Source: an uncultured Pirellulaceae bacterium (lineage in GTDB: Bacteria > Planctomycetota > Planctomycetia > Pirellulales > Pirellulaceae). Taken from it: 64,000 nt of DNA. How positions within the stretch are numbered: the first letter of the stretch is position 1; each line of letters begins with the position of its first letter. The notes beneath the pieces were generated by a model. That model did no database searches. It was not told the origin of the DNA and worked only from the letters and a program-made list of their open reading frames with translations. A program made the translations under genes and the position numbers. Below, one piece after another: positions 1-64,000 of this stretch. Where the stretch lies: contig CALKGE010000001.1 of the NCBI GenBank assembly GCA_938084685.1, forward strand, positions 558,001 to 622,000, read 5' to 3'.

Positions 1-63
1 CCAGGTGTCCGATTCGGCGACAGTTTCTCGTGGTGGAAGTGTTTTTACGTTTGCTTCACTCAT
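1..63 (-). CDS. pepF: Probable oligoendopeptidase F, N-terminal fragment (cut by window edge)
   Basis: An ATG at 63 reading leftward opens a frame that stays open to the window edge, giving 21 residues. The peptide carries LPPRETVAESDTW, which resembles the opening of M3-family oligoendopeptidase F proteins (LPxR..v...dTWdL). If that is right, the product is a zinc peptidase that cleaves short peptides. The HExxH motif would lie outside the window, so the assignment rests on the N-terminal signature only. It lies 54 bases downstream of fabH on the same strand and could be co-transcribed with it. Confidence 0.4.
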   Translation of the reverse strand, partial: MSEANVKTLPPRETVAESDTW

Positions 64-117
64 GGTTGTGTTTGCTTAAAAGGATCTTCAGAGAATGACG
101 GAATGTTCCTGGTATTG

Positions 118-1179
118 TTACCAGCGCCAGATACCAGCACCCCAGGCCAGGCCTGCGCCAAAACCGCTGATGAGTATGTTTTGTTCCGGCTTGATTTGTC
201 CCTGTTCAAACGCTTCGGCCAGCGCCAGTGGGATACTGGCGGCCGAAGTGTTACCGTATTTGTCCAGGTTGACGAAGACTTTTTCCGAAGGCAGGCCCAG
301 ATCACTGGCAGCGGCATCGATAATCCGGATATTTGCCTGATGGAATAACGTCAGGTCGATTCCTGCCGCAGTCAGATCAGCTGCATCGAGCACCTGGTTT
401 ACCGAGTCTGTCAGTGTGCGAATTGCCCATTTGAAAACGCTGCGACCATCCATCTGCAGGTATTGAAGGTTTTGTGACAGCGAGTCTGCCGTGGCGGGGC
501 AGCGAGTACCACCGGCAGGTTGTTCTAGTAATTCAGCTCCGTGCCCATCGGCACCAAGCGTGTAGGAGACAAAGCCCTGATTGTCTGAGCCGGGGCCGAT
601 AACAACCGCACCCGCTCCATCTCCAAACAAAGGAAATGTTTTTGTGTCGGCGGGATTTACAGTACGGCTCATCAGGTCAGCACCGATGACAAGCACGCGT
701 TGGTAGGTACCGGTCTTTACGAATTGCATTCCGGTAACCAGAGCGTACATGAAGCCGGAGCAGGCGGCACCGAGGTCCATTGCCGGAGCGTTGGAGTCGA
801 GCATGCGTTGAACATGACAGGCAGTTGATGGAGTGGGTTGATCCGGCGAGATTGTGGCTAGCAGGATCAGGTCGATTTCGCTGGCATCAATATTTCCGTT
901 TTCCAGGCAACGTCGTGCAGCCTCATACGCTAGATCGCTGCAGGCCTGATCTTCACTGGCTCGGCAACGGGATTGAATTCCAGTACGTTGAATGATCCAG
1001 TCCGCATCGTAGCCCAATTCGGCCAATGCTTCGTTATGGATTACTGTCTCAGGTGCATAGCAACCTGATGCCAGAATCTGCACGCCGGTTAGTGAATTGA
1101 CCTGACGGCTACGCGAAGCCACAACGATTCTATCCGGCCTGTTGGATTCAGATTCGGGTTGGACTTGATGATCACTCAT
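118..1179 (-). CDS. fabH: 3-oxoacyl-ACP synthase III (FabH, KAS III)
   Basis: This protein of 353 residues condenses acetyl-CoA (or another short acyl-CoA) with malonyl-ACP to start fatty acid synthesis. The Cys-His-Asn triad is visible: Cys140 in GAACSGF, His280 in LFHQAN and Asn310 in YGNTSAAS. The C-terminal GFGAGLAWGA block is also typical. The N-terminus is about 28 residues longer than E. coli FabH, judged by the catalytic Cys, so a later start is possible; the ATG at 1179 is the first in frame. No other fatty-acid genes lie next to it. It may instead be a KAS III paralogue with another acyl preference, but the fold and chemistry are secure. Confidence 0.92.
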   Translation of the reverse strand: MSDHQVQPESESNRPDRIVVASRSRQVNSLTGVQILASGCYAPETVIHNEALAELGYDADWIIQRTGIQSRCRASEDQACSDLAYEAARRCLENGNIDASEIDLILLATISPDQPTPSTACHVQRMLDSNAPAMDLGAACSGFMYALVTGMQFVKTGTYQRVLVIGADLMSRTVNPADTKTFPLFGDGAGAVVIGPGSDNQGFVSYTLGADGHGAELLEQPAGGTRCPATADSLSQNLQYLQMDGRSVFKWAIRTLTDSVNQVLDAADLTAAGIDLTLFHQANIRIIDAAASDLGLPSEKVFVNLDKYGNTSAASIPLALAEAFEQGQIKPEQNILISGFGAGLAWGAGIWRW

Positions 1180-1233
1180 GCAGCTTATCAGTTATGCAAA
1201 AAGAGTTTGAGGTGGCGAGCGGGGTTGAGCCAG

Positions 1234-2349
1234 TTATACCAGTCGGTCAGCAACATCAATCCAGCTTGCGTTTTCATTTGATTCCAGTACGGCGTCGGCA
1301 ATGATCTGCGCGTTGAGTCCATGGTCAAAGCTGGGTACCGCGTCGCGACCTTCAGTGATGGCAGAACAGAATTCCCAAACCAGATCGTATCGGAATACAT
1401 CGGCTGGCTTACCTTCCCGGGGATCCCGAGGGCTCCCGGCAGGCTTGAGGAATTCTTCCGGGACATCGACCGGAGCGACGTCTTCTCCTGTCCGCCCCAG
1501 CCAGATTTTATTTGGTTCGTGCAGCCGGTATCGAACGGTCGCTTCTGAGCCGTTGATTTCTGCCAATTCATGACCGAAACCATTAAAACCGTACCCTTTG
1601 GCAACGGTGGTTCCTTCCCAGACACCGACCCCACCATTTTCAAAGACTCCAATCAGAGCGGACCAGTCGTCGACGTCCGATGGTGGGCAGGCGTCACCGT
1701 CGACGGTCACATCACGAGGACAGAATTGGGCGACTCCACCGCAAAGGCGGTCTATTTTCCCCATCAGATCCATGGCAAAATCGATACGGTGAATTGTCAT
1801 ATCAAACAGGTCACCGGCACCGGCCGTTTTTTTGTATTGCCGCCAGCCCCAGCTTGTTTCTGGCCAGTCCAGAAATCTCTGGCTACGAAAATGCCTGGGC
1901 TGACCAATGGCTCCGGATTGCACCAGATGGCGGATATAACGCATGGAGGGAGCAAAACGATACGTGAAGGCTGTCATGTGAACGACACCCGCTTCCACTG
2001 CAGCATCTCGCATTTCACGCACTTGCTGAGCATTCAAAGCCAATGGTTTCTCACACATGATGTGCTTGCCACCTCGGGCTGCCGCGATGGCCTGTTCGTG
2101 GTGAGTGAAGTTGGGTGTGGCGATGATGACAGCATCAATATCAGGATCTTCACAGATCTGATGGTAGTCGGTGGTCACTTTGTCGATCCCCCAATCGCTT
2201 TTACGTTGCTCTAACAACGCTTCACTCATGTCACAAGCAGCAACCAGTTGGGCTCGAGGGTCAATGTGAATACCAGGAACATGGTGATAATCACTGACGG
2301 CGCCAGCACCAATGATAGCGATACGAATAGGGTCTGAAGATGTCGACAT
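1234..2349 (-). CDS. Gfo/Idh/MocA family NAD(P)-dependent oxidoreductase
   Basis: A protein of about 371 residues. It opens with a Rossmann dinucleotide-binding strand (IAIIGAGAVSDYHH), followed by the family's EKPLALN motif near residue 100, then the alpha/beta substrate domain. Members oxidise or reduce sugars, inositols and similar substrates; the substrate cannot be told here. I prefer the ATG at 2349 because the Rossmann fold starts 10 residues later. The frame extends upstream to 2460, but that part has no domain-like character. It is a single gene, divergent from the NRDE gene. Confidence 0.88.
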   Translation of the reverse strand: MSTSSDPIRIAIIGAGAVSDYHHVPGIHIDPRAQLVAACDMSEALLEQRKSDWGIDKVTTDYHQICEDPDIDAVIIATPNFTHHEQAIAAARGGKHIMCEKPLALNAQQVREMRDAAVEAGVVHMTAFTYRFAPSMRYIRHLVQSGAIGQPRHFRSQRFLDWPETSWGWRQYKKTAGAGDLFDMTIHRIDFAMDLMGKIDRLCGGVAQFCPRDVTVDGDACPPSDVDDWSALIGVFENGGVGVWEGTTVAKGYGFNGFGHELAEINGSEATVRYRLHEPNKIWLGRTGEDVAPVDVPEEFLKPAGSPRDPREGKPADVFRYDLVWEFCSAITEGRDAVPSFDHGLNAQIIADAVLESNENASWIDVADRLV

Positions 2350-2657
2350 AGCAGCAAATTCCAAGGGGAGGAGGGGAGTATTAGTAGCGCAATCGGTTAC
2401 AGCCGCCAGTAGGGCAGTTATCCAGATACATAGGCGTATACAGCAGTTTACTGCGTCCATAGAGCCATCAAAACACCCTTGAACACAGTATTTGTTTTCT
2501 GAGTAGCAATTAATTTCATTCCAACCCCCCGAAGTAGGGTGTTTAGAAGGGGAGGGTGGAACTAGATTGGGTTTTTTAGCCGAGTGCGAAAGTTGCCCAC
2601 TGTGAGGAAGACAATTGGGTGAGTCGCCTTATAAGCTCCTTAAAATCAAGACATTAT
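2350..2657. other. Intergenic region between divergent genes
   Basis: This stretch of 308 bases separates the leftward oxidoreductase from the rightward NRDE gene and must hold both promoters. It has G-rich and C-rich patches (for example around 2524-2562) but no ORF with coding character and no clear inverted repeat. I see no RNA gene in it. Confidence 0.5.
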
Positions 2658-3431
2658 ATGTGCATTCTTGCCATTCAGTATAAATCGGTGCGGGAAGCAC
2701 CAATTCTGGTCGCTGCGAACCGAGACGAATTTTACGATCGTCCAAGTACAACTCCTTCTATTCAGTCTGGAAAACCACGTATTTTGAGTGGTATGGACCA
2801 ACAGGCCGGGGGGACCTGGTTGGGAGTAAACCAGCATGGTTTGTTTGTCGCGGCATGTAATCGTCGCAAGTTGATTCCACCAGTCGTTCCTCGTTCCCGC
2901 GGAGTTCTATGTCGTGAACTGTTGCGTAGCGTATCGGCTCAGGAAGCCGTGGCTCTGGCTATGGATGAGCTTTTGAGTAAGCGGTATGAGGGTGTCAATT
3001 ACATCATTGCTGACGGTGAAACCGGATGGGCTGTACATGGGACGGATGAACCGGAAGTGGTTCCTTTGAAGGAAGGCCTGAACGTCATTGGCAACCGCAA
3101 TCTCAATGATCCTCGCGATGAGCGTTGTCAATTGGCGAGTCGGTTGCTGACGTTACAAACGCTGGATTCCTCAGTGAAGTTTCTGGCGGTTGCCAGCAAG
3201 GTTTTTGCTCGCAGTCCCGTTTCCCCGATGCGACCAAGTATGGTGCAGCGTAGTAACGACCGCGGTACGGTTAGTTCTACCTTGCTGGCACTGGGCCTGA
3301 AACCACGCGATGCGATCTATCAGTTTGCATCTGGGGCTCCTGATGAGACACGCTTCGAAGATTACTCGCCAATGTTGCGAGATATTCTCAGTCGTGGTCT
3401 GCGGGAAGCCCGAGCGAAAGCAAACGCCTGA
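2658..3431 (+). CDS. NRDE family protein (TANGO2-like, DUF833)
   Basis: A protein of 257 residues starting MCILAIQY, with the family's signature AANRDEFYDRP near residue 20 and GGTWLGVN near residue 55. An N-terminal Met-Cys is typical of this Ntn-hydrolase-like family, whose eukaryotic member TANGO2 has been linked to Golgi organisation and haem or lipid handling. The bacterial role is not established. The ATG at 2658 is chosen because it places Cys at position 2. An upstream GTG at 2619 would add 13 unconserved residues. No operon partner is evident. Confidence 0.85.
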   Translation: MCILAIQYKSVREAPILVAANRDEFYDRPSTTPSIQSGKPRILSGMDQQAGGTWLGVNQHGLFVAACNRRKLIPPVVPRSRGVLCRELLRSVSAQEAVALAMDELLSKRYEGVNYIIADGETGWAVHGTDEPEVVPLKEGLNVIGNRNLNDPRDERCQLASRLLTLQTLDSSVKFLAVASKVFARSPVSPMRPSMVQRSNDRGTVSSTLLALGLKPRDAIYQFASGAPDETRFEDYSPMLRDILSRGLREARAKANA

Positions 3432-3437
3432 TTGGCA

Positions 3438-3459
3438 TAAACCGGTCTCTACTGGTTTA
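3438..3459 (+). terminator. Weak terminator-like hairpin after the NRDE gene
   Basis: An 8-pair stem (TAAACCGG with CTGGTTTA, one G-U pair) and a 6-base loop lie just past the stop at 3431. There is no run of T after it, so it may only protect the 3' end. Confidence 0.25.
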
Positions 3460-3582
3460 TTACGGCCGCAGCTTCCAAAGCATTCTTATGCCTGCTGTCA
3501 ACGCTGCGCTGGACGCATTAGACTGTAGGTTGACGAGAATTATTGTCAGATCATCAACGAAAACGGAGAGGTTGGGAAGGCC

Positions 3583-4131
3583 ATGTACTGCCAGGAATCA
3601 CTGAAAGAAGTTGTCCGGGAAAAAGCGCTTGAGTTTGGAGAGTTTGTTCTGGCGTCAGGCAAGAAAGCCAGTTTTTATCTGGACTGCCGTAAAGTCACAC
3701 TCGATTCCCGTGGTGCTCGTCTGGTGGCTCAGGGAATTCTGGAGTTGATTGGTGATGATCTTCCGGATGCCGTTGGAGGTATGGCTATCGGGGCAGACCC
3801 GATTACCGCTTCGATTCTCACTGAAGCGGATGCTCAGGGAAAGTCTCTCCGGGGTTTTATTGTCCGTAAGGAAGCGAAAGAGCATGGCAAAGGAAACCAG
3901 GTGGAAGGTCCCGTCGTCGCGGGGGATCGAGTGATCATTGTGGAGGATGTGGTGACCACCGGCGGTAGTAGCCTGAAGGCCATTGAGCATGTGGAAGCGG
4001 CCGGCTTGAAGGTAGAAAGAGTGATTGCCATCATCGATCGTCTTTCCGGAGGCCGCGAGGCGTTTGCTGCCAAAGGCTATGAATTACAGACGCTACTGAC
4101 GATCGAAGATTTTGGGATTGCTGCCGAGTAA
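3583..4131 (+). CDS. pyrE: Orotate phosphoribosyltransferase
   Basis: A protein of 182 residues that joins orotate to PRPP to form orotidine 5'-phosphate, the fifth step of pyrimidine synthesis. The PRPP-binding signature VIIVEDVVTTGGSS is clear near residue 110, preceded by GKxGRGFIVRKEAKEHG-like text (LRGFIVRKEAKEHGKGN) that forms the flexible catalytic loop. Length fits the short bacterial PyrE class. The start ATG at 3583 follows a GGAGAGG-type ribosome binding site. It stands alone with no other pyr gene in the window. Confidence 0.95.
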   Translation: MYCQESLKEVVREKALEFGEFVLASGKKASFYLDCRKVTLDSRGARLVAQGILELIGDDLPDAVGGMAIGADPITASILTEADAQGKSLRGFIVRKEAKEHGKGNQVEGPVVAGDRVIIVEDVVTTGGSSLKAIEHVEAAGLKVERVIAIIDRLSGGREAFAAKGYELQTLLTIEDFGIAAE

Positions 4132-4161
4132 AGCTTCAGACCGATTTTTTCCTGCTCTCGA

Positions 4162-4212
4162 CCTGAATCGGGCCTGCAATTGGCCAGTGTTGGGGTAGCA
4201 GATCAATTCAGG
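4162..4212. other. Inverted repeat between pyrE and the zinc-ribbon gene
   Basis: CCTGAAT (4162-4168) pairs with ATTCAGG (4206-4212), with a nested GGCC...GGCC stem inside. A T-rich stretch follows. It may be part of the 3' end of the pyrE transcript; I cannot assign a function. Confidence 0.25.
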
Positions 4213-4331
4213 ATTATTTCTCTCTTTGGCCGAATCGCTCTTTTCTCCGAAGCTGGTTATTTCGTACTATTCCGAGTGAATGTGAGTGAAACCCACATGA
4301 TTTTCTGATGCCCGCCTTGGTTTAAAAGAGT

Positions 4332-4595
4332 TTAAAAGATTAGTTGCAGGGAAAACAGGAATCCCAGAACACCTAAAACGGCCAGAGCCACCCACCACAG
4401 GGGGCGACCTTGCCAGGGGTTATAGGCAACTGCCGACGGCGTGATAAACATACCGCACGACGGACAGCTATCAGCAAATTCATAGACGCTTTCACCGCAT
4501 TCAGGGCATGACAATACTTCGGTTGGGTGGTCGTCCCAAATATCGGGTTCCGACCATTCGTCGTAGTCATGATCTTCGTCGTTTTCGTATTGCAT
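4332..4595 (-). CDS. Small zinc-ribbon membrane protein
   Basis: A protein of 87 residues with three parts: an acidic N-terminus (residues 1-27, rich in D and E), a zinc ribbon of the form CPECG...CPSCG (residues 30-50), and one C-terminal membrane helix (about 65-86). This build suggests a tail-anchored cytoplasmic metal-binding domain, but the role is unknown. Start is the ATG at 4595, divergent from the L,D-transpeptidase gene with only 85 bases between them. Small proteins of this type are common in planctomycetes, which supports its being real. Confidence 0.7.
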   Translation of the reverse strand: MQYENDEDHDYDEWSEPDIWDDHPTEVLSCPECGESVYEFADSCPSCGMFITPSAVAYNPWQGRPLWWVALAVLGVLGFLFSLQLIF

Positions 4596-4680
4596 GGGCG
4601 ATCGCAGAAGGACGGGGAAAGGTTTTGTTTTAAGTTAGATCCATTCTAACCAGCACTGTATTTCGTCAGGGAGGACGAAA

Positions 4681-6030
4681 ATGCAAAAGGTAAAAACACT
4701 ATTCATCTTTACCTTCATGGTTGTCATTTTATATGGCGCGTATCACGTTCTGTACAGCGAGCCTGCACCACCGCCTCAGGAAGTGATCGATGCCGTTGCC
4801 GAGGGCGGCGCCGATCCTCTCGATGTCGGGCTGGGCACTGAAATCTCGGCGGAACAGCTGTTAGCTGACTTGAACAACGGTACGCCGTTGGCCGAAGACG
4901 ATTCAAATTTGACGGCTGCTGATAATGGACAGTTCCAGTCACCGGCGGCTGGGCAGCTTGATCTGGGAGTTACTCAGGAATCGCCAGAGGAAAATCTGCT
5001 TGCTGATCAAACTACCGAAGAGGACACCAGCGGGAATACACTGGCTGACAGTGTCGGGTCTGAGGCGGAAAATGTGGCAGCGAACGACACGTTTCCGGCA
5101 GAGGGGACCGTCGGAGGTGATTTTCAGCCGGTAGGGGGTGAAGATGCGTTTCCGATAGGTGAAGCAGGCGGCGTAGATGATGATATGTTTCCTATCGGCG
5201 AGCCCCCCATGGAAACGAATTCTTTTCAAGTGAATGACCAGAATCCGTCGAGCCAGTTGCAACCTCCGGTTTTGAATGACGGAAATCTTTCATCAGCTAA
5301 CAATGTGACTGAGCAGAGACCTCTTTCCACATCGTCAGCCTTTGCGACCGTCTGGGCCGCCGCCAAGCAGCAAATTGAAACTGGGCATTTGCATGAAGCC
5401 CTGCAAGCACTATCCGCTTACTACGGTAGCACCGAATTAACTGCTCAACAGCATAAACAGCTTGTCCCGATGTTGGATTTTCTGGCGGGTGAAGTGGTAT
5501 ATTCCCGCAAGCATTACATCTACAAGGCATACACGGTTGGTCCGACCGATTCACTGGGCTCGATAGCACATCAGCTCCGTGTTCCGGCTCAGCTACTGGC
5601 CAACATCAACGGCATCAGGGATGCGGCTGCATTGAAACCAGGCGATGAATTAAAGATTGTTCAGGGGCCGTTCCGTGGCGAGGTGCACGTCGCCAACAGG
5701 GAGTTGACCCTGTTTGTTGGCCCGCTTTACGCAGGGCGTTTTCAGGTTGAATTGGGAAGTGAATTCAAAATGCAACCTGGGCAGTATTCTGTACTGGAGA
5801 AGCAGGAAGATCGCAGTTACTACGCTGCGGATGGTTCGATCATACAAGGTGGTGCTGTGAACAACCCCTATGGAAAGTACTGGATGGACCTGGGAGGAAT
5901 CAGTATTCACACCCAATCGCAGAATGCTGGTGTGCGTAATGCCGGTTTAGGCTGTATCAAGCTCAGTCCAGTGAATGCTCGGGACGTCTATCATATCCTT
6001 GGTGCTGGCAGTCAGGTCATGATTCGCTAA
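4681..6030 (+). CDS. LysM and L,D-transpeptidase (YkuD) domain protein
   Basis: A protein of 449 residues. It has an N-terminal membrane anchor (residues 5-23), a long acidic low-complexity spacer (about 30-215), a helical stretch, a LysM peptidoglycan-binding domain (about 283-325) and a C-terminal YkuD catalytic domain. The catalytic motif is present as His410 in SIHTQ and Cys425 in GLGCIKLS. Such enzymes make 3-3 crosslinks in peptidoglycan or attach proteins to it. A strong ribosome binding site (AGGGAGGA) precedes the ATG. The spacer contains two similar segments, EDAFPIGEAGGVDDD and DDMFPIGEPPM. It bears on the cell wall question in planctomycetes. Confidence 0.9.
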   Translation: MQKVKTLFIFTFMVVILYGAYHVLYSEPAPPPQEVIDAVAEGGADPLDVGLGTEISAEQLLADLNNGTPLAEDDSNLTAADNGQFQSPAAGQLDLGVTQESPEENLLADQTTEEDTSGNTLADSVGSEAENVAANDTFPAEGTVGGDFQPVGGEDAFPIGEAGGVDDDMFPIGEPPMETNSFQVNDQNPSSQLQPPVLNDGNLSSANNVTEQRPLSTSSAFATVWAAAKQQIETGHLHEALQALSAYYGSTELTAQQHKQLVPMLDFLAGEVVYSRKHYIYKAYTVGPTDSLGSIAHQLRVPAQLLANINGIRDAAALKPGDELKIVQGPFRGEVHVANRELTLFVGPLYAGRFQVELGSEFKMQPGQYSVLEKQEDRSYYAADGSIIQGGAVNNPYGKYWMDLGGISIHTQSQNAGVRNAGLGCIKLSPVNARDVYHILGAGSQVMIR

Positions 6031-6090
6031 GGATCTGGTTGGCCAACCGGGTTCGAAACGTATGCTGGGCATGTTTGCCAAGTGGTGAGT

Positions 6091-7410
6091 CTAGGCGTCG
6101 TCGCGCAGTCTTTTTCTGATTTCTTCAAGTCGTTGTCCGAGTTCAGCTTCGAACCCGCGTGGAACCGGGTTGTAGTATTGTTTGTCGACTCCCAGATAAT
6201 CAAACGCGGCAATACCATCTTCGTGGTTATGGGCGTACTTATAGCCTTCCCCATGTCCGAACTGTTTCGCTCCGGAATAGTGCTTGTCTCTTAGTGCTCG
6301 AGGCACCGGCACAGTGCGACCGTGACGAATATCGCTGCGAGCTTCATTGATGGCAACCGTGGCCGCATTTGATTTGGGGGCACACGCCAGGTAAGCGACT
6401 GTTTGGCAGAGTGTGAGTTGGCATTCAGGCAGTCCAATGAATTCACAGGCCTGCATACAGGCCACAGCGACAGGTAACGCTTGCGGATCAGCATTCCCGA
6501 TATCCTCGCTGGCCAGAATGACAAGTCGCCGGCAGATGAAACGGATATCTTCCCCACCTTCGAGCATCCGTGCGAGCCAGTAAATACCAGCATCGACATC
6601 ACTTCCACGAATACTCTTAATGAATGCACTGGCGACATCATAATGCTCATCGCCACCAGCGTCATACTGCATCGCTTTACGTTGAATGGATTCTTCGGCA
6701 AGTGCTCGATTGAATTCGAGCGGAAACGTGCTGCTGGATAAGACTCCGATTTCCAGAATCGATAACGCTCGACGCGCATCTCCGTCAGATACCTCGGCTA
6801 TGAAGTTCCGAGCTTCGTCGGTTAGCGTCACTTCATACCGGCCGAGTCCTTTGAATTGATCGTTGAGTGCCCGGTCGAGCAGTTGTTCTATGTCTTCCAC
6901 CGACAAGGGTTCAAACTGAAAAATGGTGCTGCGACTGGTTAAGGCGTTGTTGACTGCAAAAAACGGATTCGAAGTGGTTGCGCCGACAAGTGTGATCACG
7001 CCATTTTCGACATCCGGCAGCAAAGCATCCTGTTGCGCTTTGTTGAACCGATGAATTTCATCGATAAACAGCAAGGTTCGAGGGCCACCGGAACGAAGCT
7101 GATTCCGTGCTGACTCAAGCACCTCCCGCAGATCCTTGACGCCGCTGGTCACGGCACTCAGTTGACAAAATGTACTTTGTGTTTCTGTTGCCAGCAGCTG
7201 GGCCAGCGTTGTTTTGCCACAGCCCGGTGGGCCGTAGAAAATGACCGAACCAAGCCGATCTGCCTGCAGGAGCCGACGTAGTAATTTACCTTCGCCCAGG
7301 AAATGCTGCTGCCCCACAAATTCTGTCAGTTTCGTGGGACGCATTCTGGCTGCCAGCGGTTTGGCTCGTTCCAGATTGGATTGTTCGGAAGCTTCAAACA
7401 GTGAATTCAC
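6091..7410 (-). CDS. rarA: Replication-associated recombination protein RarA (MgsA-type AAA+ ATPase)
   Basis: About 439 residues. Walker A is YGPPGCGKTT, Walker B is LLFIDEIHRFNK, and the AAA+ core is followed by the helical C-terminal MgsA domain (WLARMLEGGEDIRFICRRL and PVPRALRDKHY-type blocks). The protein acts at stalled replication forks and interacts with SSB and clamp-loader functions in other bacteria. I choose the GTG at 7410, which gives the peptide VNSLFEASEQ, has an AAGAGA site just upstream and gives family length. The frame runs on to 7545 without conserved content. Confidence 0.92.
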   Translation of the reverse strand: MNSLFEASEQSNLERAKPLAARMRPTKLTEFVGQQHFLGEGKLLRRLLQADRLGSVIFYGPPGCGKTTLAQLLATETQSTFCQLSAVTSGVKDLREVLESARNQLRSGGPRTLLFIDEIHRFNKAQQDALLPDVENGVITLVGATTSNPFFAVNNALTSRSTIFQFEPLSVEDIEQLLDRALNDQFKGLGRYEVTLTDEARNFIAEVSDGDARRALSILEIGVLSSSTFPLEFNRALAEESIQRKAMQYDAGGDEHYDVASAFIKSIRGSDVDAGIYWLARMLEGGEDIRFICRRLVILASEDIGNADPQALPVAVACMQACEFIGLPECQLTLCQTVAYLACAPKSNAATVAINEARSDIRHGRTVPVPRALRDKHYSGAKQFGHGEGYKYAHNHEDGIAAFDYLGVDKQYYNPVPRGFEAELGQRLEEIRKRLRDDA

Positions 7411-7579
7411 GGCGATCTCTTGCTGGGAACAAAGACAAATAAAACAAAGAATTCTCTGCAGAAAATTGTACGGATTTAATACGAAGTTGCCACTAATACT
7501 ACAGAGCGCCATGCGTAACACCCAGCAGCGGGCTCGGAAAACCACTCAAACCGGATTCACGGAAAGCACAGGTCGAAAG

Positions 7580-9550
7580 ATGCGATTAACGTTAAGGACA
7601 ATGTTAGCCTATCTGGATAATATCCTCGAGCCCCAGGATGCCGAGGCATTAGGAGCCAAAATTGGAGAAAGCGAGTTTGCCAGGGATCTGGTGTATCGCA
7701 CTCTGAATTCCACAGGTAAAGCGAATCTGGCGGCGCCTCCTCTTTCTGGCCGAGGCATGGGAGCCGATCCGAATTCCGTTGCTGAATACCTCGACAATAC
7801 ACTCGACGAATCCAAAATCCCCGGGTTTGAAAAAGCCTGCCTGGAGTCGGACATGTATTTGAGCGAAGTGGCCTGTTGTCACAGCATCCTCTCGATCTGT
7901 ATTGATCAACCGGTGACGATCGAGAATGAAATGCGAGAGCGGGTATTGGGATTAACTGAAGCGTCGCTGACGCCTGGCGGTGATGTGGCCCCAGCAGGTC
8001 AGGCAGGTCAAACTCGTCCCACGCTGAAGCAGCTGACCCAACCCAAGCCGGCGGGTACTCCGGAGTACATCAGGAAGAAAGTTCACCCACTGTGGCGCGC
8101 GACGGTGGTGATGACATTTCTGGGGCTGATCTTTATAATCGGCTTGCGAGCTGTTGGTCCACTGGATGCAAGCCATCCCTGGATTGGTGCTCTATTGAGC
8201 GAGGCGCAGTCAGAGCAGGGGCTGACACCGTCAGGTGGTGGCGAGGAGGATGCGACTGGTCGTTCGCAAGCAGATTCTGCGGATCAGTCGTTAGACGTTT
8301 CCCCAAGAACCACGGTACAACCTGTCGGTGTACCAGAGGATCTGAACATAGCACAACGAACAGGTGACTTTACAGGTACCGTGACCGATAGTGGCAACGC
8401 GATGGTGTTCTCCGCAGGTGATTACTTTGGTGAGTTACTGTCTGACAGTCAGACGATGTTGCGTCTGGAGCACGAGTCCGTTATCCGGTTGGTTGCTGGT
8501 GCACCGATTACGACCGGTGACACGCTTGTTTCCATAGCAGGATTTCGTCCAGAGGTTCTTTTCGCAAACGGGGGCAAGTTGATCCTGTCGGATGCCACTC
8601 GAGTAGCTTCCCGCTTTGTGGATGACAGGCGGCTGGGGTTGCGAATTGATCATGGCAGAGTTGTCTTGCGAGGAAGCGATGTTAGTCGCCTGCTGGTTCG
8701 TCTGGAGTCGGGAGGTACGGAATTTGATTTGGAGTTGAATGGAAGTGCAGCGATTGCCGCGTTGGAATCGGTCCCGTATCAAATGGCCAATGGCGAAGTG
8801 AGTCGTGCTGTACGCTTGCTTCACACTCGCGGTGTGGCTCTGACCAGTTCATCCTCGGCAAACGAAGTTCTGAATCTGAATGAGGGATTGATTACGGAGT
8901 ACACCTATTATCCGGGAGGTACTGCGGTGACGCGTGTTTCGAGTATGCCTGGGTGGGTGACTGGGGCCGCATCTGATTCGATCTTGCAGGAAGCTCGGGC
9001 TGAGTTATCCGTTCAGCTTAGCGGTAGTGAAGACCTGGCTGAGGTATTGCAGCAGGTTTATGAATCTCATCGTCTCATTAACGTTCGGCGTCTGGCTGCT
9101 TACGGGCTGATGGAATTAGGCAACGCCAATGCGTTTGCGGGTTTGCTGGACGACTCGGAATACCGCGCTCTGTGGCATCAGGATGTGCGATTGTTACAGG
9201 AGTATTACCATCGCGATGAGGCAAGTCAGAGGGCTGTGGAGAGTGCTTTGAGTTCTTATTCCGGTGATCAGACAGAGCAGTTACTTTCGTTTTTATGCGA
9301 ATACGACGACGAGCAATTATTGGCTGGGGTTGGCGATGATTTTGTTCAGCAATTGGAATCTCAGGTAACCGCCGTTCGAGTCATCGCCTTCTACCGCCTG
9401 AAACAGATGACTGGCAAGACGCTACTGTATCAGGCAGACGAGAGCCCTCAGCGGCAATCCCTACCGATTCGTGAGTGGCAGGAGTTATTGGCCGAAGGTG
9501 AGCTGACTCGTTATCAGACCGACATGATTTCCAGTCTGTTTGTGAACTGA
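7580..9550 (+). CDS. Planctomycete membrane protein with FecR-like periplasmic region
   Basis: 656 residues starting MRLTLRTMLAYLDNILEP. The N-terminal ~130 residues look like two copies of a small helical unit: the phrase AYLDNILEPQDAEALGAKI is echoed by EYLDNTLDESKIPGFEKA. This is similar in outline to anti-sigma-like domains of planctomycetes. One membrane helix follows at about residues 175-195, then an acidic linker and a beta-rich region resembling FecR (about 265-450). The C-terminus is helical and HEAT-like. I infer an envelope sensor or scaffold; no enzyme motif is seen. An in-frame ATG at 7511 is a possible earlier start. It is divergent from rarA. Confidence 0.7.
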   Translation: MRLTLRTMLAYLDNILEPQDAEALGAKIGESEFARDLVYRTLNSTGKANLAAPPLSGRGMGADPNSVAEYLDNTLDESKIPGFEKACLESDMYLSEVACCHSILSICIDQPVTIENEMRERVLGLTEASLTPGGDVAPAGQAGQTRPTLKQLTQPKPAGTPEYIRKKVHPLWRATVVMTFLGLIFIIGLRAVGPLDASHPWIGALLSEAQSEQGLTPSGGGEEDATGRSQADSADQSLDVSPRTTVQPVGVPEDLNIAQRTGDFTGTVTDSGNAMVFSAGDYFGELLSDSQTMLRLEHESVIRLVAGAPITTGDTLVSIAGFRPEVLFANGGKLILSDATRVASRFVDDRRLGLRIDHGRVVLRGSDVSRLLVRLESGGTEFDLELNGSAAIAALESVPYQMANGEVSRAVRLLHTRGVALTSSSSANEVLNLNEGLITEYTYYPGGTAVTRVSSMPGWVTGAASDSILQEARAELSVQLSGSEDLAEVLQQVYESHRLINVRRLAAYGLMELGNANAFAGLLDDSEYRALWHQDVRLLQEYYHRDEASQRAVESALSSYSGDQTEQLLSFLCEYDDEQLLAGVGDDFVQQLESQVTAVRVIAFYRLKQMTGKTLLYQADESPQRQSLPIREWQELLAEGELTRYQTDMISSLFVN

Positions 9551-9749
9551 ATCTGCAAGTGGACTTAAAGTAACTATGGGGGGGTAGCCAGGTCGTGCTC
9601 GGGCTATTTATCTCTTTTGACACTATAAAAACAGTCATTTGAAGTGACGTGTTGCAATTACTAAGAGTCCTGTCTGGATGGGATGCCGTGATTTGAGCAG
9701 ACGACGGCCATGCTGTTGATGGATGGTCAGGTAATTAAGAGGAATCGCA

Positions 9750-9774
9750 AAAAGGGTCGCAAAGCAACCCTTTT
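9750..9774 (+). terminator. Possible intrinsic terminator
   Basis: AAAAGGGT (9750-9757) pairs with ACCCTTTT (9767-9774) around a 9-base loop; the T-run forms part of the stem. It may end transcription from the FecR-like gene, about 200 bases downstream of its stop. Confidence 0.4.
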
Positions 9775-9939
9775 CTCAGCCTTGCAATCGGGGTAAAATA
9801 GAGTGGTCGAACTATCAGAGTTTTGACGGCCGGTGGTTTTCCAAGCTAACGAGTTCATTCTCTGGTGATTTGGCCAAGATTGCACAATCTAAGAAGCAAT
9901 GCCGAACGGCTGAGGTCCTGTCAAATGGGCCAGGGCCAG

Positions 9940-9958
9940 AAGCCATGACGGCTTTTTC
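9940..9958 (+). promoter_or_regulatory. Short hairpin with T-run in the hpf leader
   Basis: AAGCC (9940-9944) pairs with GGCTT (9950-9954) and is followed by more T residues. Its place between the likely promoter region and the hpf ribosome binding site would suit an attenuator, but the stem is only 5 pairs. Confidence 0.25.
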
Positions 9959-10010
9959 TTCTCCGACTGGTAAACCGTTTTTGGTTACATTACTCAAAAG
10001 GAGGGTAAGC

Positions 10011-10361
10011 ATGCTAATTGGTATCTCTGCAAGGCACGGTCATATAGGTCACCGCACCCAAGAGCGAATTCAGGGGAAACTCGGCAAACTACTTCGATTT
10101 TATAACCGTTTGACGTCTATCGAAGTGACGGTCGATTTAGAGCATCGAGATAGTCCTGTTGCTGAAATCCGGGCTACTCTTGAACATCACGACGATTTTG
10201 TAGCGACATATACTGCACCAAGTATAGTAGCTGCCGTCATGGGCGCTGAACGGAAATTGGAACAGCAAATAAGACGTTACAAGGACAAGAAGAAAAACAA
10301 ACATCGTTCGCCTCATGGCAAGCGATCGGCGGTGCACGATTTTAGACCTGAGGTGAACTAA
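10011..10361 (+). CDS. hpf: Ribosome hibernation factor, HPF/RaiA family
   Basis: A short-form hibernation factor of 116 residues, which binds the 30S decoding centre and silences or dimerises ribosomes in slow growth. The fold's beta-alpha pattern is readable (LIGISARHG, RIQGKLGKLLRFYNRL, VTVDLEHRDS, AVMGAERKLEQQIRRYKDK), and it ends in a basic tail. The start is fixed by a near-perfect ribosome binding site, AAAGGAGGG, 5 bases before ATG 10011. A frame extension upstream to 9870 is unconserved. It precedes the EIIA-Ntr gene, an order that echoes the proteobacterial rpoN-hpf-ptsN cluster, but rpoN is absent here. Confidence 0.9.
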   Translation: MLIGISARHGHIGHRTQERIQGKLGKLLRFYNRLTSIEVTVDLEHRDSPVAEIRATLEHHDDFVATYTAPSIVAAVMGAERKLEQQIRRYKDKKKNKHRSPHGKRSAVHDFRPEVN

Positions 10362-10790
10362 CCGATTCGATCTTCCCGAAAATGGGATGGGTCGGTAGGT
10401 AGAATAGTAAACCAGCAAAGAATGACGTTTTGCCAGAGATATCATAAGGCAGGCTAGCCCAGCTTACACCAGCTTCGCCAGCTTACAGGGGTCCCGAAAT
10501 AGAAGACGGGGTAGCCCTGATAACTGGCGACATGTCGGGTTATTCAGCCTGGGGCTGATGTCTGAACCAGGAGATACTCAAGGGAAACCTACGGGCGCCC
10601 CGGTTCAGGCATGTAGCGTTGTATCTTCGCTTTGGTTTTGCAAAGATGCCAGATTTCGTTTGGAGTTGTATGAGCACTTCGACGATCGCCTTTCAGGCGT
10701 TTGGCTTCTGGTTGCATTCTTTCTACCGGGTAAATCTGCAGGATTCAGGTTTGATCGATTCGGCGAGAATTATCTAAGGAATCAATCGCA
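10362..10790. other. Intergenic leader between hpf and EIIA-Ntr gene
   Basis: 429 bases. It contains three close copies of CCAGCTT(A/C) (10459-10467, 10469-10477, 10478-10486) and a long-loop inverted repeat CTGAACC / GGTTCAG (10562-10568 with 10602-10608). An open frame from 10558 lacks a ribosome binding site and family resemblance, so I do not call a gene. This may be a structured 5' leader. Confidence 0.4.
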
Positions 10791-11267
10791 ATGAAATTTG
10801 CAGACTTCATGTGTGAATCCGCTATCTGCGTGGATGTTCAGGCAACCGATAAAGTCGGTGTCATTCAGGAACTTGTCGGTTCTTTGGTTTCAGCAGGTCA
10901 GGTCAAAGAAGAAGACCGTGACTCGATTGTCGAAGCAATCATGAAACGCGAAGAGCTGGGAAGTACGGGCATTGGTCGTGGTGTAGCAGTTCCTCACACA
11001 AAGCATTCAAGCGTTGACAGCTTGATTGCAACCGTTGGCGTTAGCGCCGAGGGCGTTGAATTTGATAGTTTAGACGGAGAGCCGGTCCAGCTGTTGTTTT
11101 TGCTGGTATCGCATCCGGATCGTCCGGGTGACCATTTGCGTGCCCTGGAGAATATCTCCCGCCAGCTACGAGACGATATGTTCTGCCGTTTTCTCAAACA
11201 GAGCAAGACGGCCGAGGATATCGCACTGCTGCTGGAAGAAGCGGACAATAATCAGTTTGCATCTTAG
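10791..11267 (+). CDS. ptsN: PTS EIIA-Ntr (PtsN-like) regulatory protein
   Basis: 158 residues of the mannitol/fructose EIIA fold. The phospho-accepting His is His69 in GVAVPHTKH, matching the PtsN position. The tail PVQLLFLLVSHPDRPGDHLRALENIS is typical of this family. EIIA-Ntr proteins take phosphate from NPr/HPr and control processes such as potassium uptake and stress responses rather than sugar import. An AAGGA site precedes the ATG. HPr and enzyme I follow on the same strand, and no EIIB or EIIC gene is in the window, which supports a regulatory role. Confidence 0.9.
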   Translation: MKFADFMCESAICVDVQATDKVGVIQELVGSLVSAGQVKEEDRDSIVEAIMKREELGSTGIGRGVAVPHTKHSSVDSLIATVGVSAEGVEFDSLDGEPVQLLFLLVSHPDRPGDHLRALENISRQLRDDMFCRFLKQSKTAEDIALLLEEADNNQFAS

Positions 11268-11435
11268 CAGCCGCCCTGAGATCGTTCTCTGAATGTTTGC
11301 TCCAGCTCCTGACGCAAGGGGTATGGAGCGAATGCGTTCGTCGCGGACGTAAGACTTTGCCGCGCGTTTTGTATTCAGGTGAAGGTGGCAGGGCACCAGA
11401 TAAGTGAACAGAGATAAAGAGACTTAAATTAGGAC

Positions 11436-11735
11436 ATGAAGGAATCAGAGACGTTGATTATGTCATCGGGCATTCAAACGAAATCGGTAGTTATCTTGAA
11501 TAAAGATGGGTTACATGCCCGGCCGGCCAGTCTGTTTGCGCATATGGCAAATCAGTTTAATTCTCAGATTTCAGTCACTCGAGGTGAGGATTCGGTGGAT
11601 GGTAAGAGCATCCTGTCTATTCTCACTTTAGGAGCGACGCAGGGTGTCCAGTTAACAATTCGGGCAGAAGGTGTGGATGCTGACACGGCAGTGCAAATGC
11701 TGTGTCGACTGGTCGAATCAGGATTTGATGAATAG
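11436..11735 (+). CDS. ptsH: HPr family phosphocarrier protein
   Basis: A small carrier of 91-99 residues that moves phosphate from enzyme I to EIIA. The active His lies in KDGLHARPA (His27 counted from ATG 11436), and the region around the regulatory serine reads VDGKSILSILTL (Ser58), so HPr-kinase-type control remains possible. Two starts compete: ATG 11436 (AGGA only one base away) and ATG 11460, which gives a more usual HPr length. It sits between the EIIA and enzyme I genes. Confidence 0.93.
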   Translation: MKESETLIMSSGIQTKSVVILNKDGLHARPASLFAHMANQFNSQISVTRGEDSVDGKSILSILTLGATQGVQLTIRAEGVDADTAVQMLCRLVESGFDE

Positions 11736-11750
11736 AACGTTGACCCACTT

Positions 11751-11773
11751 ACCGGACTTTATACTCGTCCGGT
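11751..11773 (+). terminator. Terminator-like hairpin after HPr gene
   Basis: ACCGGAC (11751-11757) pairs with GTCCGGT (11767-11773), 16 bases past the HPr stop. The following bases are pyrimidine-rich (TTCCCTCC) rather than a pure T-run, so read-through into the enzyme I gene is likely. Confidence 0.35.
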
Positions 11774-11818
11774 TTCCCTCCTGATTCAACAAACAACCAC
11801 ACCACCAAACCTTCTGCC

Positions 11819-11849
11819 GTTAAGCAGACATCGATTGTCCTTGCTTAAC
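11819..11849. repeat. Inverted repeat GTTAAGCA / TGCTTAAC upstream of ptsI
   Basis: GTTAAGCA (11819-11826) is the exact reverse complement of TGCTTAAC (11842-11849). The right arm lies in a CCTTGCTTAACAGG string that recurs before the PQQ gene at 44749. It could be a protein-binding site or an RNA hairpin in the ptsI leader. Confidence 0.35.
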
Positions 11850-12010
11850 AGGACTAACCGTACATTTTGCTGCAGGACGCATCGACGCCAATTGCAGCTG
11901 CCGACGTTCATTCAGGGTTTCCTGGTTGATGCAGGTCTGGGATCGGAAAGACGAACCTTTCGCCTGTATCAACTGTGAAATGAATGTTTCTGGTCGGCAA
12001 GAGGAATGTG

Positions 12011-13753
12011 ATGCAGATACTTGAGGGTATTGCAGTTTCTCCCGGTGTAGCCATCGGGGAAGTTGTGGTCATCGATAACGAGGGATTTCGTATTCCCACA
12101 CGTTTCGTCACTCGGGATGTGGTGGATGACGAATTGCTGCGCATGCAACATGCTTTCGACAGCGTGGCAGCAGATATCTCGCGTAATCAACAGCGGATCT
12201 CAAATCAGCTTGGCGAGCACTACGGTGCGATCTTTGCCGCACATCTGCAGATGCTTCAGGATCCTACGCTGGTGAATAAAGTCCATTCGATGATTACTGA
12301 CAAGCATCATTCCGCTGAATATGCTGTCTCCAGAACGTTACGCCGTTATGCCAAGATTTTCGAGGACCTGGATGATCATTACATGTCCGAGCGGAAACAT
12401 GATTTCTTTGATTTGGAGAAGAATCTTCTCGGAAAACTGCTTGGACGTCGTCGTGAATCACTCAGTAATATTTCTACCCCCGCCATTGTTGTGGCTCATA
12501 ATCTGACGCCGAGTGAAACGGCCAAACTGGATCCCCGCTTTGTCCTTGGGTTCGCCACTGAAGTTGGAGGTCCAAGTTCTCACACAGCGATTGTCGCCAA
12601 AGGCCTGGAGATTCCAGCCGTGGTAGGGGCCGGGAATTTTCTGACTGAAGTATCGGATGGAGATATGGTCATTGTCGATGGTGACCATGGTCAGATTGTC
12701 CTTAACCCTGATGAGAGGACATTGCATCGTTATCAGCAGGAATTGGAACAACACCGCAGCCTGGCTGCGGAATTATCCGTGTTAAGGGATTTACCTGCGG
12801 AAACTCAGGATGGTGCCCGAATTCAACTGGGTGCCAACATTGAATTTCCGCATGAAGTGAATGCCTGCCGCGAACGCGGAGCCGATGGGATTGGTTTGTA
12901 TCGTACCGAGTTTCTTTATTTGGGAACGGACGAAGAGCCGACTGAAGAGGATCACTACCGTGCCTATGCACATGTGATCCAGTCCATGGGCGACCGTCAG
13001 GTGGTTTTCAGAACACTTGATTTGGGAGCTGACAAACTTGGTCAGCTGCCGCGGCATGAAGAAGAGAATAATCCGTTTTTGGGTGTCCGTAGTATCCGTC
13101 TTTCATTACGTAATCTGGACCTGTTTCGAGTACAGTTGCGAGCATTAATTCGAGCCAGTGCCCTGGGGCCTGTCCGAATCATGTTTCCGATGATCTCGAC
13201 CTTGCAGGAATTACGCCAGGCAAAGATGCTGCTTATCGACACCATGGAAGACCTTATTGAAGACGGATACGAGCTTAAAGAAAAGCTCGAAATAGGAATC
13301 ATGGTCGAGGTGCCATCCGCCGTCATCATGCTTGATAAATTCATCAAAGAAGTGGACTTTATCAGCATTGGTACGAATGACCTCATTCAATACTGTCTGG
13401 CAGTAGATCGTAGCAACAAAGACGTCGTCAACCTGTATCGCGCCAGTGACCCTGCTGTGTTACGGTTGATCCAGTCGACGATTCAACAGGCAACAGGAGC
13501 CGGTGTCCCGGTCAATCTTTGCGGTGAAATGAGTACCTCTCCGAAGTATGTACCGTTGCTGCTGGGGCTGGGACTGCGCTCACTTAGCGTTCCGCCAAGC
13601 TCCGTTCCTGAAATCAAAAAAGTTTGCCGTAGTGTCAGTATTGAACAGTGCGAAGCGATCGCCGCACGGGTGATGCAGCTGGAAAGTGCACTGGAGGTGG
13701 ATGCTTATCTCACCGATCAACTTAGGCAAATCTTCCCGGAACTTCCCATCTGA
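12011..13753 (+). CDS. ptsI: Phosphoenolpyruvate-protein phosphotransferase (PTS enzyme I)
   Basis: 580 residues; it takes phosphate from PEP and passes it to HPr. The phospho-His is His191 in GGPSSHTAI, followed by the PEP-utilising domain with RTEFLY, MVEVPSA, SIGTNDLIQY and the C-terminal catalytic Cys in NLCGEMS. Family length and order are normal. I start at ATG 12011 because an AAGAGGAA ribosome site lies just before it; the frame extends 9 residues upstream. With HPr and EIIA-Ntr it makes a full phosphorelay with no membrane permease nearby. Confidence 0.95.
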   Translation: MQILEGIAVSPGVAIGEVVVIDNEGFRIPTRFVTRDVVDDELLRMQHAFDSVAADISRNQQRISNQLGEHYGAIFAAHLQMLQDPTLVNKVHSMITDKHHSAEYAVSRTLRRYAKIFEDLDDHYMSERKHDFFDLEKNLLGKLLGRRRESLSNISTPAIVVAHNLTPSETAKLDPRFVLGFATEVGGPSSHTAIVAKGLEIPAVVGAGNFLTEVSDGDMVIVDGDHGQIVLNPDERTLHRYQQELEQHRSLAAELSVLRDLPAETQDGARIQLGANIEFPHEVNACRERGADGIGLYRTEFLYLGTDEEPTEEDHYRAYAHVIQSMGDRQVVFRTLDLGADKLGQLPRHEEENNPFLGVRSIRLSLRNLDLFRVQLRALIRASALGPVRIMFPMISTLQELRQAKMLLIDTMEDLIEDGYELKEKLEIGIMVEVPSAVIMLDKFIKEVDFISIGTNDLIQYCLAVDRSNKDVVNLYRASDPAVLRLIQSTIQQATGAGVPVNLCGEMSTSPKYVPLLLGLGLRSLSVPPSSVPEIKKVCRSVSIEQCEAIAARVMQLESALEVDAYLTDQLRQIFPELPI

Positions 13754-13804
13754 CGATGGTAGCGTCCGGCGAAAACAAGCCTGCAACACAACGAAAGAAT
13801 ATTA

Positions 13805-15400
13805 ATGAAAAAAGAAATGGTAATCAATGTGGCTCAACCCGAAGAATGCCGGGTGGCTGTTATCGAAGACGGCCAATTGGAAGAGTTACATGTGGAGCGT
13901 GCCAGTCAGGACAACTATGTCGGTAATATCTACAAGGGAAAGGTGGTCAATCTGGAACCTGGTATTCAGGCCGCCTTTGTCGATTTTGGCGTCGGTCGTA
14001 ATGGCTTTCTGCATATCAGTGATGTGGAACCCCAGTACTATCGCCAGGGGGGCTATGACCCTGATGTACCGGTGGAAGAACAGAATAAAGAACTGGCAGC
14101 ACAACGTCGCCCTCAACGGGGACGAGGTCAAAAACCTCGTTGGAATGGCGGACGACCCCGCGTGAAACCGCCGATTCAGGAAATCTTCAAAAAAGGTGAC
14201 GAAGTCGTCGTTCAGGTCATTAAAGAAGGGATCGGAACGAAAGGACCTACACTTTCAACCTACCTCAGTATCCCCGGTCGCTACCTGGTGCTGATGCCGT
14301 CGCTTGGCCGGATCGGTGTTTCCCGCAAGATCGAAGATGATAAAGCTCGGCGTAAATTACGAGACATCCTGGTGGAAATGGATCCACCGGAAGGACTTGG
14401 ATTTATCGTACGAACAGCTGGGATGGGCAGGAACAAAAAAGAGCTTTCTCGTGACATGGCCTACCTGATTCGGCTCTGGAAAGCTATCGTTCGGCGACTC
14501 AAGAAAACCAGTGCCCCGACAGATATCTACGAAGAAAGTGATATCATCATTCGCACCATTCGCGATACGGTCAGTGGTGAGATAGATGCGATTTATATTG
14601 ACGAGCAGGACGCTTATAAACGCGCCAAGGATTTCCTGGAAATGGTCATGCCCAAGTTCGCAGATCGCCTGCAGTTCTATGACAAGACCCAACCCATTTT
14701 TCACAAGTACAAGCTGGAAGACGAAATTGCTCGGATCTATAAACGTGAAGTCCCCTTGAAGGAAGGTGGTTCCATTGTCATTGATCCAACCGAAGCGCTG
14801 GTGGCGATCGATGTCAACAGCGGGAATTTCCGTAAGTCGGATGCAGACGCCGAAGAGACCGCCTACCAGATGAACCTTCAGGCCGCCAAAGAAATCGCTC
14901 GGCAGCTTCGCCTGCGTGACCTGGGAGGAGTGATCGTCAACGATTTTATTGATATGCGGCGAGAGAAACATCGTCGAGGCGTGGAACGAGCATTGCGTGA
15001 TGCGATGGCGCGCGACCGCGCTCGAACCAAGATCCTGCGTACCAGCCCGTTCGGCCTGATCGAAATGACACGCCAGCGGATTCGTCCGAGTTTGAAACGG
15101 AGCGTGTACGATGATTGTCCCTGCTGTGGTGGACGCGGACTCGTGAAAACTGCCGAGAGTATGGCAATTGAAGTAGTGCGCAAGTTAATGCTGGCTTGCC
15201 GTCGAAAACAGCTTGCCAGAGTGACGGTCCGAGTGCATGAAAGTGTTGCGGCTTATCTGAACAATAAGAAACGTCGCCAGATTATGAAGCTGGAAGAGGA
15301 AGGTGGTATGGTCGTGCAAATCCTGAGTAATGAAGGATTGTACCCGGAACATCTGGAAATGGACTTTCGCAATTCGGATGGAAAGCACGTCAAAGTCTGA
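13805..15400 (+). CDS. rng: Ribonuclease E/G family endoribonuclease
   Basis: 531 residues; cleaves single-stranded RNA in mRNA decay and rRNA maturation. An S1 RNA-binding domain (about 35-150) is followed by the catalytic domain, with metal-binding Asp336 in AIDVNSG and Asp380 in NDFIDM, and a zinc-link CPCC at 438-441. It lacks the long C-terminal degradosome scaffold, so it is RNase G-sized. The S1 domain carries an insertion of roughly 45 residues (75-121) rich in Arg, Gly and Gln (RRPQRGRGQ, RWNGGRPR). It lies just upstream of rplU, as in many bacteria. Confidence 0.93.
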   Translation: MKKEMVINVAQPEECRVAVIEDGQLEELHVERASQDNYVGNIYKGKVVNLEPGIQAAFVDFGVGRNGFLHISDVEPQYYRQGGYDPDVPVEEQNKELAAQRRPQRGRGQKPRWNGGRPRVKPPIQEIFKKGDEVVVQVIKEGIGTKGPTLSTYLSIPGRYLVLMPSLGRIGVSRKIEDDKARRKLRDILVEMDPPEGLGFIVRTAGMGRNKKELSRDMAYLIRLWKAIVRRLKKTSAPTDIYEESDIIIRTIRDTVSGEIDAIYIDEQDAYKRAKDFLEMVMPKFADRLQFYDKTQPIFHKYKLEDEIARIYKREVPLKEGGSIVIDPTEALVAIDVNSGNFRKSDADAEETAYQMNLQAAKEIARQLRLRDLGGVIVNDFIDMRREKHRRGVERALRDAMARDRARTKILRTSPFGLIEMTRQRIRPSLKRSVYDDCPCCGGRGLVKTAESMAIEVVRKLMLACRRKQLARVTVRVHESVAAYLNNKKRRQIMKLEEEGGMVVQILSNEGLYPEHLEMDFRNSDGKHVKV

Positions 15401-15455
15401 TATTGCACTCTTGAACGCTGATGGGGCAACCCCCTCAGGTACTTGACGGAAAGTT

Positions 15456-15480
15456 GAGGGGATTCCCCGGTTAGCCCCTC
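15456..15480 (+). terminator. Hairpin after rng
   Basis: GAGGGG (15456-15461) pairs with CCCCTC (15475-15480), with an inner CCCCGG-rich loop. No T-run follows directly (an AT-rich stretch comes about 20 bases later). It may be a processing or partial termination signal between rng and rplU. Confidence 0.3.
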
Positions 15481-15573
15481 GACGAAGCTCAGATTTTGAG
15501 ATATTTTTAATAGTTCCCCGTGGAGGTGTACGAGCCAACAGGGGGAAGTTTGGCCAGGTAATTTGGCAGGATT

Positions 15574-15599
15574 GCCACAGAGTTCGTTAAAGCTGTGGC
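15574..15599 (+). promoter_or_regulatory. Hairpin in the rplU leader
   Basis: GCCACAG (15574-15580) pairs exactly with CTGTGGC (15593-15599), 57 bases before the rplU start. Ribosomal protein leaders often fold for autogenous control, and L21 leaders are known in other phyla; whether this is one is inference. Confidence 0.3.
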
Positions 15600-15656
15600 T
15601 CCAATATTTCGAAGATTAACAACTGTTAAACGTTTATTCAAAACAGATAAAATACC

Positions 15657-15968
15657 ATGTACGCAATTATCGCCGACGGTGGACGTCAGTACAAAGTGGA
15701 AGAAGGTCAGGAACTGGATATTGATCTGCGAGATGCAGCATCCGGTGACGAAATTACATTTGATCAGGTTTTGGCGGTTTCAGGCGATGACGGCATGAAA
15801 GTCGGTCAGCCTGTTGTGGAAGGTGCTTCCGTGACCGCAGAAGTGCTGGCAGAAGTCAAAGGCGATAAGATCTACGTCCAGAAGTTTCGCCGACGCAAGG
15901 ATTCAAAACGTCGTACCGGACACCGCCAACGATATACTCGCGTTCGCGTCTCCAAGATTTCTGGCTAG
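15657..15968 (+). CDS. rplU: 50S ribosomal protein L21
   Basis: 103 residues matching the L21 family: it begins MYAIIADGGRQYKVEEGQ and carries the C-terminal KFRRRKDSKRRTGHRQ basic block. L21 binds 23S rRNA in the large subunit. In most bacteria rpmA (L27) follows at once, but here a strong terminator follows instead, so L27 must be encoded elsewhere. The ribosome binding site is weak (GATAAAATACC before ATG). Confidence 0.96.
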   Translation: MYAIIADGGRQYKVEEGQELDIDLRDAASGDEITFDQVLAVSGDDGMKVGQPVVEGASVTAEVLAEVKGDKIYVQKFRRRKDSKRRTGHRQRYTRVRVSKISG

Positions 15969-16008
15969 TTTTCTTGCCAGTTCGCCGTTTGTAAGCGACA
16001 GAAAACAG

Positions 16009-16044
16009 AAAAACACCTCCTGACGATCAGGAGGTGTTTTTTAT
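16009..16044 (+). terminator. Strong intrinsic terminator after rplU
   Basis: A perfect 15-base stem (AAAAACACCTCCTGA at 16009-16023 with its complement at 16027-16041), a 3-base loop CGA and a T-run. It works in both directions by symmetry, so it can also end the minus-strand gene that stops at 16109. Confidence 0.9.
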
Positions 16045-16108
16045 GCGCGAATTATATCTCCAAAGGTCCGGCTGACATGCTGCTCGGCTTTCCAGCCCCA
16101 CCGCTTTT

Positions 16109-16588
16109 TTATTGAGGGTGCTCATGGGCGTGCAGTGCCTCATGCTCCTGCTCATCCTCTGGCCGGTTGTCAAAGCCCCGGTCGGCGGTGAACTCAATAT
16201 GATCCAGGAACTTGACGTTGGCACATTCGTCAATCTCATCCGTGTTACAGGCAGCGTAATCCGGGATCAGAAATCGATAAGGTCCGCCTGCTTTGACATC
16301 TAACGGCTGACCATCTTGGGCATATTGAATTAGTCCTCGCTGCAGAACAGCAGCTAAAGGAATGCTGGCGTGGAAGTCATCGAGGCTTCCATGCAGTCCC
16401 AGAAATCCTGTTTCGTCTGATGGCTCACAAAGTGCAACCAGTCCCTGCAGTGTGATAGCCTGTCCGTCCCGGCCATCCATTTGCTCGGAAATGTCGGGGA
16501 CCTGGTATTGTGCGTCTACAGCACCGAAGTCTTCGAACGTCAGTGTCATCTCGCGGGCGACCAGCCCACTGATTCGCAGAGTTGTCAT
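16109..16588 (-). CDS. Molybdopterin-dependent (SuoX-fold) domain protein, probably degenerate
   Basis: 159 residues resembling the sulfite oxidase molybdopterin-binding domain: ITLQGLVALCEP, a slpl-type segment ASIPLAAVLQRGLIQY, GQPLDVKAGGPYRFLIPD and CANVKFLDHIEFT at the end. The usual molybdenum-ligating Cys-x-Gly-Asn block is not where expected; only Cys at ALCEPS and three later cysteines are present. It may bind cofactor differently or have lost it. A His/Glu-rich tail (EQEHEALHAHEHPQ) closes the protein and could bind metal. It lies 13 bases downstream of the CsgG-like gene. Confidence 0.65.
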   Translation of the reverse strand: MTTLRISGLVAREMTLTFEDFGAVDAQYQVPDISEQMDGRDGQAITLQGLVALCEPSDETGFLGLHGSLDDFHASIPLAAVLQRGLIQYAQDGQPLDVKAGGPYRFLIPDYAACNTDEIDECANVKFLDHIEFTADRGFDNRPEDEQEHEALHAHEHPQ

Positions 16589-16601
16589 GAATTCAGATTT
16601 C

Positions 16602-17630
16602 TCAAAACTGTCCGGGTTTCAGGGTGACGATCATGTTCTTTTCGATGTCCACTTCGGCCGTGGGAGCGACAATAATTCGGCACACGGCAATCTTTTCTTT
16701 TACGCTGACAACCTCCAGAGTACAGACAGGGACGGTAACCACGTCGAGTACTTCGCCTGTCAGCGGATCGGAAATCGTCTTTGCAACCTTATGACAGGTT
16801 AACTGGGAACCAACTCGCAGCCCGGCGTTGGAACCAGCATTCAAGTAGACAAACTGCTCGTCGAAATCAGCAACTCGGGCCTCCCACGGGTGAGAGTTGA
16901 TTTTGTGTGTTGTCCGTGCAACTGCCAGCTTGACTGCCTTGGCGACCGCTTTTCCTACTGAGGTATCTTCGATTTGTCCAAAGTTAACATTGAAGTTATT
17001 TATTTCGGTTAGTCGGACCTTTTGATACGCGAACCCCAAGTTGACTCCATTACCTACAGAAGTACCGATAGCCCGGTGCGAGGCAAGGATTTTTCCTGAA
17101 CTCGTTTCGATGACTCGAACGACTACGCCTGCTCGAGCGGTTGTTCGAGTGCTGCCCAGTACGACATCAACTCCGCTTCCACCGAATGCACCGATTCCAA
17201 GTTCGCCCAGACCAATTTGAAACCCCTGGCTGCTTCGCTGATCAACATGCGTCACGACTACTTCAAAAATTAACTGAGCACCGATATGCCGCACAGATTG
17301 AAACATGTTCGCTTCGGCTTCCAGAGCCTGAATATTGAGCCGCTCTACTACCGTAAAGTTTCCCGAATTCACCAGTTCATCGACTACCAGTTCATCAACT
17401 CCAGGGAACCGGAATCCTGGTTGAAACTTAGGCCAGACAGCGACCGTCTTGCGAGGGCCAGTCGGGACCTTGGGTTGGGTTTCGACGACAACTGTGGGGG
17501 TATTCTGACGATTTGGTTTGGGCCGCGTGTACTTGGGTCGGCGTGGTGCCGCATCCAACAACGAAGCGGTGAGGCTGACAAATAACAGAGATAGTCCGAA
17601 CACTGTTAACCTGGTTGAAAATTGTGCCAT
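16602..17630 (-). CDS. CsgG-like secreted/outer-membrane lipoprotein-class protein
   Basis: 342 residues. A signal peptide (LTVFGLSLLFVSLTASLLDAAP) precedes a proline/lysine-rich linker, then a CsgG-type domain (about 50-230: KTVAVWPKF, VDELVNSGNFTVVERLNIQAL, GAQLIFEVVVTHVDQ) and a C-terminal FlgT-like fold (VYLNAGSNAGLRVGSQLTCHK). No lipobox Cys is visible, unlike curli CsgG. CsgG-fold proteins form outer-membrane pores or envelope assemblies. I choose ATG 17630, where the signal peptide begins. It follows the LptD gene by 50 bases on the same strand, consistent with an envelope operon. Confidence 0.72.
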   Translation of the reverse strand: MAQFSTRLTVFGLSLLFVSLTASLLDAAPRRPKYTRPKPNRQNTPTVVVETQPKVPTGPRKTVAVWPKFQPGFRFPGVDELVVDELVNSGNFTVVERLNIQALEAEANMFQSVRHIGAQLIFEVVVTHVDQRSSQGFQIGLGELGIGAFGGSGVDVVLGSTRTTARAGVVVRVIETSSGKILASHRAIGTSVGNGVNLGFAYQKVRLTEINNFNVNFGQIEDTSVGKAVAKAVKLAVARTTHKINSHPWEARVADFDEQFVYLNAGSNAGLRVGSQLTCHKVAKTISDPLTGEVLDVVTVPVCTLEVVSVKEKIAVCRIIVAPTAEVDIEKNMIVTLKPGQF

Positions 17631-17679
17631 GGTTAGTCCTCTGTCTTGGAAACAAACAAAACGCATACCTGCTACAAGT

Positions 17680-20600
17680 TTACTCGAAACCGTATGCACC
17701 AGATGGTCTGATGTCTACGCCTGTACGTCGGGCGATACGGCTATTGGCCAGGAACCTTGGCTCCACAGACAAGTGAACTCCAAAGTTATCCCGACTCTCA
17801 TCATAGTTTACTCCTACCCTGATCAGCAATGATTCTCCGATACGTACCATCGACAAACTCTGGCCAATATTACCAGAATCTCCCAGATCAAAGGAGGAGC
17901 CCAGGATACCGATCCACTTCTGACTCATCCTGTAGCTCAATGCCGCATTGACGATGTGACTGGAAATCGGTCCATCAATCATCCGGTATCCGAGGTAGAA
18001 GCGTCCAGTATCAGGGCGACTGACGACACCTCCGATACTGGCTGTCCTGAGGCCTTTACTGAAAAAGTCAAAGTAACCATCTGACAGGACGGTAAAGCGG
18101 TCACCCACATGCCAGCGGTAATCATAGTCAAACAGGCCGGCATGTTGTCCGTGATTATCGTCACTGTCCGGGAAGAGTACCATCTGGGCATGCAGTACCA
18201 TCCAGTCGACAATGTGTTCTTTGCCAGGCAGTCCACGTTTGGTTTGCCAGCGTTGTTCGGTTGATAGTCGAAAGGCCATCGTGTCGTCAGCAACTTCTGT
18301 TACGGGTGCGGTGACCATGCCCTGCATATTGGTACGGTAGGCAAAGAAACGTTCATCCCATTTCGCGCCGACGTTTTGCCCGGCTAGTCCGCCAAAGGTA
18401 TCAAAGAAGAAGCGACGTCGGAAGTGTTCCTGAGCATCATCATCAAGGGCATCGTAGCGGGGGAACATGGTCATTTCTTCGCTGGCGTCGGCCCAGTAGG
18501 CATCCAGCGTCCAGTTAATCTTGTGAGAGACACCGTGGACGTTGAATAACGTGCTCCTGATATCAGGATCGGTGCGCGTCATGGGAAGATTAGCTCGTAT
18601 GCCCAATTGACCATAGGTTCTTGTGGCAGACTGGTTGTTAATGTCTTCGCCCCAAAAAGCAATTTCTCCCAGCATATAGGGAACCACTTTCGCGACACCC
18701 CATTGGATGGGCATTTCAAGTTGCTGCCGGGATGCTGCTCGCAGACCGTTGTACGCCTGTTCTTCTCCTGCCATCAGGTCAAATTTCGCCATCTCCCCCG
18801 GGTCTGTCGGAGCCTTGGCTGTTTTCAGTCTGGCATAGCCGACATGTGTGTGCTCATACCAGGTAAGGCGGTCATCAAATAACGACTTCCCCAGCCAGTC
18901 ATGGGTAAACCGCGGGAGCCAGTCGGTTTGCGTGTGAAAATTGTTGGTACGAATGTTGGAATCAACACCCCAGGACATGTTCCCGTCGATCTTCTTCAGC
19001 TCGATGCCGGTGATCTGGTCTTTGTCTTCATCCCATTCACGCTCATAGTATTGCTCCATGAAGTTACGATCAGAGATCACTCCAACTTCACCAGTTAACT
19101 GATAACCATCTCCCAGTAGTTGCCGGTGGTTCCAGAAGATGCGGCCTCGAAAGTCCTTTTCCGGATCCAGCATGCGGCGATCCCGACCCAGATTGTCCAG
19201 GCCGTGATCCTGCAATCCCCAGGTATCGAACCGTCCTTTTGCCAGCCCGGGCAAGTTGAACATGTCGTCACGCTGATATTCATACAGCGTCCCAATCCCG
19301 ACTCCACGTTTGCTCATAAAGTCGGCTGAAACGGACCACTTGGTATTCTTGGGTGGATCTTCAATATTGAACAGTTGAAATGCATTCCAGTCGATCAACA
19401 ACTGCTGTCCATAGACCCGGTCACTCTTGAAACGAACTCGATCCAGATAAAATGCAGGGGAATCGAGTCTGGTTGCCATGGCTGGCCAGTAAAAAACAGG
19501 TACTCCGCCGACGAACAGAAAATTGTCTTTGCTTTCTGCTGTGATGTTGTGGTCGTAGACAAGCTCGTTTGTCTTGGGATTCCGGCGTTGTTGTCCGGTC
19601 AGTGGATCCATTTGTCTTTCCAGCCGGTCGGTGATTTCAATTTCGTCAGATTGAAACCAGTAGGTGGGGATTCCCATACGACTGGAAGTAATAGCTGCAC
19701 CATAGGCCAGGAATTTTTGTTTATTTACCTGTTGCAGAACATCTGCTTTGACACGGAGCAACCCCTCGTACTTGGCGACCGGTGTCAGTATTTCGGCACT
19801 GAGAATCATGCCGTACTGCTGGGTGGCGTTGTAATACATGCGGTCTGCATAGATGACACGATCTCCCTGGCGGAAGATGATGTTGCCCTCCAGATAGAGT
19901 TCCAGCGGAGCTTCCTGATCGGTGACCTCTCCTCCCTGAAGCTGATCTACGGCGGGTCCCCAGACAACCATGTTGTCGGTTTCAATGGTCAGGATGCCCG
20001 ACTCGCCGGTGGCTGGTGCTTTGAAACCCTCAATCGTCGCGCGTATCCCCGATTTAGCAATGGCGATGGTACCGGAGCCATCCGGAGCCTGATCAATATG
20101 CAGACTCCAGTCGACGTTGCTTCGTCCCTGAATTCGCAGGCGGTGATTTCCCAGTTTGACGTCGTTACTGCGGTGGTCTTCGGTCGAGTTGCTGGTCGAG
20201 TTGCTGGTCGGTGCCTGAAAGGCAGCAGGGCGGACGTTGTTATCCGGCTGTACGTTTGATTGGCGAGCAATTTCGCGTCGAGCGTCACTGGCCCGCTGAA
20301 ACAGGCTGGAAGGAGCACGGCTCGTGGGTTGTTGATGCTTGACGTTTATCGAGACATGAGTGAAGGAATAAAGGCGGCCAATCCACTGCTTGTCCTGAAT
20401 GGAATTCTCGGTTCTCAGAGGTTTTTGCTGCTGGTCAAAACCGACAATCATCTGCCGCTGGATTTCAACGTCGGGACCCTCCAGATACGCGATCACTTTG
20501 TGTGGAGCACGTGATGAGGCGGTTGCTCTGTCAATCCAGAGAATGGCTCGATTACTGGTGGCGGTGAACAGTCCGTGTCGGATCATGCACTGCTGAACTT

Positions 20601-20796
20601 CCCAGATTTCATAGTGGCCCTGATTCCAGGAATTGCCTCGTTCGCCAGTGATCAAAATCGGAGTCTGGATGTCCTGATCAGCGAATTCTATCTGCTGACC
20701 ATGCACGCGCGTTCCACAAATACAGGTGACACCAGTCCAGACGGCGATGGCAGCAAGCCGCGCTACCATTCTGAGCATGCCCAATGAGCGTGGCAT
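17680..20796 (-). CDS. lptD: LptD-like LPS-assembly outer-membrane protein
   Basis: About 1038 residues with a signal sequence (RMVARLAAIAVWTGVTC...VHG), an N-terminal OstA/LptA-like beta-jellyroll region (about 45-390, containing GNIIFRQGDRVIYADRMYYN) and a long C-terminal beta-barrel rich in aromatic residues. LptD inserts lipopolysaccharide into the outer leaflet together with LptE. The domain order and size fit, and are longer than E. coli LptD (784). The Cys pairs that E. coli LptD uses are not obvious. I use ATG 20796; an upstream ATG at 20841 is also in frame. It is informative about the outer membrane of these bacteria. Confidence 0.85.
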   Translation of the reverse strand: MPRSLGMLRMVARLAAIAVWTGVTCICGTRVHGQQIEFADQDIQTPILITGERGNSWNQGHYEIWEVQQCMIRHGLFTATSNRAILWIDRATASSRAPHKVIAYLEGPDVEIQRQMIVGFDQQQKPLRTENSIQDKQWIGRLYSFTHVSINVKHQQPTSRAPSSLFQRASDARREIARQSNVQPDNNVRPAAFQAPTSNSTSNSTEDHRSNDVKLGNHRLRIQGRSNVDWSLHIDQAPDGSGTIAIAKSGIRATIEGFKAPATGESGILTIETDNMVVWGPAVDQLQGGEVTDQEAPLELYLEGNIIFRQGDRVIYADRMYYNATQQYGMILSAEILTPVAKYEGLLRVKADVLQQVNKQKFLAYGAAITSSRMGIPTYWFQSDEIEITDRLERQMDPLTGQQRRNPKTNELVYDHNITAESKDNFLFVGGVPVFYWPAMATRLDSPAFYLDRVRFKSDRVYGQQLLIDWNAFQLFNIEDPPKNTKWSVSADFMSKRGVGIGTLYEYQRDDMFNLPGLAKGRFDTWGLQDHGLDNLGRDRRMLDPEKDFRGRIFWNHRQLLGDGYQLTGEVGVISDRNFMEQYYEREWDEDKDQITGIELKKIDGNMSWGVDSNIRTNNFHTQTDWLPRFTHDWLGKSLFDDRLTWYEHTHVGYARLKTAKAPTDPGEMAKFDLMAGEEQAYNGLRAASRQQLEMPIQWGVAKVVPYMLGEIAFWGEDINNQSATRTYGQLGIRANLPMTRTDPDIRSTLFNVHGVSHKINWTLDAYWADASEEMTMFPRYDALDDDAQEHFRRRFFFDTFGGLAGQNVGAKWDERFFAYRTNMQGMVTAPVTEVADDTMAFRLSTEQRWQTKRGLPGKEHIVDWMVLHAQMVLFPDSDDNHGQHAGLFDYDYRWHVGDRFTVLSDGYFDFFSKGLRTASIGGVVSRPDTGRFYLGYRMIDGPISSHIVNAALSYRMSQKWIGILGSSFDLGDSGNIGQSLSMVRIGESLLIRVGVNYDESRDNFGVHLSVEPRFLANSRIARRTGVDIRPSGAYGFE

Positions 20797-20989
20797 AGCT
20801 GGCAGACGCGATTCGACGGTGGGACGAGCCTGTTGCAACACGGTTTTAGAACGGCATCCTTGCCATGAAGTAGTGAAGTCTCCTGAAGCCGGTCGTCAGT
20901 GGTTGTCAATAAGCTTTCTTGACCTCACTGAATGGCTCATAAGTCCGGCAATTATAGGGATTTCCGTAGTCTGTAACAATGCGAATCAG

Positions 20990-22276
20990 CTAGGACGTGG
21001 ACTTGGATTTCAGCCCAGTAAAGGAGGCGGCTGCGACCAGACAGAGGACCGGTATAAGAGGAGCTCGCATTCGCATGTCAGACCAGAATACCGAATGCAT
21101 CAGGGAGAAAGAAAGAACCATGCAGAAACCGGCAAAAAGCGCCGAATGGAACCAATGACGACCGTGAAACAGTGTGAAATTCGCTGCCAGCAGGTAAATC
21201 AGCACATACCAGATTCCTACCGAGTAACGTAGCATGTCATTGCGAACGCCTGGTTTTTCGGCAGGCAAGGGTGACCAGAATGCTTTTAGACGAGCCAGAC
21301 AGCCTTGCATGAAACTGGCTGGATTCTTCTGAATATGGTGAAATGCGACAAGATAGGCAAAACGGTCACGTTGAGATTCATTGCGCGTGATGACCGCAGG
21401 TTTGATCGAGGCTTCTGCCGACCAGAAGTCATAGCTAGGATCGCTGGAGACATTGAATCGGCGGACACCTTCGTCAAACTCGGTGGCAGTAAACAGGCCC
21501 GATTCATTGTCCAACTGTTGGTAATAAAGTGGGTTATTGCCCAGCAGTAGTGTATATCCGCCATGCGTTGTGGCTGGAATGGGCTTTTGGAAAAGCTGGT
21601 AGTTGCGATAAACCCACGGGCTGAGTATCAGCAGAACGATGCAACCGATGGCAAAGGTGGCCAGTAATCGTTTGAACTTGCCGGTTTGCAGCACCAGCAG
21701 GAGAAGCCCTAAAGTGAACAATGCAGATACATAAAACGTGGGGCGGCAATACCCGGCCAGACCGAAACTGATTGCGACCAGCACCACATTAAGTGGTCCC
21801 GGTTTTTCCAATAGTCGAGCGATGCAGACCATTGTCAAAACAGCCAGAAAAGTAGCCATTGTCTCAGTCATCACCAGGGCGGACTGATGGAGCAGGATTG
21901 GATCTACGGTGACCAGGAGTCCCGCCAACCAACCTGTTTTTTCATTTTGGAGGCGAGTACCGAGCAGGTAGGTGAGCCCTACGGTAGCGACTCCTAACAG
22001 GACATGCAGGATAGTGATCCACAGTTTGGCCGTGAAACCTGCCTTGAGTCCGGCGGCGATGGCCAAAGGATAAAGAACTGGACGGAAGGCTGTTGGCTGG
22101 CCATGCAGCTGGTAGGTCGAGGACTGAGCCAGACTTTCTGCCAGATGCAAATACCTGTCGACATCCTGTGCCGGATCCGCAGAAATCTGTTCGCCCAATG
22201 CAATCAGCATCGCGGTGCGTACGACACAGGCTATCAGTAGTAACCAGATCAGTTTGTATCGAGTTTTTGAACTCAT
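20990..22276 (-). CDS. Polytopic GT39-like glycosyltransferase (ArnT/PMT type)
   Basis: 428 residues with about ten membrane helices. The first periplasmic loop has an Asp-rich motif (ADPAQDVDRYLHLAESL) and RPVLYPLAIA, as in the lipid-linked sugar glycosyltransferases of the PMT/ArnT clan. These enzymes use polyprenyl-phosphate sugars to modify lipids, proteins or glycans on the outer face of the membrane. The substrate is unknown. It starts 7 bases after the DUF4159 gene ends, so the two are one operon. Confidence 0.75.
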   Translation of the reverse strand: MSSKTRYKLIWLLLIACVVRTAMLIALGEQISADPAQDVDRYLHLAESLAQSSTYQLHGQPTAFRPVLYPLAIAAGLKAGFTAKLWITILHVLLGVATVGLTYLLGTRLQNEKTGWLAGLLVTVDPILLHQSALVMTETMATFLAVLTMVCIARLLEKPGPLNVVLVAISFGLAGYCRPTFYVSALFTLGLLLLVLQTGKFKRLLATFAIGCIVLLILSPWVYRNYQLFQKPIPATTHGGYTLLLGNNPLYYQQLDNESGLFTATEFDEGVRRFNVSSDPSYDFWSAEASIKPAVITRNESQRDRFAYLVAFHHIQKNPASFMQGCLARLKAFWSPLPAEKPGVRNDMLRYSVGIWYVLIYLLAANFTLFHGRHWFHSALFAGFCMVLSFSLMHSVFWSDMRMRAPLIPVLCLVAAASFTGLKSKSTS

Positions 22277-22283
22277 GAGTTGA

Positions 22284-24614
22284 TTACTGTTGTAAACCGT
22301 AGATCACAATGTTGGTTCCCAGTTTTGCCGCGTCCTGTTGCAGATAGCCTTTACATTCAAGCGAGTTTTGATTTTCCAGCGCACAACTCAGGTCAAATGG
22401 AGAGAAAGCGATAGCGAGTCGGCCGTCGATCTGGATCCCTTCCACGTGAGGGGTTACCGTAGATTCACTGGCCTGCTTGCGTTGTCCGTCAACCTGCGTT
22501 GCTGGCGAACGAAGTTGGACCTGGCGAACATCAAATCCGCCGTAGTCTTCGGTGAACATCTCATGGTCTGCTGGGAGACGTCTCAGGATCTGTTCCGGAA
22601 AGATCATCCGCATTTCCCGTCGAAACGATTCAGCGAACTGCGTGCTGGCACAGATGGAATCCCCAAAAATGAATCCGCCGTTTTCGATAAATTTCTTCAG
22701 CGCTTGCCGCTCGGCAGCGGACCATTGAAAGGTACGGCGACCGTGTACAAAGAGTACGGGATACCGTTCGAGTGAATCGGTCAGGGAGATCACCTGGGTG
22801 CCGACGGAGACTCGTATTCCCGCTTCACGCTGCAGGCTGGCCAGCAGATTGTTTAATGCATTGGGTGCGTCGTTGCTTCCGCCTCGATGACTGATTTTAG
22901 GAATCTGCAGTGTTTTGCGAAGTACGGATGAGGTGTCGGACGTATTGAAGGTGAGTTGGGGACGATCCAGTTTTTCTTTGAGTTGGCGGTTGGTGGCATA
23001 GGTCAGCACATTGGTACCGATTGCGAGTCGATGCTGGATTTCCAGCTGGATATCATCCGGTATCCCGGAATCGGGGCGTGGACTGTGAAGTTCCCAGTAG
23101 CAACCCAGATCGGTGGTGACATAGATGATACTTGTTCTGCAGCAGGATTGAATCCCGTACAGTTGCCCGACAAATTCAGGTGGGATGTTTTGATCGGCAA
23201 ACCAGATTGCATGGTCCGGAGGTAAGGGTGCCAAGGGGCTGTCCGGGAACAGTTCCTCCATAACTTCCCGAAATTCCTTATCGAACTGTGCATCCCCGCA
23301 TGCATTTTCTACAAACAGAAAGCCTCCTTGATTGACATACTGTTTCAGCAATTCCCGATGTTTTGGCGTCCAGCTTAACGAACCTTTACCACTGATAAAC
23401 AAAACAGGTGATTCCAACAAGTCGGCCAGATTGGCAATTCCCAACTCCATGGTTTGCCAGGTGAGATACATGTCCCAGCGTTTCTCGGTTTGCATTACCA
23501 GATTCTGAAGATCCTGCGGATGTTGGTTCCATTGCTGGGTTTCACCGTAGGCCAGTTTTGAGATGGCGATCGGACGGCGCCCTTTGGCCAGGAATAACAG
23601 AGCAAATGATGAAGCGATCGTGGGGTTGCTCTCACCGTGCGAAAGATTTCCACGCCAGCTACCTCGTAAATTATCCTGTAATCCGAGGATGTGTTCGCAG
23701 CCCATCCGGTACCAGTCGGTCGCTCCGAAATACCGGGTACCTGTCAGACGTCCCACGCGCTCAATGCAGTACATCTGATAAAAATAAGCTGCACTGGATG
23801 CCTGGGCCCCGACCTTAATATTTCGTGCCAACCATGTCAGTCCACGTTCGACGGCATCGCGTTCCGGTGGGTCATTACAGCACTGTACTTGTCCATTGGT
23901 AATCCGGGCATCTGCCACGGCGGCTTTGCCTCGGGTAACGACCAGTGAGGCGATGCCAGCACAGGTCATACTGATGGTTGGTTTGGGGCCAAATGCTGAA
24001 TCATAATTCCATCCACCGTCAGCGACCTGCCGCGTTGTCCAGTATTGTTCAGCTTTGGTCCAGGTCGACTGAGGAATCAGGATTCCCTGTCGTTCCGCTT
24101 CGTGCAGTGCGAGTAGCGCGAACTGGCTGTTGGATGGATCCGAAGAGACACTGGTTTCCAGATAGCCCCAACCACCAGAGTCCGTTTGTGTGCCGACCAG
24201 CCATTCAGCGAGCTTCTTGATGACGAGTTTGTCCCTTTGTGGTTCTGCCTGACAAAAGACCATAAGTTGCAGTGAAATGACGTAAGTCGTCCCTGCGGTC
24301 GGTAGTGCTCGAAGAAACTTCAGTGACTTGGAAACGGTCGCATCCTGAGCGTCATACCCGCAATTGAGAAGTGCCAGCGTGACAAGACTTGTAACCCCGT
24401 GTGGGAACAGAACTGTGCCGTTCGGTGCAGCAAAGTCGGGATACGAGCCATCTGCTTTTTGCTGTTCGCGAAGAAATTTGACACCCTTTTCGATAGCCGT
24501 ATTCACCTGTTGAGCAGTCACATCTGCTTTCACCTTGCCTGCTGGAATCATGAGGGTCATGACGACCAGCACCACTGTGGTGAATGGAGTTGGAGTAGGG
24601 GCGTGACGAAACAT
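22284..24614 (-). CDS. Secreted alpha/alpha-toroid protein with two DUF4159 domains
   Basis: 776 residues. A signal peptide (TTVVLVVMTLMIPAGKVKAD) is followed by a prenyltransferase/squalene-cyclase-like helical toroid (about 35-370) with repeated GGW and DGG motifs (SGGWGY, DGGWNYD). Two similar DUF4159 units follow, one near 400-530 and one near 590-770; each has a PVLF(I/V)xG...W...LK(Q/K)(Y/F) segment, G(G)F(L/I)F and PPDH/PADH. No Asp-rich cyclase motif is seen, so the toroid probably binds rather than cyclises. It is divergent from the MoxR operon, a usual planctomycete pairing. Confidence 0.82.
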   Translation of the reverse strand: MFRHAPTPTPFTTVVLVVMTLMIPAGKVKADVTAQQVNTAIEKGVKFLREQQKADGSYPDFAAPNGTVLFPHGVTSLVTLALLNCGYDAQDATVSKSLKFLRALPTAGTTYVISLQLMVFCQAEPQRDKLVIKKLAEWLVGTQTDSGGWGYLETSVSSDPSNSQFALLALHEAERQGILIPQSTWTKAEQYWTTRQVADGGWNYDSAFGPKPTISMTCAGIASLVVTRGKAAVADARITNGQVQCCNDPPERDAVERGLTWLARNIKVGAQASSAAYFYQMYCIERVGRLTGTRYFGATDWYRMGCEHILGLQDNLRGSWRGNLSHGESNPTIASSFALLFLAKGRRPIAISKLAYGETQQWNQHPQDLQNLVMQTEKRWDMYLTWQTMELGIANLADLLESPVLFISGKGSLSWTPKHRELLKQYVNQGGFLFVENACGDAQFDKEFREVMEELFPDSPLAPLPPDHAIWFADQNIPPEFVGQLYGIQSCCRTSIIYVTTDLGCYWELHSPRPDSGIPDDIQLEIQHRLAIGTNVLTYATNRQLKEKLDRPQLTFNTSDTSSVLRKTLQIPKISHRGGSNDAPNALNNLLASLQREAGIRVSVGTQVISLTDSLERYPVLFVHGRRTFQWSAAERQALKKFIENGGFIFGDSICASTQFAESFRREMRMIFPEQILRRLPADHEMFTEDYGGFDVRQVQLRSPATQVDGQRKQASESTVTPHVEGIQIDGRLAIAFSPFDLSCALENQNSLECKGYLQQDAAKLGTNIVIYGLQQ

Positions 24615-24863
24615 AGGTGTCCCGGTCCGGTGTAGTTGGATGGAAATGCTAACGAGTTTAACAGCCAGTGTTATTTTAAGTTGTCAGCACCTGTTTATAG
24701 CGATTGGAATATTAATTTAGGGATGAACGATAAACGAGGCAATGTGAATCTGCAATTATAGCTGGCCAACCAAATTCACAGAGCGAATTGTTATGGACAA
24801 AGGGCGGTAGTTATTCAATGATACGCTGCTGGTAAACATTTTCATTACAGGAATTAATAGACC
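24615..24863. other. Shared promoter region between DUF4159 and MoxR operons
   Basis: 249 bases between divergent operons. It is AT-rich in the middle (24675-24760) and must contain two promoters. I could not fix -35/-10 pairs with confidence. Both operons belong to the same conserved planctomycete neighbourhood, so shared control is plausible. Confidence 0.45.
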
Positions 24864-25880
24864 GTGTCGAACAGTCAGAAGAGTTTAGGGGATATCCTGC
24901 AGGAGTTCGCTCACCATCGAAAGGTGATGCAGCAGGAATTGCAGAAGGTCATCATCGGACAACATGATGTGATCGAGCAGTTGTTTGCCGCTATTTTTAC
25001 GCGCGGTCACTGTCTGCTGGAAGGTGTCCCGGGCCTGGCGAAGACCCTGATGGTGAGTACGCTTGCCCGCATTCTGGATGTTTCCTTTAATCGTATTCAG
25101 TTCACACCAGACCTGATGCCAAGCGACATTACCGGGACCAATGTACTGGACGAAGACGCACAGGGAAAACGCGTTTTTCGGTTTGTACAGGGCCCGATTT
25201 TCACCAACATCCTGCTGGCTGACGAGATTAACCGGACACCACCTAAAACTCAGGCGGCACTTCTGCAGGCGATGCAGGAGCGCGAAGTGACCGTCGCGGG
25301 CAACACCTATGACCTGCCCAAACCATTCTTCACGATTGCCACACAGAACCCTATTGAGCAGGAGGGCACCTACCCTCTGCCCGAAGCTCAACTGGACCGC
25401 TTCATGTTTAATATCAAAGTCGGCTATCCCTCGGCTGCTGAAGAAGAGCAGATACTGGCAGCGACAACCCGAAATGAAACTCCCGAAGTAAAAAAGATTC
25501 TGTCAGCCAAAGCGATCAGTAATTTACAGAAACTGGTGAACAGTATCGCTGTGAGTGAGCAGATTGTGAAATATGCCGCCCGGTTAGTAAGAGCGACGCG
25601 GCCGGGTGACAGCGAATCACCGCAGTTCATCAAGGAACTTGTCGACTGGGGTGCTGGGCCGCGGGCTGGTCAGTTTCTTATCCAGGGTGGCAAGGCAATT
25701 GCCGCGATGGACGGCAGATTCAGTGTGGCTATTGCAGACATTCAGCGAATCGCTGTACCGGTATTACGCCATCGGGTGAGTGCCAACTTTCAGGCTCTGG
25801 CTGAGGGAATGGATACCGAATCGATTGTGAATAAATTGCTGGAGGAGATACAGCCTCCGCATGCTGAAAAATACGAGTAA
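24864..25880 (+). CDS. MoxR family AAA+ ATPase
   Basis: 338 residues, start GTG 24864 preceded by AGGA. Walker A is GVPGLAKT (Ala in place of the usual second Gly, common in MoxR), Walker B is ILLADEINRTPPKTQAALLQAMQE, and sensor 1 is ATQNPIEQEGTYPLPEAQLDRF. MoxR ATPases act as chaperones that help assemble or activate vWA-protein complexes. It leads a four-gene operon with DUF58 and BatA-like genes 12-22 bases apart. Confidence 0.95.
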   Translation: MSNSQKSLGDILQEFAHHRKVMQQELQKVIIGQHDVIEQLFAAIFTRGHCLLEGVPGLAKTLMVSTLARILDVSFNRIQFTPDLMPSDITGTNVLDEDAQGKRVFRFVQGPIFTNILLADEINRTPPKTQAALLQAMQEREVTVAGNTYDLPKPFFTIATQNPIEQEGTYPLPEAQLDRFMFNIKVGYPSAAEEEQILAATTRNETPEVKKILSAKAISNLQKLVNSIAVSEQIVKYAARLVRATRPGDSESPQFIKELVDWGAGPRAGQFLIQGGKAIAAMDGRFSVAIADIQRIAVPVLRHRVSANFQALAEGMDTESIVNKLLEEIQPPHAEKYE

Positions 25881-25892
25881 TCACAGAGAACG

Positions 25893-26789
25893 ATGACATC
25901 CGTTGAATCCTACCTGAAGCCGGAAGTGATCACGCAGATCAAACGCCTTGACCTGCGCGCTCAGTTTGTGGTGAAAGGCTTCCTGCAGGGACTTCACGCA
26001 TCCCCTTTCCAGGGATTCTCGGTTGAGTTTTCCGAACATCGCCGATTTTCCGAAGGAGATGATCCTGCTGATATCGACTGGCTGGTGTATGCCAAAACGG
26101 ATAAGTACTACATCAAAAAATTTGAAGCAGAAACAAATATCACCGGTTACCTGGCCATGGATTTGAGTAAATCCATGGGATTTACTTATCGGCAGGAACT
26201 TACCAAGTTTGATTATTCAATCTGTCTGGCAGCGGCGTTGTGCTACCTGATGATTCATCAGCAGGATCCGGTTGGTCTGGTGACGTTTGATGAAAAAATA
26301 CGGCATTGCCTGGCTCCCAAATCACGACGTTCTCATCTGAATAACGTGCTATCCCTGCTATCCAAACTCAAACCGGACGGCCAGACGGATATTGCCCGGA
26401 GTCTGGGCCAATTGGCGGCCATGTTGAAACAACGAAGTCTGGTCATGGTTTTCTCAGACTTTCTCACAGAGAAGGACTCTGTATTTGAATCACTAAGGCG
26501 GTTACGACACGGTGGTCATGACGTCATTCTGTTTCACGTTCTGGATGAAGCCGAGGTCACCTTTCCTTTCGACGGTATGGTGGAATTACAGGATCCAGAA
26601 TCAGAAGATACGCTTGTTGTGGAAGCAGAAGGTTACCGCCAGGATTATGCTCAGCAGATCGAAGATTTCAGGGAAGCGTATGCTACCGAATGCCGTCAGA
26701 TGGGTGTTGACTATGTCCCTTTAGATACCAGTATGCAATTTGACCATGCATTGATGGAATACTTGCTGAGCCGTCGCAGTCGCTGTTAA
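25893..26789 (+). CDS. DUF58 domain protein (vWA-like)
   Basis: 298 residues. The DUF58 core FSEHRRFSEGDDPADIDWLVYAKTDKYYIKKFE (key residues D, D, W) is at about 45-80, followed by a vWA-like region with a DxSxS motif (DLSKSMG) near residue 93. In MoxR operons this protein is the likely partner or substrate of the ATPase. It begins 12 bases after the moxR stop and no membrane helix is evident. Confidence 0.93.
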   Translation: MTSVESYLKPEVITQIKRLDLRAQFVVKGFLQGLHASPFQGFSVEFSEHRRFSEGDDPADIDWLVYAKTDKYYIKKFEAETNITGYLAMDLSKSMGFTYRQELTKFDYSICLAAALCYLMIHQQDPVGLVTFDEKIRHCLAPKSRRSHLNNVLSLLSKLKPDGQTDIARSLGQLAAMLKQRSLVMVFSDFLTEKDSVFESLRRLRHGGHDVILFHVLDEAEVTFPFDGMVELQDPESEDTLVVEAEGYRQDYAQQIEDFREAYATECRQMGVDYVPLDTSMQFDHALMEYLLSRRSRC

Positions 26790-26811
26790 GTGATAGAAGA
26801 GGGAGGGGTTT

Positions 26812-29205
26812 GTGGCGTTTTTAAATGCATCGTTGTTGTTCGGAGGGTTGCTGATTGCAGTGCCTCTGATCATCCACATGGCGATGCGCCGCAAGCCGGT
26901 ACCCCAACTGTTCCCGGCCTTGCAGTTTGTGCGTCAGCATCAGGTCAGTAATAAGCGGACGTTACGTATGAAGCAGTGGCTTCTGCTTTTACTCCGTTGT
27001 CTTTTACTGGCAGGTTTGGCGCTGGCACTCACCGGACCTTCTGCAGATCAGACGGTTGCCGGTAATTGGATGGTGATCGGTATTGTTACGATCACGCTAC
27101 TGATTGTGATGGTGGTTGGCGTCGCCGCGATTCTTTCGAAGGTATCCAAACCGATCATTTTTTCGTTAGTCGGAGCCTGTCTGGTTGGATTGGTGGTGGA
27201 TGCCTATTTGCTGCTGAAGGTTACCAACGATGACCAGACCGTACTGATTGGCGATGTAGATGCTGCCGTTCAGGCGGTATTGGTATTTGATAACTCGCCT
27301 CGCATGTCCTACCAGCAGAAAGGGATGTCCAGGTTACAACAGTCGGCTGAAATGGCGGAGTGGTTGGTGGGTCAGTTACCGGAAGCGAGTGATATCGCTG
27401 TAATGGACCGTAGCACGCGGGACGTCGTCTTTGGGGCTGATCGAAATTCCACGATCAATGCGATTGAGCAGCTGCAGGTTGAACATGCACCCGTCTCGCT
27501 GCAGGCCAGCCTGCGAACGGCTAGTCAATTGCTTGCCGAACAGGATTCCGGGAACCGGGAAATATACTTGTTTACGGATTTATCCAGTGCTGCCTGGGAA
27601 TCTGTGAGAGAGACATTTCAGGCAGAATTGGAACAGCAGCAGATCGAGTTATTTATTGTCGATGTTGGTGTAGAGAAACCGGCCAATGTTGGCTTGGGTG
27701 AGCCAGCACTACTGCAGGAAGTTCTGGTTGGCCAGGGAGCCACCGAGGTCAGTTTCAATGTTTTTCATGCGGGGCCCGCGGCAACCCGGACAGTTCAATT
27801 GGTGGTTGAGCAAGTCGACCTTACTTTACCAGTGGTTGCTGACGGAGAATTGCAAACGCCTGACTTGCAGGTACTCGCCCAACAGGACGTCTCGTTTGAT
27901 GAATCCGATCAGACGACCCAACGTCATCTTACGTTTTCGCTGAGTGGGTTACCCCCAGGCGTTCATCACGGACAGGTGAGAATGCTCGGAGGTGATGGTT
28001 TAAGTATTGATGACATCCGGTATTTTACGGTGACTGTCGAGACAGCTGCCGAGATACTCGTTGTGACCTCTCAGGATGTTCCGACTCGTTTTTTCACTCA
28101 GGCCATTGCGCCAGATGCGGAGCGACAGATCGGCCGGGCGCGATACAATTTTTCGATTGTTCGCGAAGGCAATATTAGTGAACGGACGCTGCAGCAGTTT
28201 GCCAGTGTTGTTCTGATCGATCCTCCTCCTCTTGCTGCTCCAAGCTGGCAACATTTGGCAGCCTATGTTAACTCAGGAGGTTCTTTGGGAGTGTTTCTGG
28301 GCCCCAATTCCACTCTCGAAAACCTCACGCAAACTGAGGAGGTTTCGCAATTGCTGGGAGGAACAATTCAACGGTTGTGGCGTAGCGATGAACGGAATTT
28401 TCTGGAACCCGAAGCGGCAGATCATCGGGTATTACGAGACTTTGCTGAATTGCAGGGGTCCGTTCCCTGGGCACAGTTTCCTGTTGTGCGGTACTGGCAG
28501 ATGACTGATCTTGCCGATTCCGCTCAGGTAATTATGCGATTCAGTCGCGAGGTTTCTCATCCGGCACTACTGGAAAACAGCTTTGGTCAGGGAATGGTAA
28601 TGACGATGCTTACGCCGGTTTCCGAGCCTCTTCAATTGGAAAACCGGACCGTATGGAATCGGCTAGCCAGTGGTATGGATAACTGGCCCTACTTCATCCT
28701 GATTAATGCGATTGCCGAGTCGCTTGTTTTCAGTCGTGAATCGCAGCTCAACTATCAGGTGGGTGAGTTGGTTACTCTGAGAAATGATGAAGGCATGTTT
28801 CCCAGCAAATACCAGCTGTTTACTCCTGCAGCAGATCTCCAGGAAGTGCAGCCGGTCGATAGCCAGATTCAGATTTCCTTTATCGAAACACCTGGTGCGT
28901 ACCGGTTAAAGGGGCAGTTGGATGGTCCGTTGCTGCGCGGGTTCTCTGTAAATACGCACGAATCTTTCAGTGACCTCCGCCGGTTGGACAAGCAGCAGCT
29001 GGATAGCCAGCTGGGAGAAGGGACATATCAGCTGGCACGTACCCAGCAGGACATTTCATTCGGCGTTCGTCAACGCCGCGTGGGACAGGAGTTTTTTCCG
29101 CTGCTGATTCTGGCTGTGACCATACTGTTTTTACTGGAACACGTGATGGCCAATCGTTTTTATGCCAAAGAGTCTTCTGACGTTGTCGCAGAGGAAGGTG
29201 CATAG
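26812..29205 (+). CDS. BatA-like N-terminal membrane protein with degenerate vWA
   Basis: 797 residues with GTG start (GAGGGAGGGG site upstream). The BatA N-terminus is clear: FLNASLLFGGLLIAVPLIIHMAMRRKP, then a helix pair. Two more helices lie near 80-140. A vWA-like domain follows with DNSPRM instead of a full DxSxS, so metal binding is probably weakened. A later region (about 400-640) resembles a class I glutamine amidotransferase-like fold (EILVVTSQDVPTRF; GGSLGVFLG). A C-terminal helix closes the protein. It is a predicted inner-membrane protein working with MoxR and DUF58. Confidence 0.88.
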   Translation: MAFLNASLLFGGLLIAVPLIIHMAMRRKPVPQLFPALQFVRQHQVSNKRTLRMKQWLLLLLRCLLLAGLALALTGPSADQTVAGNWMVIGIVTITLLIVMVVGVAAILSKVSKPIIFSLVGACLVGLVVDAYLLLKVTNDDQTVLIGDVDAAVQAVLVFDNSPRMSYQQKGMSRLQQSAEMAEWLVGQLPEASDIAVMDRSTRDVVFGADRNSTINAIEQLQVEHAPVSLQASLRTASQLLAEQDSGNREIYLFTDLSSAAWESVRETFQAELEQQQIELFIVDVGVEKPANVGLGEPALLQEVLVGQGATEVSFNVFHAGPAATRTVQLVVEQVDLTLPVVADGELQTPDLQVLAQQDVSFDESDQTTQRHLTFSLSGLPPGVHHGQVRMLGGDGLSIDDIRYFTVTVETAAEILVVTSQDVPTRFFTQAIAPDAERQIGRARYNFSIVREGNISERTLQQFASVVLIDPPPLAAPSWQHLAAYVNSGGSLGVFLGPNSTLENLTQTEEVSQLLGGTIQRLWRSDERNFLEPEAADHRVLRDFAELQGSVPWAQFPVVRYWQMTDLADSAQVIMRFSREVSHPALLENSFGQGMVMTMLTPVSEPLQLENRTVWNRLASGMDNWPYFILINAIAESLVFSRESQLNYQVGELVTLRNDEGMFPSKYQLFTPAADLQEVQPVDSQIQISFIETPGAYRLKGQLDGPLLRGFSVNTHESFSDLRRLDKQQLDSQLGEGTYQLARTQQDISFGVRQRRVGQEFFPLLILAVTILFLLEHVMANRFYAKESSDVVAEEGA

Positions 29206-29208
29206 GTC

Positions 29209-31476
29209 ATGGAAAGTTGGTCACTGGATCCGATTTTTGGCAGTTTGACAACCGTGCTGTTGACCGGTCTGGTCATGCTTTTGCTCATCCTCTCCATCCG
29301 ACCCTATCGCACTCTTTCCCGTTCGCGTGCGATTGCCTTGATGACATTACGTGTGGTGATCATTCTGACGTTGGTCGTGGTGATGGTACGTCCGGGCCGT
29401 ACCATGTCCCAGACGCAAACACGACGGGCAAATATCATGGTTCTGACAGATGAAACGCAGAGTATGTCACAGCCATCTGCGGTCGATGACTTGAGCCGTT
29501 GGGAACATCAGGCTCAGATTTGGAAGGAAACCGCTAGCTTCCTGCAGAGCAGAAAGCAGGATGCCGAGCCAAAATGGTTTGGTTATTCAGACCGTATTTC
29601 GGAACAACGGTGGAATCCTGACAAGTCAGCAGCGGAGCCTGGTGCTCCAACGGGTGAGTTTACGGATTTGGGAGCGTCCGTCTATGAAGCCGTGATTAGT
29701 GAGCCAGGTGAGCAGATTCACGCTGTGGTACTGATGGGAGATGGCCGGCAAACTGCTTACAGGGGAGACGTGGATATTCGCCAGGCAATCAATGAGCTTC
29801 GTCGGCGAGGAATTCCATTGATTGGAGTCCCCTTTGGTCGGGAAGGGGATGTTCTTCAATCCAAGGATATCGCGATTGAACAGCTGCCTCAGCAGTTTCG
29901 CGTGTTTGCTGGAAATGACATACAGATTAACGCCATTGCCCGCTTACGAGGAGTGCTGGGAAACCCTAACCGAGTCCAACTCAAGCTGACACCCCAGGGA
30001 GGAGAGACAGAAACGGTTCAAACGCTCGAAGTGGTGGCCACCGAGGCGGAGGATATCCAGCCGGTGCAGTTTACCATGACCGCCGGAGAACCAGGCGTCT
30101 ATATGCTGGAGGTGGTTGCTGAATCAGCCGAGGGTGAAGTCCTGTTGGCGAATAATCGTCAGACCGCCTATCTCACAGTTCTAGAAGGTGGCTTGCGAGT
30201 ACTTTACCTTTATGGAAATCGACTGGGTGAACAGTTGGAAATGCGTCGTAGCCTGGCTTCCTCGCCCGATATTGAATTATCAGAAAGTTACATTCCCCAT
30301 ATTTCTTCCCTGAACTGGCCGGATCCTCGTACGAATGTTTTGTCCGACAAACAGTTTGATGTGCTGCTGATCGAAGATGTACATGCGGATGCCATTGGCC
30401 AGGAGAATCTGACAGCGGTCGCTGAGGCTGTAGAGAATGGGAAGGGTCTGATGATGCTGGGCGGGTTGTACAGCTTTGGTCCAGGTGCCTATCTGGACTC
30501 GCCGCTGGTAAATGTGCTGCCAGTCAAAATGGAGGTCTTCGAGCGACAGGAGGTCGGAGCGGAACTGCCGATCCGCAAGGTTTTTCATATTGATCGCGAG
30601 ATCAGCATGCGGCCCAGCCAGCAGCATCCTTTGACAACGCTTGGCAAGACAGATCAGATTTGGCAACAGTTACCTGCTCTTCGCGGAGCGAACCTGTTCC
30701 AGGGAGTGGCCGCATCCGGGCAGGTGATTCTGGAGTCGGATCGGCAGGAGCCACTTATGATTACAACGCAGTACGGGTTGGGACGCGTGGTAGCTTTTGC
30801 GGGAGACTCAACCTGGCAATGGGCGCGCAGTGGGTATGGTGATACGTTGCGTCGTTTTTGGCGGCAAAACATTCTCTGGCTCGCCCGTCGCGAAAACCTG
30901 CAACAGCGGGACGTCTGGTTGAAACTGGACCAACGTCGATTTCTGCCGGGCAGCGAAATTGAATTTGAGGCTGGCGTTGAATTTTTAGGTAGCGAGCAAC
31001 CTGCCCCAGATACACTTCAATGGACAGTTTATCTGGAGCATGAAGCGGATAAACGCGAGGCAATTCCTGTTACTCGACAAGGCGGAATCTGGCGCGGGTC
31101 CATCGCAGAATTGAATGTCCCTGGTGAGTACGAATTGAATGCTGAGGTGAAGCAGGGTGAGAAATCATGGGGCAGGGCACGGGTCAATTTTCAGGTAATC
31201 GACGATCAACCAGAACGAAATAACCCGCTCGCAGATTTTCAACAATTTAGCCGTCTGGCGGAGATGACTGCTGAAAATGGTGGACGTGTGGTGGAGCCTG
31301 AACAGTTAAACGCAGTGTTGCAGGAGATTATCGACGAGGCCAGTGAACAGGAGGTTGAAATTCAGACGACCTGGCAGCTGGGCGGAACCACTCGCAGTGC
31401 CTGGCTGATGATGATGATTCTCAGTTTGTTATTTACTGCCGACTGGGTTTTGCGAAAAAAGTGGGGATTGGTTTAG
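29209..31476 (+). CDS. Membrane-anchored vWA/GATase1-like protein of the MoxR operon
   Basis: 755 residues, starting 3 bases after the BatA-like stop. Two N-terminal helices (about 15-65) precede a vWA-like domain whose metal motif reads DETQSMS, a departure from DxSxS. A GATase1-like segment follows (LRVLYLYGNRLGEQLEMRR ... VLLIEDVHADAI ... GKGLMMLGGLYSFGPGAY), then a beta-rich region and a final helix near 735-752. No catalytic Cys is seen in the amidotransferase-like part, so I infer a structural or binding role. Its stop overlaps the convergent lipoate-ligase gene by 4 bases. Confidence 0.85.
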   Translation: MESWSLDPIFGSLTTVLLTGLVMLLLILSIRPYRTLSRSRAIALMTLRVVIILTLVVVMVRPGRTMSQTQTRRANIMVLTDETQSMSQPSAVDDLSRWEHQAQIWKETASFLQSRKQDAEPKWFGYSDRISEQRWNPDKSAAEPGAPTGEFTDLGASVYEAVISEPGEQIHAVVLMGDGRQTAYRGDVDIRQAINELRRRGIPLIGVPFGREGDVLQSKDIAIEQLPQQFRVFAGNDIQINAIARLRGVLGNPNRVQLKLTPQGGETETVQTLEVVATEAEDIQPVQFTMTAGEPGVYMLEVVAESAEGEVLLANNRQTAYLTVLEGGLRVLYLYGNRLGEQLEMRRSLASSPDIELSESYIPHISSLNWPDPRTNVLSDKQFDVLLIEDVHADAIGQENLTAVAEAVENGKGLMMLGGLYSFGPGAYLDSPLVNVLPVKMEVFERQEVGAELPIRKVFHIDREISMRPSQQHPLTTLGKTDQIWQQLPALRGANLFQGVAASGQVILESDRQEPLMITTQYGLGRVVAFAGDSTWQWARSGYGDTLRRFWRQNILWLARRENLQQRDVWLKLDQRRFLPGSEIEFEAGVEFLGSEQPAPDTLQWTVYLEHEADKREAIPVTRQGGIWRGSIAELNVPGEYELNAEVKQGEKSWGRARVNFQVIDDQPERNNPLADFQQFSRLAEMTAENGGRVVEPEQLNAVLQEIIDEASEQEVEIQTTWQLGGTTRSAWLMMMILSLLFTADWVLRKKWGLV

Positions 31477-32222
31477 CAGTTCTTCTCATCCTTGCTGGCG
31501 CTCTCCAGAATATTCCAATTTGCCTGCTGGTATTTGGTATCCATCAATTCCTTCCAAAGAGGCCTGATATTGGCAGGGATTTCAGTTTCCCGGTCCACCG
31601 GTTTCCAGTGCTTCTCAACGGCAGTTTGAATTTCTTCTATCGATCGCTCGAGATTCATGAGGAATTCTGAATGTGACCTGCCCTGCCGGTACTCGGGTTC
31701 TTTCGGTGGCGGAAGTAGCGAGTCGGTAATAGTGATCAAGTTGAAGTCGCACAGAATAGTACCGTGATACAGAATACTGTTACGTTTTAGTCGCAGGCTG
31801 TTCCCTGAAAACTTACGGCCATCAATGGCCAGATCGCTGATCCCGCGGACTTTGCAGAGGATGCCGAGCTGATTTAATGCGGTCGCCATCTCGTTCAGGA
31901 CAAAGTTATGACACCCCTGAATTTCTTTCAGCTCGCGGCGGAGCTGGCTGTTGAGGATGGTGGCATACATGAGGCAACCCGGACCGGTCAGAATGGTACC
32001 ACCTCCACTTGGTCTACGATAAACCGGAATCTGGTTTTCACGGCAATACTGCATCACCGCTTCCTGTTCCAGCTTCCCAGAACGACCCATCACCACGGCG
32101 TACTGTTGCGGCTTCCAGAACCTCAGGAATTGTTCCCCGGTTTGTTCACTATGCATCAGCAACGCTTCGTCCAGAGCAATGTTCTCAATTGCTGTGTCGA
32201 GCGTGATGTCTAACAATCGCAT
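31473..32222 (-). CDS. Lipoate-protein ligase A family protein
   Basis: 249 residues with the biotin/lipoyl transferase fold. Motifs include the RRPSGGGTILTGPGCL block and the catalytic Lys in GRKFSGNSLR, then LYHGTIL. The family attaches lipoate or octanoate to E2 and H proteins, or moves octanoyl groups. Which activity applies cannot be told. It ends within the last bases of the MoxR operon on the opposite strand and has no close same-strand partner. Confidence 0.85.
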   Translation of the reverse strand: MRLLDITLDTAIENIALDEALLMHSEQTGEQFLRFWKPQQYAVVMGRSGKLEQEAVMQYCRENQIPVYRRPSGGGTILTGPGCLMYATILNSQLRRELKEIQGCHNFVLNEMATALNQLGILCKVRGISDLAIDGRKFSGNSLRLKRNSILYHGTILCDFNLITITDSLLPPPKEPEYRQGRSHSEFLMNLERSIEEIQTAVEKHWKPVDRETEIPANIRPLWKELMDTKYQQANWNILESASKDEKNC

Positions 32223-32345
32223 GAAGATAGATTCTTATCAGTGAAGACGGAGGTTAAATCATCTGGTAAAGCGTGGCAATCGGTTGAATCATCTTGACGC
32301 TAATAATGGTCAATCTACACTAAATCCATACTCTTTGGTGCACGG

Positions 32346-33431
32346 TTGGAAGTGTTCAAGAGAACTAATCTTTCTGAAGTGGAGTTCAGATCTTTGTCAG
32401 ATCAGCCAGAACGCGAAATTGTTACAGAATCGTCAGGAAATCAGGAAGCACCCAGTGTGTTGCCTGATGTGCAGCCTCCGCAAGCCGGTTTTCTTGTGCA
32501 GTTGTTTTTGATTCCGATGATCATTGTGGCAGCCATTATCTGTGTATGGCTACTATTTAATGTCATTTCTCAAAGTGAATCCCCTACAGAACTGGTTCGG
32601 GGACTGCGTAAAATGGATAGCTCGAGCTGGCAAAAAGCCTACACGCTATCCAACCTGTTACGCGCACCTAATGAGAAAGAGTTGAAGAAAGACTCGGTTC
32701 TGGCTGCCGAGTTAATTGCTATTCTTGAATCTGATTTTGATGCGGAAGAAGCTGACGAGAATCAGGTGAAGTTGCGAGTGTTTGTTTCTCGCTGTTTAGG
32801 GATGTTCGAGATCCCGGATGGGTTGGACGTATTGATTGCAGTTCTGCAGGAGACTGATTCGGCAAGTGAAATCGAGATTGGGCAGGTGGCCGTGGAGTCG
32901 CTGGCGATGTTGATACAGAACCTGGGTCCGGAATCTCAGCGTGAGAACGAAAAGCTGCTGGAAGCATTGATTCAGACGTCCAATGTGCAGACTCAGAATC
33001 CGGAACTTCAGGAGCAAAGGGATGAGCTGCGGAGTACCATCGGGTTTGCCTTGGGAGTATTGGGTGGCGAACGGGCGGTGGACCGGTTGCGGGGCATGCT
33101 GGCCGATTCCTATCCCAATGCCCGGTTCAATGCGGCTGCCGGTCTAGCTCGCCATGGAGATCTGGCATGCCAGAACGTCCTGCTCGAAATGCTTGATCTC
33201 AAAAGTAAAAGTGTCGTTCAGGGTGAAGAGAGGGAATCGAGTCACGAATTTAAAAGAAGTGTTGTGGCAACCACGGCGATTAATTCAGTGTCAGCGTTAA
33301 GCAAGCACCACGAGGTTTCCAAGTTGACTGACTTGATAGCTGCCCTGAAAGTGGTTTCTGAAACGGATGCATTTGGCCAGAACGCACAAATGAGAGCGAA
33401 GGGACTTTTAGCGGAGTTGGAGAAGTCCTGA
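32346..33431 (+). CDS. Membrane-anchored HEAT-repeat protein
   Basis: About 361 residues with one N-terminal membrane helix (FLVQLFLIPMIIVAAIICVWLLFNVI, about 50-75) and a helical C-terminal part with HEAT-like units (ERAVDRLRGMLADSYPNARFNAAAGLARHGD). No enzyme motif. The start is uncertain: the frame opens at TTG 32346 with no good ribosome site, and GTG codons at 32352 and 32379 are alternatives. Likely a scaffold at the membrane. Confidence 0.7.
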   Translation: MEVFKRTNLSEVEFRSLSDQPEREIVTESSGNQEAPSVLPDVQPPQAGFLVQLFLIPMIIVAAIICVWLLFNVISQSESPTELVRGLRKMDSSSWQKAYTLSNLLRAPNEKELKKDSVLAAELIAILESDFDAEEADENQVKLRVFVSRCLGMFEIPDGLDVLIAVLQETDSASEIEIGQVAVESLAMLIQNLGPESQRENEKLLEALIQTSNVQTQNPELQEQRDELRSTIGFALGVLGGERAVDRLRGMLADSYPNARFNAAAGLARHGDLACQNVLLEMLDLKSKSVVQGEERESSHEFKRSVVATTAINSVSALSKHHEVSKLTDLIAALKVVSETDAFGQNAQMRAKGLLAELEKS

Positions 33432-33517
33432 ATAGAGTTTTCTTTTTGAAATTTTCCAATCAGGATCGTTTCGCCAACTATGAGTGAGCCAGAAAAGTTT
33501 AAAGCAGAGTCGACAAG

Positions 33518-34759
33518 GTGACTACAGATCCTCCCCCATTTCAAGGTAAGCGAGTAGCGTTCGCAGGTAAGCTTGGCGGTGTCAGCCGTCGGCAGGCTCA
33601 GTCGCTTGTTACCGAAAATGGGGGCTTTGTGATGAATCAGGATGATCTGGAAGACGCTAACGTCGACATGGTGATCCTGGGGGCGGAACAGTGGCCACCG
33701 GCTACTGTAGATGAGCTATTACCAGCGTCTGTTCTGACGAGTGTGGCGGAAGGGAAATGCGAAGTCATTACCGAAACGCAGTTTTGGGGACGACTTGGAT
33801 TACTAACCGAAGATCAGGCTATCCGTCGATTGTATACGCCAGCTATGCTGGCCGAATTACTCGATATTTCTGTAGCCGTCATTCGCCGTTGGCATCGACG
33901 GGGTTTGATCGTTCCCGTGCGTGAGGTCCATCGACTTCCCTATTTTGATTTTCAGGAAGTGGCGACAGCTCGTCACCTGGCCGAGTTATTAGAAGCCGGA
34001 GCATCCCCTGTAGAGATCGAGCGTCGTCTGGAAGAATTGGCAAGATATGTGCCGGATGTTGAGCGCCCTCTGGCTCAGCTATCCGTGATTGTCGAAGGTC
34101 GTCACATTCTGTTACGCCAGGGCGAAGGACTGGTGGAGCCGGGTGGGCAACTGAGGATGGATTTCGAGTCGCTTGAGCAGCGAGCGGAGGAGCAGCGTGT
34201 GATTGAAGTGACGCGCGCGGATGTCATGCGGGCTCTGGAGCGGGAAGAGCCAACCGAATCAGCGAGGATCATTCCTTTTCAAAACATGATCGAGCGGGCA
34301 GTTATGCCTCAGAATCCCGAGGATATACTGGCTCAAGCCAGTGAATATGAAGAAGCGGGTGACCTGGCCATGGCGATTGATCTCTACCGCAGCTTTCTCG
34401 CTGGCTATGGATTAAGAGCGGAAGTCTGTTTTCAACTGGCCGAATTACTCTACCGGACCAATGATTATGCTGCTGCCAGAGAACGGTACTACATGACCAT
34501 TGAACTGGATGAAAACTATGTGGAGGCCCGGGCGAACCTGGGGTGTGTCTTGATCGATACCGGTGAGCTGGATTTGGCGGTTGCTGCGTTATTAGGCGCA
34601 CTAAAGTATCATCCGGATTACCCCGATGCTCACTATCATCTGGCTCGGACTCTGGATGAACTCGGCCAGACCGAAAAAGCGACCGACCATTGGCGTGCTT
34701 TTCTGGTGTTGGCTCCGGATAGTCCCTGGGCGGAACAGGCCCGTGACAGGCTCAGCTAA
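33518..34759 (+). CDS. BRCT - MerR-type HTH - TPR fusion protein
   Basis: 413 residues, GTG start. Three modules can be read in order. First a BRCT-like domain (about 5-90: GKRVAFAGKLGGVSRRQAQSLVTENGG). Then a MerR-type winged-helix unit (about 105-185: YTPAMLAELLDISVAVIRRWHRRGLI ... RLPYFDFQEVATARHLAELLEAG). Then at least three TPR units (about 265-410: AGDLAMAIDLYRSFLAG, AEVCFQLAELLYRTNDYAAARERYY, VEARANLGCVLIDTGELDLAVAALLGAL). It is probably a DNA-linked regulator whose partners bind the TPR part. No cysteine-rich sensor is seen. Confidence 0.8.
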   Translation: MTTDPPPFQGKRVAFAGKLGGVSRRQAQSLVTENGGFVMNQDDLEDANVDMVILGAEQWPPATVDELLPASVLTSVAEGKCEVITETQFWGRLGLLTEDQAIRRLYTPAMLAELLDISVAVIRRWHRRGLIVPVREVHRLPYFDFQEVATARHLAELLEAGASPVEIERRLEELARYVPDVERPLAQLSVIVEGRHILLRQGEGLVEPGGQLRMDFESLEQRAEEQRVIEVTRADVMRALEREEPTESARIIPFQNMIERAVMPQNPEDILAQASEYEEAGDLAMAIDLYRSFLAGYGLRAEVCFQLAELLYRTNDYAAARERYYMTIELDENYVEARANLGCVLIDTGELDLAVAALLGALKYHPDYPDAHYHLARTLDELGQTEKATDHWRAFLVLAPDSPWAEQARDRLS

Positions 34760-34821
34760 ATTGAATTGGCCGTCAGAGACACAAGTGGAATACAATAGTG
34801 ATTCCCAGCAGAGTGTGGATC

Positions 34822-36120
34822 ATGTTTGAAAACCAGCAATTGAACGAACAACTTAATGAACTGTTTTTTAGTTACGAGCATGTTCAGTCAACGACATGGT
34901 TGTATCTGACGACCCTGGCGTCGATTGCGATCTTTTTTAAATTTGGCCGCATCTTCAGTATGCGAAATCTGGATATCATCCTGCTTTCGTTGTTTTCTCC
35001 CTGCTTCATGCTGGTGTCGTTCGGGATCACCAACGGATTCGAAGAAGTGGTACGAATCGGATATCTTGCACTGTGGGTAATGGGTGGCATTTTTATGCTA
35101 CGCATGCTCCATGACAGCACGATGGTTCGGCGACCGTTACTTGAACCGAACCTGTCTGCCGGTGGTCTATCGTTTCTGGTCTTCTCCTTGTTTGTCCTGC
35201 TGGTAAGCAATGTTTCGTTGGGATATGTACAGAGCGATGCAGAGATTCATCGGGATCTGACATCCCAGAACATGCCCGGCTATCGCATTCTGGAAGATCT
35301 GCCTCCGGTACCAGTGGCGTTCTGGGAGACCCCTTTTGAACTTAATCAACAGAGTGGTGTGACCGGGGTTTATCCGTTTGAATTAACTCAGGCGCTATCG
35401 CTGGGAATCGTTATCGCCGCTCATTTCTTTGTCGTGGCCGGTCTGATTCTGGTGGGATCCGTTCATTTCGAAAATGTTCGCATGGGTCTGGGGGCCGCGG
35501 TTATCTATCTATTGATTCCCTACACGGGCGAGATGGGAGGGCATGTGGATCATGTGTTACCCGGCGCGGTTCTTGTGTGGGCATTGCTGTTTTATCGTAA
35601 ACCGTTGATTGCAGGAGTATTATTTTCTATTTCATTCTGCATTTATTACCCGCTGTTTTTGCTCCCTCTGTGGGTCAGTTTCTACTGGAAGCGAGGACTG
35701 GGCAAATTCAGTCTGGGCGTCGCATTGGGTTGGGGGCTGCTGATCCTGGGATTGTTTCTTACTCGCAGTGACATGCCTGATTTTGTGACACAAATCAGGC
35801 GGATGCATGGCTTCCTGAACCCTCAGATGAATCCTGAGTATTTACAAGGGCTGTGGAGCTACGGATGGGCACCGGTTTACCGTATACCACTGATTACCGC
35901 ATTTATCATGTTGAGTATTACTTTCTTCATCTGGCCTTCCCAAAAAAATCTTGGCACGCTCATGAGCTGTACGGCAGCGTTGCTGTTGGCGACCCGGTTT
36001 TGGAATGGAGAAGGGGGTGGCTTGTTCCTGGGATGGTCCCTGCCATTGATCGTCCTGGTAATATTCCGTCCAAACCTGGAAGATCGCGTGATGCTTGGTC
36101 GTGATTCAGTCAATACATAA
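34822..36120 (+). CDS. Polytopic membrane protein of unknown function
   Basis: About 432 residues from ATG 34822 (an in-frame GTG lies at 34798). It has roughly ten hydrophobic segments and one larger loop around residues 130-185. Charged residues such as PYTGEMGGHVDHVLPGA in a membrane loop and RMHGFLNPQMNPEYLQG recall polyprenyl-linked glycosyltransferase families, but I see no firm signature. It overlaps no gene and is followed 12 bases later by the mogA/moaB gene, so co-transcription is likely. Confidence 0.65.
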   Translation: MFENQQLNEQLNELFFSYEHVQSTTWLYLTTLASIAIFFKFGRIFSMRNLDIILLSLFSPCFMLVSFGITNGFEEVVRIGYLALWVMGGIFMLRMLHDSTMVRRPLLEPNLSAGGLSFLVFSLFVLLVSNVSLGYVQSDAEIHRDLTSQNMPGYRILEDLPPVPVAFWETPFELNQQSGVTGVYPFELTQALSLGIVIAAHFFVVAGLILVGSVHFENVRMGLGAAVIYLLIPYTGEMGGHVDHVLPGAVLVWALLFYRKPLIAGVLFSISFCIYYPLFLLPLWVSFYWKRGLGKFSLGVALGWGLLILGLFLTRSDMPDFVTQIRRMHGFLNPQMNPEYLQGLWSYGWAPVYRIPLITAFIMLSITFFIWPSQKNLGTLMSCTAALLLATRFWNGEGGGLFLGWSLPLIVLVIFRPNLEDRVMLGRDSVNT

Positions 36121-36132
36121 GGGATCTACCGC

Positions 36133-36642
36133 GTGAGCCAGTCTGTTGAACAGCATAAGTCCGGTCCCTCAGAACAAATCAGGATTTGCGTTGTCACGAT
36201 CAGTGATACTCGGACGTTGGCAACAGATCGTGGCGGAGTCCTGATCGTGGAACTGGCCGAACAGGTAGGATGCCAGATTGTACGCCGAGAAATTATTCCC
36301 GACGAACCGGAAAGCATTCGGAATCTGCTCGATTCCTGTGGACAGGAGGATGGAATTCAGGCTGTGCTGATGACAGGTGGGACAGGTATTTCCAACCGGG
36401 ACCAGACCTACGAGACGGTGACGCAGCTGTTCACTCGGGAAATCCCTGGCTACGGCGAGCTATTTCGTTACCTTAGCTATAAGGAGATTGGTTCGGCGAG
36501 CATCCTTTCCCGTGCCACCGCTGGATTGATCCAGCAACTCCTGGTGGTAACGATGCCAGGGTCTCCGGCAGCAGTTCAGCTGGCAATGGAACAAATCATT
36601 CTTCCAGAATTACGACATCTGGTTCGGGAAGCTAATAAATAA
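36133..36642 (+). CDS. MogA/MoaB family molybdenum cofactor biosynthesis protein
   Basis: 169 residues, GTG start. The family signature is complete: VVTISDTRT, GGVLIVELAEQVG, VLMTGGTGISNRDQTYE, PGYGELFRYLSYKEIGSASILSRATAGL and VTMPGSPAAVQLAM. These proteins adenylylate molybdopterin or a close relative on the way to Moco. A SuoX-fold protein lies elsewhere in the window, but nothing links the two directly. Confidence 0.92.
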   Translation: MSQSVEQHKSGPSEQIRICVVTISDTRTLATDRGGVLIVELAEQVGCQIVRREIIPDEPESIRNLLDSCGQEDGIQAVLMTGGTGISNRDQTYETVTQLFTREIPGYGELFRYLSYKEIGSASILSRATAGLIQQLLVVTMPGSPAAVQLAMEQIILPELRHLVREANK

Positions 36643-36662
36643 CATCGAGGAATAGGGACATC

Positions 36663-37910
36663 ATGGCCGAGTTGGCAAATTTGAATCGGAAACGGTTACT
36701 GGAGAGATTTCTAAGATATGTCAGGGTGAATACCACGGCGAATGCCGAAACGGACGAGTATCCCAGCAGTGCAGGACAGTGGGAATTGGGGAAGATGCTG
36801 TTGGCCGAGTTGATTGAACTCGGCGCAGAAGACGCTCATGTCGACCAGTTCGGTTTGGTGTGGGCCATGATTCCCGGGAACGTGGAAGGCGCGCCGACGA
36901 TTGCCTGGAACGCTCATCTCGACACGTCACCTGAAACAACCGGCGAAAATGTGAAGCCACAGGTGATCGAAAGCTATGCTGGCGGAGATATTGCTTTGCC
37001 AGGTGATGATTCGCAGGTCATTACTGTGGCTGAGTGTCCAGAGCTTGATGATCTGATCGGCAAGACACTCATTACAACCGACGGTACAACCTTGCTCGGT
37101 GGTGACGATAAGGCTGGAATCGCGATCATCATGGAGTCGGCACAATATCTCGTGGAGAACCCTCAAATCGAGCATGGTCCGATACGTATTCTGTTTACCT
37201 GTGATGAAGAGATTGGTCGCGGCGTAAAGCACGTCGATATGGAAAAAGTCGGAGCCGTGGCAGCTTATACACTCGACGGAGGTGGAGCTGGCGATATTGA
37301 TGTGGAGACGTTTTCAGCAGATGGCCTGACCGTTAAGGTGAAAGGGGTCAATATTCACCCTTCGATCGCCAAAGATCGTATGGTGAATGCACTTCGCGGT
37401 GCCGGAGCATTTCTCGAAAGGTTACCGCAGGATCAGGCGCCTGAAACGACAGAGGATCGAGTGGGTTTTATTCATCCGTACGTTCTGGAGGGAGGCGTTG
37501 CAGAAGTTTCGATCAAAATCCTGCTTCGTGACTTTGATTCCGACCAACTTCAGGTGAAAGCGGATTTGGTGCGGGAGATCGCTGCACAGGTCGAGCAGGA
37601 TTATCCCGGAATCACCATCGTCGTTGATCATCAGCGGCAGTACAGAAATATGGCAGATGGGTTGCCGAAAGAACCTCGAGCCGTTGAATTTGCTAAACTG
37701 GCCCACGAGGAATTGGATCTGGAATACCGCCTCAGTTCCATTCGGGGTGGCACAGATGGTTCCATGCTCACTGAAAAAGGACTGCCCACACCGAACCTCT
37801 CCAGCGGACAACATACGCAACACTCTCCTCTTGAATGGGCCTGTCTTGACGAGATGCTTCAGCAGGGTCAGGTACTTTTACAGACAGCTGTGATCTGGGG
37901 ACGAGTGTGA
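36663..37910 (+). CDS. pepT: Peptidase T (aminotripeptidase)
   Basis: 415 residues of the M20 family. Zinc ligands are readable in WNAHLDTSP, GGDDKAGIA, CDEEIGRG and LDGGG, and the C-terminal block SIRGGTDGSMLTEKGLPTPNL is typical of PepT. The enzyme removes the first residue of tripeptides in the cytoplasm. It starts 20 bases after the mogA/moaB gene with an AGGAATAGGG site before ATG. Confidence 0.94.
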   Translation: MAELANLNRKRLLERFLRYVRVNTTANAETDEYPSSAGQWELGKMLLAELIELGAEDAHVDQFGLVWAMIPGNVEGAPTIAWNAHLDTSPETTGENVKPQVIESYAGGDIALPGDDSQVITVAECPELDDLIGKTLITTDGTTLLGGDDKAGIAIIMESAQYLVENPQIEHGPIRILFTCDEEIGRGVKHVDMEKVGAVAAYTLDGGGAGDIDVETFSADGLTVKVKGVNIHPSIAKDRMVNALRGAGAFLERLPQDQAPETTEDRVGFIHPYVLEGGVAEVSIKILLRDFDSDQLQVKADLVREIAAQVEQDYPGITIVVDHQRQYRNMADGLPKEPRAVEFAKLAHEELDLEYRLSSIRGGTDGSMLTEKGLPTPNLSSGQHTQHSPLEWACLDEMLQQGQVLLQTAVIWGRV

Positions 37911-37940
37911 TCGACAGGTGATAGGGAAGAACGCAGGCAG

Positions 37941-38756
37941 ATGGTCATAGACGATATTCGATATTTGGTCTTTGATATTGAAACTATTCCTGATGGAGAG
38001 TTGATAAGCAGAATTCGTTATCCGGACGAAGATTTGCAACCTCAGGAAGCGATTGAGAAATACCAGCAGGAGTTGCGTGAGGAAAAGGGTTCTGACTTTA
38101 TCCCAGCGACATATCATCTGCCCATCTCGGTAGTGATTGGAAAAGTCAATTCTGACTTTGAATTAGTGGAACTGGTTGCTCTGGATGAGCAGGAGGGGCG
38201 GCCTCACATTATCACTCAGCACTTCTGGAAAGGCTGGGACAAGTACCGGGCCACGCTGGTGACGTTCAATGGTCGTGGCTTTGACGTGCCGGTCATGGAG
38301 CTAGCCGCCTTTCGGTACGGAATATCGATCGGTAACTGGTTTGCGCTGCAAAGCAGAAGTTTTAACCAGCCACGCAACCGCTATAACCTTGAGAGTCACT
38401 TTGATGTGCAGGACGTGCTGAGTAATCACGGAGCTTCTCGAGTCTATGGTGGCTTGAACCTGATGGCCAATCTGATTGGCAAGCCTGGAAAGATGGACGT
38501 TGCCGGAGATATGGTGTATCAGCTTTATCAGGATAAAAACTTGCAGCGGATTAACGACTATTGTCGTTGCGATGTGCTGGACACCTATTTTGTATTTCTG
38601 CGTACCAGTGTGATGACCGGTAGCCTGTCGCTGGAAGAGGAACAACGGATTGTGCAACGCACACGTGAATGGTTGGAGGCGGGAAGTGCAGACTTTCCCA
38701 TCTACCGGCAATACCTGGACAACTGGGGTGATTGGCAAAACCCCTGGGCCGGTTAG
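37941..38756 (+). CDS. Predicted 3'-5' exonuclease, PolB-like
   Basis: 271 residues. The DEDD-type exonuclease motif I is VFDIETIPDG (Asp and Glu at about 11 and 13), motif II TFNGRGFDVPV and motif III YCRCDVLDTYFVFLR, matching the PolB-like predicted exonuclease family. It may act on single-stranded DNA in repair. Its TAG overlaps the stop of the convergent cupin gene by 4 bases. Confidence 0.87.
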   Translation: MVIDDIRYLVFDIETIPDGELISRIRYPDEDLQPQEAIEKYQQELREEKGSDFIPATYHLPISVVIGKVNSDFELVELVALDEQEGRPHIITQHFWKGWDKYRATLVTFNGRGFDVPVMELAAFRYGISIGNWFALQSRSFNQPRNRYNLESHFDVQDVLSNHGASRVYGGLNLMANLIGKPGKMDVAGDMVYQLYQDKNLQRINDYCRCDVLDTYFVFLRTSVMTGSLSLEEEQRIVQRTREWLEAGSADFPIYRQYLDNWGDWQNPWAG

Positions 38757-39124
38757 CTGGACTCTACCAGCCACTCGTCCTCTGGATCAAACTTGGGCAG
38801 GACCAGGATGAGTACTTTCATTTTGCCGATGGCACGATGATGTGTTCCGGGGCGAATCATGATTGACATCCCTGGTTTGACCGGAATGATTTCCTCATTG
38901 AGCTGCATCTGGGCATCATCTTCGCATTCCAGAAAGAAGTAAGTTTCTGTGAGCGTTTTGTGATAGTGAGTCTGAGCGTCAGTAGAGATTTCGGTGACAT
39001 GAACCGTCCCGGGAAAGTCCTCCACCTCGGTAAATGCTCGTCGAGCGACTCCACAGGGGCAGGGTGTCCCCGGGATTTCCGAGAAATCTGCAAGTTCATA
39101 GGGGGGCTTGGTGGGCTCTATCAT
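38753..39124 (-). CDS. Small cupin-domain protein
   Basis: 123 residues forming a single cupin barrel. Metal-binding residues are visible in TDAQTHYHKTLTETYFFLE (His, His, Glu) and RPGTHHRAIG. A CPCG pair near residue 22 is extra to the barrel. Small cupins bind metal and a wide range of ligands; no substrate can be assigned. Convergent with the exonuclease gene. Confidence 0.82.
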   Translation of the reverse strand: MIEPTKPPYELADFSEIPGTPCPCGVARRAFTEVEDFPGTVHVTEISTDAQTHYHKTLTETYFFLECEDDAQMQLNEEIIPVKPGMSIMIRPGTHHRAIGKMKVLILVLPKFDPEDEWLVESS

Positions 39125-39333
39125 GATTCGTTTCTGACCGTGTCAGCCGCTGTTAACATGCGAAAATGCTGGAAAGGATAGGGTGGAAAACGGGTACCTT
39201 TTTTACCTGATCGTCACATCTTATCACAATTCCATAAAATCCGCAGAACGGCAATATTCTGTAAAACCGTTCCCCGATAACGAATTCTATATAGATGGTT
39301 TTTTGTGCAATTGTCAAAGGTGAGTTCGGGAAT

Positions 39334-39720
39334 ATGCGAATGACAAAGACAACCATTGCGGTATTGGTTCTATGCTTTTTTACGGTGCAATTGAAAGCGG
39401 AGCAGGACGAGAAAGCTCAGAATTCGAAGGCGTTGCTTGACGTCCCGGACCTATCTGAGGTTCTGGAGCCCGGGAGTATTAAAAGTGCGTTTGAATTACT
39501 GTTCCAGGACCTTTTTGAAACCAGGGCGGTAACGAAACCAGTCGGGGCCAAAACCGCTCATCAGCATGGCAAACCTGCATTGCGTATCGATGTGAAGAAG
39601 ACGGAGCAGGTACCCGCCAGCCAACCTGTTGTGAAACCAGCTATTCAACGGCGTAAAACGCCTGCCCCGATCGTGAATCCGTCAAAGTTCCGGTTTGGAG
39701 TATCCGACCGCGAGGTTTAA
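39334..39720 (+). CDS. Small secreted protein of unknown function
   Basis: 128 residues from ATG 39334 with a signal peptide (MTKTTIAVLVLCFFTVQLKA) and a low-complexity mature part with prolines and lysines. No family recognised. An in-frame ATG at 39340 is an alternative start. The gene is short and isolated, so its reality rests on the clean signal peptide. Confidence 0.5.
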   Translation: MRMTKTTIAVLVLCFFTVQLKAEQDEKAQNSKALLDVPDLSEVLEPGSIKSAFELLFQDLFETRAVTKPVGAKTAHQHGKPALRIDVKKTEQVPASQPVVKPAIQRRKTPAPIVNPSKFRFGVSDREV

Positions 39721-39747
39721 TTCGGTGCCAGTGCACTCGACAAGGCT

Positions 39748-41679
39748 CTAACGGGAACTCAGTTCATGCACCGCGTCGACAAGCGCGATCGCGTTGGCGA
39801 CTGGAGTTTGCTGTAGTACTCCGTGGCCCAGGTTGAAGATATGCCCAGGACGCCCGGCTGCCTGATCAAGTACATCCTGAGCTCGCGCGCGAATTGTATC
39901 TCTGTCGGCTAGCAATACGAGAGGATCCAGGTTTCCCTGAACCGAGCGGTCGTGCCCTACGGTTTCCCATGCATCGTCCAGACGGATACGCCAGTCGACG
40001 CCGACAACGCGAGTGCCGGCTTCAGCCAGTAGTGGAAGTAAAGCGGGATTGCCGGTGGCAAAATTGATGACTGGGACACCAGACGTGATGCCAGCAGTGA
40101 TTTCCTGAATGTAAGGAAGTACATATCGGCGGTAGTCGTCCGTTCCCAGGCACCCGGCCCAGGAATCGAAGAGCTGAACACATTGGGCACCGGCGGCAAT
40201 TTGAGCATTCAGGTAACGAGTGATTGCTCGTACAAATCGTTGCATGAGTTCCCGCCAGGCGCCTTCATCACGATACATGATGGTTTTTGTATTGAGATAA
40301 TTTCGGCTGGAACCTCCTTCAATGGCGTAGCTTGCCAACGTGAAAGGAGCTCCGGAAAATCCGATCAGTGGCATATCGGCGGGCAGTTCCTGTCGCGTCT
40401 GCCGGACGGTTTCCATGACGAAGTCGAGTGAGTCAACGCTTTCCAGTTCGATAACTCTCTGGATATCTTTTGCTTCGCGAATCGGATTGTGAATGACGGG
40501 ACCTTCCCCTTTGGCAAATTCGAGGTCCAGTCCCATTGGTTCCAGAATGGGAAGCAGATCCGAGAAGATAATTGCGGCGTCCACTCCGAGTTTGGTGACC
40601 GCTGTGACCATGATTTCGGCACACAGGTCGGGACGTTTGCACAGTTCCAGGAAGGTCGTTTGGTTCCGAATATCTCGGTACTCTTTCATATATCGACCAG
40701 CCTGTCGCATGAGCCAAACTGGTGTGACGTCCGTTGCTTCCCCTCGGCAGGCCTTCATAAACGGACTGTCATACCAGGGTGCATTGGGGTCAAGTACATC
40801 AGAGCTGGGGCCGGATAACATATGCCGAATCCTCTTCTTTCTTTCTTTTAATTCGTTACTCTTCTGAGCCGCAGTGATAACCATGGGGCCCATTTTGGGA
40901 CTTTCCGGTTCCAGGTCCACTGGTAGTGATAAATGTCGTATCCATTCGCTGGTAGTTGGTCCGATGGATACCACGACACATTGATCAAATTGTGATTGTA
41001 TTTCATCTGCCAGCCCAAGTTGTCCGGCCAGATCAAACAGGTTGGTGAGTTGGTGAGCAGAGGTGAACATCAACACGTCCATTTCACCAGCCGCGATGGC
41101 GCGAATATTGCGTTCCAGCGGTTCAGTGTCTTCCGGCAGTGCCCAGCGGTAGACTTTGACGGACTGGACATGAGCTCCACGTGCTTCCAATCCAGCTACC
41201 AGGCTGGGATTGGGTTTTCCATATTCCTGAACGGCGACGGTGAGTTGATTGACTGGTAGGTCCTGGTCCAGTGTAGAAAGCACTTCCCGCCAGGTATTGG
41301 GAGATGGAATGCGAATAGTGGGGGTAATTCCGTATTCCTTCATGGCAGCTACCGGCTTGGGTCCGCGAGCTACCGTCGTCATGTCCTGCAAGCAGTTTAG
41401 AAATCGCTGCATATCCACATGGCGTTCAATGGCCTGGATCAGGTGCTTGAAACCGACACCGGTCATGACAATGAACACGTCAACTTCGCCGGTCATGATA
41501 CGGTTTGCCAGGTCGATATTGGGTCGATTTTCCTCCAGGGCCACTTCACGCATGGACGGACTGACATGTGCCTCTCCGCCGTGACGTTCGATCAGCCGGA
41601 CCATGTCGTCCGTTCGGCGGCTTTCAAAGGCAGCGACTTTCAAGCCGCTGAAATCAGGATTGGAAGTTGGGTTACTCAT
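39748..41679 (-). CDS. hemE: Fused uroporphyrinogen-III synthase (HemD) and uroporphyrinogen decarboxylase (HemE)
   Basis: One continuous frame of 643 residues. Residues about 12-265 match HemD (AAFESRRTDDMVRLIERHGGE, VFIVMTGVGFKHLI, VDVLMFTSAHQLTNLF-type and VVSIGPTTSEWIRHL). A charged linker (QKSNELKERKKRIRH) follows, then HemE from about 297 to the end (PVWLMRQAGRYMKEYRD, IFSDLLPILEPMGLDLEF, GFSGAPFTLASYAIEG). The two enzymes act in series, making uroporphyrinogen III and then coproporphyrinogen III for haem. An internal ATG with a good ribosome site could give HemE alone (see 40819-40836). The frame opens earlier, at 41790, but ATG 41679 is where homology starts. Confidence 0.9.
   Translation of the reverse strand: MSNPTSNPDFSGLKVAAFESRRTDDMVRLIERHGGEAHVSPSMREVALEENRPNIDLANRIMTGEVDVFIVMTGVGFKHLIQAIERHVDMQRFLNCLQDMTTVARGPKPVAAMKEYGITPTIRIPSPNTWREVLSTLDQDLPVNQLTVAVQEYGKPNPSLVAGLEARGAHVQSVKVYRWALPEDTEPLERNIRAIAAGEMDVLMFTSAHQLTNLFDLAGQLGLADEIQSQFDQCVVVSIGPTTSEWIRHLSLPVDLEPESPKMGPMVITAAQKSNELKERKKRIRHMLSGPSSDVLDPNAPWYDSPFMKACRGEATDVTPVWLMRQAGRYMKEYRDIRNQTTFLELCKRPDLCAEIMVTAVTKLGVDAAIIFSDLLPILEPMGLDLEFAKGEGPVIHNPIREAKDIQRVIELESVDSLDFVMETVRQTRQELPADMPLIGFSGAPFTLASYAIEGGSSRNYLNTKTIMYRDEGAWRELMQRFVRAITRYLNAQIAAGAQCVQLFDSWAGCLGTDDYRRYVLPYIQEITAGITSGVPVINFATGNPALLPLLAEAGTRVVGVDWRIRLDDAWETVGHDRSVQGNLDPLVLLADRDTIRARAQDVLDQAAGRPGHIFNLGHGVLQQTPVANAIALVDAVHELSSR
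40819..40836 (-). promoter_or_regulatory. Internal ribosome binding site and start codon for HemE
   Basis: On the minus strand AAGAGG (40836 to 40831) lies 9 bases before an in-frame ATG (40821 to 40819), in a purine-rich run within the linker of the fused gene. Starting here gives 357 residues, a normal HemE length. It suggests a second, shorter product in addition to the fusion. Confidence 0.5.
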
Positions 41680-41843
41680 GATGTTTCCAATATAACTCAC
41701 AGGTGCCAACTTGAGAGGGTGTCTGAATGCGATCGGAGGGAACGAAGTAAGGATTGGGAAACCGGAAGGAAAAAAGAGAAAAAATTTCAAGAATAATTCA
41801 ATTTCACCTCAGCTTTCTGCCGACCCGGACGATTCACTACTCA

Positions 41844-41861
41844 CACGGCAGGGATGCCGTG
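41844..41861. repeat. Hairpin upstream of the small gene at 41952
   Basis: CACGGCA (41844-41850) pairs with TGCCGTG (41855-41861) around a GGGA loop. A second small stem-loop (AGGAG / CTCCT) follows near 41890-41902. Both lie within the probable leader of the next gene. Confidence 0.4.
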
Positions 41862-41951
41862 AGGCTGGCTTATGGAAAAAGCAAACAAGGAGGTTTGCTC
41901 CTGAGCAGCCGACTAAGACGAGAAACTTTGGTTAGCAGGAATAAGAATTAA

Positions 41952-42197
41952 ATGGTCCGACGCATTCTGGATTTCCAGCAGGCAGCATTGAAAACATCCG
42001 CACAGGTTCCCGTACCGGAACAGCTGAAGCAGGAAACACATGTTACTGTGCAGTTGAGTGAAGTTTTGCCCGCTTTGACAGATGCTTTAATGAGCCATCG
42101 GGCTTGGGTTCAGGATTTTGAAGATGACCTCCTGCAGGTAAGCAAGGATTTGCTGGAGGTAATTCAGGCCTACGATCGGATGCGGAGCGCCGCCTGA
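41952..42197 (+). CDS. Small protein of unknown function (81 residues)
   Basis: An ATG at 41952 opens 81 residues (start MVRRILDFQQAAL). The product looks helical and acidic in its second half (WVQDFEDDLLQVSKDLLEVIQAYDRMR), with no membrane helix. No family recognised. A strong terminator 24 bases past the stop and structured leader DNA before the start support a real, separately expressed gene. Confidence 0.55.
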   Translation: MVRRILDFQQAALKTSAQVPVPEQLKQETHVTVQLSEVLPALTDALMSHRAWVQDFEDDLLQVSKDLLEVIQAYDRMRSAA

Positions 42198-42220
42198 TCA
42201 TTCTGCTTAAACTGCAAATT

Positions 42221-42270
42221 AGGTCTTCGGAACGATGCTCTGCGGGGAGTCGTCATCCGAAGACCTTTTT
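42221..42270 (+). terminator. Strong intrinsic terminator
   Basis: AGGTCTTCGGA (42221-42231) pairs perfectly with TCCGAAGACCT (42256-42266), followed by TTTT. It ends the small gene's transcript and insulates it from the LOG-family gene. Confidence 0.8.
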
Positions 42271-42350
42271 CGTTGCATTACCAGGAACCAACCGAAACAA
42301 TTGAGACAACGAATCATCGATTCAGGAAGGATATTCGGAGAGATAACGAG

Positions 42351-43331
42351 ATGAGCACACCGCAAAACAGTCAGGAACGTATCGACGACTTGATTCAGCT
42401 TATCCGAGATTCGGCCCAACGACTGGCCGATGATCCACCGGCACGTGGCGATATGAAGATTATTAGTCGTACGTTGAGAGAGCTCCGCTACGCTTTCAAG
42501 ATTTTTGCCGCTTACCGTAAGCAGCGGAAAGTGACTGTCTTCGGTTCTGCCAGAACTCCGGCCGGCGAGCCAGCCTATCAGGCGTGTGTGGATTTTGGGC
42601 GAGCGATGGCGGAAAGAGATTGGATGGTGATTACCGGTGCTGCACAGGGAATCATGGAAGCCGGACATGTGGGTGCCGGACGGAATATGTCGATGGGACT
42701 GAATATCATGTTGCCATTCGAACAAACTGCTAATGCCATCATCGATGGTGACGACAAACTGGTGAATATGAAGTATTTCTTCACTCGCAAACTGATGTTT
42801 GTCAAAGAATGTGATGCTGCCGTTTGCTATCCAGGCGGGTTCGGCACGATGGATGAAGCGATGGAAGTACTGACGTTGGTACAAACTGGCAAGCGGGATA
42901 TCGTCCCAATCATTCTCGCAGATGCACCGGGTGGCACTTACTGGAAAAAGCTGGATGAGTTTTTTCGGGAAGAATTGCTGGCTGGTGGAATGATCTCGCA
43001 GGAGGATCTGCACTTGTATTCAGTGACCGAAGACTACGAGGCGGCTGCAGATGAAATTATCCAGTTCTACAAGAACTACGATAGTATGCGTTACGTTGGT
43101 CGCGATCTCGTTTTGCGCCTTAAAAAACCTTTATCAGACGAAGCACTCGGTATCGTGAATCGCGACTTTGCAGATATTCTCAATAGTGGTGAATTCGTGC
43201 AGTGCGGCAAGCTCGAAGAGGAATTGGATGATCCGGACAGGAATGATCTGACACGTCTGGTGGCTCACTTCAATCGCAGAAACCATGGACGCCTGCGGCA
43301 ACTGATCAACTTCATTAACACTCAGGGTTGA
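42351..43331 (+). CDS. LOG family (TIGR00730-type) Rossmann protein
   Basis: 326 residues. The nucleotide-binding signature PGGFGTMDEAMEVLTLVQTGK is complete, with KVTVFGSARTP before it. LOG-type enzymes cut cytokinin ribotides or other nucleoside monophosphates to base and ribose phosphate. Extra N-terminal (about 60 residues) and C-terminal (about 80 residues) helical parts make it longer than plain LOG proteins. I start at ATG 42351; an earlier open stretch begins at 42273, but it runs into the terminator zone. Confidence 0.88.
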   Translation: MSTPQNSQERIDDLIQLIRDSAQRLADDPPARGDMKIISRTLRELRYAFKIFAAYRKQRKVTVFGSARTPAGEPAYQACVDFGRAMAERDWMVITGAAQGIMEAGHVGAGRNMSMGLNIMLPFEQTANAIIDGDDKLVNMKYFFTRKLMFVKECDAAVCYPGGFGTMDEAMEVLTLVQTGKRDIVPIILADAPGGTYWKKLDEFFREELLAGGMISQEDLHLYSVTEDYEAAADEIIQFYKNYDSMRYVGRDLVLRLKKPLSDEALGIVNRDFADILNSGEFVQCGKLEEELDDPDRNDLTRLVAHFNRRNHGRLRQLINFINTQG

Positions 43332-43360
43332 TGAACCAGGAGCGCTGGGCCGAAAAATAA

Positions 43361-44515
43361 TCAGGCGGTGGTCGCTTTCATCAGACCGGTAGCAAATCCC
43401 AGAATGTCGTTGGCACCGCGGCACGATTCAACCAGTTGGGAATAATCACCTTTGGTTTCGCAAAGCTCAAGTAATGACGGAGCCAGACCGCTGGTTCGTT
43501 CACCCGGCTGAATGAGTTCCGCGGTGGCGGCGATCGCTTCGTCAATGCGTCCGATACGATGAAGCAGGTCGATATAGATTTCGACGGCAAGCGTTCCCCA
43601 TTGATTACGAGGCACGTCGATTGCCTTTTGCTTGAAGTGTGCCAGGGCCTGGTCGACGTTTTCCCCCAGCAATGCCTGAAAGTAAAGCGCATGATCTGGA
43701 TAGATGTCGGTGAACGGCTCGTCACCTTCGTACTGAAACTGTGAATTCAGTTTGCGGCCGTAGTATGTCAGGTCGAGTGCTTTGCGGAGACTTGCTTCAT
43801 CTTCCAATATCCGACTGAATCGGGTTGTGGAGGCAAGGTGAGTCGTGTCGATGTGGTAGGCATGCTCTCCAAACAACCAATCACGATCAGCGACAAGTGC
43901 TTCGAGTGTCGTTTCTTCGGGCTCCGATTCACTTCGCTGAGCTATGTCGGATTTGACGTTATTGAAAAGCTCAGCGTGAACGTGGTCCAGTAGCAGTTTG
44001 GCGACCTTCCGCTGCTCAGGTCTGGATTTGTGAGCTACGACTGTTTCATAGGTGGTGATGGAATTACAGGTGCCGTAGCTATCCAGCACGATCTTGAATC
44101 CCCGCTCGACATCTACACCTTCCTGCAGCAGAATTTCTACCAACTCGTCAATATTGCTGTCTCCGACTTCAACCTGATCAAGGATTTCCTTGACAGCCTG
44201 ACGATCCCCCACCGGACGCATGTACATGTATCCTTCTGAGATTCTGCCTTCCCTTAATAGCCCGAGACCAACTTCGCGGCAGGCCTGCAGGAGTCCGTCT
44301 TCCAGAGCATTTCGTTGAGCATCCTCCAATTCATCGCCTGATTCGCCGTAGAGCAATGGCAGGCCGATACTGTGCCGAACCTGCATTTTCAGAGCTTCAA
44401 ACAACTCGTGGTACTTTTTATCTTCTTTCAGGCCGGCGACAAGCTGGGCCAAAACAGCCTCCACACCACCGTCCTGCATACTGGTTTCGAGTTGATCATA
44501 AAGTGTGTCTGACAT
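43361..44515 (-). CDS. Protein of unknown function, helical/TPR-like
   Basis: 384 residues from ATG 44515, almost wholly helical and acidic. Segments such as AIAATAELIQPGERTSGLAPSLLELCE and QALAHFKQKAIDVPRNQWGTLAVEIYIDLLHRIGRIDEA look like TPR hairpins. No catalytic motif and no signal peptide. Probably a cytoplasmic scaffold; similar proteins occur in planctomycetes, from memory. Convergent with the LOG gene. Confidence 0.65.
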   Translation of the reverse strand: MSDTLYDQLETSMQDGGVEAVLAQLVAGLKEDKKYHELFEALKMQVRHSIGLPLLYGESGDELEDAQRNALEDGLLQACREVGLGLLREGRISEGYMYMRPVGDRQAVKEILDQVEVGDSNIDELVEILLQEGVDVERGFKIVLDSYGTCNSITTYETVVAHKSRPEQRKVAKLLLDHVHAELFNNVKSDIAQRSESEPEETTLEALVADRDWLFGEHAYHIDTTHLASTTRFSRILEDEASLRKALDLTYYGRKLNSQFQYEGDEPFTDIYPDHALYFQALLGENVDQALAHFKQKAIDVPRNQWGTLAVEIYIDLLHRIGRIDEAIAATAELIQPGERTSGLAPSLLELCETKGDYSQLVESCRGANDILGFATGLMKATTA

Positions 44516-44861
44516 GCGAAAAAACCCTGTCACGTCTGCTTAAATTGATAATTTGCCTGCTTTCTATCGTAGCAGGAAGCAGAGGGTAAACAATCAGGTA
44601 AGTGCACAATTCAAGCCGGCTTCTGACAGGTTTCAGACTGTACAGTGATAAAAAACATGCGGTACAGGGGACTTCGCCCGGGACGGCCTGCGGGATGCCC
44701 GAGACCGTTTGACGTCTCCAAATTACTCTCTTCCCACTCCCTTGGTAGCCTTGCTTAACAGGGCTGGCAGATTTATCCTAAAAGTGAAGGGTTTGTCCAT
44801 TTCCAGACGGGAATAGGGTGAATTCCAGACAAGGAATTTCAATGCTTCTATCGTTTAGGAA
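44516..44861. other. Intergenic region upstream of the first PQQ lipoprotein
   Basis: 346 bases. The left half is divergent promoter space. A GC-rich patch (44670-44720) could fold but has no clear RNA identity. The right part holds a candidate promoter (44751-44779, listed separately). No ORF of note. Confidence 0.45.
44751..44779 (+). promoter_or_regulatory. Candidate sigma-70-type promoter
   Basis: TTGCTT (44751-44756), a 17-base spacer and TATCCT (44774-44779), about 83 bases upstream of the PQQ lipoprotein start. TTGCTTAAC also occurs before two other genes. Confidence 0.3.
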
Positions 44862-47312
44862 ATGACTATGCGCATCCTGCAGTTTCAAAGTAAATCACTT
44901 TGTTTCCGTGTACATCTGGCATCCGTTCTACTAGTGATGCTGTTGCTGGGAGTGAGTGGGTGTTCGGACAAGTCGGACAGTAACAGCACATCTACTTCCC
45001 AGGAGAGTGCAGCCACGCAGACCGGTGATCCCCAGGAGAGTTCCGCACAGCCTGCGGAAGAACCCGTTGAAGAGCCGGCCGAGGAGCCAGTTGAAGAACC
45101 GGTTGAAGAACCTGCTGAGGAAGAAGCGTATAAGACTCTTGCTCCGATGACGTTGCAGGGTGATCCGGTAGAACGCGACGGAATCGATTGGACGTTTTGG
45201 CGTGGGCCTGGATCCAACGGAATGTCTCCCGAGACCGGATTGGTTGACAACTGGAATCCCGACGGTGGTCCGGGGAGCAACGTCAGCTGGAAGCGAACAG
45301 ACCTGGGCGGCCGAAGTACGCCTGTCATCATGAATGGTCGGCTGTATATGTTGTGCCGAGCGGAGCGTGAGAGTTCGCGTGAACGTGAACAGGTGGTTTG
45401 CCTGAACGCGGCTACCGGTGAAACAATCTGGACCAACGTCTTTAACGTCTGGCTCTCTGATGTACCGGATACTCGGGTCGGCTGGAGTAATGTCACAGCG
45501 GATCCAACTACAGGTAATATTTACGCCTTGGGTGTTTGCGGATTTTTCCAATGCATTAATGGTGAAACAGGTGAAACGATCTGGTCAGTACCATTGCACG
45601 AGCGTTTTGGTTTGTTGAGTACCTACGGTGGCCGAACCAATACACCTGTCATCGTCGATAATCAGGTGATTATCAGCTCGATCGTCATTGGTTGGGGTGA
45701 GATGGCAAAACCGGCTCATCGATTTATTTCGTTTGACAAAGCAACCGGTGAAGTGATCTGGTTCAATGGCACGCGACCGTTGCCATACGACACCACTTAC
45801 AGCACTCCTACCGTAACCGCACTGGGCGGTCAGAAGTCGATTGTCTTTGGATCCGGGGATGGCGCAGTCTGGGCTCTGCAACCTCGCACCGGTAACCACA
45901 TCTGGCAGTACAAGTTCTCACGCCGTGGATTGAACGTATCCCCTCTGGTTGTGGGAGATAAAGTGTTCAGTGGTCATAGCGAAGAAAACGTTGTTGGTAC
46001 TTCGATGGGAGCTGTGGTTGCCATTGATGCCACGGGCAATGGTGATGTCACCAAATCACATGAACTTTGGAAGTACGAAGAAGTCATGATGGGAAAATCT
46101 TCACCAATTGCGATCGGCAACCGGCTTTACTGCTTTGATGACCGGGCCAAGGTCTACGTTTACGACACGGAAACCGGCGACCAGATCGGGCGGAGACTGG
46201 CCTTGGGTCGAGTGATGCGCGGTAGCCCTCTGTATGCGGATGGAAAAATCTATGCAGTTGGTAATTCCGGTAACTGGGCCATTTTCCAACCTGATGAAGA
46301 CGAAGGTTTGATAAAGATCGCCGAAGGCCAACTGCCAAATAGTGAAACGATGGATGCTTCACCGGTTGTTTCCCACGGTCGAATCTACCTGGAAACCACC
46401 GGCGGTTTGTACTGTGTAGAGGATATGGAGAAGACGTCTGCTGTTGCCAAGGGTGTTCTGCAGCCGGAAGAATCTGCAGCCGAGGATGCCATCGCGGCTC
46501 ATGTTCAAGTTGTCCCTGCCGATGCATTGATTCGCCCCGGGCAGTCTCAGGAATATAAAGTACTGCTGTACAACGCAGCCGGTCAGCTGATCGGTTCTGC
46601 CGAGAATGCGGAATTATCGGTTGATGCTTATGGCGCAATGGAAGGTAATACATTTAATTCTTCAGCAGATGCCGCTCATGTTGCAGCCTACGTGACTGCG
46701 ACCGTGGGTGAGCTTTCAGGCCGAGCTCGGGTTCGTATCGTGCCAGATCTTCCCTGGAGCTTTGATTTTGATGACCTGACAGCTCCACCAATCACCTGGG
46801 TTGGTGCTCGATATCGTCACGTGGTCCGCGAAGTGGATGGAAGTAATGCCATGGTGAAAATTACCACGATTCCCAAGGGAACGCGAAGTCGATCCTGGAT
46901 GGGGCATTCGGATCTTTCAAATTACACGATCCAGGCAGACGTCAAAGGTGCTCGCGCCAACGACAAACTTCCTGATATCGGTTTGACAGGTCAGGGGTAC
47001 TGCCTGGATATGCAGGGTGAAAGCCAGCGACTTCAAATTCGTACCTGGGTTCCCCAGGAACGTATGGCAAAGACTCTTGATTTTGCCTGGAAAGAAGACC
47101 AATGGTACACCATGAAATTCCGCGTAGCTGTGGAAGACGGAAAGGCTGTTTTACGAGCGAAAGTTTGGGAAAAGGGTTCGGACGAGCCTGCTCAGTGGAT
47201 GCTCGAAGCGGTCGATGAGGTACCCGTGACTCAAGGTAGTCCCGGACTGTACGGTAATGCGAAAGATGCTGAGATCTATCTGGATAATATTACCGTAACC
47301 GCCAACGAATAA
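44862..47312 (+). CDS. PQQ-like beta-propeller lipoprotein with C-terminal lectin-like domain
   Basis: 816 residues. A lipoprotein signal ends in LGVSGC (lipobox Cys near residue 34). A Ser/Thr-rich linker then leads into an unusual EEPVEEPAEEPVEEP run (about 65-88). The propeller (about 105-550) has repeated ATGE-I-W motifs (NAATGETIW, NGETGETIW, DKATGEVIW, DTETGDQIG). The last 190 residues resemble a concanavalin-like (DUF1080-type) fold. It likely binds or hydrolyses sugars at the cell surface; no catalytic quinone residues are certain. Followed by a second PQQ lipoprotein 91 bases on. Confidence 0.85.
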   Translation: MTMRILQFQSKSLCFRVHLASVLLVMLLLGVSGCSDKSDSNSTSTSQESAATQTGDPQESSAQPAEEPVEEPAEEPVEEPVEEPAEEEAYKTLAPMTLQGDPVERDGIDWTFWRGPGSNGMSPETGLVDNWNPDGGPGSNVSWKRTDLGGRSTPVIMNGRLYMLCRAERESSREREQVVCLNAATGETIWTNVFNVWLSDVPDTRVGWSNVTADPTTGNIYALGVCGFFQCINGETGETIWSVPLHERFGLLSTYGGRTNTPVIVDNQVIISSIVIGWGEMAKPAHRFISFDKATGEVIWFNGTRPLPYDTTYSTPTVTALGGQKSIVFGSGDGAVWALQPRTGNHIWQYKFSRRGLNVSPLVVGDKVFSGHSEENVVGTSMGAVVAIDATGNGDVTKSHELWKYEEVMMGKSSPIAIGNRLYCFDDRAKVYVYDTETGDQIGRRLALGRVMRGSPLYADGKIYAVGNSGNWAIFQPDEDEGLIKIAEGQLPNSETMDASPVVSHGRIYLETTGGLYCVEDMEKTSAVAKGVLQPEESAAEDAIAAHVQVVPADALIRPGQSQEYKVLLYNAAGQLIGSAENAELSVDAYGAMEGNTFNSSADAAHVAAYVTATVGELSGRARVRIVPDLPWSFDFDDLTAPPITWVGARYRHVVREVDGSNAMVKITTIPKGTRSRSWMGHSDLSNYTIQADVKGARANDKLPDIGLTGQGYCLDMQGESQRLQIRTWVPQERMAKTLDFAWKEDQWYTMKFRVAVEDGKAVLRAKVWEKGSDEPAQWMLEAVDEVPVTQGSPGLYGNAKDAEIYLDNITVTANE

Positions 47313-47403
47313 AACGAAGTTAGAATAAAGATTGAAATGATCGAGCTGATTAGATTGAGGTCCCGTTCAGCTCGGGAAGGAATCTGGACCGGAGAATAGA
47401 GAC

Positions 47404-49491
47404 ATGAGAAACGTAAGAGTGATCGGACTGTTAACCCTCTGCTTCTTGCTGGGGTTATTCACCGTAGCAACCATCTCAGGTTGTTCGGAGAAGAAAGATT
47501 CCGGCGAACCTCAGCCCGTAAGTGGTGATCTTGCTCAGGAAGTAGCCGCGGATCCAGCTGAAGAACCAGCTGAAGAACCTGCCGAGGAGAATGCTGCGGA
47601 TCTGTTTAATTTTGAATTAGATGATCAAGGTAATCCTGTTATCGTGGCCGGTGATTGGAACCAGTGGGGAGGTACCTCCTATCGAAATAACACTCCTGTA
47701 GGTACAGGAATTCCCACGTCCTGGAATGTCGGACGTCGTGATCGTGAGACAGGCGAGTGGACAGGTCAGGAAAATATCAAATGGGTTTCTGGCGTTGGAA
47801 GTCAAACGTACGGCAACCCTGTTGTAGCCAGTGGCAAATTGTTAGTGGGAACCAATAACAGTGGTGGTTATCTGGCTCGGTATCCTTCCGGCACGGACTT
47901 GGGCGTGTTGCTCTGTTTTGACGAGCAAACGGGTGAATTTCTCTGGCAGCATTCCAGCGAAAAACTTCCTACAGGTCGTGTCCATGACTGGCCGTTGCAG
48001 GGTATTTGCAGTGCCCCTTATGTAGAAGGTGACCGTGTCTGGTTTGTTTCCAGTCGAGGACGTGTGGTCTGTGTTGATGCCGATGGTTATCACGACGGCA
48101 CCGATGATGGTGAAATCACTAACGAACGAGCACGACTGTTTGACATTCGAGTCAATGAGGATCCAGCTATCGATCAGGTCGCTCCGGCTGTCGCTGCTCT
48201 GGATGAAGGGAATGTCAATGAAACGTTGCGAACAGCTGCCGCCAAGGCCGCATTTGAATTTCCGGAAGAAGTAAGCGTGGCGACGGACACCGCCGGTAAG
48301 AAATGGACGATTACCGCTACGGTCAATGGTGAAGAGAGGACAGTAATTGCCCAGATCATGGGACCAAAACTGAGTGTTTTCAAAATTGTCACTACATCGG
48401 ATACGGAAGAAGCTGATACGCTTTGGGAATTTGACATGATGGGCAGTCTCGAAGTTTCACAGCACAACATGTGCTCCTGTTCGATCACTGCACTTGGTGA
48501 CTTGTTGTTCATCAACACGTCCAATGGTCTCGATGAGTCCCATATCAACCTGCCTTCTCCAGATGCTCCCAGCTTCATTGCGATGGACAAGAATACGGGA
48601 GAAGTATACTGGACCGACAAATCGCCATTCGACAATATTCTGCACGGGCAGTGGTCATCGCCAGCTGTTGGGCTGCTGGATGGTGTTCCTCAGGCCATTT
48701 TTGCTGGAGGCGATGGTTGGGTTTACAGCTTCAAAGCTGATAAAGGAACAGATGGCGCTCCAGAGCTGCTCTGGAAGTTTGATGCCAACCCTAAGACCAG
48801 TAAATGGATTCTGGGTGGTCGTGGAACTCGTAACAATATCATCGCGACTCCGGTTATCTACGATGGTAAAGTCTACGTAGCTGTCGGGCAGGACCCGGAA
48901 CATGGTGAAGGAGAAGGCCATCTGTGGTGTATTGATCCTGCCAAGCGAGGAAATGTCAGCCCGGAATTGGCGATCGATGTTGAGACTGGCGAGGAAATTC
49001 CTCATCAGCGGCTGCAGGCTGTGATCGAAGAGGACGGGCAGGTTGCGCGTGATAATGAAAACTCGGCAGTTATCTGGCACTACAGTGTGAATGACGCGAA
49101 TGGCGATGGTGAGATCACCTTCGAAGAACAAATGCATCGAAGCACTGGAACGGTCTGTATTAAAGATGACCTGCTTTACATTGCAGACTTCAGCGGTCTG
49201 TTCCACTGTCTGGATGCCCAGACCGGCGAAGTTCATTTCACGTATGACATGTTTGCTGCGGCTTGGGGATCACCTCTGATCGTTGATGGCCATGTCTATA
49301 TCGGGGATGAAGATGGGGATATCGCTATCTTCGAATTGAGTGCAGATGCCCAAACGCCCATTGAAGAGGTTTATATGGGTAACTCGGTTTACTCCACGCC
49401 TATCGTTGCCAATGGAACTTTGTTTATTGCAAATAAAACACATGTCTTTGCAATTGCAACACAAGGTGAAGCTGAAGCAGCTGCAGAGTAG
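47404..49491 (+). CDS. PQQ-like beta-propeller lipoprotein with EF-hand loop
   Basis: 695 residues. The lipobox is TISGC (Cys near 27). A DPAEEPAEEPAEE spacer repeats the style of the upstream gene. The propeller shows DEQTGEFLW, DKNTGEVYW and DAQTGEVHF blades. At residues 564-575 there is a full EF-hand loop, DANGDGEITFEE, and a looser Asp-rich segment (DADGYHDGTDDGEI) near 220. Calcium binding is therefore likely. It ends at a strong terminator. Together with the previous gene it forms a two-gene surface unit. Confidence 0.85.
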   Translation: MRNVRVIGLLTLCFLLGLFTVATISGCSEKKDSGEPQPVSGDLAQEVAADPAEEPAEEPAEENAADLFNFELDDQGNPVIVAGDWNQWGGTSYRNNTPVGTGIPTSWNVGRRDRETGEWTGQENIKWVSGVGSQTYGNPVVASGKLLVGTNNSGGYLARYPSGTDLGVLLCFDEQTGEFLWQHSSEKLPTGRVHDWPLQGICSAPYVEGDRVWFVSSRGRVVCVDADGYHDGTDDGEITNERARLFDIRVNEDPAIDQVAPAVAALDEGNVNETLRTAAAKAAFEFPEEVSVATDTAGKKWTITATVNGEERTVIAQIMGPKLSVFKIVTTSDTEEADTLWEFDMMGSLEVSQHNMCSCSITALGDLLFINTSNGLDESHINLPSPDAPSFIAMDKNTGEVYWTDKSPFDNILHGQWSSPAVGLLDGVPQAIFAGGDGWVYSFKADKGTDGAPELLWKFDANPKTSKWILGGRGTRNNIIATPVIYDGKVYVAVGQDPEHGEGEGHLWCIDPAKRGNVSPELAIDVETGEEIPHQRLQAVIEEDGQVARDNENSAVIWHYSVNDANGDGEITFEEQMHRSTGTVCIKDDLLYIADFSGLFHCLDAQTGEVHFTYDMFAAAWGSPLIVDGHVYIGDEDGDIAIFELSADAQTPIEEVYMGNSVYSTPIVANGTLFIANKTHVFAIATQGEAEAAAE

Positions 49492-49525
49492 TCTGCTTGG
49501 CACCATTTTTATAAGACGTAAAAGA

Positions 49526-49562
49526 AGCGTGGTCGCCCGCTGATGGGCGACCACGCTCTTTT
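49526..49562 (+). terminator. Strong intrinsic terminator after PQQ genes
   Basis: A perfect 13-base stem (49526-49538 with 49545-49557), a 6-base loop GCTGAT and a CTTTT tail. It also faces the end of the H1-like gene on the other strand. Confidence 0.85.
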
Positions 49563-49585
49563 AATTGAGTATTCGTTGCAGGTTG

Positions 49586-50056
49586 CTATTCGTTCTCTAC
49601 TTCGATTTCTTCTTTGCGTTTTAGCAGGAAGTGGGGAGATTTCTTGCTCAGCGCTTCTACTTTCGCTTCCGCTTCTTTCTTTTCGTGATATTCGAATCTG
49701 GCTACCGGTTTCATCGTGGAACTGAAGACGACCCAGAACAATTTTTTTATAATTTGCTTTCGTCGTCGCCGCGTTCTTTTCTTTGGAGCGGCAGCTTCAG
49801 TGGCCGTTGTTGCTTTGACAGCAGCTTTTTTCTTTGCCGTCTTCCTGGTAGCGGCTTTCTTTTTTACTGCTTTTTTGGGAGCAGCTTTCTTACTAACGGC
49901 CTTTTTCTTAGTCGTTGTTTTCTTTGCCGTCTTCTTTGCGGTGGCCTTCTTCTTTACTGCCTTTTTCTTCGCTGCGGCCTTTTTAGGGGGAGCAGCCTTC
50001 TTTTTAGCTACCTTTTTCTTGGCTGCTTTCTTTTTAGCACCCTTCTTCTTAGCCAT
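49586..50056 (-). CDS. Histone H1-like lysine/alanine-rich protein with small C-terminal domain
   Basis: 156 residues. The first ~90 are built of AKKK, KKAA and AKKTA units, as in eukaryotic H1 tails and bacterial Hc1/AlgP-like proteins, so DNA binding is probable. A TRRRRKQ link leads to a compact C-terminal part (about 100-150: KKLFWVVFSSTMKPVARFEYHEKKEAEAKVEAL). The last part resembles a small domain I recall in planctomycete proteins, but I cannot name it. The repeated codons (AAG/AAA, GCT/GCC) make the DNA low-complexity and invite slippage. Confidence 0.8.
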   Translation of the reverse strand: MAKKKGAKKKAAKKKVAKKKAAPPKKAAAKKKAVKKKATAKKTAKKTTTKKKAVSKKAAPKKAVKKKAATRKTAKKKAAVKATTATEAAAPKKRTRRRRKQIIKKLFWVVFSSTMKPVARFEYHEKKEAEAKVEALSKKSPHFLLKRKEEIEVENE

Positions 50057-50216
50057 GGGATTCCCGGGGTTTAAGACACGAAAAACCTACTTTCAGAGCA
50101 GATCCAGGGCAACGTCCGCGCAGTTTCCTGTTCGGGATTTGCCATTAACAAGTCTTATGATAGCGAATGAACATAACAAAAATCAAAGCCAGATAGCCTG
50201 GTTTGGGCTCATTTGG

Positions 50217-51266
50217 CTAATTGAGAGGTTGAATATCGTGTAATTTCTTCGATTTTCGCCGTAATTGCCCACAGGCTGCGTCAATGTCGTCTCCTTTTCT
50301 CTGACGAAACTGAACATTAATGTTGGCTTGCAACAGGATGTTACGAAATTCACTGATCGCTTTAGCGGAAGGGGTTTTGTAGGAGAGTCCGGCGACAGGA
50401 TTGTATGGAATGACGTTAAGCAGCGCATTACGCGGCTTCAGCAGTCTGGCCAATTCCCGAGCATGTTCCGGTCGATCGTTGATACCAGCCAACAGCACAT
50501 ATTCAAAAGTTAGCCGCCGGCCGCTGACTTCGAAATAACGGTCGGCAGCCTCCAGGATCTTTTTAATCCCGATATTTGAGTTTACAGGAACGATTTCGTC
50601 TCGAAGTGCATCATTCGGAGCATGCAGGGAAACGGCCAGATGGTAGCGGCAATTCAGCTCGGCCAGCCGGTCCATCGCCTTGGGTAAACCAACCGTGGAA
50701 ATGGTGATCCGTCTGGCGCTAATTCCCAGTCCGTCCTCAGCACTGGCTTGATCCAGGGCAGGTAACAACTGATCCAGATTGGCCAACGGCTCTCCCATGC
50801 CCATCACCACAATATGGCTAAGTCGTTCTTCTTCCGGCAACAGTCGCTGCAACCGCAGCATCTGTTCGATAATTTCGCCGGTTGTCAGATTACGGTCCAC
50901 GCCGTCGAGTCCGCTCGCGCAAAAGACACATCCCATGGCACATCCCACCTGAGTGCTGATACAGATGGTCCTGCGATTCTCTTCACGCAACAGAACGCAC
51001 TCGATGCGACCTCCGTCGGCCAGTTCCAGCAGTAGTTTTTCTGTTCCATCCTGGGATTGTTGATGTTGAACGACTGCGGTGGTCCAGAGCGTGAAGTCTT
51101 TGCTGAGTTGCTCGCGCAATGCTTTGGGCAGGTCGCTCATCTCTTCAAACGACCCAGCCCGGCCCTGATAAAGCCAGCGACGGATCTGTTTGGCTCGATA
51201 AGCCGGGAATTTCTGCTGGGCTAACCAGTCGCTGAGCGAATGGCTTGGGTCGAGTAGGTGAGTCAC
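50217..51266 (-). CDS. rlmN: 23S rRNA / tRNA (adenine-C2)-methyltransferase RlmN
   Basis: 349 residues. The radical SAM cluster is CxxxCxxC (Cys109, Cys113, Cys116 in CAMGCVFC), GMGEPLANLD follows, and the catalytic C-terminal Cys332 lies in DAACGQLRR. RlmN methylates A2503 of 23S rRNA and A37 of some tRNAs. Length and order are normal. It begins 6 bases after the end of the deoxyribosyltransferase-like gene, so they share a transcript. Confidence 0.96.
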   Translation of the reverse strand: MTHLLDPSHSLSDWLAQQKFPAYRAKQIRRWLYQGRAGSFEEMSDLPKALREQLSKDFTLWTTAVVQHQQSQDGTEKLLLELADGGRIECVLLREENRRTICISTQVGCAMGCVFCASGLDGVDRNLTTGEIIEQMLRLQRLLPEEERLSHIVVMGMGEPLANLDQLLPALDQASAEDGLGISARRITISTVGLPKAMDRLAELNCRYHLAVSLHAPNDALRDEIVPVNSNIGIKKILEAADRYFEVSGRRLTFEYVLLAGINDRPEHARELARLLKPRNALLNVIPYNPVAGLSYKTPSAKAISEFRNILLQANINVQFRQRKGDDIDAACGQLRRKSKKLHDIQPLN

Positions 51267-51272
51267 GATTAC

Positions 51273-51731
51273 TTAAATGTCTAAAGGATCGATGGAAGGA
51301 TTATGTTCGGCAAACAGGCGCTGGATCGTATTATCACGGAGTGCGTTCTGAAAGCTTTCCAGAGAATCGAATACCAGATGGCTGCAAAAGCGGATTACCC
51401 AATTGTGCGCCATGGGACTGATCGTGATGACAATTTTTCGGTTGCGATATGCTTCCCACATCTCGATCGCTGTCCCCATGGAGGCTTCCGGCGCAAAAGC
51501 AACCAGAACATCGATATCATCGCCACACATGTGATTGTGGTTATAAAACGTCTGTTTTCCCGTCGTCTCGTCATATTCGACAGAGCCGCCGTGACCCTGT
51601 AGAGGGTCATAGACTTCAGCATGCTCGAAGGATTCAAGGATCCATTCTGAAAGCAGTGTCCTGTAGTTTTGAGTGTGCAGTGACGGATCGCGCAGTGAGC
51701 CCTGCATGATTCCGGCAATAAAAAACTTCAT
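51273..51731 (-). CDS. Nucleoside 2-deoxyribosyltransferase-fold protein
   Basis: 152 residues starting MKFFIAGIMQGSLRDPS. The fold is suggested by an N-terminal strand-loop (FIAGIMQGS), DDIDVLVAFAPEASMGTAIEMWEAYRNRK (the Glu of GTAIEMW matches the usual catalytic position) and IVITISPM. Such enzymes swap or hydrolyse nucleobases on deoxyribose. I use ATG 51731, since the frame above it (to 52103) lacks homology and overlaps the M20 gene. It lies directly before rlmN. Confidence 0.72.
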   Translation of the reverse strand: MKFFIAGIMQGSLRDPSLHTQNYRTLLSEWILESFEHAEVYDPLQGHGGSVEYDETTGKQTFYNHNHMCGDDIDVLVAFAPEASMGTAIEMWEAYRNRKIVITISPMAHNWVIRFCSHLVFDSLESFQNALRDNTIQRLFAEHNPSIDPLDI

Positions 51732-51827
51732 TAATATTAGCCCTAAAGCAGCATCCAGATAATCTTCGTAAAATGAAGTGTCAGTACATCTTTTTAATCG
51801 ACTCAGCATTAATTCAAAAGGTATGAA

Positions 51828-53033
51828 ATGATGACCGCTATTCAGATTCCCAAAAGAACCAAGGCGCAAAAAGAGCTTCTGATTGCGCAAGTCATGGAGA
51901 TGATGGCTATTCCCGGTAAAAGTGGTGAAGAGCTGGAGATTGCTGAGTATATTCGTCAGCAATTGATTGAGGCTGGTGCAGACCCAAAGGCCATTCGAAC
52001 CGATACGGCCCATCGACGCACTCGGATCAAAGGCAACGTTGGAAATTTGATCTTTAAGTTGCAAGGGACCTATAGGGCTCCTCGCCGTATGCTGAGCGCT
52101 CATATGGACACGGTACCCATCTGTGAAGGGAGCCGTCCCAAGCGTACCGGGATGAAGGTGACGTCCGCAGATAAGTCGACAGGACTGGGAGCGGACAACC
52201 GGGGCGGATGCGGTGTGATTCTATCGGCGGCTCAGGAGATTCTTCGAAAAGGTTTACCCCATCCGCCGCTGACATTTACCTGGTTTGTTCAGGAAGAGGT
52301 CGGCTTGCAGGGTTCGCGTTACGCGACTGTCAGCCAATTTGGGAAGCCAGCGTTGGCGTTTAACTGGGATGGTGGCTCGCCGGTGAAGATGACGGTCGGG
52401 GCAACCGGTGGTTATCGAATGACAATCAAAGTTTCAGGCGTCGCAGCGCATGCCGGAGTCTGTCCCGAACGTGGTGTCAGTGCGATTGCAATAGCGGCTC
52501 TGGCGATCGCGGATTTACAGCAGAACGGATGGCATGGGGCTATCAAAAAGGGGAAGCAGACCGGGACCTCCAACGTCGGGATCATTCAGGGCGGGGATGC
52601 TACCAACGTGGTGACTGACTATGTGTATGTCAGGGCGGAAGCGAGGAGCCATCAGCCGAATTTCCGTAAGCGGATTGTCAGGGAGATTGAAAAGGCATTT
52701 GAACGTGCGGTACGAAAAGTAAAAAGTGTGGAAGGAGCACGCGGAAGTGTCGAAATCGACGGGTTCCTGGACTATGATTCTTTCAAACTAGGCGCAAAAG
52801 AACCCTGTGTTCAGATTGCATCGAGTGTCATCCGATCTTTGAATCATGAACCGGTACCTGCAATTGCTAATGGCGGTCTGGATGCCAACTGGATTACCAA
52901 GCACGGAGTTCCTACCGTTTCGATGGGCTGCGGGCAGCTCAATGCTCATATGGTGACTGAAACATTGAATTTAAGAGAATATCTGACTGCCTGTGATATC
53001 GGGCTGGCGATTGCTCTGGGAGCCGAGGCATAA
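51828..53033 (+). CDS. M20-family metallopeptidase, PepT-like
   Basis: 401 residues. Zinc motifs are SAHMDTVPI, GLGADNRGGCGV, VQEEVGLQGS and FNWDGG, with a bacterial exopeptidase dimerisation domain in between (VGATGGYRMTIKVSGVAAHAGVCPERGVSAI). It is like tripeptidase T, but distinct from the pepT gene at 36663. Substrate unknown. ATG 51828 is used; the ATG at 51831 is equally possible. Confidence 0.87.
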   Translation: MMTAIQIPKRTKAQKELLIAQVMEMMAIPGKSGEELEIAEYIRQQLIEAGADPKAIRTDTAHRRTRIKGNVGNLIFKLQGTYRAPRRMLSAHMDTVPICEGSRPKRTGMKVTSADKSTGLGADNRGGCGVILSAAQEILRKGLPHPPLTFTWFVQEEVGLQGSRYATVSQFGKPALAFNWDGGSPVKMTVGATGGYRMTIKVSGVAAHAGVCPERGVSAIAIAALAIADLQQNGWHGAIKKGKQTGTSNVGIIQGGDATNVVTDYVYVRAEARSHQPNFRKRIVREIEKAFERAVRKVKSVEGARGSVEIDGFLDYDSFKLGAKEPCVQIASSVIRSLNHEPVPAIANGGLDANWITKHGVPTVSMGCGQLNAHMVTETLNLREYLTACDIGLAIALGAEA

Positions 53034-53037
53034 TCTG

Positions 53038-53313
53038 ATGCAGCCTGATGATGAATTATGTCTCTGTTTTCACATTACAAAGCGTAAAATTACCAACTAC
53101 ATTCGCATCGAGAAACCTCGTCGAGTATCTCAGATTAGCGAATGCTTTGGTGCAGGAACGGGATGCGGCTGGTGTCGTCCGTTTTTGCAACGTTTGTTTG
53201 ATGAAGCCGGGCAGGATGATGGGGATTGCCAGAATAATCTGCCTGACAAAGAGGAGTATGGTCAGCTGCGCAAAAAATATATGGATGAAAAGAAACAACA
53301 GCGAAACTCCTGA
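53038..53313 (+). CDS. BFD-like [2Fe-2S]-binding protein
   Basis: 91 residues from ATG 53038, 4 bases after the M20 stop. The cysteine set C8, C10, C43 and C46 (CLC ... CGWC) is that of bacterioferritin-associated ferredoxin-type domains. In the best-known case the protein releases iron from bacterioferritin. The C-terminal 35 residues are charged and not part of the fold. No bacterioferritin gene is in the window. Confidence 0.82.
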   Translation: MQPDDELCLCFHITKRKITNYIRIEKPRRVSQISECFGAGTGCGWCRPFLQRLFDEAGQDDGDCQNNLPDKEEYGQLRKKYMDEKKQQRNS

Positions 53314-53410
53314 GGCCTGTTGAGTGTTTTATCCTTGGTGACAGCCCAGATACTTCAGAAGTCTAATAGACTGAATTCGGTTATTTGTTGATCGGCACCG
53401 GTGCACAGAT

Positions 53411-54124
53411 TTGAACGACCCCAATGATTCCAAGATCGATTATGCTGAATTGGACCCGGACGTCCGGCTGATGCTTCAGGTGCGCGACGACGATGCGGCT
53501 GCGTTCGAAGAGCTTGTTTCCCGCTATCAGGTGCGGTTGGTTTCAGTCTTTGAAAACATGGTAGGCCGCCGTAGCATGGCCGAGGATCTGGCCCAGGAAG
53601 TCTTTCTGCGAATTTACAGGGCTCGTAAACGCTACACCGCAGGTTCACGTTTCTCCACCTGGCTCTACCGGATCGCTCATAATGTGGCAAGTAACGCACG
53701 CCGCAGTCTTGCCAGACGAAAAGAAGTCAACGTAGTCGCCAGTTCCGATGGGGAGATGTCCGCTCAACCTCTGACGCATATGGTTCAGGAGGCAAGCGGC
53801 CTGATGCCGACCAGGCAGTTGGATCAAGTCGAGCGAGCTCAGATTGTGAGGGCGGCGATGGAGTCTCTGAACGAGCGTCAAAGGATGGCGCTGCTGCTTT
53901 CGAAGTTCGAAGGGATGAGCTATGAGGAAATCGCCAATTCGATGGAACTCAGTGTCTCGGCCATCAAGAGCCTGCTTTCCAGGGCCAGAGTGAATCTGAA
54001 GGACATCCTGTCCCCTTATATTCAGGAAGGTCTTCTTTCGGAATCTATAGGAGAATCGATGGAACAGGCTGGTGATCATCAGTCAGATGAAGGAAGGGAG
54101 AGGGATCATCATGGTGAAGTTTAA
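53411..54124 (+). CDS. ECF-type RNA polymerase sigma factor
   Basis: 237 residues. Region 2 is clear (AFEELVSRYQVRLVSVFENMVGRRSMAEDLAQEVFLRIYRARKRY), then FSTWLYRIAHNVA, and region 4 NERQRMALLLSKFEGMSYEEIANSMELSVSAIKSLLSRARVNL. No upstream ATG or GTG is in frame, so TTG 53411 is the likely start. A perfect 10-base palindrome (GCACCGGTGC, 53395-53404) sits just before it. The next gene, which overlaps by 14 bases, is the likely anti-sigma factor. Confidence 0.93.
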   Translation: MNDPNDSKIDYAELDPDVRLMLQVRDDDAAAFEELVSRYQVRLVSVFENMVGRRSMAEDLAQEVFLRIYRARKRYTAGSRFSTWLYRIAHNVASNARRSLARRKEVNVVASSDGEMSAQPLTHMVQEASGLMPTRQLDQVERAQIVRAAMESLNERQRMALLLSKFEGMSYEEIANSMELSVSAIKSLLSRARVNLKDILSPYIQEGLLSESIGESMEQAGDHQSDEGRERDHHGEV

Positions 54125-54641
54125 TGATGACAACCAGGAAATCGACCAGCCACCAGCTGACCAGACCGATCAGGAGAGCCAGCAACTGGTGGCATATCTC
54201 GACGGTGAATTGGATGATGAGGTGAGTCGTGAAGTGGAGCGGCGGCTGATGGATGACGCCGCATATCGTCAGCGATTGCAACAGTTACAACAAACCTGGG
54301 ATCTGCTGGATGAATTGCCTCGAGCGAACCGTGATGAGAGTTTCACTCGGAGTACCGTTGAGTTTGTTGCCTTAAAAGCTCAAGAGGATATGAAGGAAAC
54401 CAGGGCCTTGTTGCAGCCTGGAAATCGGAGAACACTCGTTATACGATGGTTGATCATTTTAGTGGCTGCTTTGCTGGGCTGGTTGCTGGGTGATTGGTAC
54501 TATGGGCGAGAGCATCGAGCATTGCTTGATGATCTGGAAGTTATTGCCGAGTATGAGCAGTATCGACTAACGGAAGATTTTGAGTTTCTGGAAAAGCTGG
54601 AAGCCTCAGGCGTGTTTGATGAGGAGGCACCTGGATCATGA
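54111..54641 (+). CDS. Probable anti-sigma factor (single membrane helix, no zinc motif)
   Basis: 176 residues from ATG 54111 (AGGGAGAGGG site upstream). The N-terminal helical domain (QLVAYLDGELDDEVSREVERRLMDDAAYRQRLQQLQQ) is the anti-sigma type, but without the HxxxCxxC zinc motif. One membrane helix lies at about 105-125 (WLIILVAALLGWLLGDWYYG). The C-terminus would be outside the cytoplasm. It starts inside the sigma gene, which supports coupled expression. Confidence 0.82.
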   Translation: MVKFNDDNQEIDQPPADQTDQESQQLVAYLDGELDDEVSREVERRLMDDAAYRQRLQQLQQTWDLLDELPRANRDESFTRSTVEFVALKAQEDMKETRALLQPGNRRTLVIRWLIILVAALLGWLLGDWYYGREHRALLDDLEVIAEYEQYRLTEDFEFLEKLEASGVFDEEAPGS

Positions 54642-55021
54642 AGATTGATTGGAAGTTATTTCCACGGTTGGGTTTTGTGATGATGTTGCTGGGGCTTCCT
54701 GTTACGACAGCGCAGCAGCCGTTACCTCGGACGCTGGAGCAGCTTGAGCAACTACCGGCGCAACAGCGCAATGAACTGCAGAAGAGTAAGGTTCGTTTTG
54801 AGCAATTGGACAAAGCAACCCAGCAGAAATACAGGGACTTCAATGCTCGGCTCAATGCATCCCCTCAACGCGAACGCTTGAGACAGGTCATGCAAGCCTA
54901 CACTCAGTGGCTACTCGACATGGATACGGTCGAACGCAATCGCATCCTGGCGCTGCCTCTGGATCAGCGACTGACGGAAGTCATTCGTAAAGTGAAGCAG
55001 GAACAGGCAGGCCGTGGTTAG
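54638..55021 (+). CDS. DUF3106-like small exported protein in sigma operon
   Basis: 127 residues with a signal sequence (LGFVMMLLGLPVTTAQQ) and a helical mature part with Gln- and Arg-rich segments (QRNELQKSKVRFEQLDKATQQKYRDFNARLNASPQRERLRQVMQAY). The DUF3106 match is by eye. The start ATG overlaps the anti-sigma stop (ATGA), a sign of translational coupling. It may be a sensor or target of the system. Confidence 0.72.
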   Translation: MKIDWKLFPRLGFVMMLLGLPVTTAQQPLPRTLEQLEQLPAQQRNELQKSKVRFEQLDKATQQKYRDFNARLNASPQRERLRQVMQAYTQWLLDMDTVERNRILALPLDQRLTEVIRKVKQEQAGRG

Positions 55022-55214
55022 GGAAGACTTGCTCGCCAGTAGAGCCTCCTTTTCGACTCTGAAATTTTCTCTGTTTGACCGATAATGAATGATCCTATTG
55101 GGGCTGAGTCCGGTTTTCTGCCCGCGGTGGTGCGACTAGCGGATCTGGCAACGAATTTCTGGCGAAAACTGGGTGAAAACGGGGCAATTCTTGCTTAACG
55201 TAGGTGCTTCGGTG

Positions 55215-55244
55215 TTGTCTTCAACCAAGCTGAAATCGTATCCT
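55215..55244 (+). promoter_or_regulatory. Candidate sigma-70-type promoter for the isomerase gene
   Basis: TTGTCT (55215-55220), 18-base spacer and TATCCT (55239-55244), 39 bases before the start at 55283. The same -10 hexamer appears at 44774. Confidence 0.35.
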
Positions 55245-55282
55245 ATGTCAGAATATTTACACAAAATTAAACAACTCCTGAA

Positions 55283-56062
55283 ATGCCCAATGAACGGAGA
55301 AGGAGCGACGTTTTGATCGTAGCCACGACCACAGCTAGTTTTCCCGAATTATCTCTGAGTGATGCGTTACAGCGAATTGCTGATCTGGAATATACCGCCG
55401 TGGAAATTGCAATCACTGACGGTAGTAACCATATGACGCCGGCGGATGTATTCCGTGACCGTAATGCAGCGCATGCAGTTTTGCGGAAGTCCCACCGTCT
55501 GGAAGTGACCAGCTTTTATGTTGACATTAGTGCGACTGGGGATGAACACTACCGGTTGTTTGAGTCGATTTGTGAGTTGGCCAGGATTTGCAAGGTCGTG
55601 ACACTCAATGTCCCGTCAGCCGAATTGGGTACTCCGTTTAACGAAGAAGTGGAACATCTGCGCCGATTGGTGGAGATCGCTGATGATTATGGCTCCAAGG
55701 TTTGTATCCGTAATCAAAGTGGGCGGCAGGCTTCGGATCCCGATACGATCAAGGTTCTGTGTGATAATGTCGACAATCTGGGGTTGGCCTTTGACCCGAG
55801 TATTTACATCTGTGGTCCAGATGCCGGGAAAGATACCGATAAAGTTCAACCTTACGTGGGGCATGTCTATTTGCGTGATACGAGTCCTACCGAATTTCAG
55901 GTCAAGGTTGGGCAGGGCGAAGTGGACTATGGGAAGATCATAGCTCAGCTGGCCGCCAGCGGTTACCGGCGCGCACTTTGTGTTGACGTGGCTGAAGTTG
56001 CCGGAGTGGAGCACTCGGCCGAAATGCGAAAAATGCGTCTGCTGCTCGAAAGTCTGCTTTAG
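55283..56062 (+). CDS. Sugar phosphate isomerase/epimerase (AP endonuclease 2-type TIM barrel)
   Basis: 259 residues with the xylose-isomerase-like barrel: YTAVEIAITDG, CKVVTLNVPS, GSKVCIRNQSG, LGLAFDPSIYICG, VGHVYLRDTSP and the closing RRALCVDVAEVAGVEH. Metal-binding Glu/Asp/His positions look partly changed, so substrate and even activity are open. A start at ATG 55283 is used; TTG 55313 is possible. Confidence 0.8.
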   Translation: MPNERRRSDVLIVATTTASFPELSLSDALQRIADLEYTAVEIAITDGSNHMTPADVFRDRNAAHAVLRKSHRLEVTSFYVDISATGDEHYRLFESICELARICKVVTLNVPSAELGTPFNEEVEHLRRLVEIADDYGSKVCIRNQSGRQASDPDTIKVLCDNVDNLGLAFDPSIYICGPDAGKDTDKVQPYVGHVYLRDTSPTEFQVKVGQGEVDYGKIIAQLAASGYRRALCVDVAEVAGVEHSAEMRKMRLLLESLL

Positions 56063-56250
56063 ATCCTGAGGCTTTTCTGCCTGGTACTCGCAATTGTCTG
56101 GTTCGAGTGCCGGAGCATTGATTCTGCTTGCAATGCTACCGATAATGAGGATTCATTATCAGGAGATCCACACCGTAGGCCAGGTGATCTGCGGGGGCGG
56201 TTTTTCCTGTGCCGATGAAGGCAGTTCCATGTTTTGAGGAGTTTAGTTTG

Positions 56251-57375
56251 ATGCGTCGTTGTTCACGTTGGTTAGGCCTGGCCGCTTTTCTATGTTTCAC
56301 CCTGACTGGGTTGCTACAGGGAGCCGAGAAATCCGGAGTGGAAGTGGAGTCCTGGGGTAAGACGCCTGATGGGCAGGAAATCAGTTTATATACGTTCTGT
56401 AATAAGAACGGTTTGACGGTCAAGATGACAAATTATGGTGCCATTGTCGTGTCGGTGGAAACGCCTGATCGCGACGGAAAGCTGGCCAACATCAATGCAG
56501 GGTTTGATAATCTCGACAGTTACCTTGCCGGGCATCCCTACTTTGGTTCTACAGTAGGACGTTTCTGTAATCGCATTGCCAATGGCAAATTCTCGATTGG
56601 GAACGAGAGTTATACACTTGCGACTAACAATGGTGACCATCATTTACATGGTGGGGACAAAGGGTATGACAAAGTTGTATGGACCGGTAAGCCTGTTAAA
56701 CGAGCGGGAGCTCGAGGGGTTGAGTTCAGCTATCTGAGTGAAGATGGTGAAGAAGGTTATCCTGGTAACCTGGCTATCAAGGCAACCTATCTGTTGACCA
56801 ATGACGATGAACTGGTTGTGGAGCTGACAGCGGCGACGGACGCAGCGACTCCTGTCAATCTCACCAATCACAATTACTGGAATCTTGGTGGTGTGGGTAG
56901 CGGTACCATTCATAACCATTTATTGAAAGTGGAAGCGGATCAGGTGTTGGACGTTGATGCAGATCTGATTCCGACAGGTAAATTCAAGGGTGTAGAAGGT
57001 ACTCCGTTGGATTTCCGTACATTTCGAAAGATTGGCGAGCGGATTGAAGAGAACAATCTGGATCCCAATGGGTATGACCATTGTTTTGCTTTGAGAAACC
57101 AGAAGGGAAAAATGGCATTGGCAGCTACGGTGAAGGAGCCGGGGTCGGGCCGAGTCATGAAGATTTATACAGACCAGATTGGCTTGCAGTTTTATTCTGG
57201 AAACTTTCTGGCAGGTGACGAAAGCAGTGGTGGTAACGCGTACCAAACCTTGTTCTGTTTGGAAACGCAGCATTATCCAAACTCGCCTAATATCCCTTCC
57301 TTTCCCACGACGATCCTCAAGCCGGGCGAGAAATATCATCACGTCACAGTGCATGAATTTAGTGTGGAAGACTAG
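56251..57375 (+). CDS. galM: Galactose mutarotase (aldose 1-epimerase), exported
   Basis: 374 residues with a signal peptide (RWLGLAAFLCFTLTGLLQG). Catalytic residues are visible: His in GDHHLHGG, His in LTNHNYWNLGG and Glu in CLETQHYPNSPN. The enzyme interconverts alpha and beta sugar anomers; here it would act outside the cytoplasm. ATG 56251 follows a GAGGAG site. It ends at a strong terminator. Confidence 0.92.
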   Translation: MRRCSRWLGLAAFLCFTLTGLLQGAEKSGVEVESWGKTPDGQEISLYTFCNKNGLTVKMTNYGAIVVSVETPDRDGKLANINAGFDNLDSYLAGHPYFGSTVGRFCNRIANGKFSIGNESYTLATNNGDHHLHGGDKGYDKVVWTGKPVKRAGARGVEFSYLSEDGEEGYPGNLAIKATYLLTNDDELVVELTAATDAATPVNLTNHNYWNLGGVGSGTIHNHLLKVEADQVLDVDADLIPTGKFKGVEGTPLDFRTFRKIGERIEENNLDPNGYDHCFALRNQKGKMALAATVKEPGSGRVMKIYTDQIGLQFYSGNFLAGDESSGGNAYQTLFCLETQHYPNSPNIPSFPTTILKPGEKYHHVTVHEFSVED

Positions 57376-57395
57376 ATTCCACCAGCAGACTACTG

Positions 57396-57436
57396 ACACC
57401 GCGACGGATCCTTGGATTGGTCGCGGTGTTTTTTTA
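57396..57436 (+). terminator. Strong intrinsic terminator after galM
   Basis: ACACCGCGAC (57396-57405) pairs with GTCGCGGTGT (57420-57429), followed by seven T residues. Confidence 0.88.
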
Positions 57437-57476
57437 TGGTTGCCGACGGAGGAGATTTACTGAATTTGTCTATCGT

Positions 57477-57496
57477 TAGTGCACAAGTGTCCACTA
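57477..57496 (+). promoter_or_regulatory. Candidate LexA operator upstream of lexA
   Basis: TAGTG (57477-57481) and CACTA (57492-57496) form a 20-base inverted repeat about 95 bases before lexA. CTATCG...CGATAG arms (57470-57475, 57503-57508) surround it. LexA usually controls its own gene, so this is the best operator candidate. Confidence 0.3.
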
Positions 57497-57591
57497 CAAT
57501 GGCGATAGTACTAGAGGCAGCGAGGAAGGTCTGTTACGGCTGATCGCGTCGACGGTTGTTTTCCCTCGGGTGAAATGGAGTGAAGCTAGGG

Positions 57592-58194
57592 ATGGCCCCA
57601 ACAGATACACTAACGGCACGACAACTTTCTATTTTTGAATTTATCCGCGACAACATCATGCATCGTGGATATGGTCCCACGGTGCGGGAGATAGCGGATG
57701 CGTTTGACATCAAGTCTCCTAACGGTGTGATGGGACATTTGCGAGCGTTGGAGAAGAAGGGCCTGATTTTACGGGACCCGAACAAGTCTCGTGCTATTGA
57801 GTTGACTCCGGAGGCCTTGGAAGAGCAGCGCGGTCTACCGTTGGTTGGTGTTGTTGCTGCCGGTCCGACTCATCTTGCCTTTGAGCAGAGTGACCGTATT
57901 GATTTCAGTGGTATGTTCAGTGGTAACGAGCAGTTTGTGTTGCAGGTCAGTGGTGACTCGATGATCGACGCTCACATTTCAGACGGAGACTATGTCGTCG
58001 TCAAAAAACAGGATCATGCGACCGACGGCGAAATGGTGGTGGCTCAGACCGAGGACGGCGAAGCGACTTTGAAGTACTGGCACCCTGAAAAGAATCGAAT
58101 TCGACTCCAGCCAGCCAACTCCTCCATGGCCCCCATCTATGTCCCCAACGCCAGCGTCCTGGGCGTCGTAGTTGGCGTAATCCGCCAGGTTTAG
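57592..58194 (+). CDS. lexA: LexA repressor
   Basis: 200 residues. The N-terminal winged helix (TARQLSIFEFIRDNIMHRGYGPTVREIADAFDI) is followed by the self-cleavage site Ala90-Gly91 (VAAGPTH), catalytic Ser123 (SGDSM) and Lys161 (ATLKYW). RecA-stimulated autocleavage switches on DNA repair genes. ATG 57592 is used; a GTG at 57580 would add four residues. Confidence 0.95.
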   Translation: MAPTDTLTARQLSIFEFIRDNIMHRGYGPTVREIADAFDIKSPNGVMGHLRALEKKGLILRDPNKSRAIELTPEALEEQRGLPLVGVVAAGPTHLAFEQSDRIDFSGMFSGNEQFVLQVSGDSMIDAHISDGDYVVVKKQDHATDGEMVVAQTEDGEATLKYWHPEKNRIRLQPANSSMAPIYVPNASVLGVVVGVIRQV

Positions 58195-58372
58195 GTCATC
58201 GACCAGAGCTGATTTACTCAGATCACTTATTCACTTTATTGCATGAATACTCCGAGTATGGAGGTAGACGTCATGCTACCAGGACAGAGCCTGAGGGGAG
58301 GGCGCCAAGTATCTAAAGGTGTTTCGGATTGTACATGTCAGCTAATAGTCAATCTACGTTTGTGTCTTCTGT

Positions 58373-60817
58373 TTAGTTGTTTTTAGCTGCTCGAATTAAG
58401 TATGCGATCAGGTCTTTGACTTCTTCTTTGTTGAGGGTATCAAGCAACCCGGATGGCATTGGCGAAGTCTTGCCAGGGTATGACTCATCAATGTCATCAC
58501 GATTGACTTCAATCGTTTCCTGAGTGAATGGATTGACTTCCAGTTTGAGCGTCTTACTGGAGACTCCGACGGGGCGCCCGGAAACGGAAGTTCCGTCTAT
58601 GAGGACATAGACGGAATAACTGTATTTTGGATCCACTACTTTCGACGGCTCGATGATCGACTCCAGAATCTGTGCCGCGTTAAACCGTTTTGCGACGTTG
58701 GTTAAGTCAGGTCCGATTTGACCTCCGCGAGTGCCAACTTTATGACATTTCAGGCAGTTAGCTGCGGTAAGTGCACGTACCCCATCCTCATCAGGTCGAT
58801 TTCTGCTAAGTGCAGAGATGTCTTTTATTAAGTCTTCCATTTTCCATTGTTGAACTAGCGGTCTATTGGTAGTCAGATTGCCAGATTCAATCGGCTGATC
58901 GATCGTCTCAATTAGCTTTGCATGAGTCGATTTGTCGTTGTCGGTGAGCATTTTGTAGAAGTCAGTGCGGATATCTGTCAGTCGCTCTCTTAGCTGATGA
59001 CCACCAATCATCAGACGAGATCGCAACAGCCAATTCAGGAAGGCCGTTTTGGCGTCTTCGGTCCAACCCTCTTTTAAGTGTATGAGCATTCTGGCCATAC
59101 GGAGTTGCTGGTATTGGGTTGAGTCTTCATTAAGGAGCGGGATAGAGGACTCTATAATGCCAGGCATCTTCAAATAGACGAGCAATTCACCAGCCATGTG
59201 GTTTACTGATTCATTCTTACTGGGAAAGAGTGGGCTAATGGCTTCGATTGCAAACTTTGTTTGCTTTTCAGAAGGTTTACCAAGACGAAGGAAACAGAGT
59301 TGATATGCACGGAGCATAATTAACTGCTGCTCTAAGGGGAGTTTTGTCAGGTCAAATCGCTGGAGTGTGTGAAAGACTTGCGGCTGGTGTTCAGGGACGC
59401 CACTGCGGCACAACGCAATGAGCCCGGTTCCACATCGTAACGGATTGTCATCATCAAGCACTTTGTCTTGCCAAAATTGAAACGGTTGCCGTTCCAGAGA
59501 TTTCATTGCCGAGAATCTTAACCACCGATCATCGTGTCCAAGGACTGGCCATGCTTCCAGATCAGACGTGTTGCCGACTCTCTCCTGATAGCTGTCGTAG
59601 ATTTGCCTTCTTTTGCGTTGCTGTTTTCCGATGATCACAGATGTGCGGTGTATTTCAGGGCCGGTCGAAGTTGGTTCGATGGATGGATCAACCGTTACGC
59701 GATAGAGGCCTGACTGTGAACCGCGACCACCGGTGATGAAGTAGAGGTTGCCATCCGCGCCCACTTCCATGTCACAAATATTCAATGGGGCACCTTCGAG
59801 AAACAACTCGTATTCGCCACGGTAGCTCGCTCCAGCCGGAATCAGATCAACAAGCAGGATACGTCCGTTTTGCCAATCTGCGGCATACATTCCCTGCTGA
59901 AACCGTTTTGGCCAGTCGAGTGTATGCCCAGATACCAATCCTGTTGGGGATCCGAGGCCGAGATCGAGCGTCGACGGAAGGCTATCAGCATAGTACGTAG
60001 GCCATTTTCCCGTGCCCCAACGCCATCCGTATTCTCCACCGGGTACGATGTGGTTTATGCGTGTGGGACGATACCAGGGTTGTCCCACATCCCACTCCAT
60101 ATCGGCATCAAATGTAAACATCTCGTCGTCGGCATTAAATGCTATGTCGACCTGATTTCGCAGTCCACCCGCGATGACGTGAAATGACTTACCTGCCGGA
60201 TCCATCCGCAAAATGTACCCAACCCGATCGTCGTGACCGGCATCATGAGGATTTGGCAGCAGCCAGTCTTTCTGGGCATTGTTGTATGTGGATGTCTTCG
60301 CAACTTCTGCCGGCATGACTACATCATTTCCACAGCTCAGATAGATCTGATTGTCCGGGCCGAGTGTAATCTGGTTCATTCCGTGACCGAATCGACTTTT
60401 ATATTCAAGCGGCAATAACAATTCTTCTTTGTCAAAAGTCCCATCACCCGTGGTATCCTGCAGTCGATAGAATCCCTGTGAATTTGTGGCGCTGACGTAA
60501 ATGCTGTCATGGGCATACAGTACGCCACGGCAATGTTTGAGCGAGTTGTTGATTCTTTTAAATGGAATCTCATCTCCTTCGGCAATCATGTCCAGATGCC
60601 CAACACCGACATCATCCAGCCCTAGAATGATATTGCCCTTGTTATCAAACGACATGCTAATCCATGAGCTTTCTCCATCCTGTGCAGATCTCAGCAATTC
60701 GACCTTGAACCCGGGTTGGACTGAGATGTCGGTGACAGGTGTTGCGGTATGAGTCTGTGCAAAGGCAGAGGTTGTGCAAAGCAGGCCGTAAATCAAAGAC
60801 GCGATACGATGAGTCAT
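58373..60817 (-). CDS. PVC-type haem-binding dehydrogenase (beta-propeller plus cytochrome c)
   Basis: 814 residues with a signal peptide (IASLIYGLLCTTSAFAQ). An N-terminal six-bladed propeller (about 20-360) has typical PGFKVELL, GMNQITLGPDNQIYLSCGN and DMEVGADGNLYFITGGRG motifs. A helical middle follows, then a C-terminal cytochrome c domain with one CxxCH (CLKCHKVGTRGGQIGPDL). Proteins of this type are abundant in planctomycetes and thought to oxidise sugars. The start chosen is ATG 60817; an ATG at 60859 is also in frame. Confidence 0.9.
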   Translation of the reverse strand: MTHRIASLIYGLLCTTSAFAQTHTATPVTDISVQPGFKVELLRSAQDGESSWISMSFDNKGNIILGLDDVGVGHLDMIAEGDEIPFKRINNSLKHCRGVLYAHDSIYVSATNSQGFYRLQDTTGDGTFDKEELLLPLEYKSRFGHGMNQITLGPDNQIYLSCGNDVVMPAEVAKTSTYNNAQKDWLLPNPHDAGHDDRVGYILRMDPAGKSFHVIAGGLRNQVDIAFNADDEMFTFDADMEWDVGQPWYRPTRINHIVPGGEYGWRWGTGKWPTYYADSLPSTLDLGLGSPTGLVSGHTLDWPKRFQQGMYAADWQNGRILLVDLIPAGASYRGEYELFLEGAPLNICDMEVGADGNLYFITGGRGSQSGLYRVTVDPSIEPTSTGPEIHRTSVIIGKQQRKRRQIYDSYQERVGNTSDLEAWPVLGHDDRWLRFSAMKSLERQPFQFWQDKVLDDDNPLRCGTGLIALCRSGVPEHQPQVFHTLQRFDLTKLPLEQQLIMLRAYQLCFLRLGKPSEKQTKFAIEAISPLFPSKNESVNHMAGELLVYLKMPGIIESSIPLLNEDSTQYQQLRMARMLIHLKEGWTEDAKTAFLNWLLRSRLMIGGHQLRERLTDIRTDFYKMLTDNDKSTHAKLIETIDQPIESGNLTTNRPLVQQWKMEDLIKDISALSRNRPDEDGVRALTAANCLKCHKVGTRGGQIGPDLTNVAKRFNAAQILESIIEPSKVVDPKYSYSVYVLIDGTSVSGRPVGVSSKTLKLEVNPFTQETIEVNRDDIDESYPGKTSPMPSGLLDTLNKEEVKDLIAYLIRAAKNN

Positions 60818-61146
60818 AGCTGTGGTTGTCCAGAAAATCCGGGTATGTGGTGTCAGCAACCTTATTGTAGTACATGCTTCGGAGACGTGAATTAGCCAAG
60901 CCTGGTTGATTTAGTGTAACCAACTCCAGTCTGCTACCAATCCGCAACGAGGCTTCCAGGGAAGACCACAGAATTTTCCACGTTTTAAAAACTGAGTGAA
61001 TCCTATATGGTTTATCTGGAGTTTCCCAGAATTCTTGTCGCCTTGTGGCGGGTTTCATCGATTTGTTGCGAGTTATTAAAAGTGGAGCTCGCCAAGAATA
61101 GTTGGCGTTTGATAAGAGTGTAAACTATGAATTGGAGGACATTCAA
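60818..61146. other. Intergenic region between divergent genes
   Basis: 329 bases between the PVC cytochrome gene (leftward) and the repeat protein (rightward). No coding or RNA feature seen. A GGAGG site just before 61147 marks the right-hand start. Confidence 0.45.
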
Positions 61147-61902
61147 ATGATTAGATCCTTGCAGGTACTTGCAATCTGTTTCACCACAGTACTGTTGAAT
61201 GCGAGTGAAGTACAATCGCCAGCAGAAATCAAGGAACAGGTTAACGCCAGTGGAACAATCACTGACAAACAGGCTGAAATCCTGAGTAAGAAAAGGGAGG
61301 TGAACCTAAACGGTCTAAAATCCCTAACTGATTCACAGGCGGAAAGCCTGAGTAACGTCCGTGACCTTCAATTAAATGGCTTAACCACTTTTACTGATGC
61401 ACAGGCGGAAAGTCTGAGTAAGGTTGGTAGACTCTATTTAGACGGCTTAACCACTTTTACTGATGCACAGGCGGAAAGCCTGAGTAAGGTTGATAGACTC
61501 TATTTAAACGGCTTAACCACTCTTACAGATGCCCAGGCGGAAAGCCTGGGTAAGGTTGGAGGTGAGTTTTCACAGATCTGGTTAAATGGCTTAACCTCCC
61601 TTACAGATGCCCAGGCGGAAAGCCTGGGTAACGTCGATTACCGTAACTTAAACGGCTTAACCTCTCTCACGGACAGGCAAGCGGAAAGCCTGGGTAGAGT
61701 TAGCCGTCTTGATTTAAACGGCTTAACCACGCTTACAGATGCACAGGCGGAAAGCCTGAGTAACGTCCGTGACCTTCAATTAAACGGCTTAACCTCTCTC
61801 ACAGACGCCCAGGGGAAAATCCTGATTAAGGTTCCTTTTCTTTACGGCTCAGGCGTTCTTAATCGGCAAGTTGACAAGTATGGGATTCTGCGATTCCAGT
61901 AA
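61147..61902 (+). CDS. Secreted 22-residue-repeat (LRR-like) protein
   Basis: 251 residues with a signal peptide (RSLQVLAICFTTVLLNASEV) and about eight units of the form LTDAQAESLSKVxxLxLNGLTT. Units are 22 residues (66 bases) apart, one expanded to 26. The pattern is that of a short leucine-rich solenoid often seen in planctomycetes. It probably binds other proteins. The last unit is divergent and caps the solenoid. A GGAGG ribosome site supports ATG 61147. Confidence 0.75.
   Translation: MIRSLQVLAICFTTVLLNASEVQSPAEIKEQVNASGTITDKQAEILSKKREVNLNGLKSLTDSQAESLSNVRDLQLNGLTTFTDAQAESLSKVGRLYLDGLTTFTDAQAESLSKVDRLYLNGLTTLTDAQAESLGKVGGEFSQIWLNGLTSLTDAQAESLGNVDYRNLNGLTSLTDRQAESLGRVSRLDLNGLTTLTDAQAESLSNVRDLQLNGLTSLTDAQGKILIKVPFLYGSGVLNRQVDKYGILRFQ
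61334..61797 (+). repeat. Tandem 66-base repeats within the solenoid gene
   Basis: Units marked by CTTAACC begin at 61380, 61446, 61512, 61590, 61656, 61722 and 61788. A 43-base block at 61334-61376 is identical to 61742-61784 although six units lie between. Confidence 0.9.
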
Positions 61903-61980
61903 AGTATCGAAATTATCTTTTGGGAAATGAGGGACCTTCACGTCATTTCAATTCTGGGTAGTGTACTAGTTTATCGGCGA

Positions 61981-62001
61981 CCCCCGCAGTGAGAGAGGGG
62001 G
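61981..62001 (+). terminator. Hairpin downstream of the solenoid gene
   Basis: CCCCC (61981-61985) pairs with GGGGG (61997-62001), then CAATTTT. Possible terminator. Confidence 0.35.
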
Positions 62002-62032
62002 CAATTTTCCAGCCTCCTTTTACTTGTAGACT

Positions 62033-62056
62033 GACACGGTTTACCGTATCTTTTTT
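62033..62056 (+). terminator. Probable intrinsic terminator
   Basis: ACGGT (62036-62040) and ACCGT (62043-62047) with flanking GA/TC pairs, followed by TTTTTT (62051-62056). Confidence 0.45.
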
Positions 62057-62158
62057 CGGCAAAAATAGGTGTTTGAAAATGTCTCGCACATGCCTGAAAG
62101 AGTAAGCATGGCGGTGCCTAGCTTTGCGAGAACTCGCTTGCGATAACACGGTGTTAAC

Positions 62159-62180
62159 GGGGTTGTACAGGGGTTGTACA
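62159..62180. repeat. Tandem repeat of GGGGTTGTACA
   Basis: Two exact adjacent copies (62159-62169 and 62170-62180) upstream of the response regulator's end. No function known; could be a binding site or replication slippage. Confidence 0.6.
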
Positions 62181-62432
62181 GCATTAACGAACTGCCAGAC
62201 TGGCAACTAGTTCTGAGATTAGAGTCTGTTTCAAATCAGTACTAAACAGTGGCTGGAGCAGTTTGAATTGTTTTACGACAACCGTCTCGTGCGAATTAGC
62301 GTTGTATCTTGAGTCGCGCTCAGCACAAATCGCTCTAGATCCCGCAGAAAACGGCAAATCTTCGAGTCCCTCCTCAACCACTGCAGGAGCGCTCGAATAG
62401 GTGGACTGTAAGAGAGTATTAGGTCTTGCCGC

Positions 62433-63851
62433 TCAGGCCGATTTGTCGAGCTGGTTATTAAGCTTGTTATAGAGTGTCTTCAGGGAGACTCCCAGCTCTT
62501 TGGCCGCTTCGGGTTTGCTTCCGTCATGTCGTGCCAGGGCCGAGTTAATGGCCCACATTTCAAGATCGCGTAATGTCCTGCCAGCCAGGAATTCGTCAGG
62601 AGCGACCGCGGAACTCGGAACACGAGTCTCATCGCCATGGATGCGTTGAGGTAGGTGCGATGTATCGATCGGTAACCGGTCACACAAAATCGATGCGTGC
62701 TCAACCACATTGGCCAACTCACGCACATTACCCTTCCATTCAGCACTTTCCAACGCTGCAATCGCCTCGGGCGTAAACACCGCATGAATCCGATCCAGAA
62801 TATTTTCCGATGTACCGTTCACTCCAAATTTACGTTCATACAAATGAGTAGCCAACAGAGGTATATCTTCCCTCCGTTGTCGCAACGCCGGGATTTCAAT
62901 TTCAAAGGGATTAATTCGAAATAATAGATCCTCCCGAAAATCACCCGCCTGTACCATCTCTTCGAGATTACGATGCGTCGCACAAATCACTCGCACATCC
63001 ACGTGAAACGTCTGATTATCACCTACTCGGCGAATCTCACCACTTTCCAGCACTCGCAACAAAATCGCCTGCACGCTTTTAGGTAACTCGCCAATCTCGT
63101 CCAGCATCAGCGTCCCATGATTCGCCATCTCGAAAAGTCCGGTCCTTTGCGAGTCCGCCCCGGTGAATGCTCCTTTGCAATGCCCAAAAAGTTCGCTTTC
63201 AATCAGGTTCTCCGGCAGAGCTCCGCAGTTGACCGCCACGAACGGCTGATCGGCACGTTGACTCTGGTTGTGGATTTCACGAGCAACAATTTCCTTGCCT
63301 GAACCGGTTTCACCTCGCACCAGCACGGTCGAGACGGTTGGCGCCACACGGCTAATAAGCGATTTGACCTGCTCCATCGATGGATGATCGCCAATCAGCT
63401 GACTCTCACCCTCGGCCCGCTTCAGCTGATGGTTTACCGCTTTGTATTGTCGTGCCAGTTGCTGCTTTTTTTGAATCCGCTCTAATAACGCTTCCAGCTC
63501 GAGACGCTTACAAGGCTTGGTGAGGTAATCGAAGGCACCATAGCGCAACGCGGCAATTGCCGATTCCACCGTGCTCTTTCCGGTCAAAATAATACATTCG
63601 ATCTCATCAGACAGTTCCCGAGCTTTCCCCAGCAACTCGATCCCGGACATGCCAGGCATATTCAGATCGGTGATCAAACAGTCATATCGATCCTGTTTCA
63701 GAACTGCCAGCGCAGTCTCGCCGTCAGGACAGACCGTCACAGTATGTCCCATTCTCGGAAGCTCCAGACTCATCAGCTCCTGCAGAGCTTCTTCGTCATC
63801 GGCAAACAGGATGTGCAGCCCCTTAGGCGACTTGGTTTTGTTGACCGTCAT
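62433..63851 (-). CDS. NtrC-family sigma-54-dependent response regulator
   Basis: 472 residues. Receiver domain with phospho-acceptor Asp62 (LITDLNMPG) and Lys112 (LTKPCKR), AAA+ domain with Walker A GETGSGKE (180-187) and the sigma-54 contact loop GAFTGA (227-232), Walker [11 protein letters not shown], and a C-terminal Fis-type helix-turn-helix ([21 protein letters not shown]). It would activate RpoN promoters when phosphorylated. Its start lies inside the kinase gene (29-base overlap). Confidence 0.95.
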
Positions 63852-64000
63852 GGAAATCGTTTTCCTGGTTTACTTGGTGAACTGGCAGCGTGACAACAAA
63901 TTGTGAACCCTGACCAGGCCCCGCACTCGTGGCGGTAATGGTGCCCCCATGCTCACTGATGATTCGATAGGTAATAGAAAGCCCCAATCCTGTTCCCCGG
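63823..64000 (-). CDS. Sensor histidine kinase, C-terminal fragment (cut by window edge)
   Basis: 59 codons including the stop at 63823-63825. The visible part contains the G2 ATP-binding box [18 protein letters not shown] and the closing FVVTLPV strand of an HATPase domain. The N-terminal sensor is outside the window. It overlaps the response regulator and is surely its partner. Confidence 0.85.

Follow-up and report, generated by a model that had tools for sequence, protein, structure and literature searches.

The gene studied here lies on the minus strand of a 64,000-nucleotide stretch of an uncultured Pirellulaceae genome (the window), where it joins a predicted uroporphyrinogen-III synthase (UROS or HemD) to uroporphyrinogen decarboxylase (URO-D or HemE), and it raises the question of whether one protein or two are made from it. 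A sequence-only reading had described, giving no strand, a frame running unbroken from HemD into HemE, with AAGAGG nine bases before an in-frame ATG that would open a HemE of 357 residues, and both descriptions were borne out: the frame is single, carries HEM4 and URO-D matches, and contains the motif and start codon as described (Table 1). On balance we consider it likely that the gene specifies a bifunctional HemD-HemE and that, solely in the genus to which the window belongs, a ribosome-binding site and start codon in the linker would also yield free HemE. The neighboring frames, one of 81 aa at 41952 directed away from hemDE and one at 39295-39720 directed towards it, are both on the plus strand, so the gene is probably transcribed without its neighbors.

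Table 1. Features of the hemDE locus in window coordinates
Feature	Position	Strand	Remarks
hemDE fusion gene	39748..41679	minus	Unbroken frame, 643 aa, 71.4 kDa; start ATG at 41679, stop ends at 39748
HEM4 / uroporphyrinogen-III synthase (UROS/HemD) domain, Thermus-type	40879..41610	minus	Residues 24-267
URO-D / uroporphyrinogen decarboxylase (HemE) domain	39763..40767	minus	Residues 305-639
AAGAGG, SD-like	40831..40836	minus	Ends 9 nt upstream of the ATG of codon 287 (A at 40821); Arg283 AGG invariant, 9/9 in genus
Internal in-frame ATG, Met287	40819..40821	minus	Would open a 357-aa HemE of 39.5 kDa
Codons 276-296	40792..40854	minus	Peak of third-position and synonymous conservation along the gene among genus members
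TATATTG, possible -10 box	41688..41694	minus	Conserved in 9/9 genus members

The fusion and its distribution

Both domains were recognized by profile searches. The match to HEM4 (PF02602) scored 141.9 bits, far above the cut-off, and covered positions 1-230 of the 231 in the profile; the match to URO-D, at 418.6 bits, was likewise far above its cut-off. The HemE half also passed the hemE equivalog model TIGR01464 (401.6 bits against a cut-off of 302.95), and the fused HemD fell below the NCBIfam equivalog cut-offs for HemD. The URO-D catalytic residues R325, R329, D374, Y451, S506 and H619, which we take to correspond to R37, R41, D86, Y164, S219 and H339 of the human enzyme, are present and invariant among 51 relatives; in the HemD half, Tyr177 of a VYRW stretch, presumably the conserved UROS tyrosine, is kept in at least 90% of relatives. 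AlphaFold modelled both domains of the fusion confidently (mean pLDDT 89) and the linker at residues 281-300 less so (pLDDT ∼70), with a pTM of 0.63 that leaves the relative orientation of the domains unfixed; in this model a helix at residues 263-289 ends at the internal start codon and is followed by a loop. Foldseek searches with the model matched URO-D structures (E 1e-31) and the Thermus UROS 1wd7 (E 6.6e-17). Among solved structures, the fused HemD is closest to the UROS of Thermus thermophilus (PDB 3d8n, 1wcx, 1wd7; E 7e-13), which shares ∼25% identity with it but forms single-domain chains. By profile and structure match, the HemD half is a UROS of predicted activity.

A genome search recovered one frame across both domains in 45 of 60 Pirellulales relatives, to which G001, where a contig end cuts the gene, and G024, G046 and G048, where reading of the loci confirmed the fusion, were added for a total of ∼49 of 60. 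Fused relatives cover most families of the order, and a family-wide search of 199 genomes returned the same pattern. One relative (G045) has hemD and hemE adjacent but separate, with the junction TGA-A-ATG, and four others (G034, G043, G052 and G055) have HemE without a fused HemD; G056 was rejected as an unfused case, both halves being located at contig ends. The Planctomycetales also have adjacent, separate genes, which share the HemD subtype (by tree) and the gene order of the fusion but have their own start and stop each instead of one fused frame. This distribution marks the fusion as an old one and as usual for the Pirellulales. HemD-HemE fusions were seen as well in G136 and in metagenome-assembled genomes labelled Omnitrophota or Acidobacteria (L065, L066, L068 and L082), the latter grouping near G136 and the Planctomycetales in the HemD tree; transfer and independent fusion are both possible.

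The CobA-HemD (SUMT-UROS) and HemC-HemD fusions described in passages of PMC4921024 and PMC11237513 likewise join UROS to a neighboring tetrapyrrole enzyme, and a passage of the former connects such UROS fusions with unstable intermediates. Those fusions tie UROS to the siroheme/B12 branch or to the preceding step, whereas HemD-HemE ties it to the first enzyme of the heme branch. HemD-HemE is absent from the table passage of PMC4921024 and from the passages of PMC11237513; a description of it was not found in the open-licence literature searched, within which the fusion is apparently undescribed.

A candidate internal start in the linker

Viewed in one genome, the internal start is not unusual: in a sample comprising the 64-kb window and 400 kb of genome loci, a core Shine-Dalgarno (SD) 4-mer lay 4-12 nt ahead of 8.8% of internal in-frame ATGs, and at least one internal ATG of this kind occurred in 39% of genes. 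The alternative that survives best, although we regard it as unlikely, builds on this abundance and holds that the 71 kDa fusion is the sole product: the SD-like stretch would be a by-product of a Lys/Arg-rich linker (RKKR) and the ATG an ordinary methionine. It is consistent with the basic RK motif that is widespread in the linkers of fused relatives, and with the lack of the site in most of those relatives. It fails to predict, however, that AGG is found throughout the genus and that synonymous conservation reaches its gene-wide maximum at this point, a maximum absent in three control genera.

In a codon alignment of fused relatives, AGG and ATG were present in 9/9 genomes of the genus, all of them metagenome-assembled, which share ancestry and do not represent nine independent events. 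Pairwise third-position identity within the genus is about 0.37-0.52 (two close pairs excepted), which is near saturation, and retention of the site despite this is above chance. The SD was retained through an amino-acid change (K282Q) and an AAG/AAA change. Arg283 is encoded by AGG in every member, whereas codon identity at 30 other invariant Arg positions was 0.14-0.58; of 47 Arg codons counted in the hemDE gene of the window 1 is AGG, and across 464 kb of the genome AGG makes up 4.8% of Arg codons. The probability of an SD arising at the linker by synonymous recoding was 0.02-0.07 per member.

Third-position identity was 0.78 in windows starting at codons 277-278, against 0.45, and the linker ranked first among 629, 625 and 619 windows (lengths 10, 14 and 20, respectively); it also ranked first of 605 when codon identity was normalized by amino acid. 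Resampling of columns encoding the same amino acids gave p <= 2e-4 for each tested window, and both the peak and this bound held with seven non-redundant genus sequences. No linker peak was found in the control genera g53, g329 and g10, which lack the site and were represented by 9-10 genomes each; there the best linker ranks were 288/619, 120/587 and 258/594. This conservation shows nucleotide-level selection on the linker within the genus and is the strongest evidence presented here; the position and form of the conserved stretch support ribosome initiation as the function selected.

The selected nucleotides could instead have another role, whether in binding a protein or RNA, as a promoter within the gene or as a regulatory RNA element; we consider this improbable. 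Conservation does reach past the ATG (TCC GGC, GAT), and in a sister genus of three genomes (L213, L214 and L215) third positions are nearly identical (0.97 vs 0.60) slightly further downstream in the linker, at codons 290-309 in the numbering of the window gene, without SD or ATG; the peak, however, coincides with the SD, the spacer, the ATG and the first codons. RNAalifold returned no conserved structure for the linker (-3.2 kcal/mol) and no compensatory pair. No sigma-70-like promoter site was found in 40700-42000, where 1.1 were expected by chance, which gives no indication of a transcript starting inside the gene. A programmed frameshift was also rejected as a candidate, the in-frame A_AAA_AAG heptamer of L006 not being conserved.

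Outside the genus, 3 of 50 fused relatives (L050, L055 and L070) carried an ATG in the linker preceded by a core SD, and the internal site was absent from the nearest genera (g351 and G023). This comparison makes the internal site a feature of the genus, not of the fusion, and one probably gained at the genus level; its rarity elsewhere implies that the fusion works without an internal start. Whether relatives sharing the fusion keep the site was a check put forward with the sequence-only reading, and the outcome was divided, with the site kept inside the genus and not kept outside it. The two-product design proposed there is thus favored within the genus, where the linker start is under nucleotide-level selection, and does not extend to the fusion in general. 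That the internal start is real but a remnant of a separate hemE start, inherited from an ancestral hemD-hemE pair such as those seen in the Planctomycetales and G045, is very improbable, since the genus is nested among many fused genera without the site and SD plus ATG are largely absent already in the surrounding lineages, which favors a gain.

The signal itself can be compared with other starts of the genome. In the genome sample a core SD was present at 29% of first-ATG starts with a peak spacing of 8-9, at which it occurred in 84-88 per 1000 starts versus 7-14 per 1000 internal ATGs. AAGAGG places GAGG at spacing 9 and AGGA at spacing 8 from ATG287, the preferred spacing of the genome, in an SD of only 4 contiguous bases, and the 16S gene carries CCTCC (GGATCACCTCCTTTC). 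The region around the internal start was less folded than the gene median in all nine members, a modest degree of openness (12th-42nd percentile). At the primary start most genus members have no core SD; a TATATT that ends 9 nt before this start codon is conserved though other upstream DNA has diverged, and could be a -10 box, in which case the mRNA would have a short leader or none. Non-SD initiation of the leaderless or short-leader type has been reported in planctomycetes (PMC5397173). If TATATT is indeed a -10 box, one may speculate that the two starts would use different modes of initiation.

According to the explanation we favor, the linker in this genus alone would have gained a start codon with its ribosome-binding site, ribosomes would initiate at codon 287 on the same mRNA, and free 357-residue HemE would accumulate as a second product, with the presumed role of raising HemE over HemD. 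Bacterial in-frame internal starts, as in Caulobacter, where 75 alternative starts have been reported (PMC4117421), similarly involve one mRNA, two in-frame starts and an N-terminally truncated second product. The hemDE start differs in that we infer it from comparative sequence only, and in that what the truncation would set free is precisely one of the two fused enzymes, complete.

Two UROS types and a possible division of uroporphyrinogen III

Heme and siroheme/B12 synthesis diverge at uroporphyrinogen III. The fusion enzyme would convert hydroxymethylbilane to uroporphyrinogen III and then to coproporphyrinogen III, and might, as the sequence-only reading suggested, channel its intermediate from one half to the other. 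The same genome has one HemC and a second HEM4 domain, in a CobA-HemD fusion (contig 6, 95861-97378; L121:1474-2994, minus strand), and CobA-HemD-like matches were obtained in 57 of 60 relatives. In the tree, CobA-type and HemE-type UROS form two groups divided by a long branch (100/100 support), with no exchange between them. Their structure matches also differ, being Thermus UROS for the HemE-type and other UROS structures for the CobA-type. Each UROS is joined to the enzyme that opens its branch, and the fused HemD would serve the heme branch as CobA-HemD would serve the siroheme/cobalamin branch.

Given the second UROS, uroporphyrinogen III probably has a source besides the fused HemD, whose essentiality cannot be deduced. 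One genome, G021, has the fused HEM4 only, but the fused HemD as sole UROS was rejected there because its congener G492 has both; G021 probably lacks the second copy through an assembly gap. In Mariniblastus-like relatives (L063, L064, L069, L070 and L071) the genes are fused and HemE is intact, with a degenerate HemD half (HEM4 24-60 bits vs 142). This degeneration fits the redundancy of two UROS copies, and some lineages may be able to do without the fused HemD.

More tentatively, the Pirellulales might possess two ancient UROS paralogs, each tethered to its own branch so as to commit uroporphyrinogen III, with one genus tuning HemE:HemD through the internal start. If true, two UROS copies fused to different branch enzymes would be a simple way to divide uroporphyrinogen III, and the internal start of the genus, for which the sister genera are ready-made controls, would be a natural case of a fused enzyme regaining independent dosage of one half.
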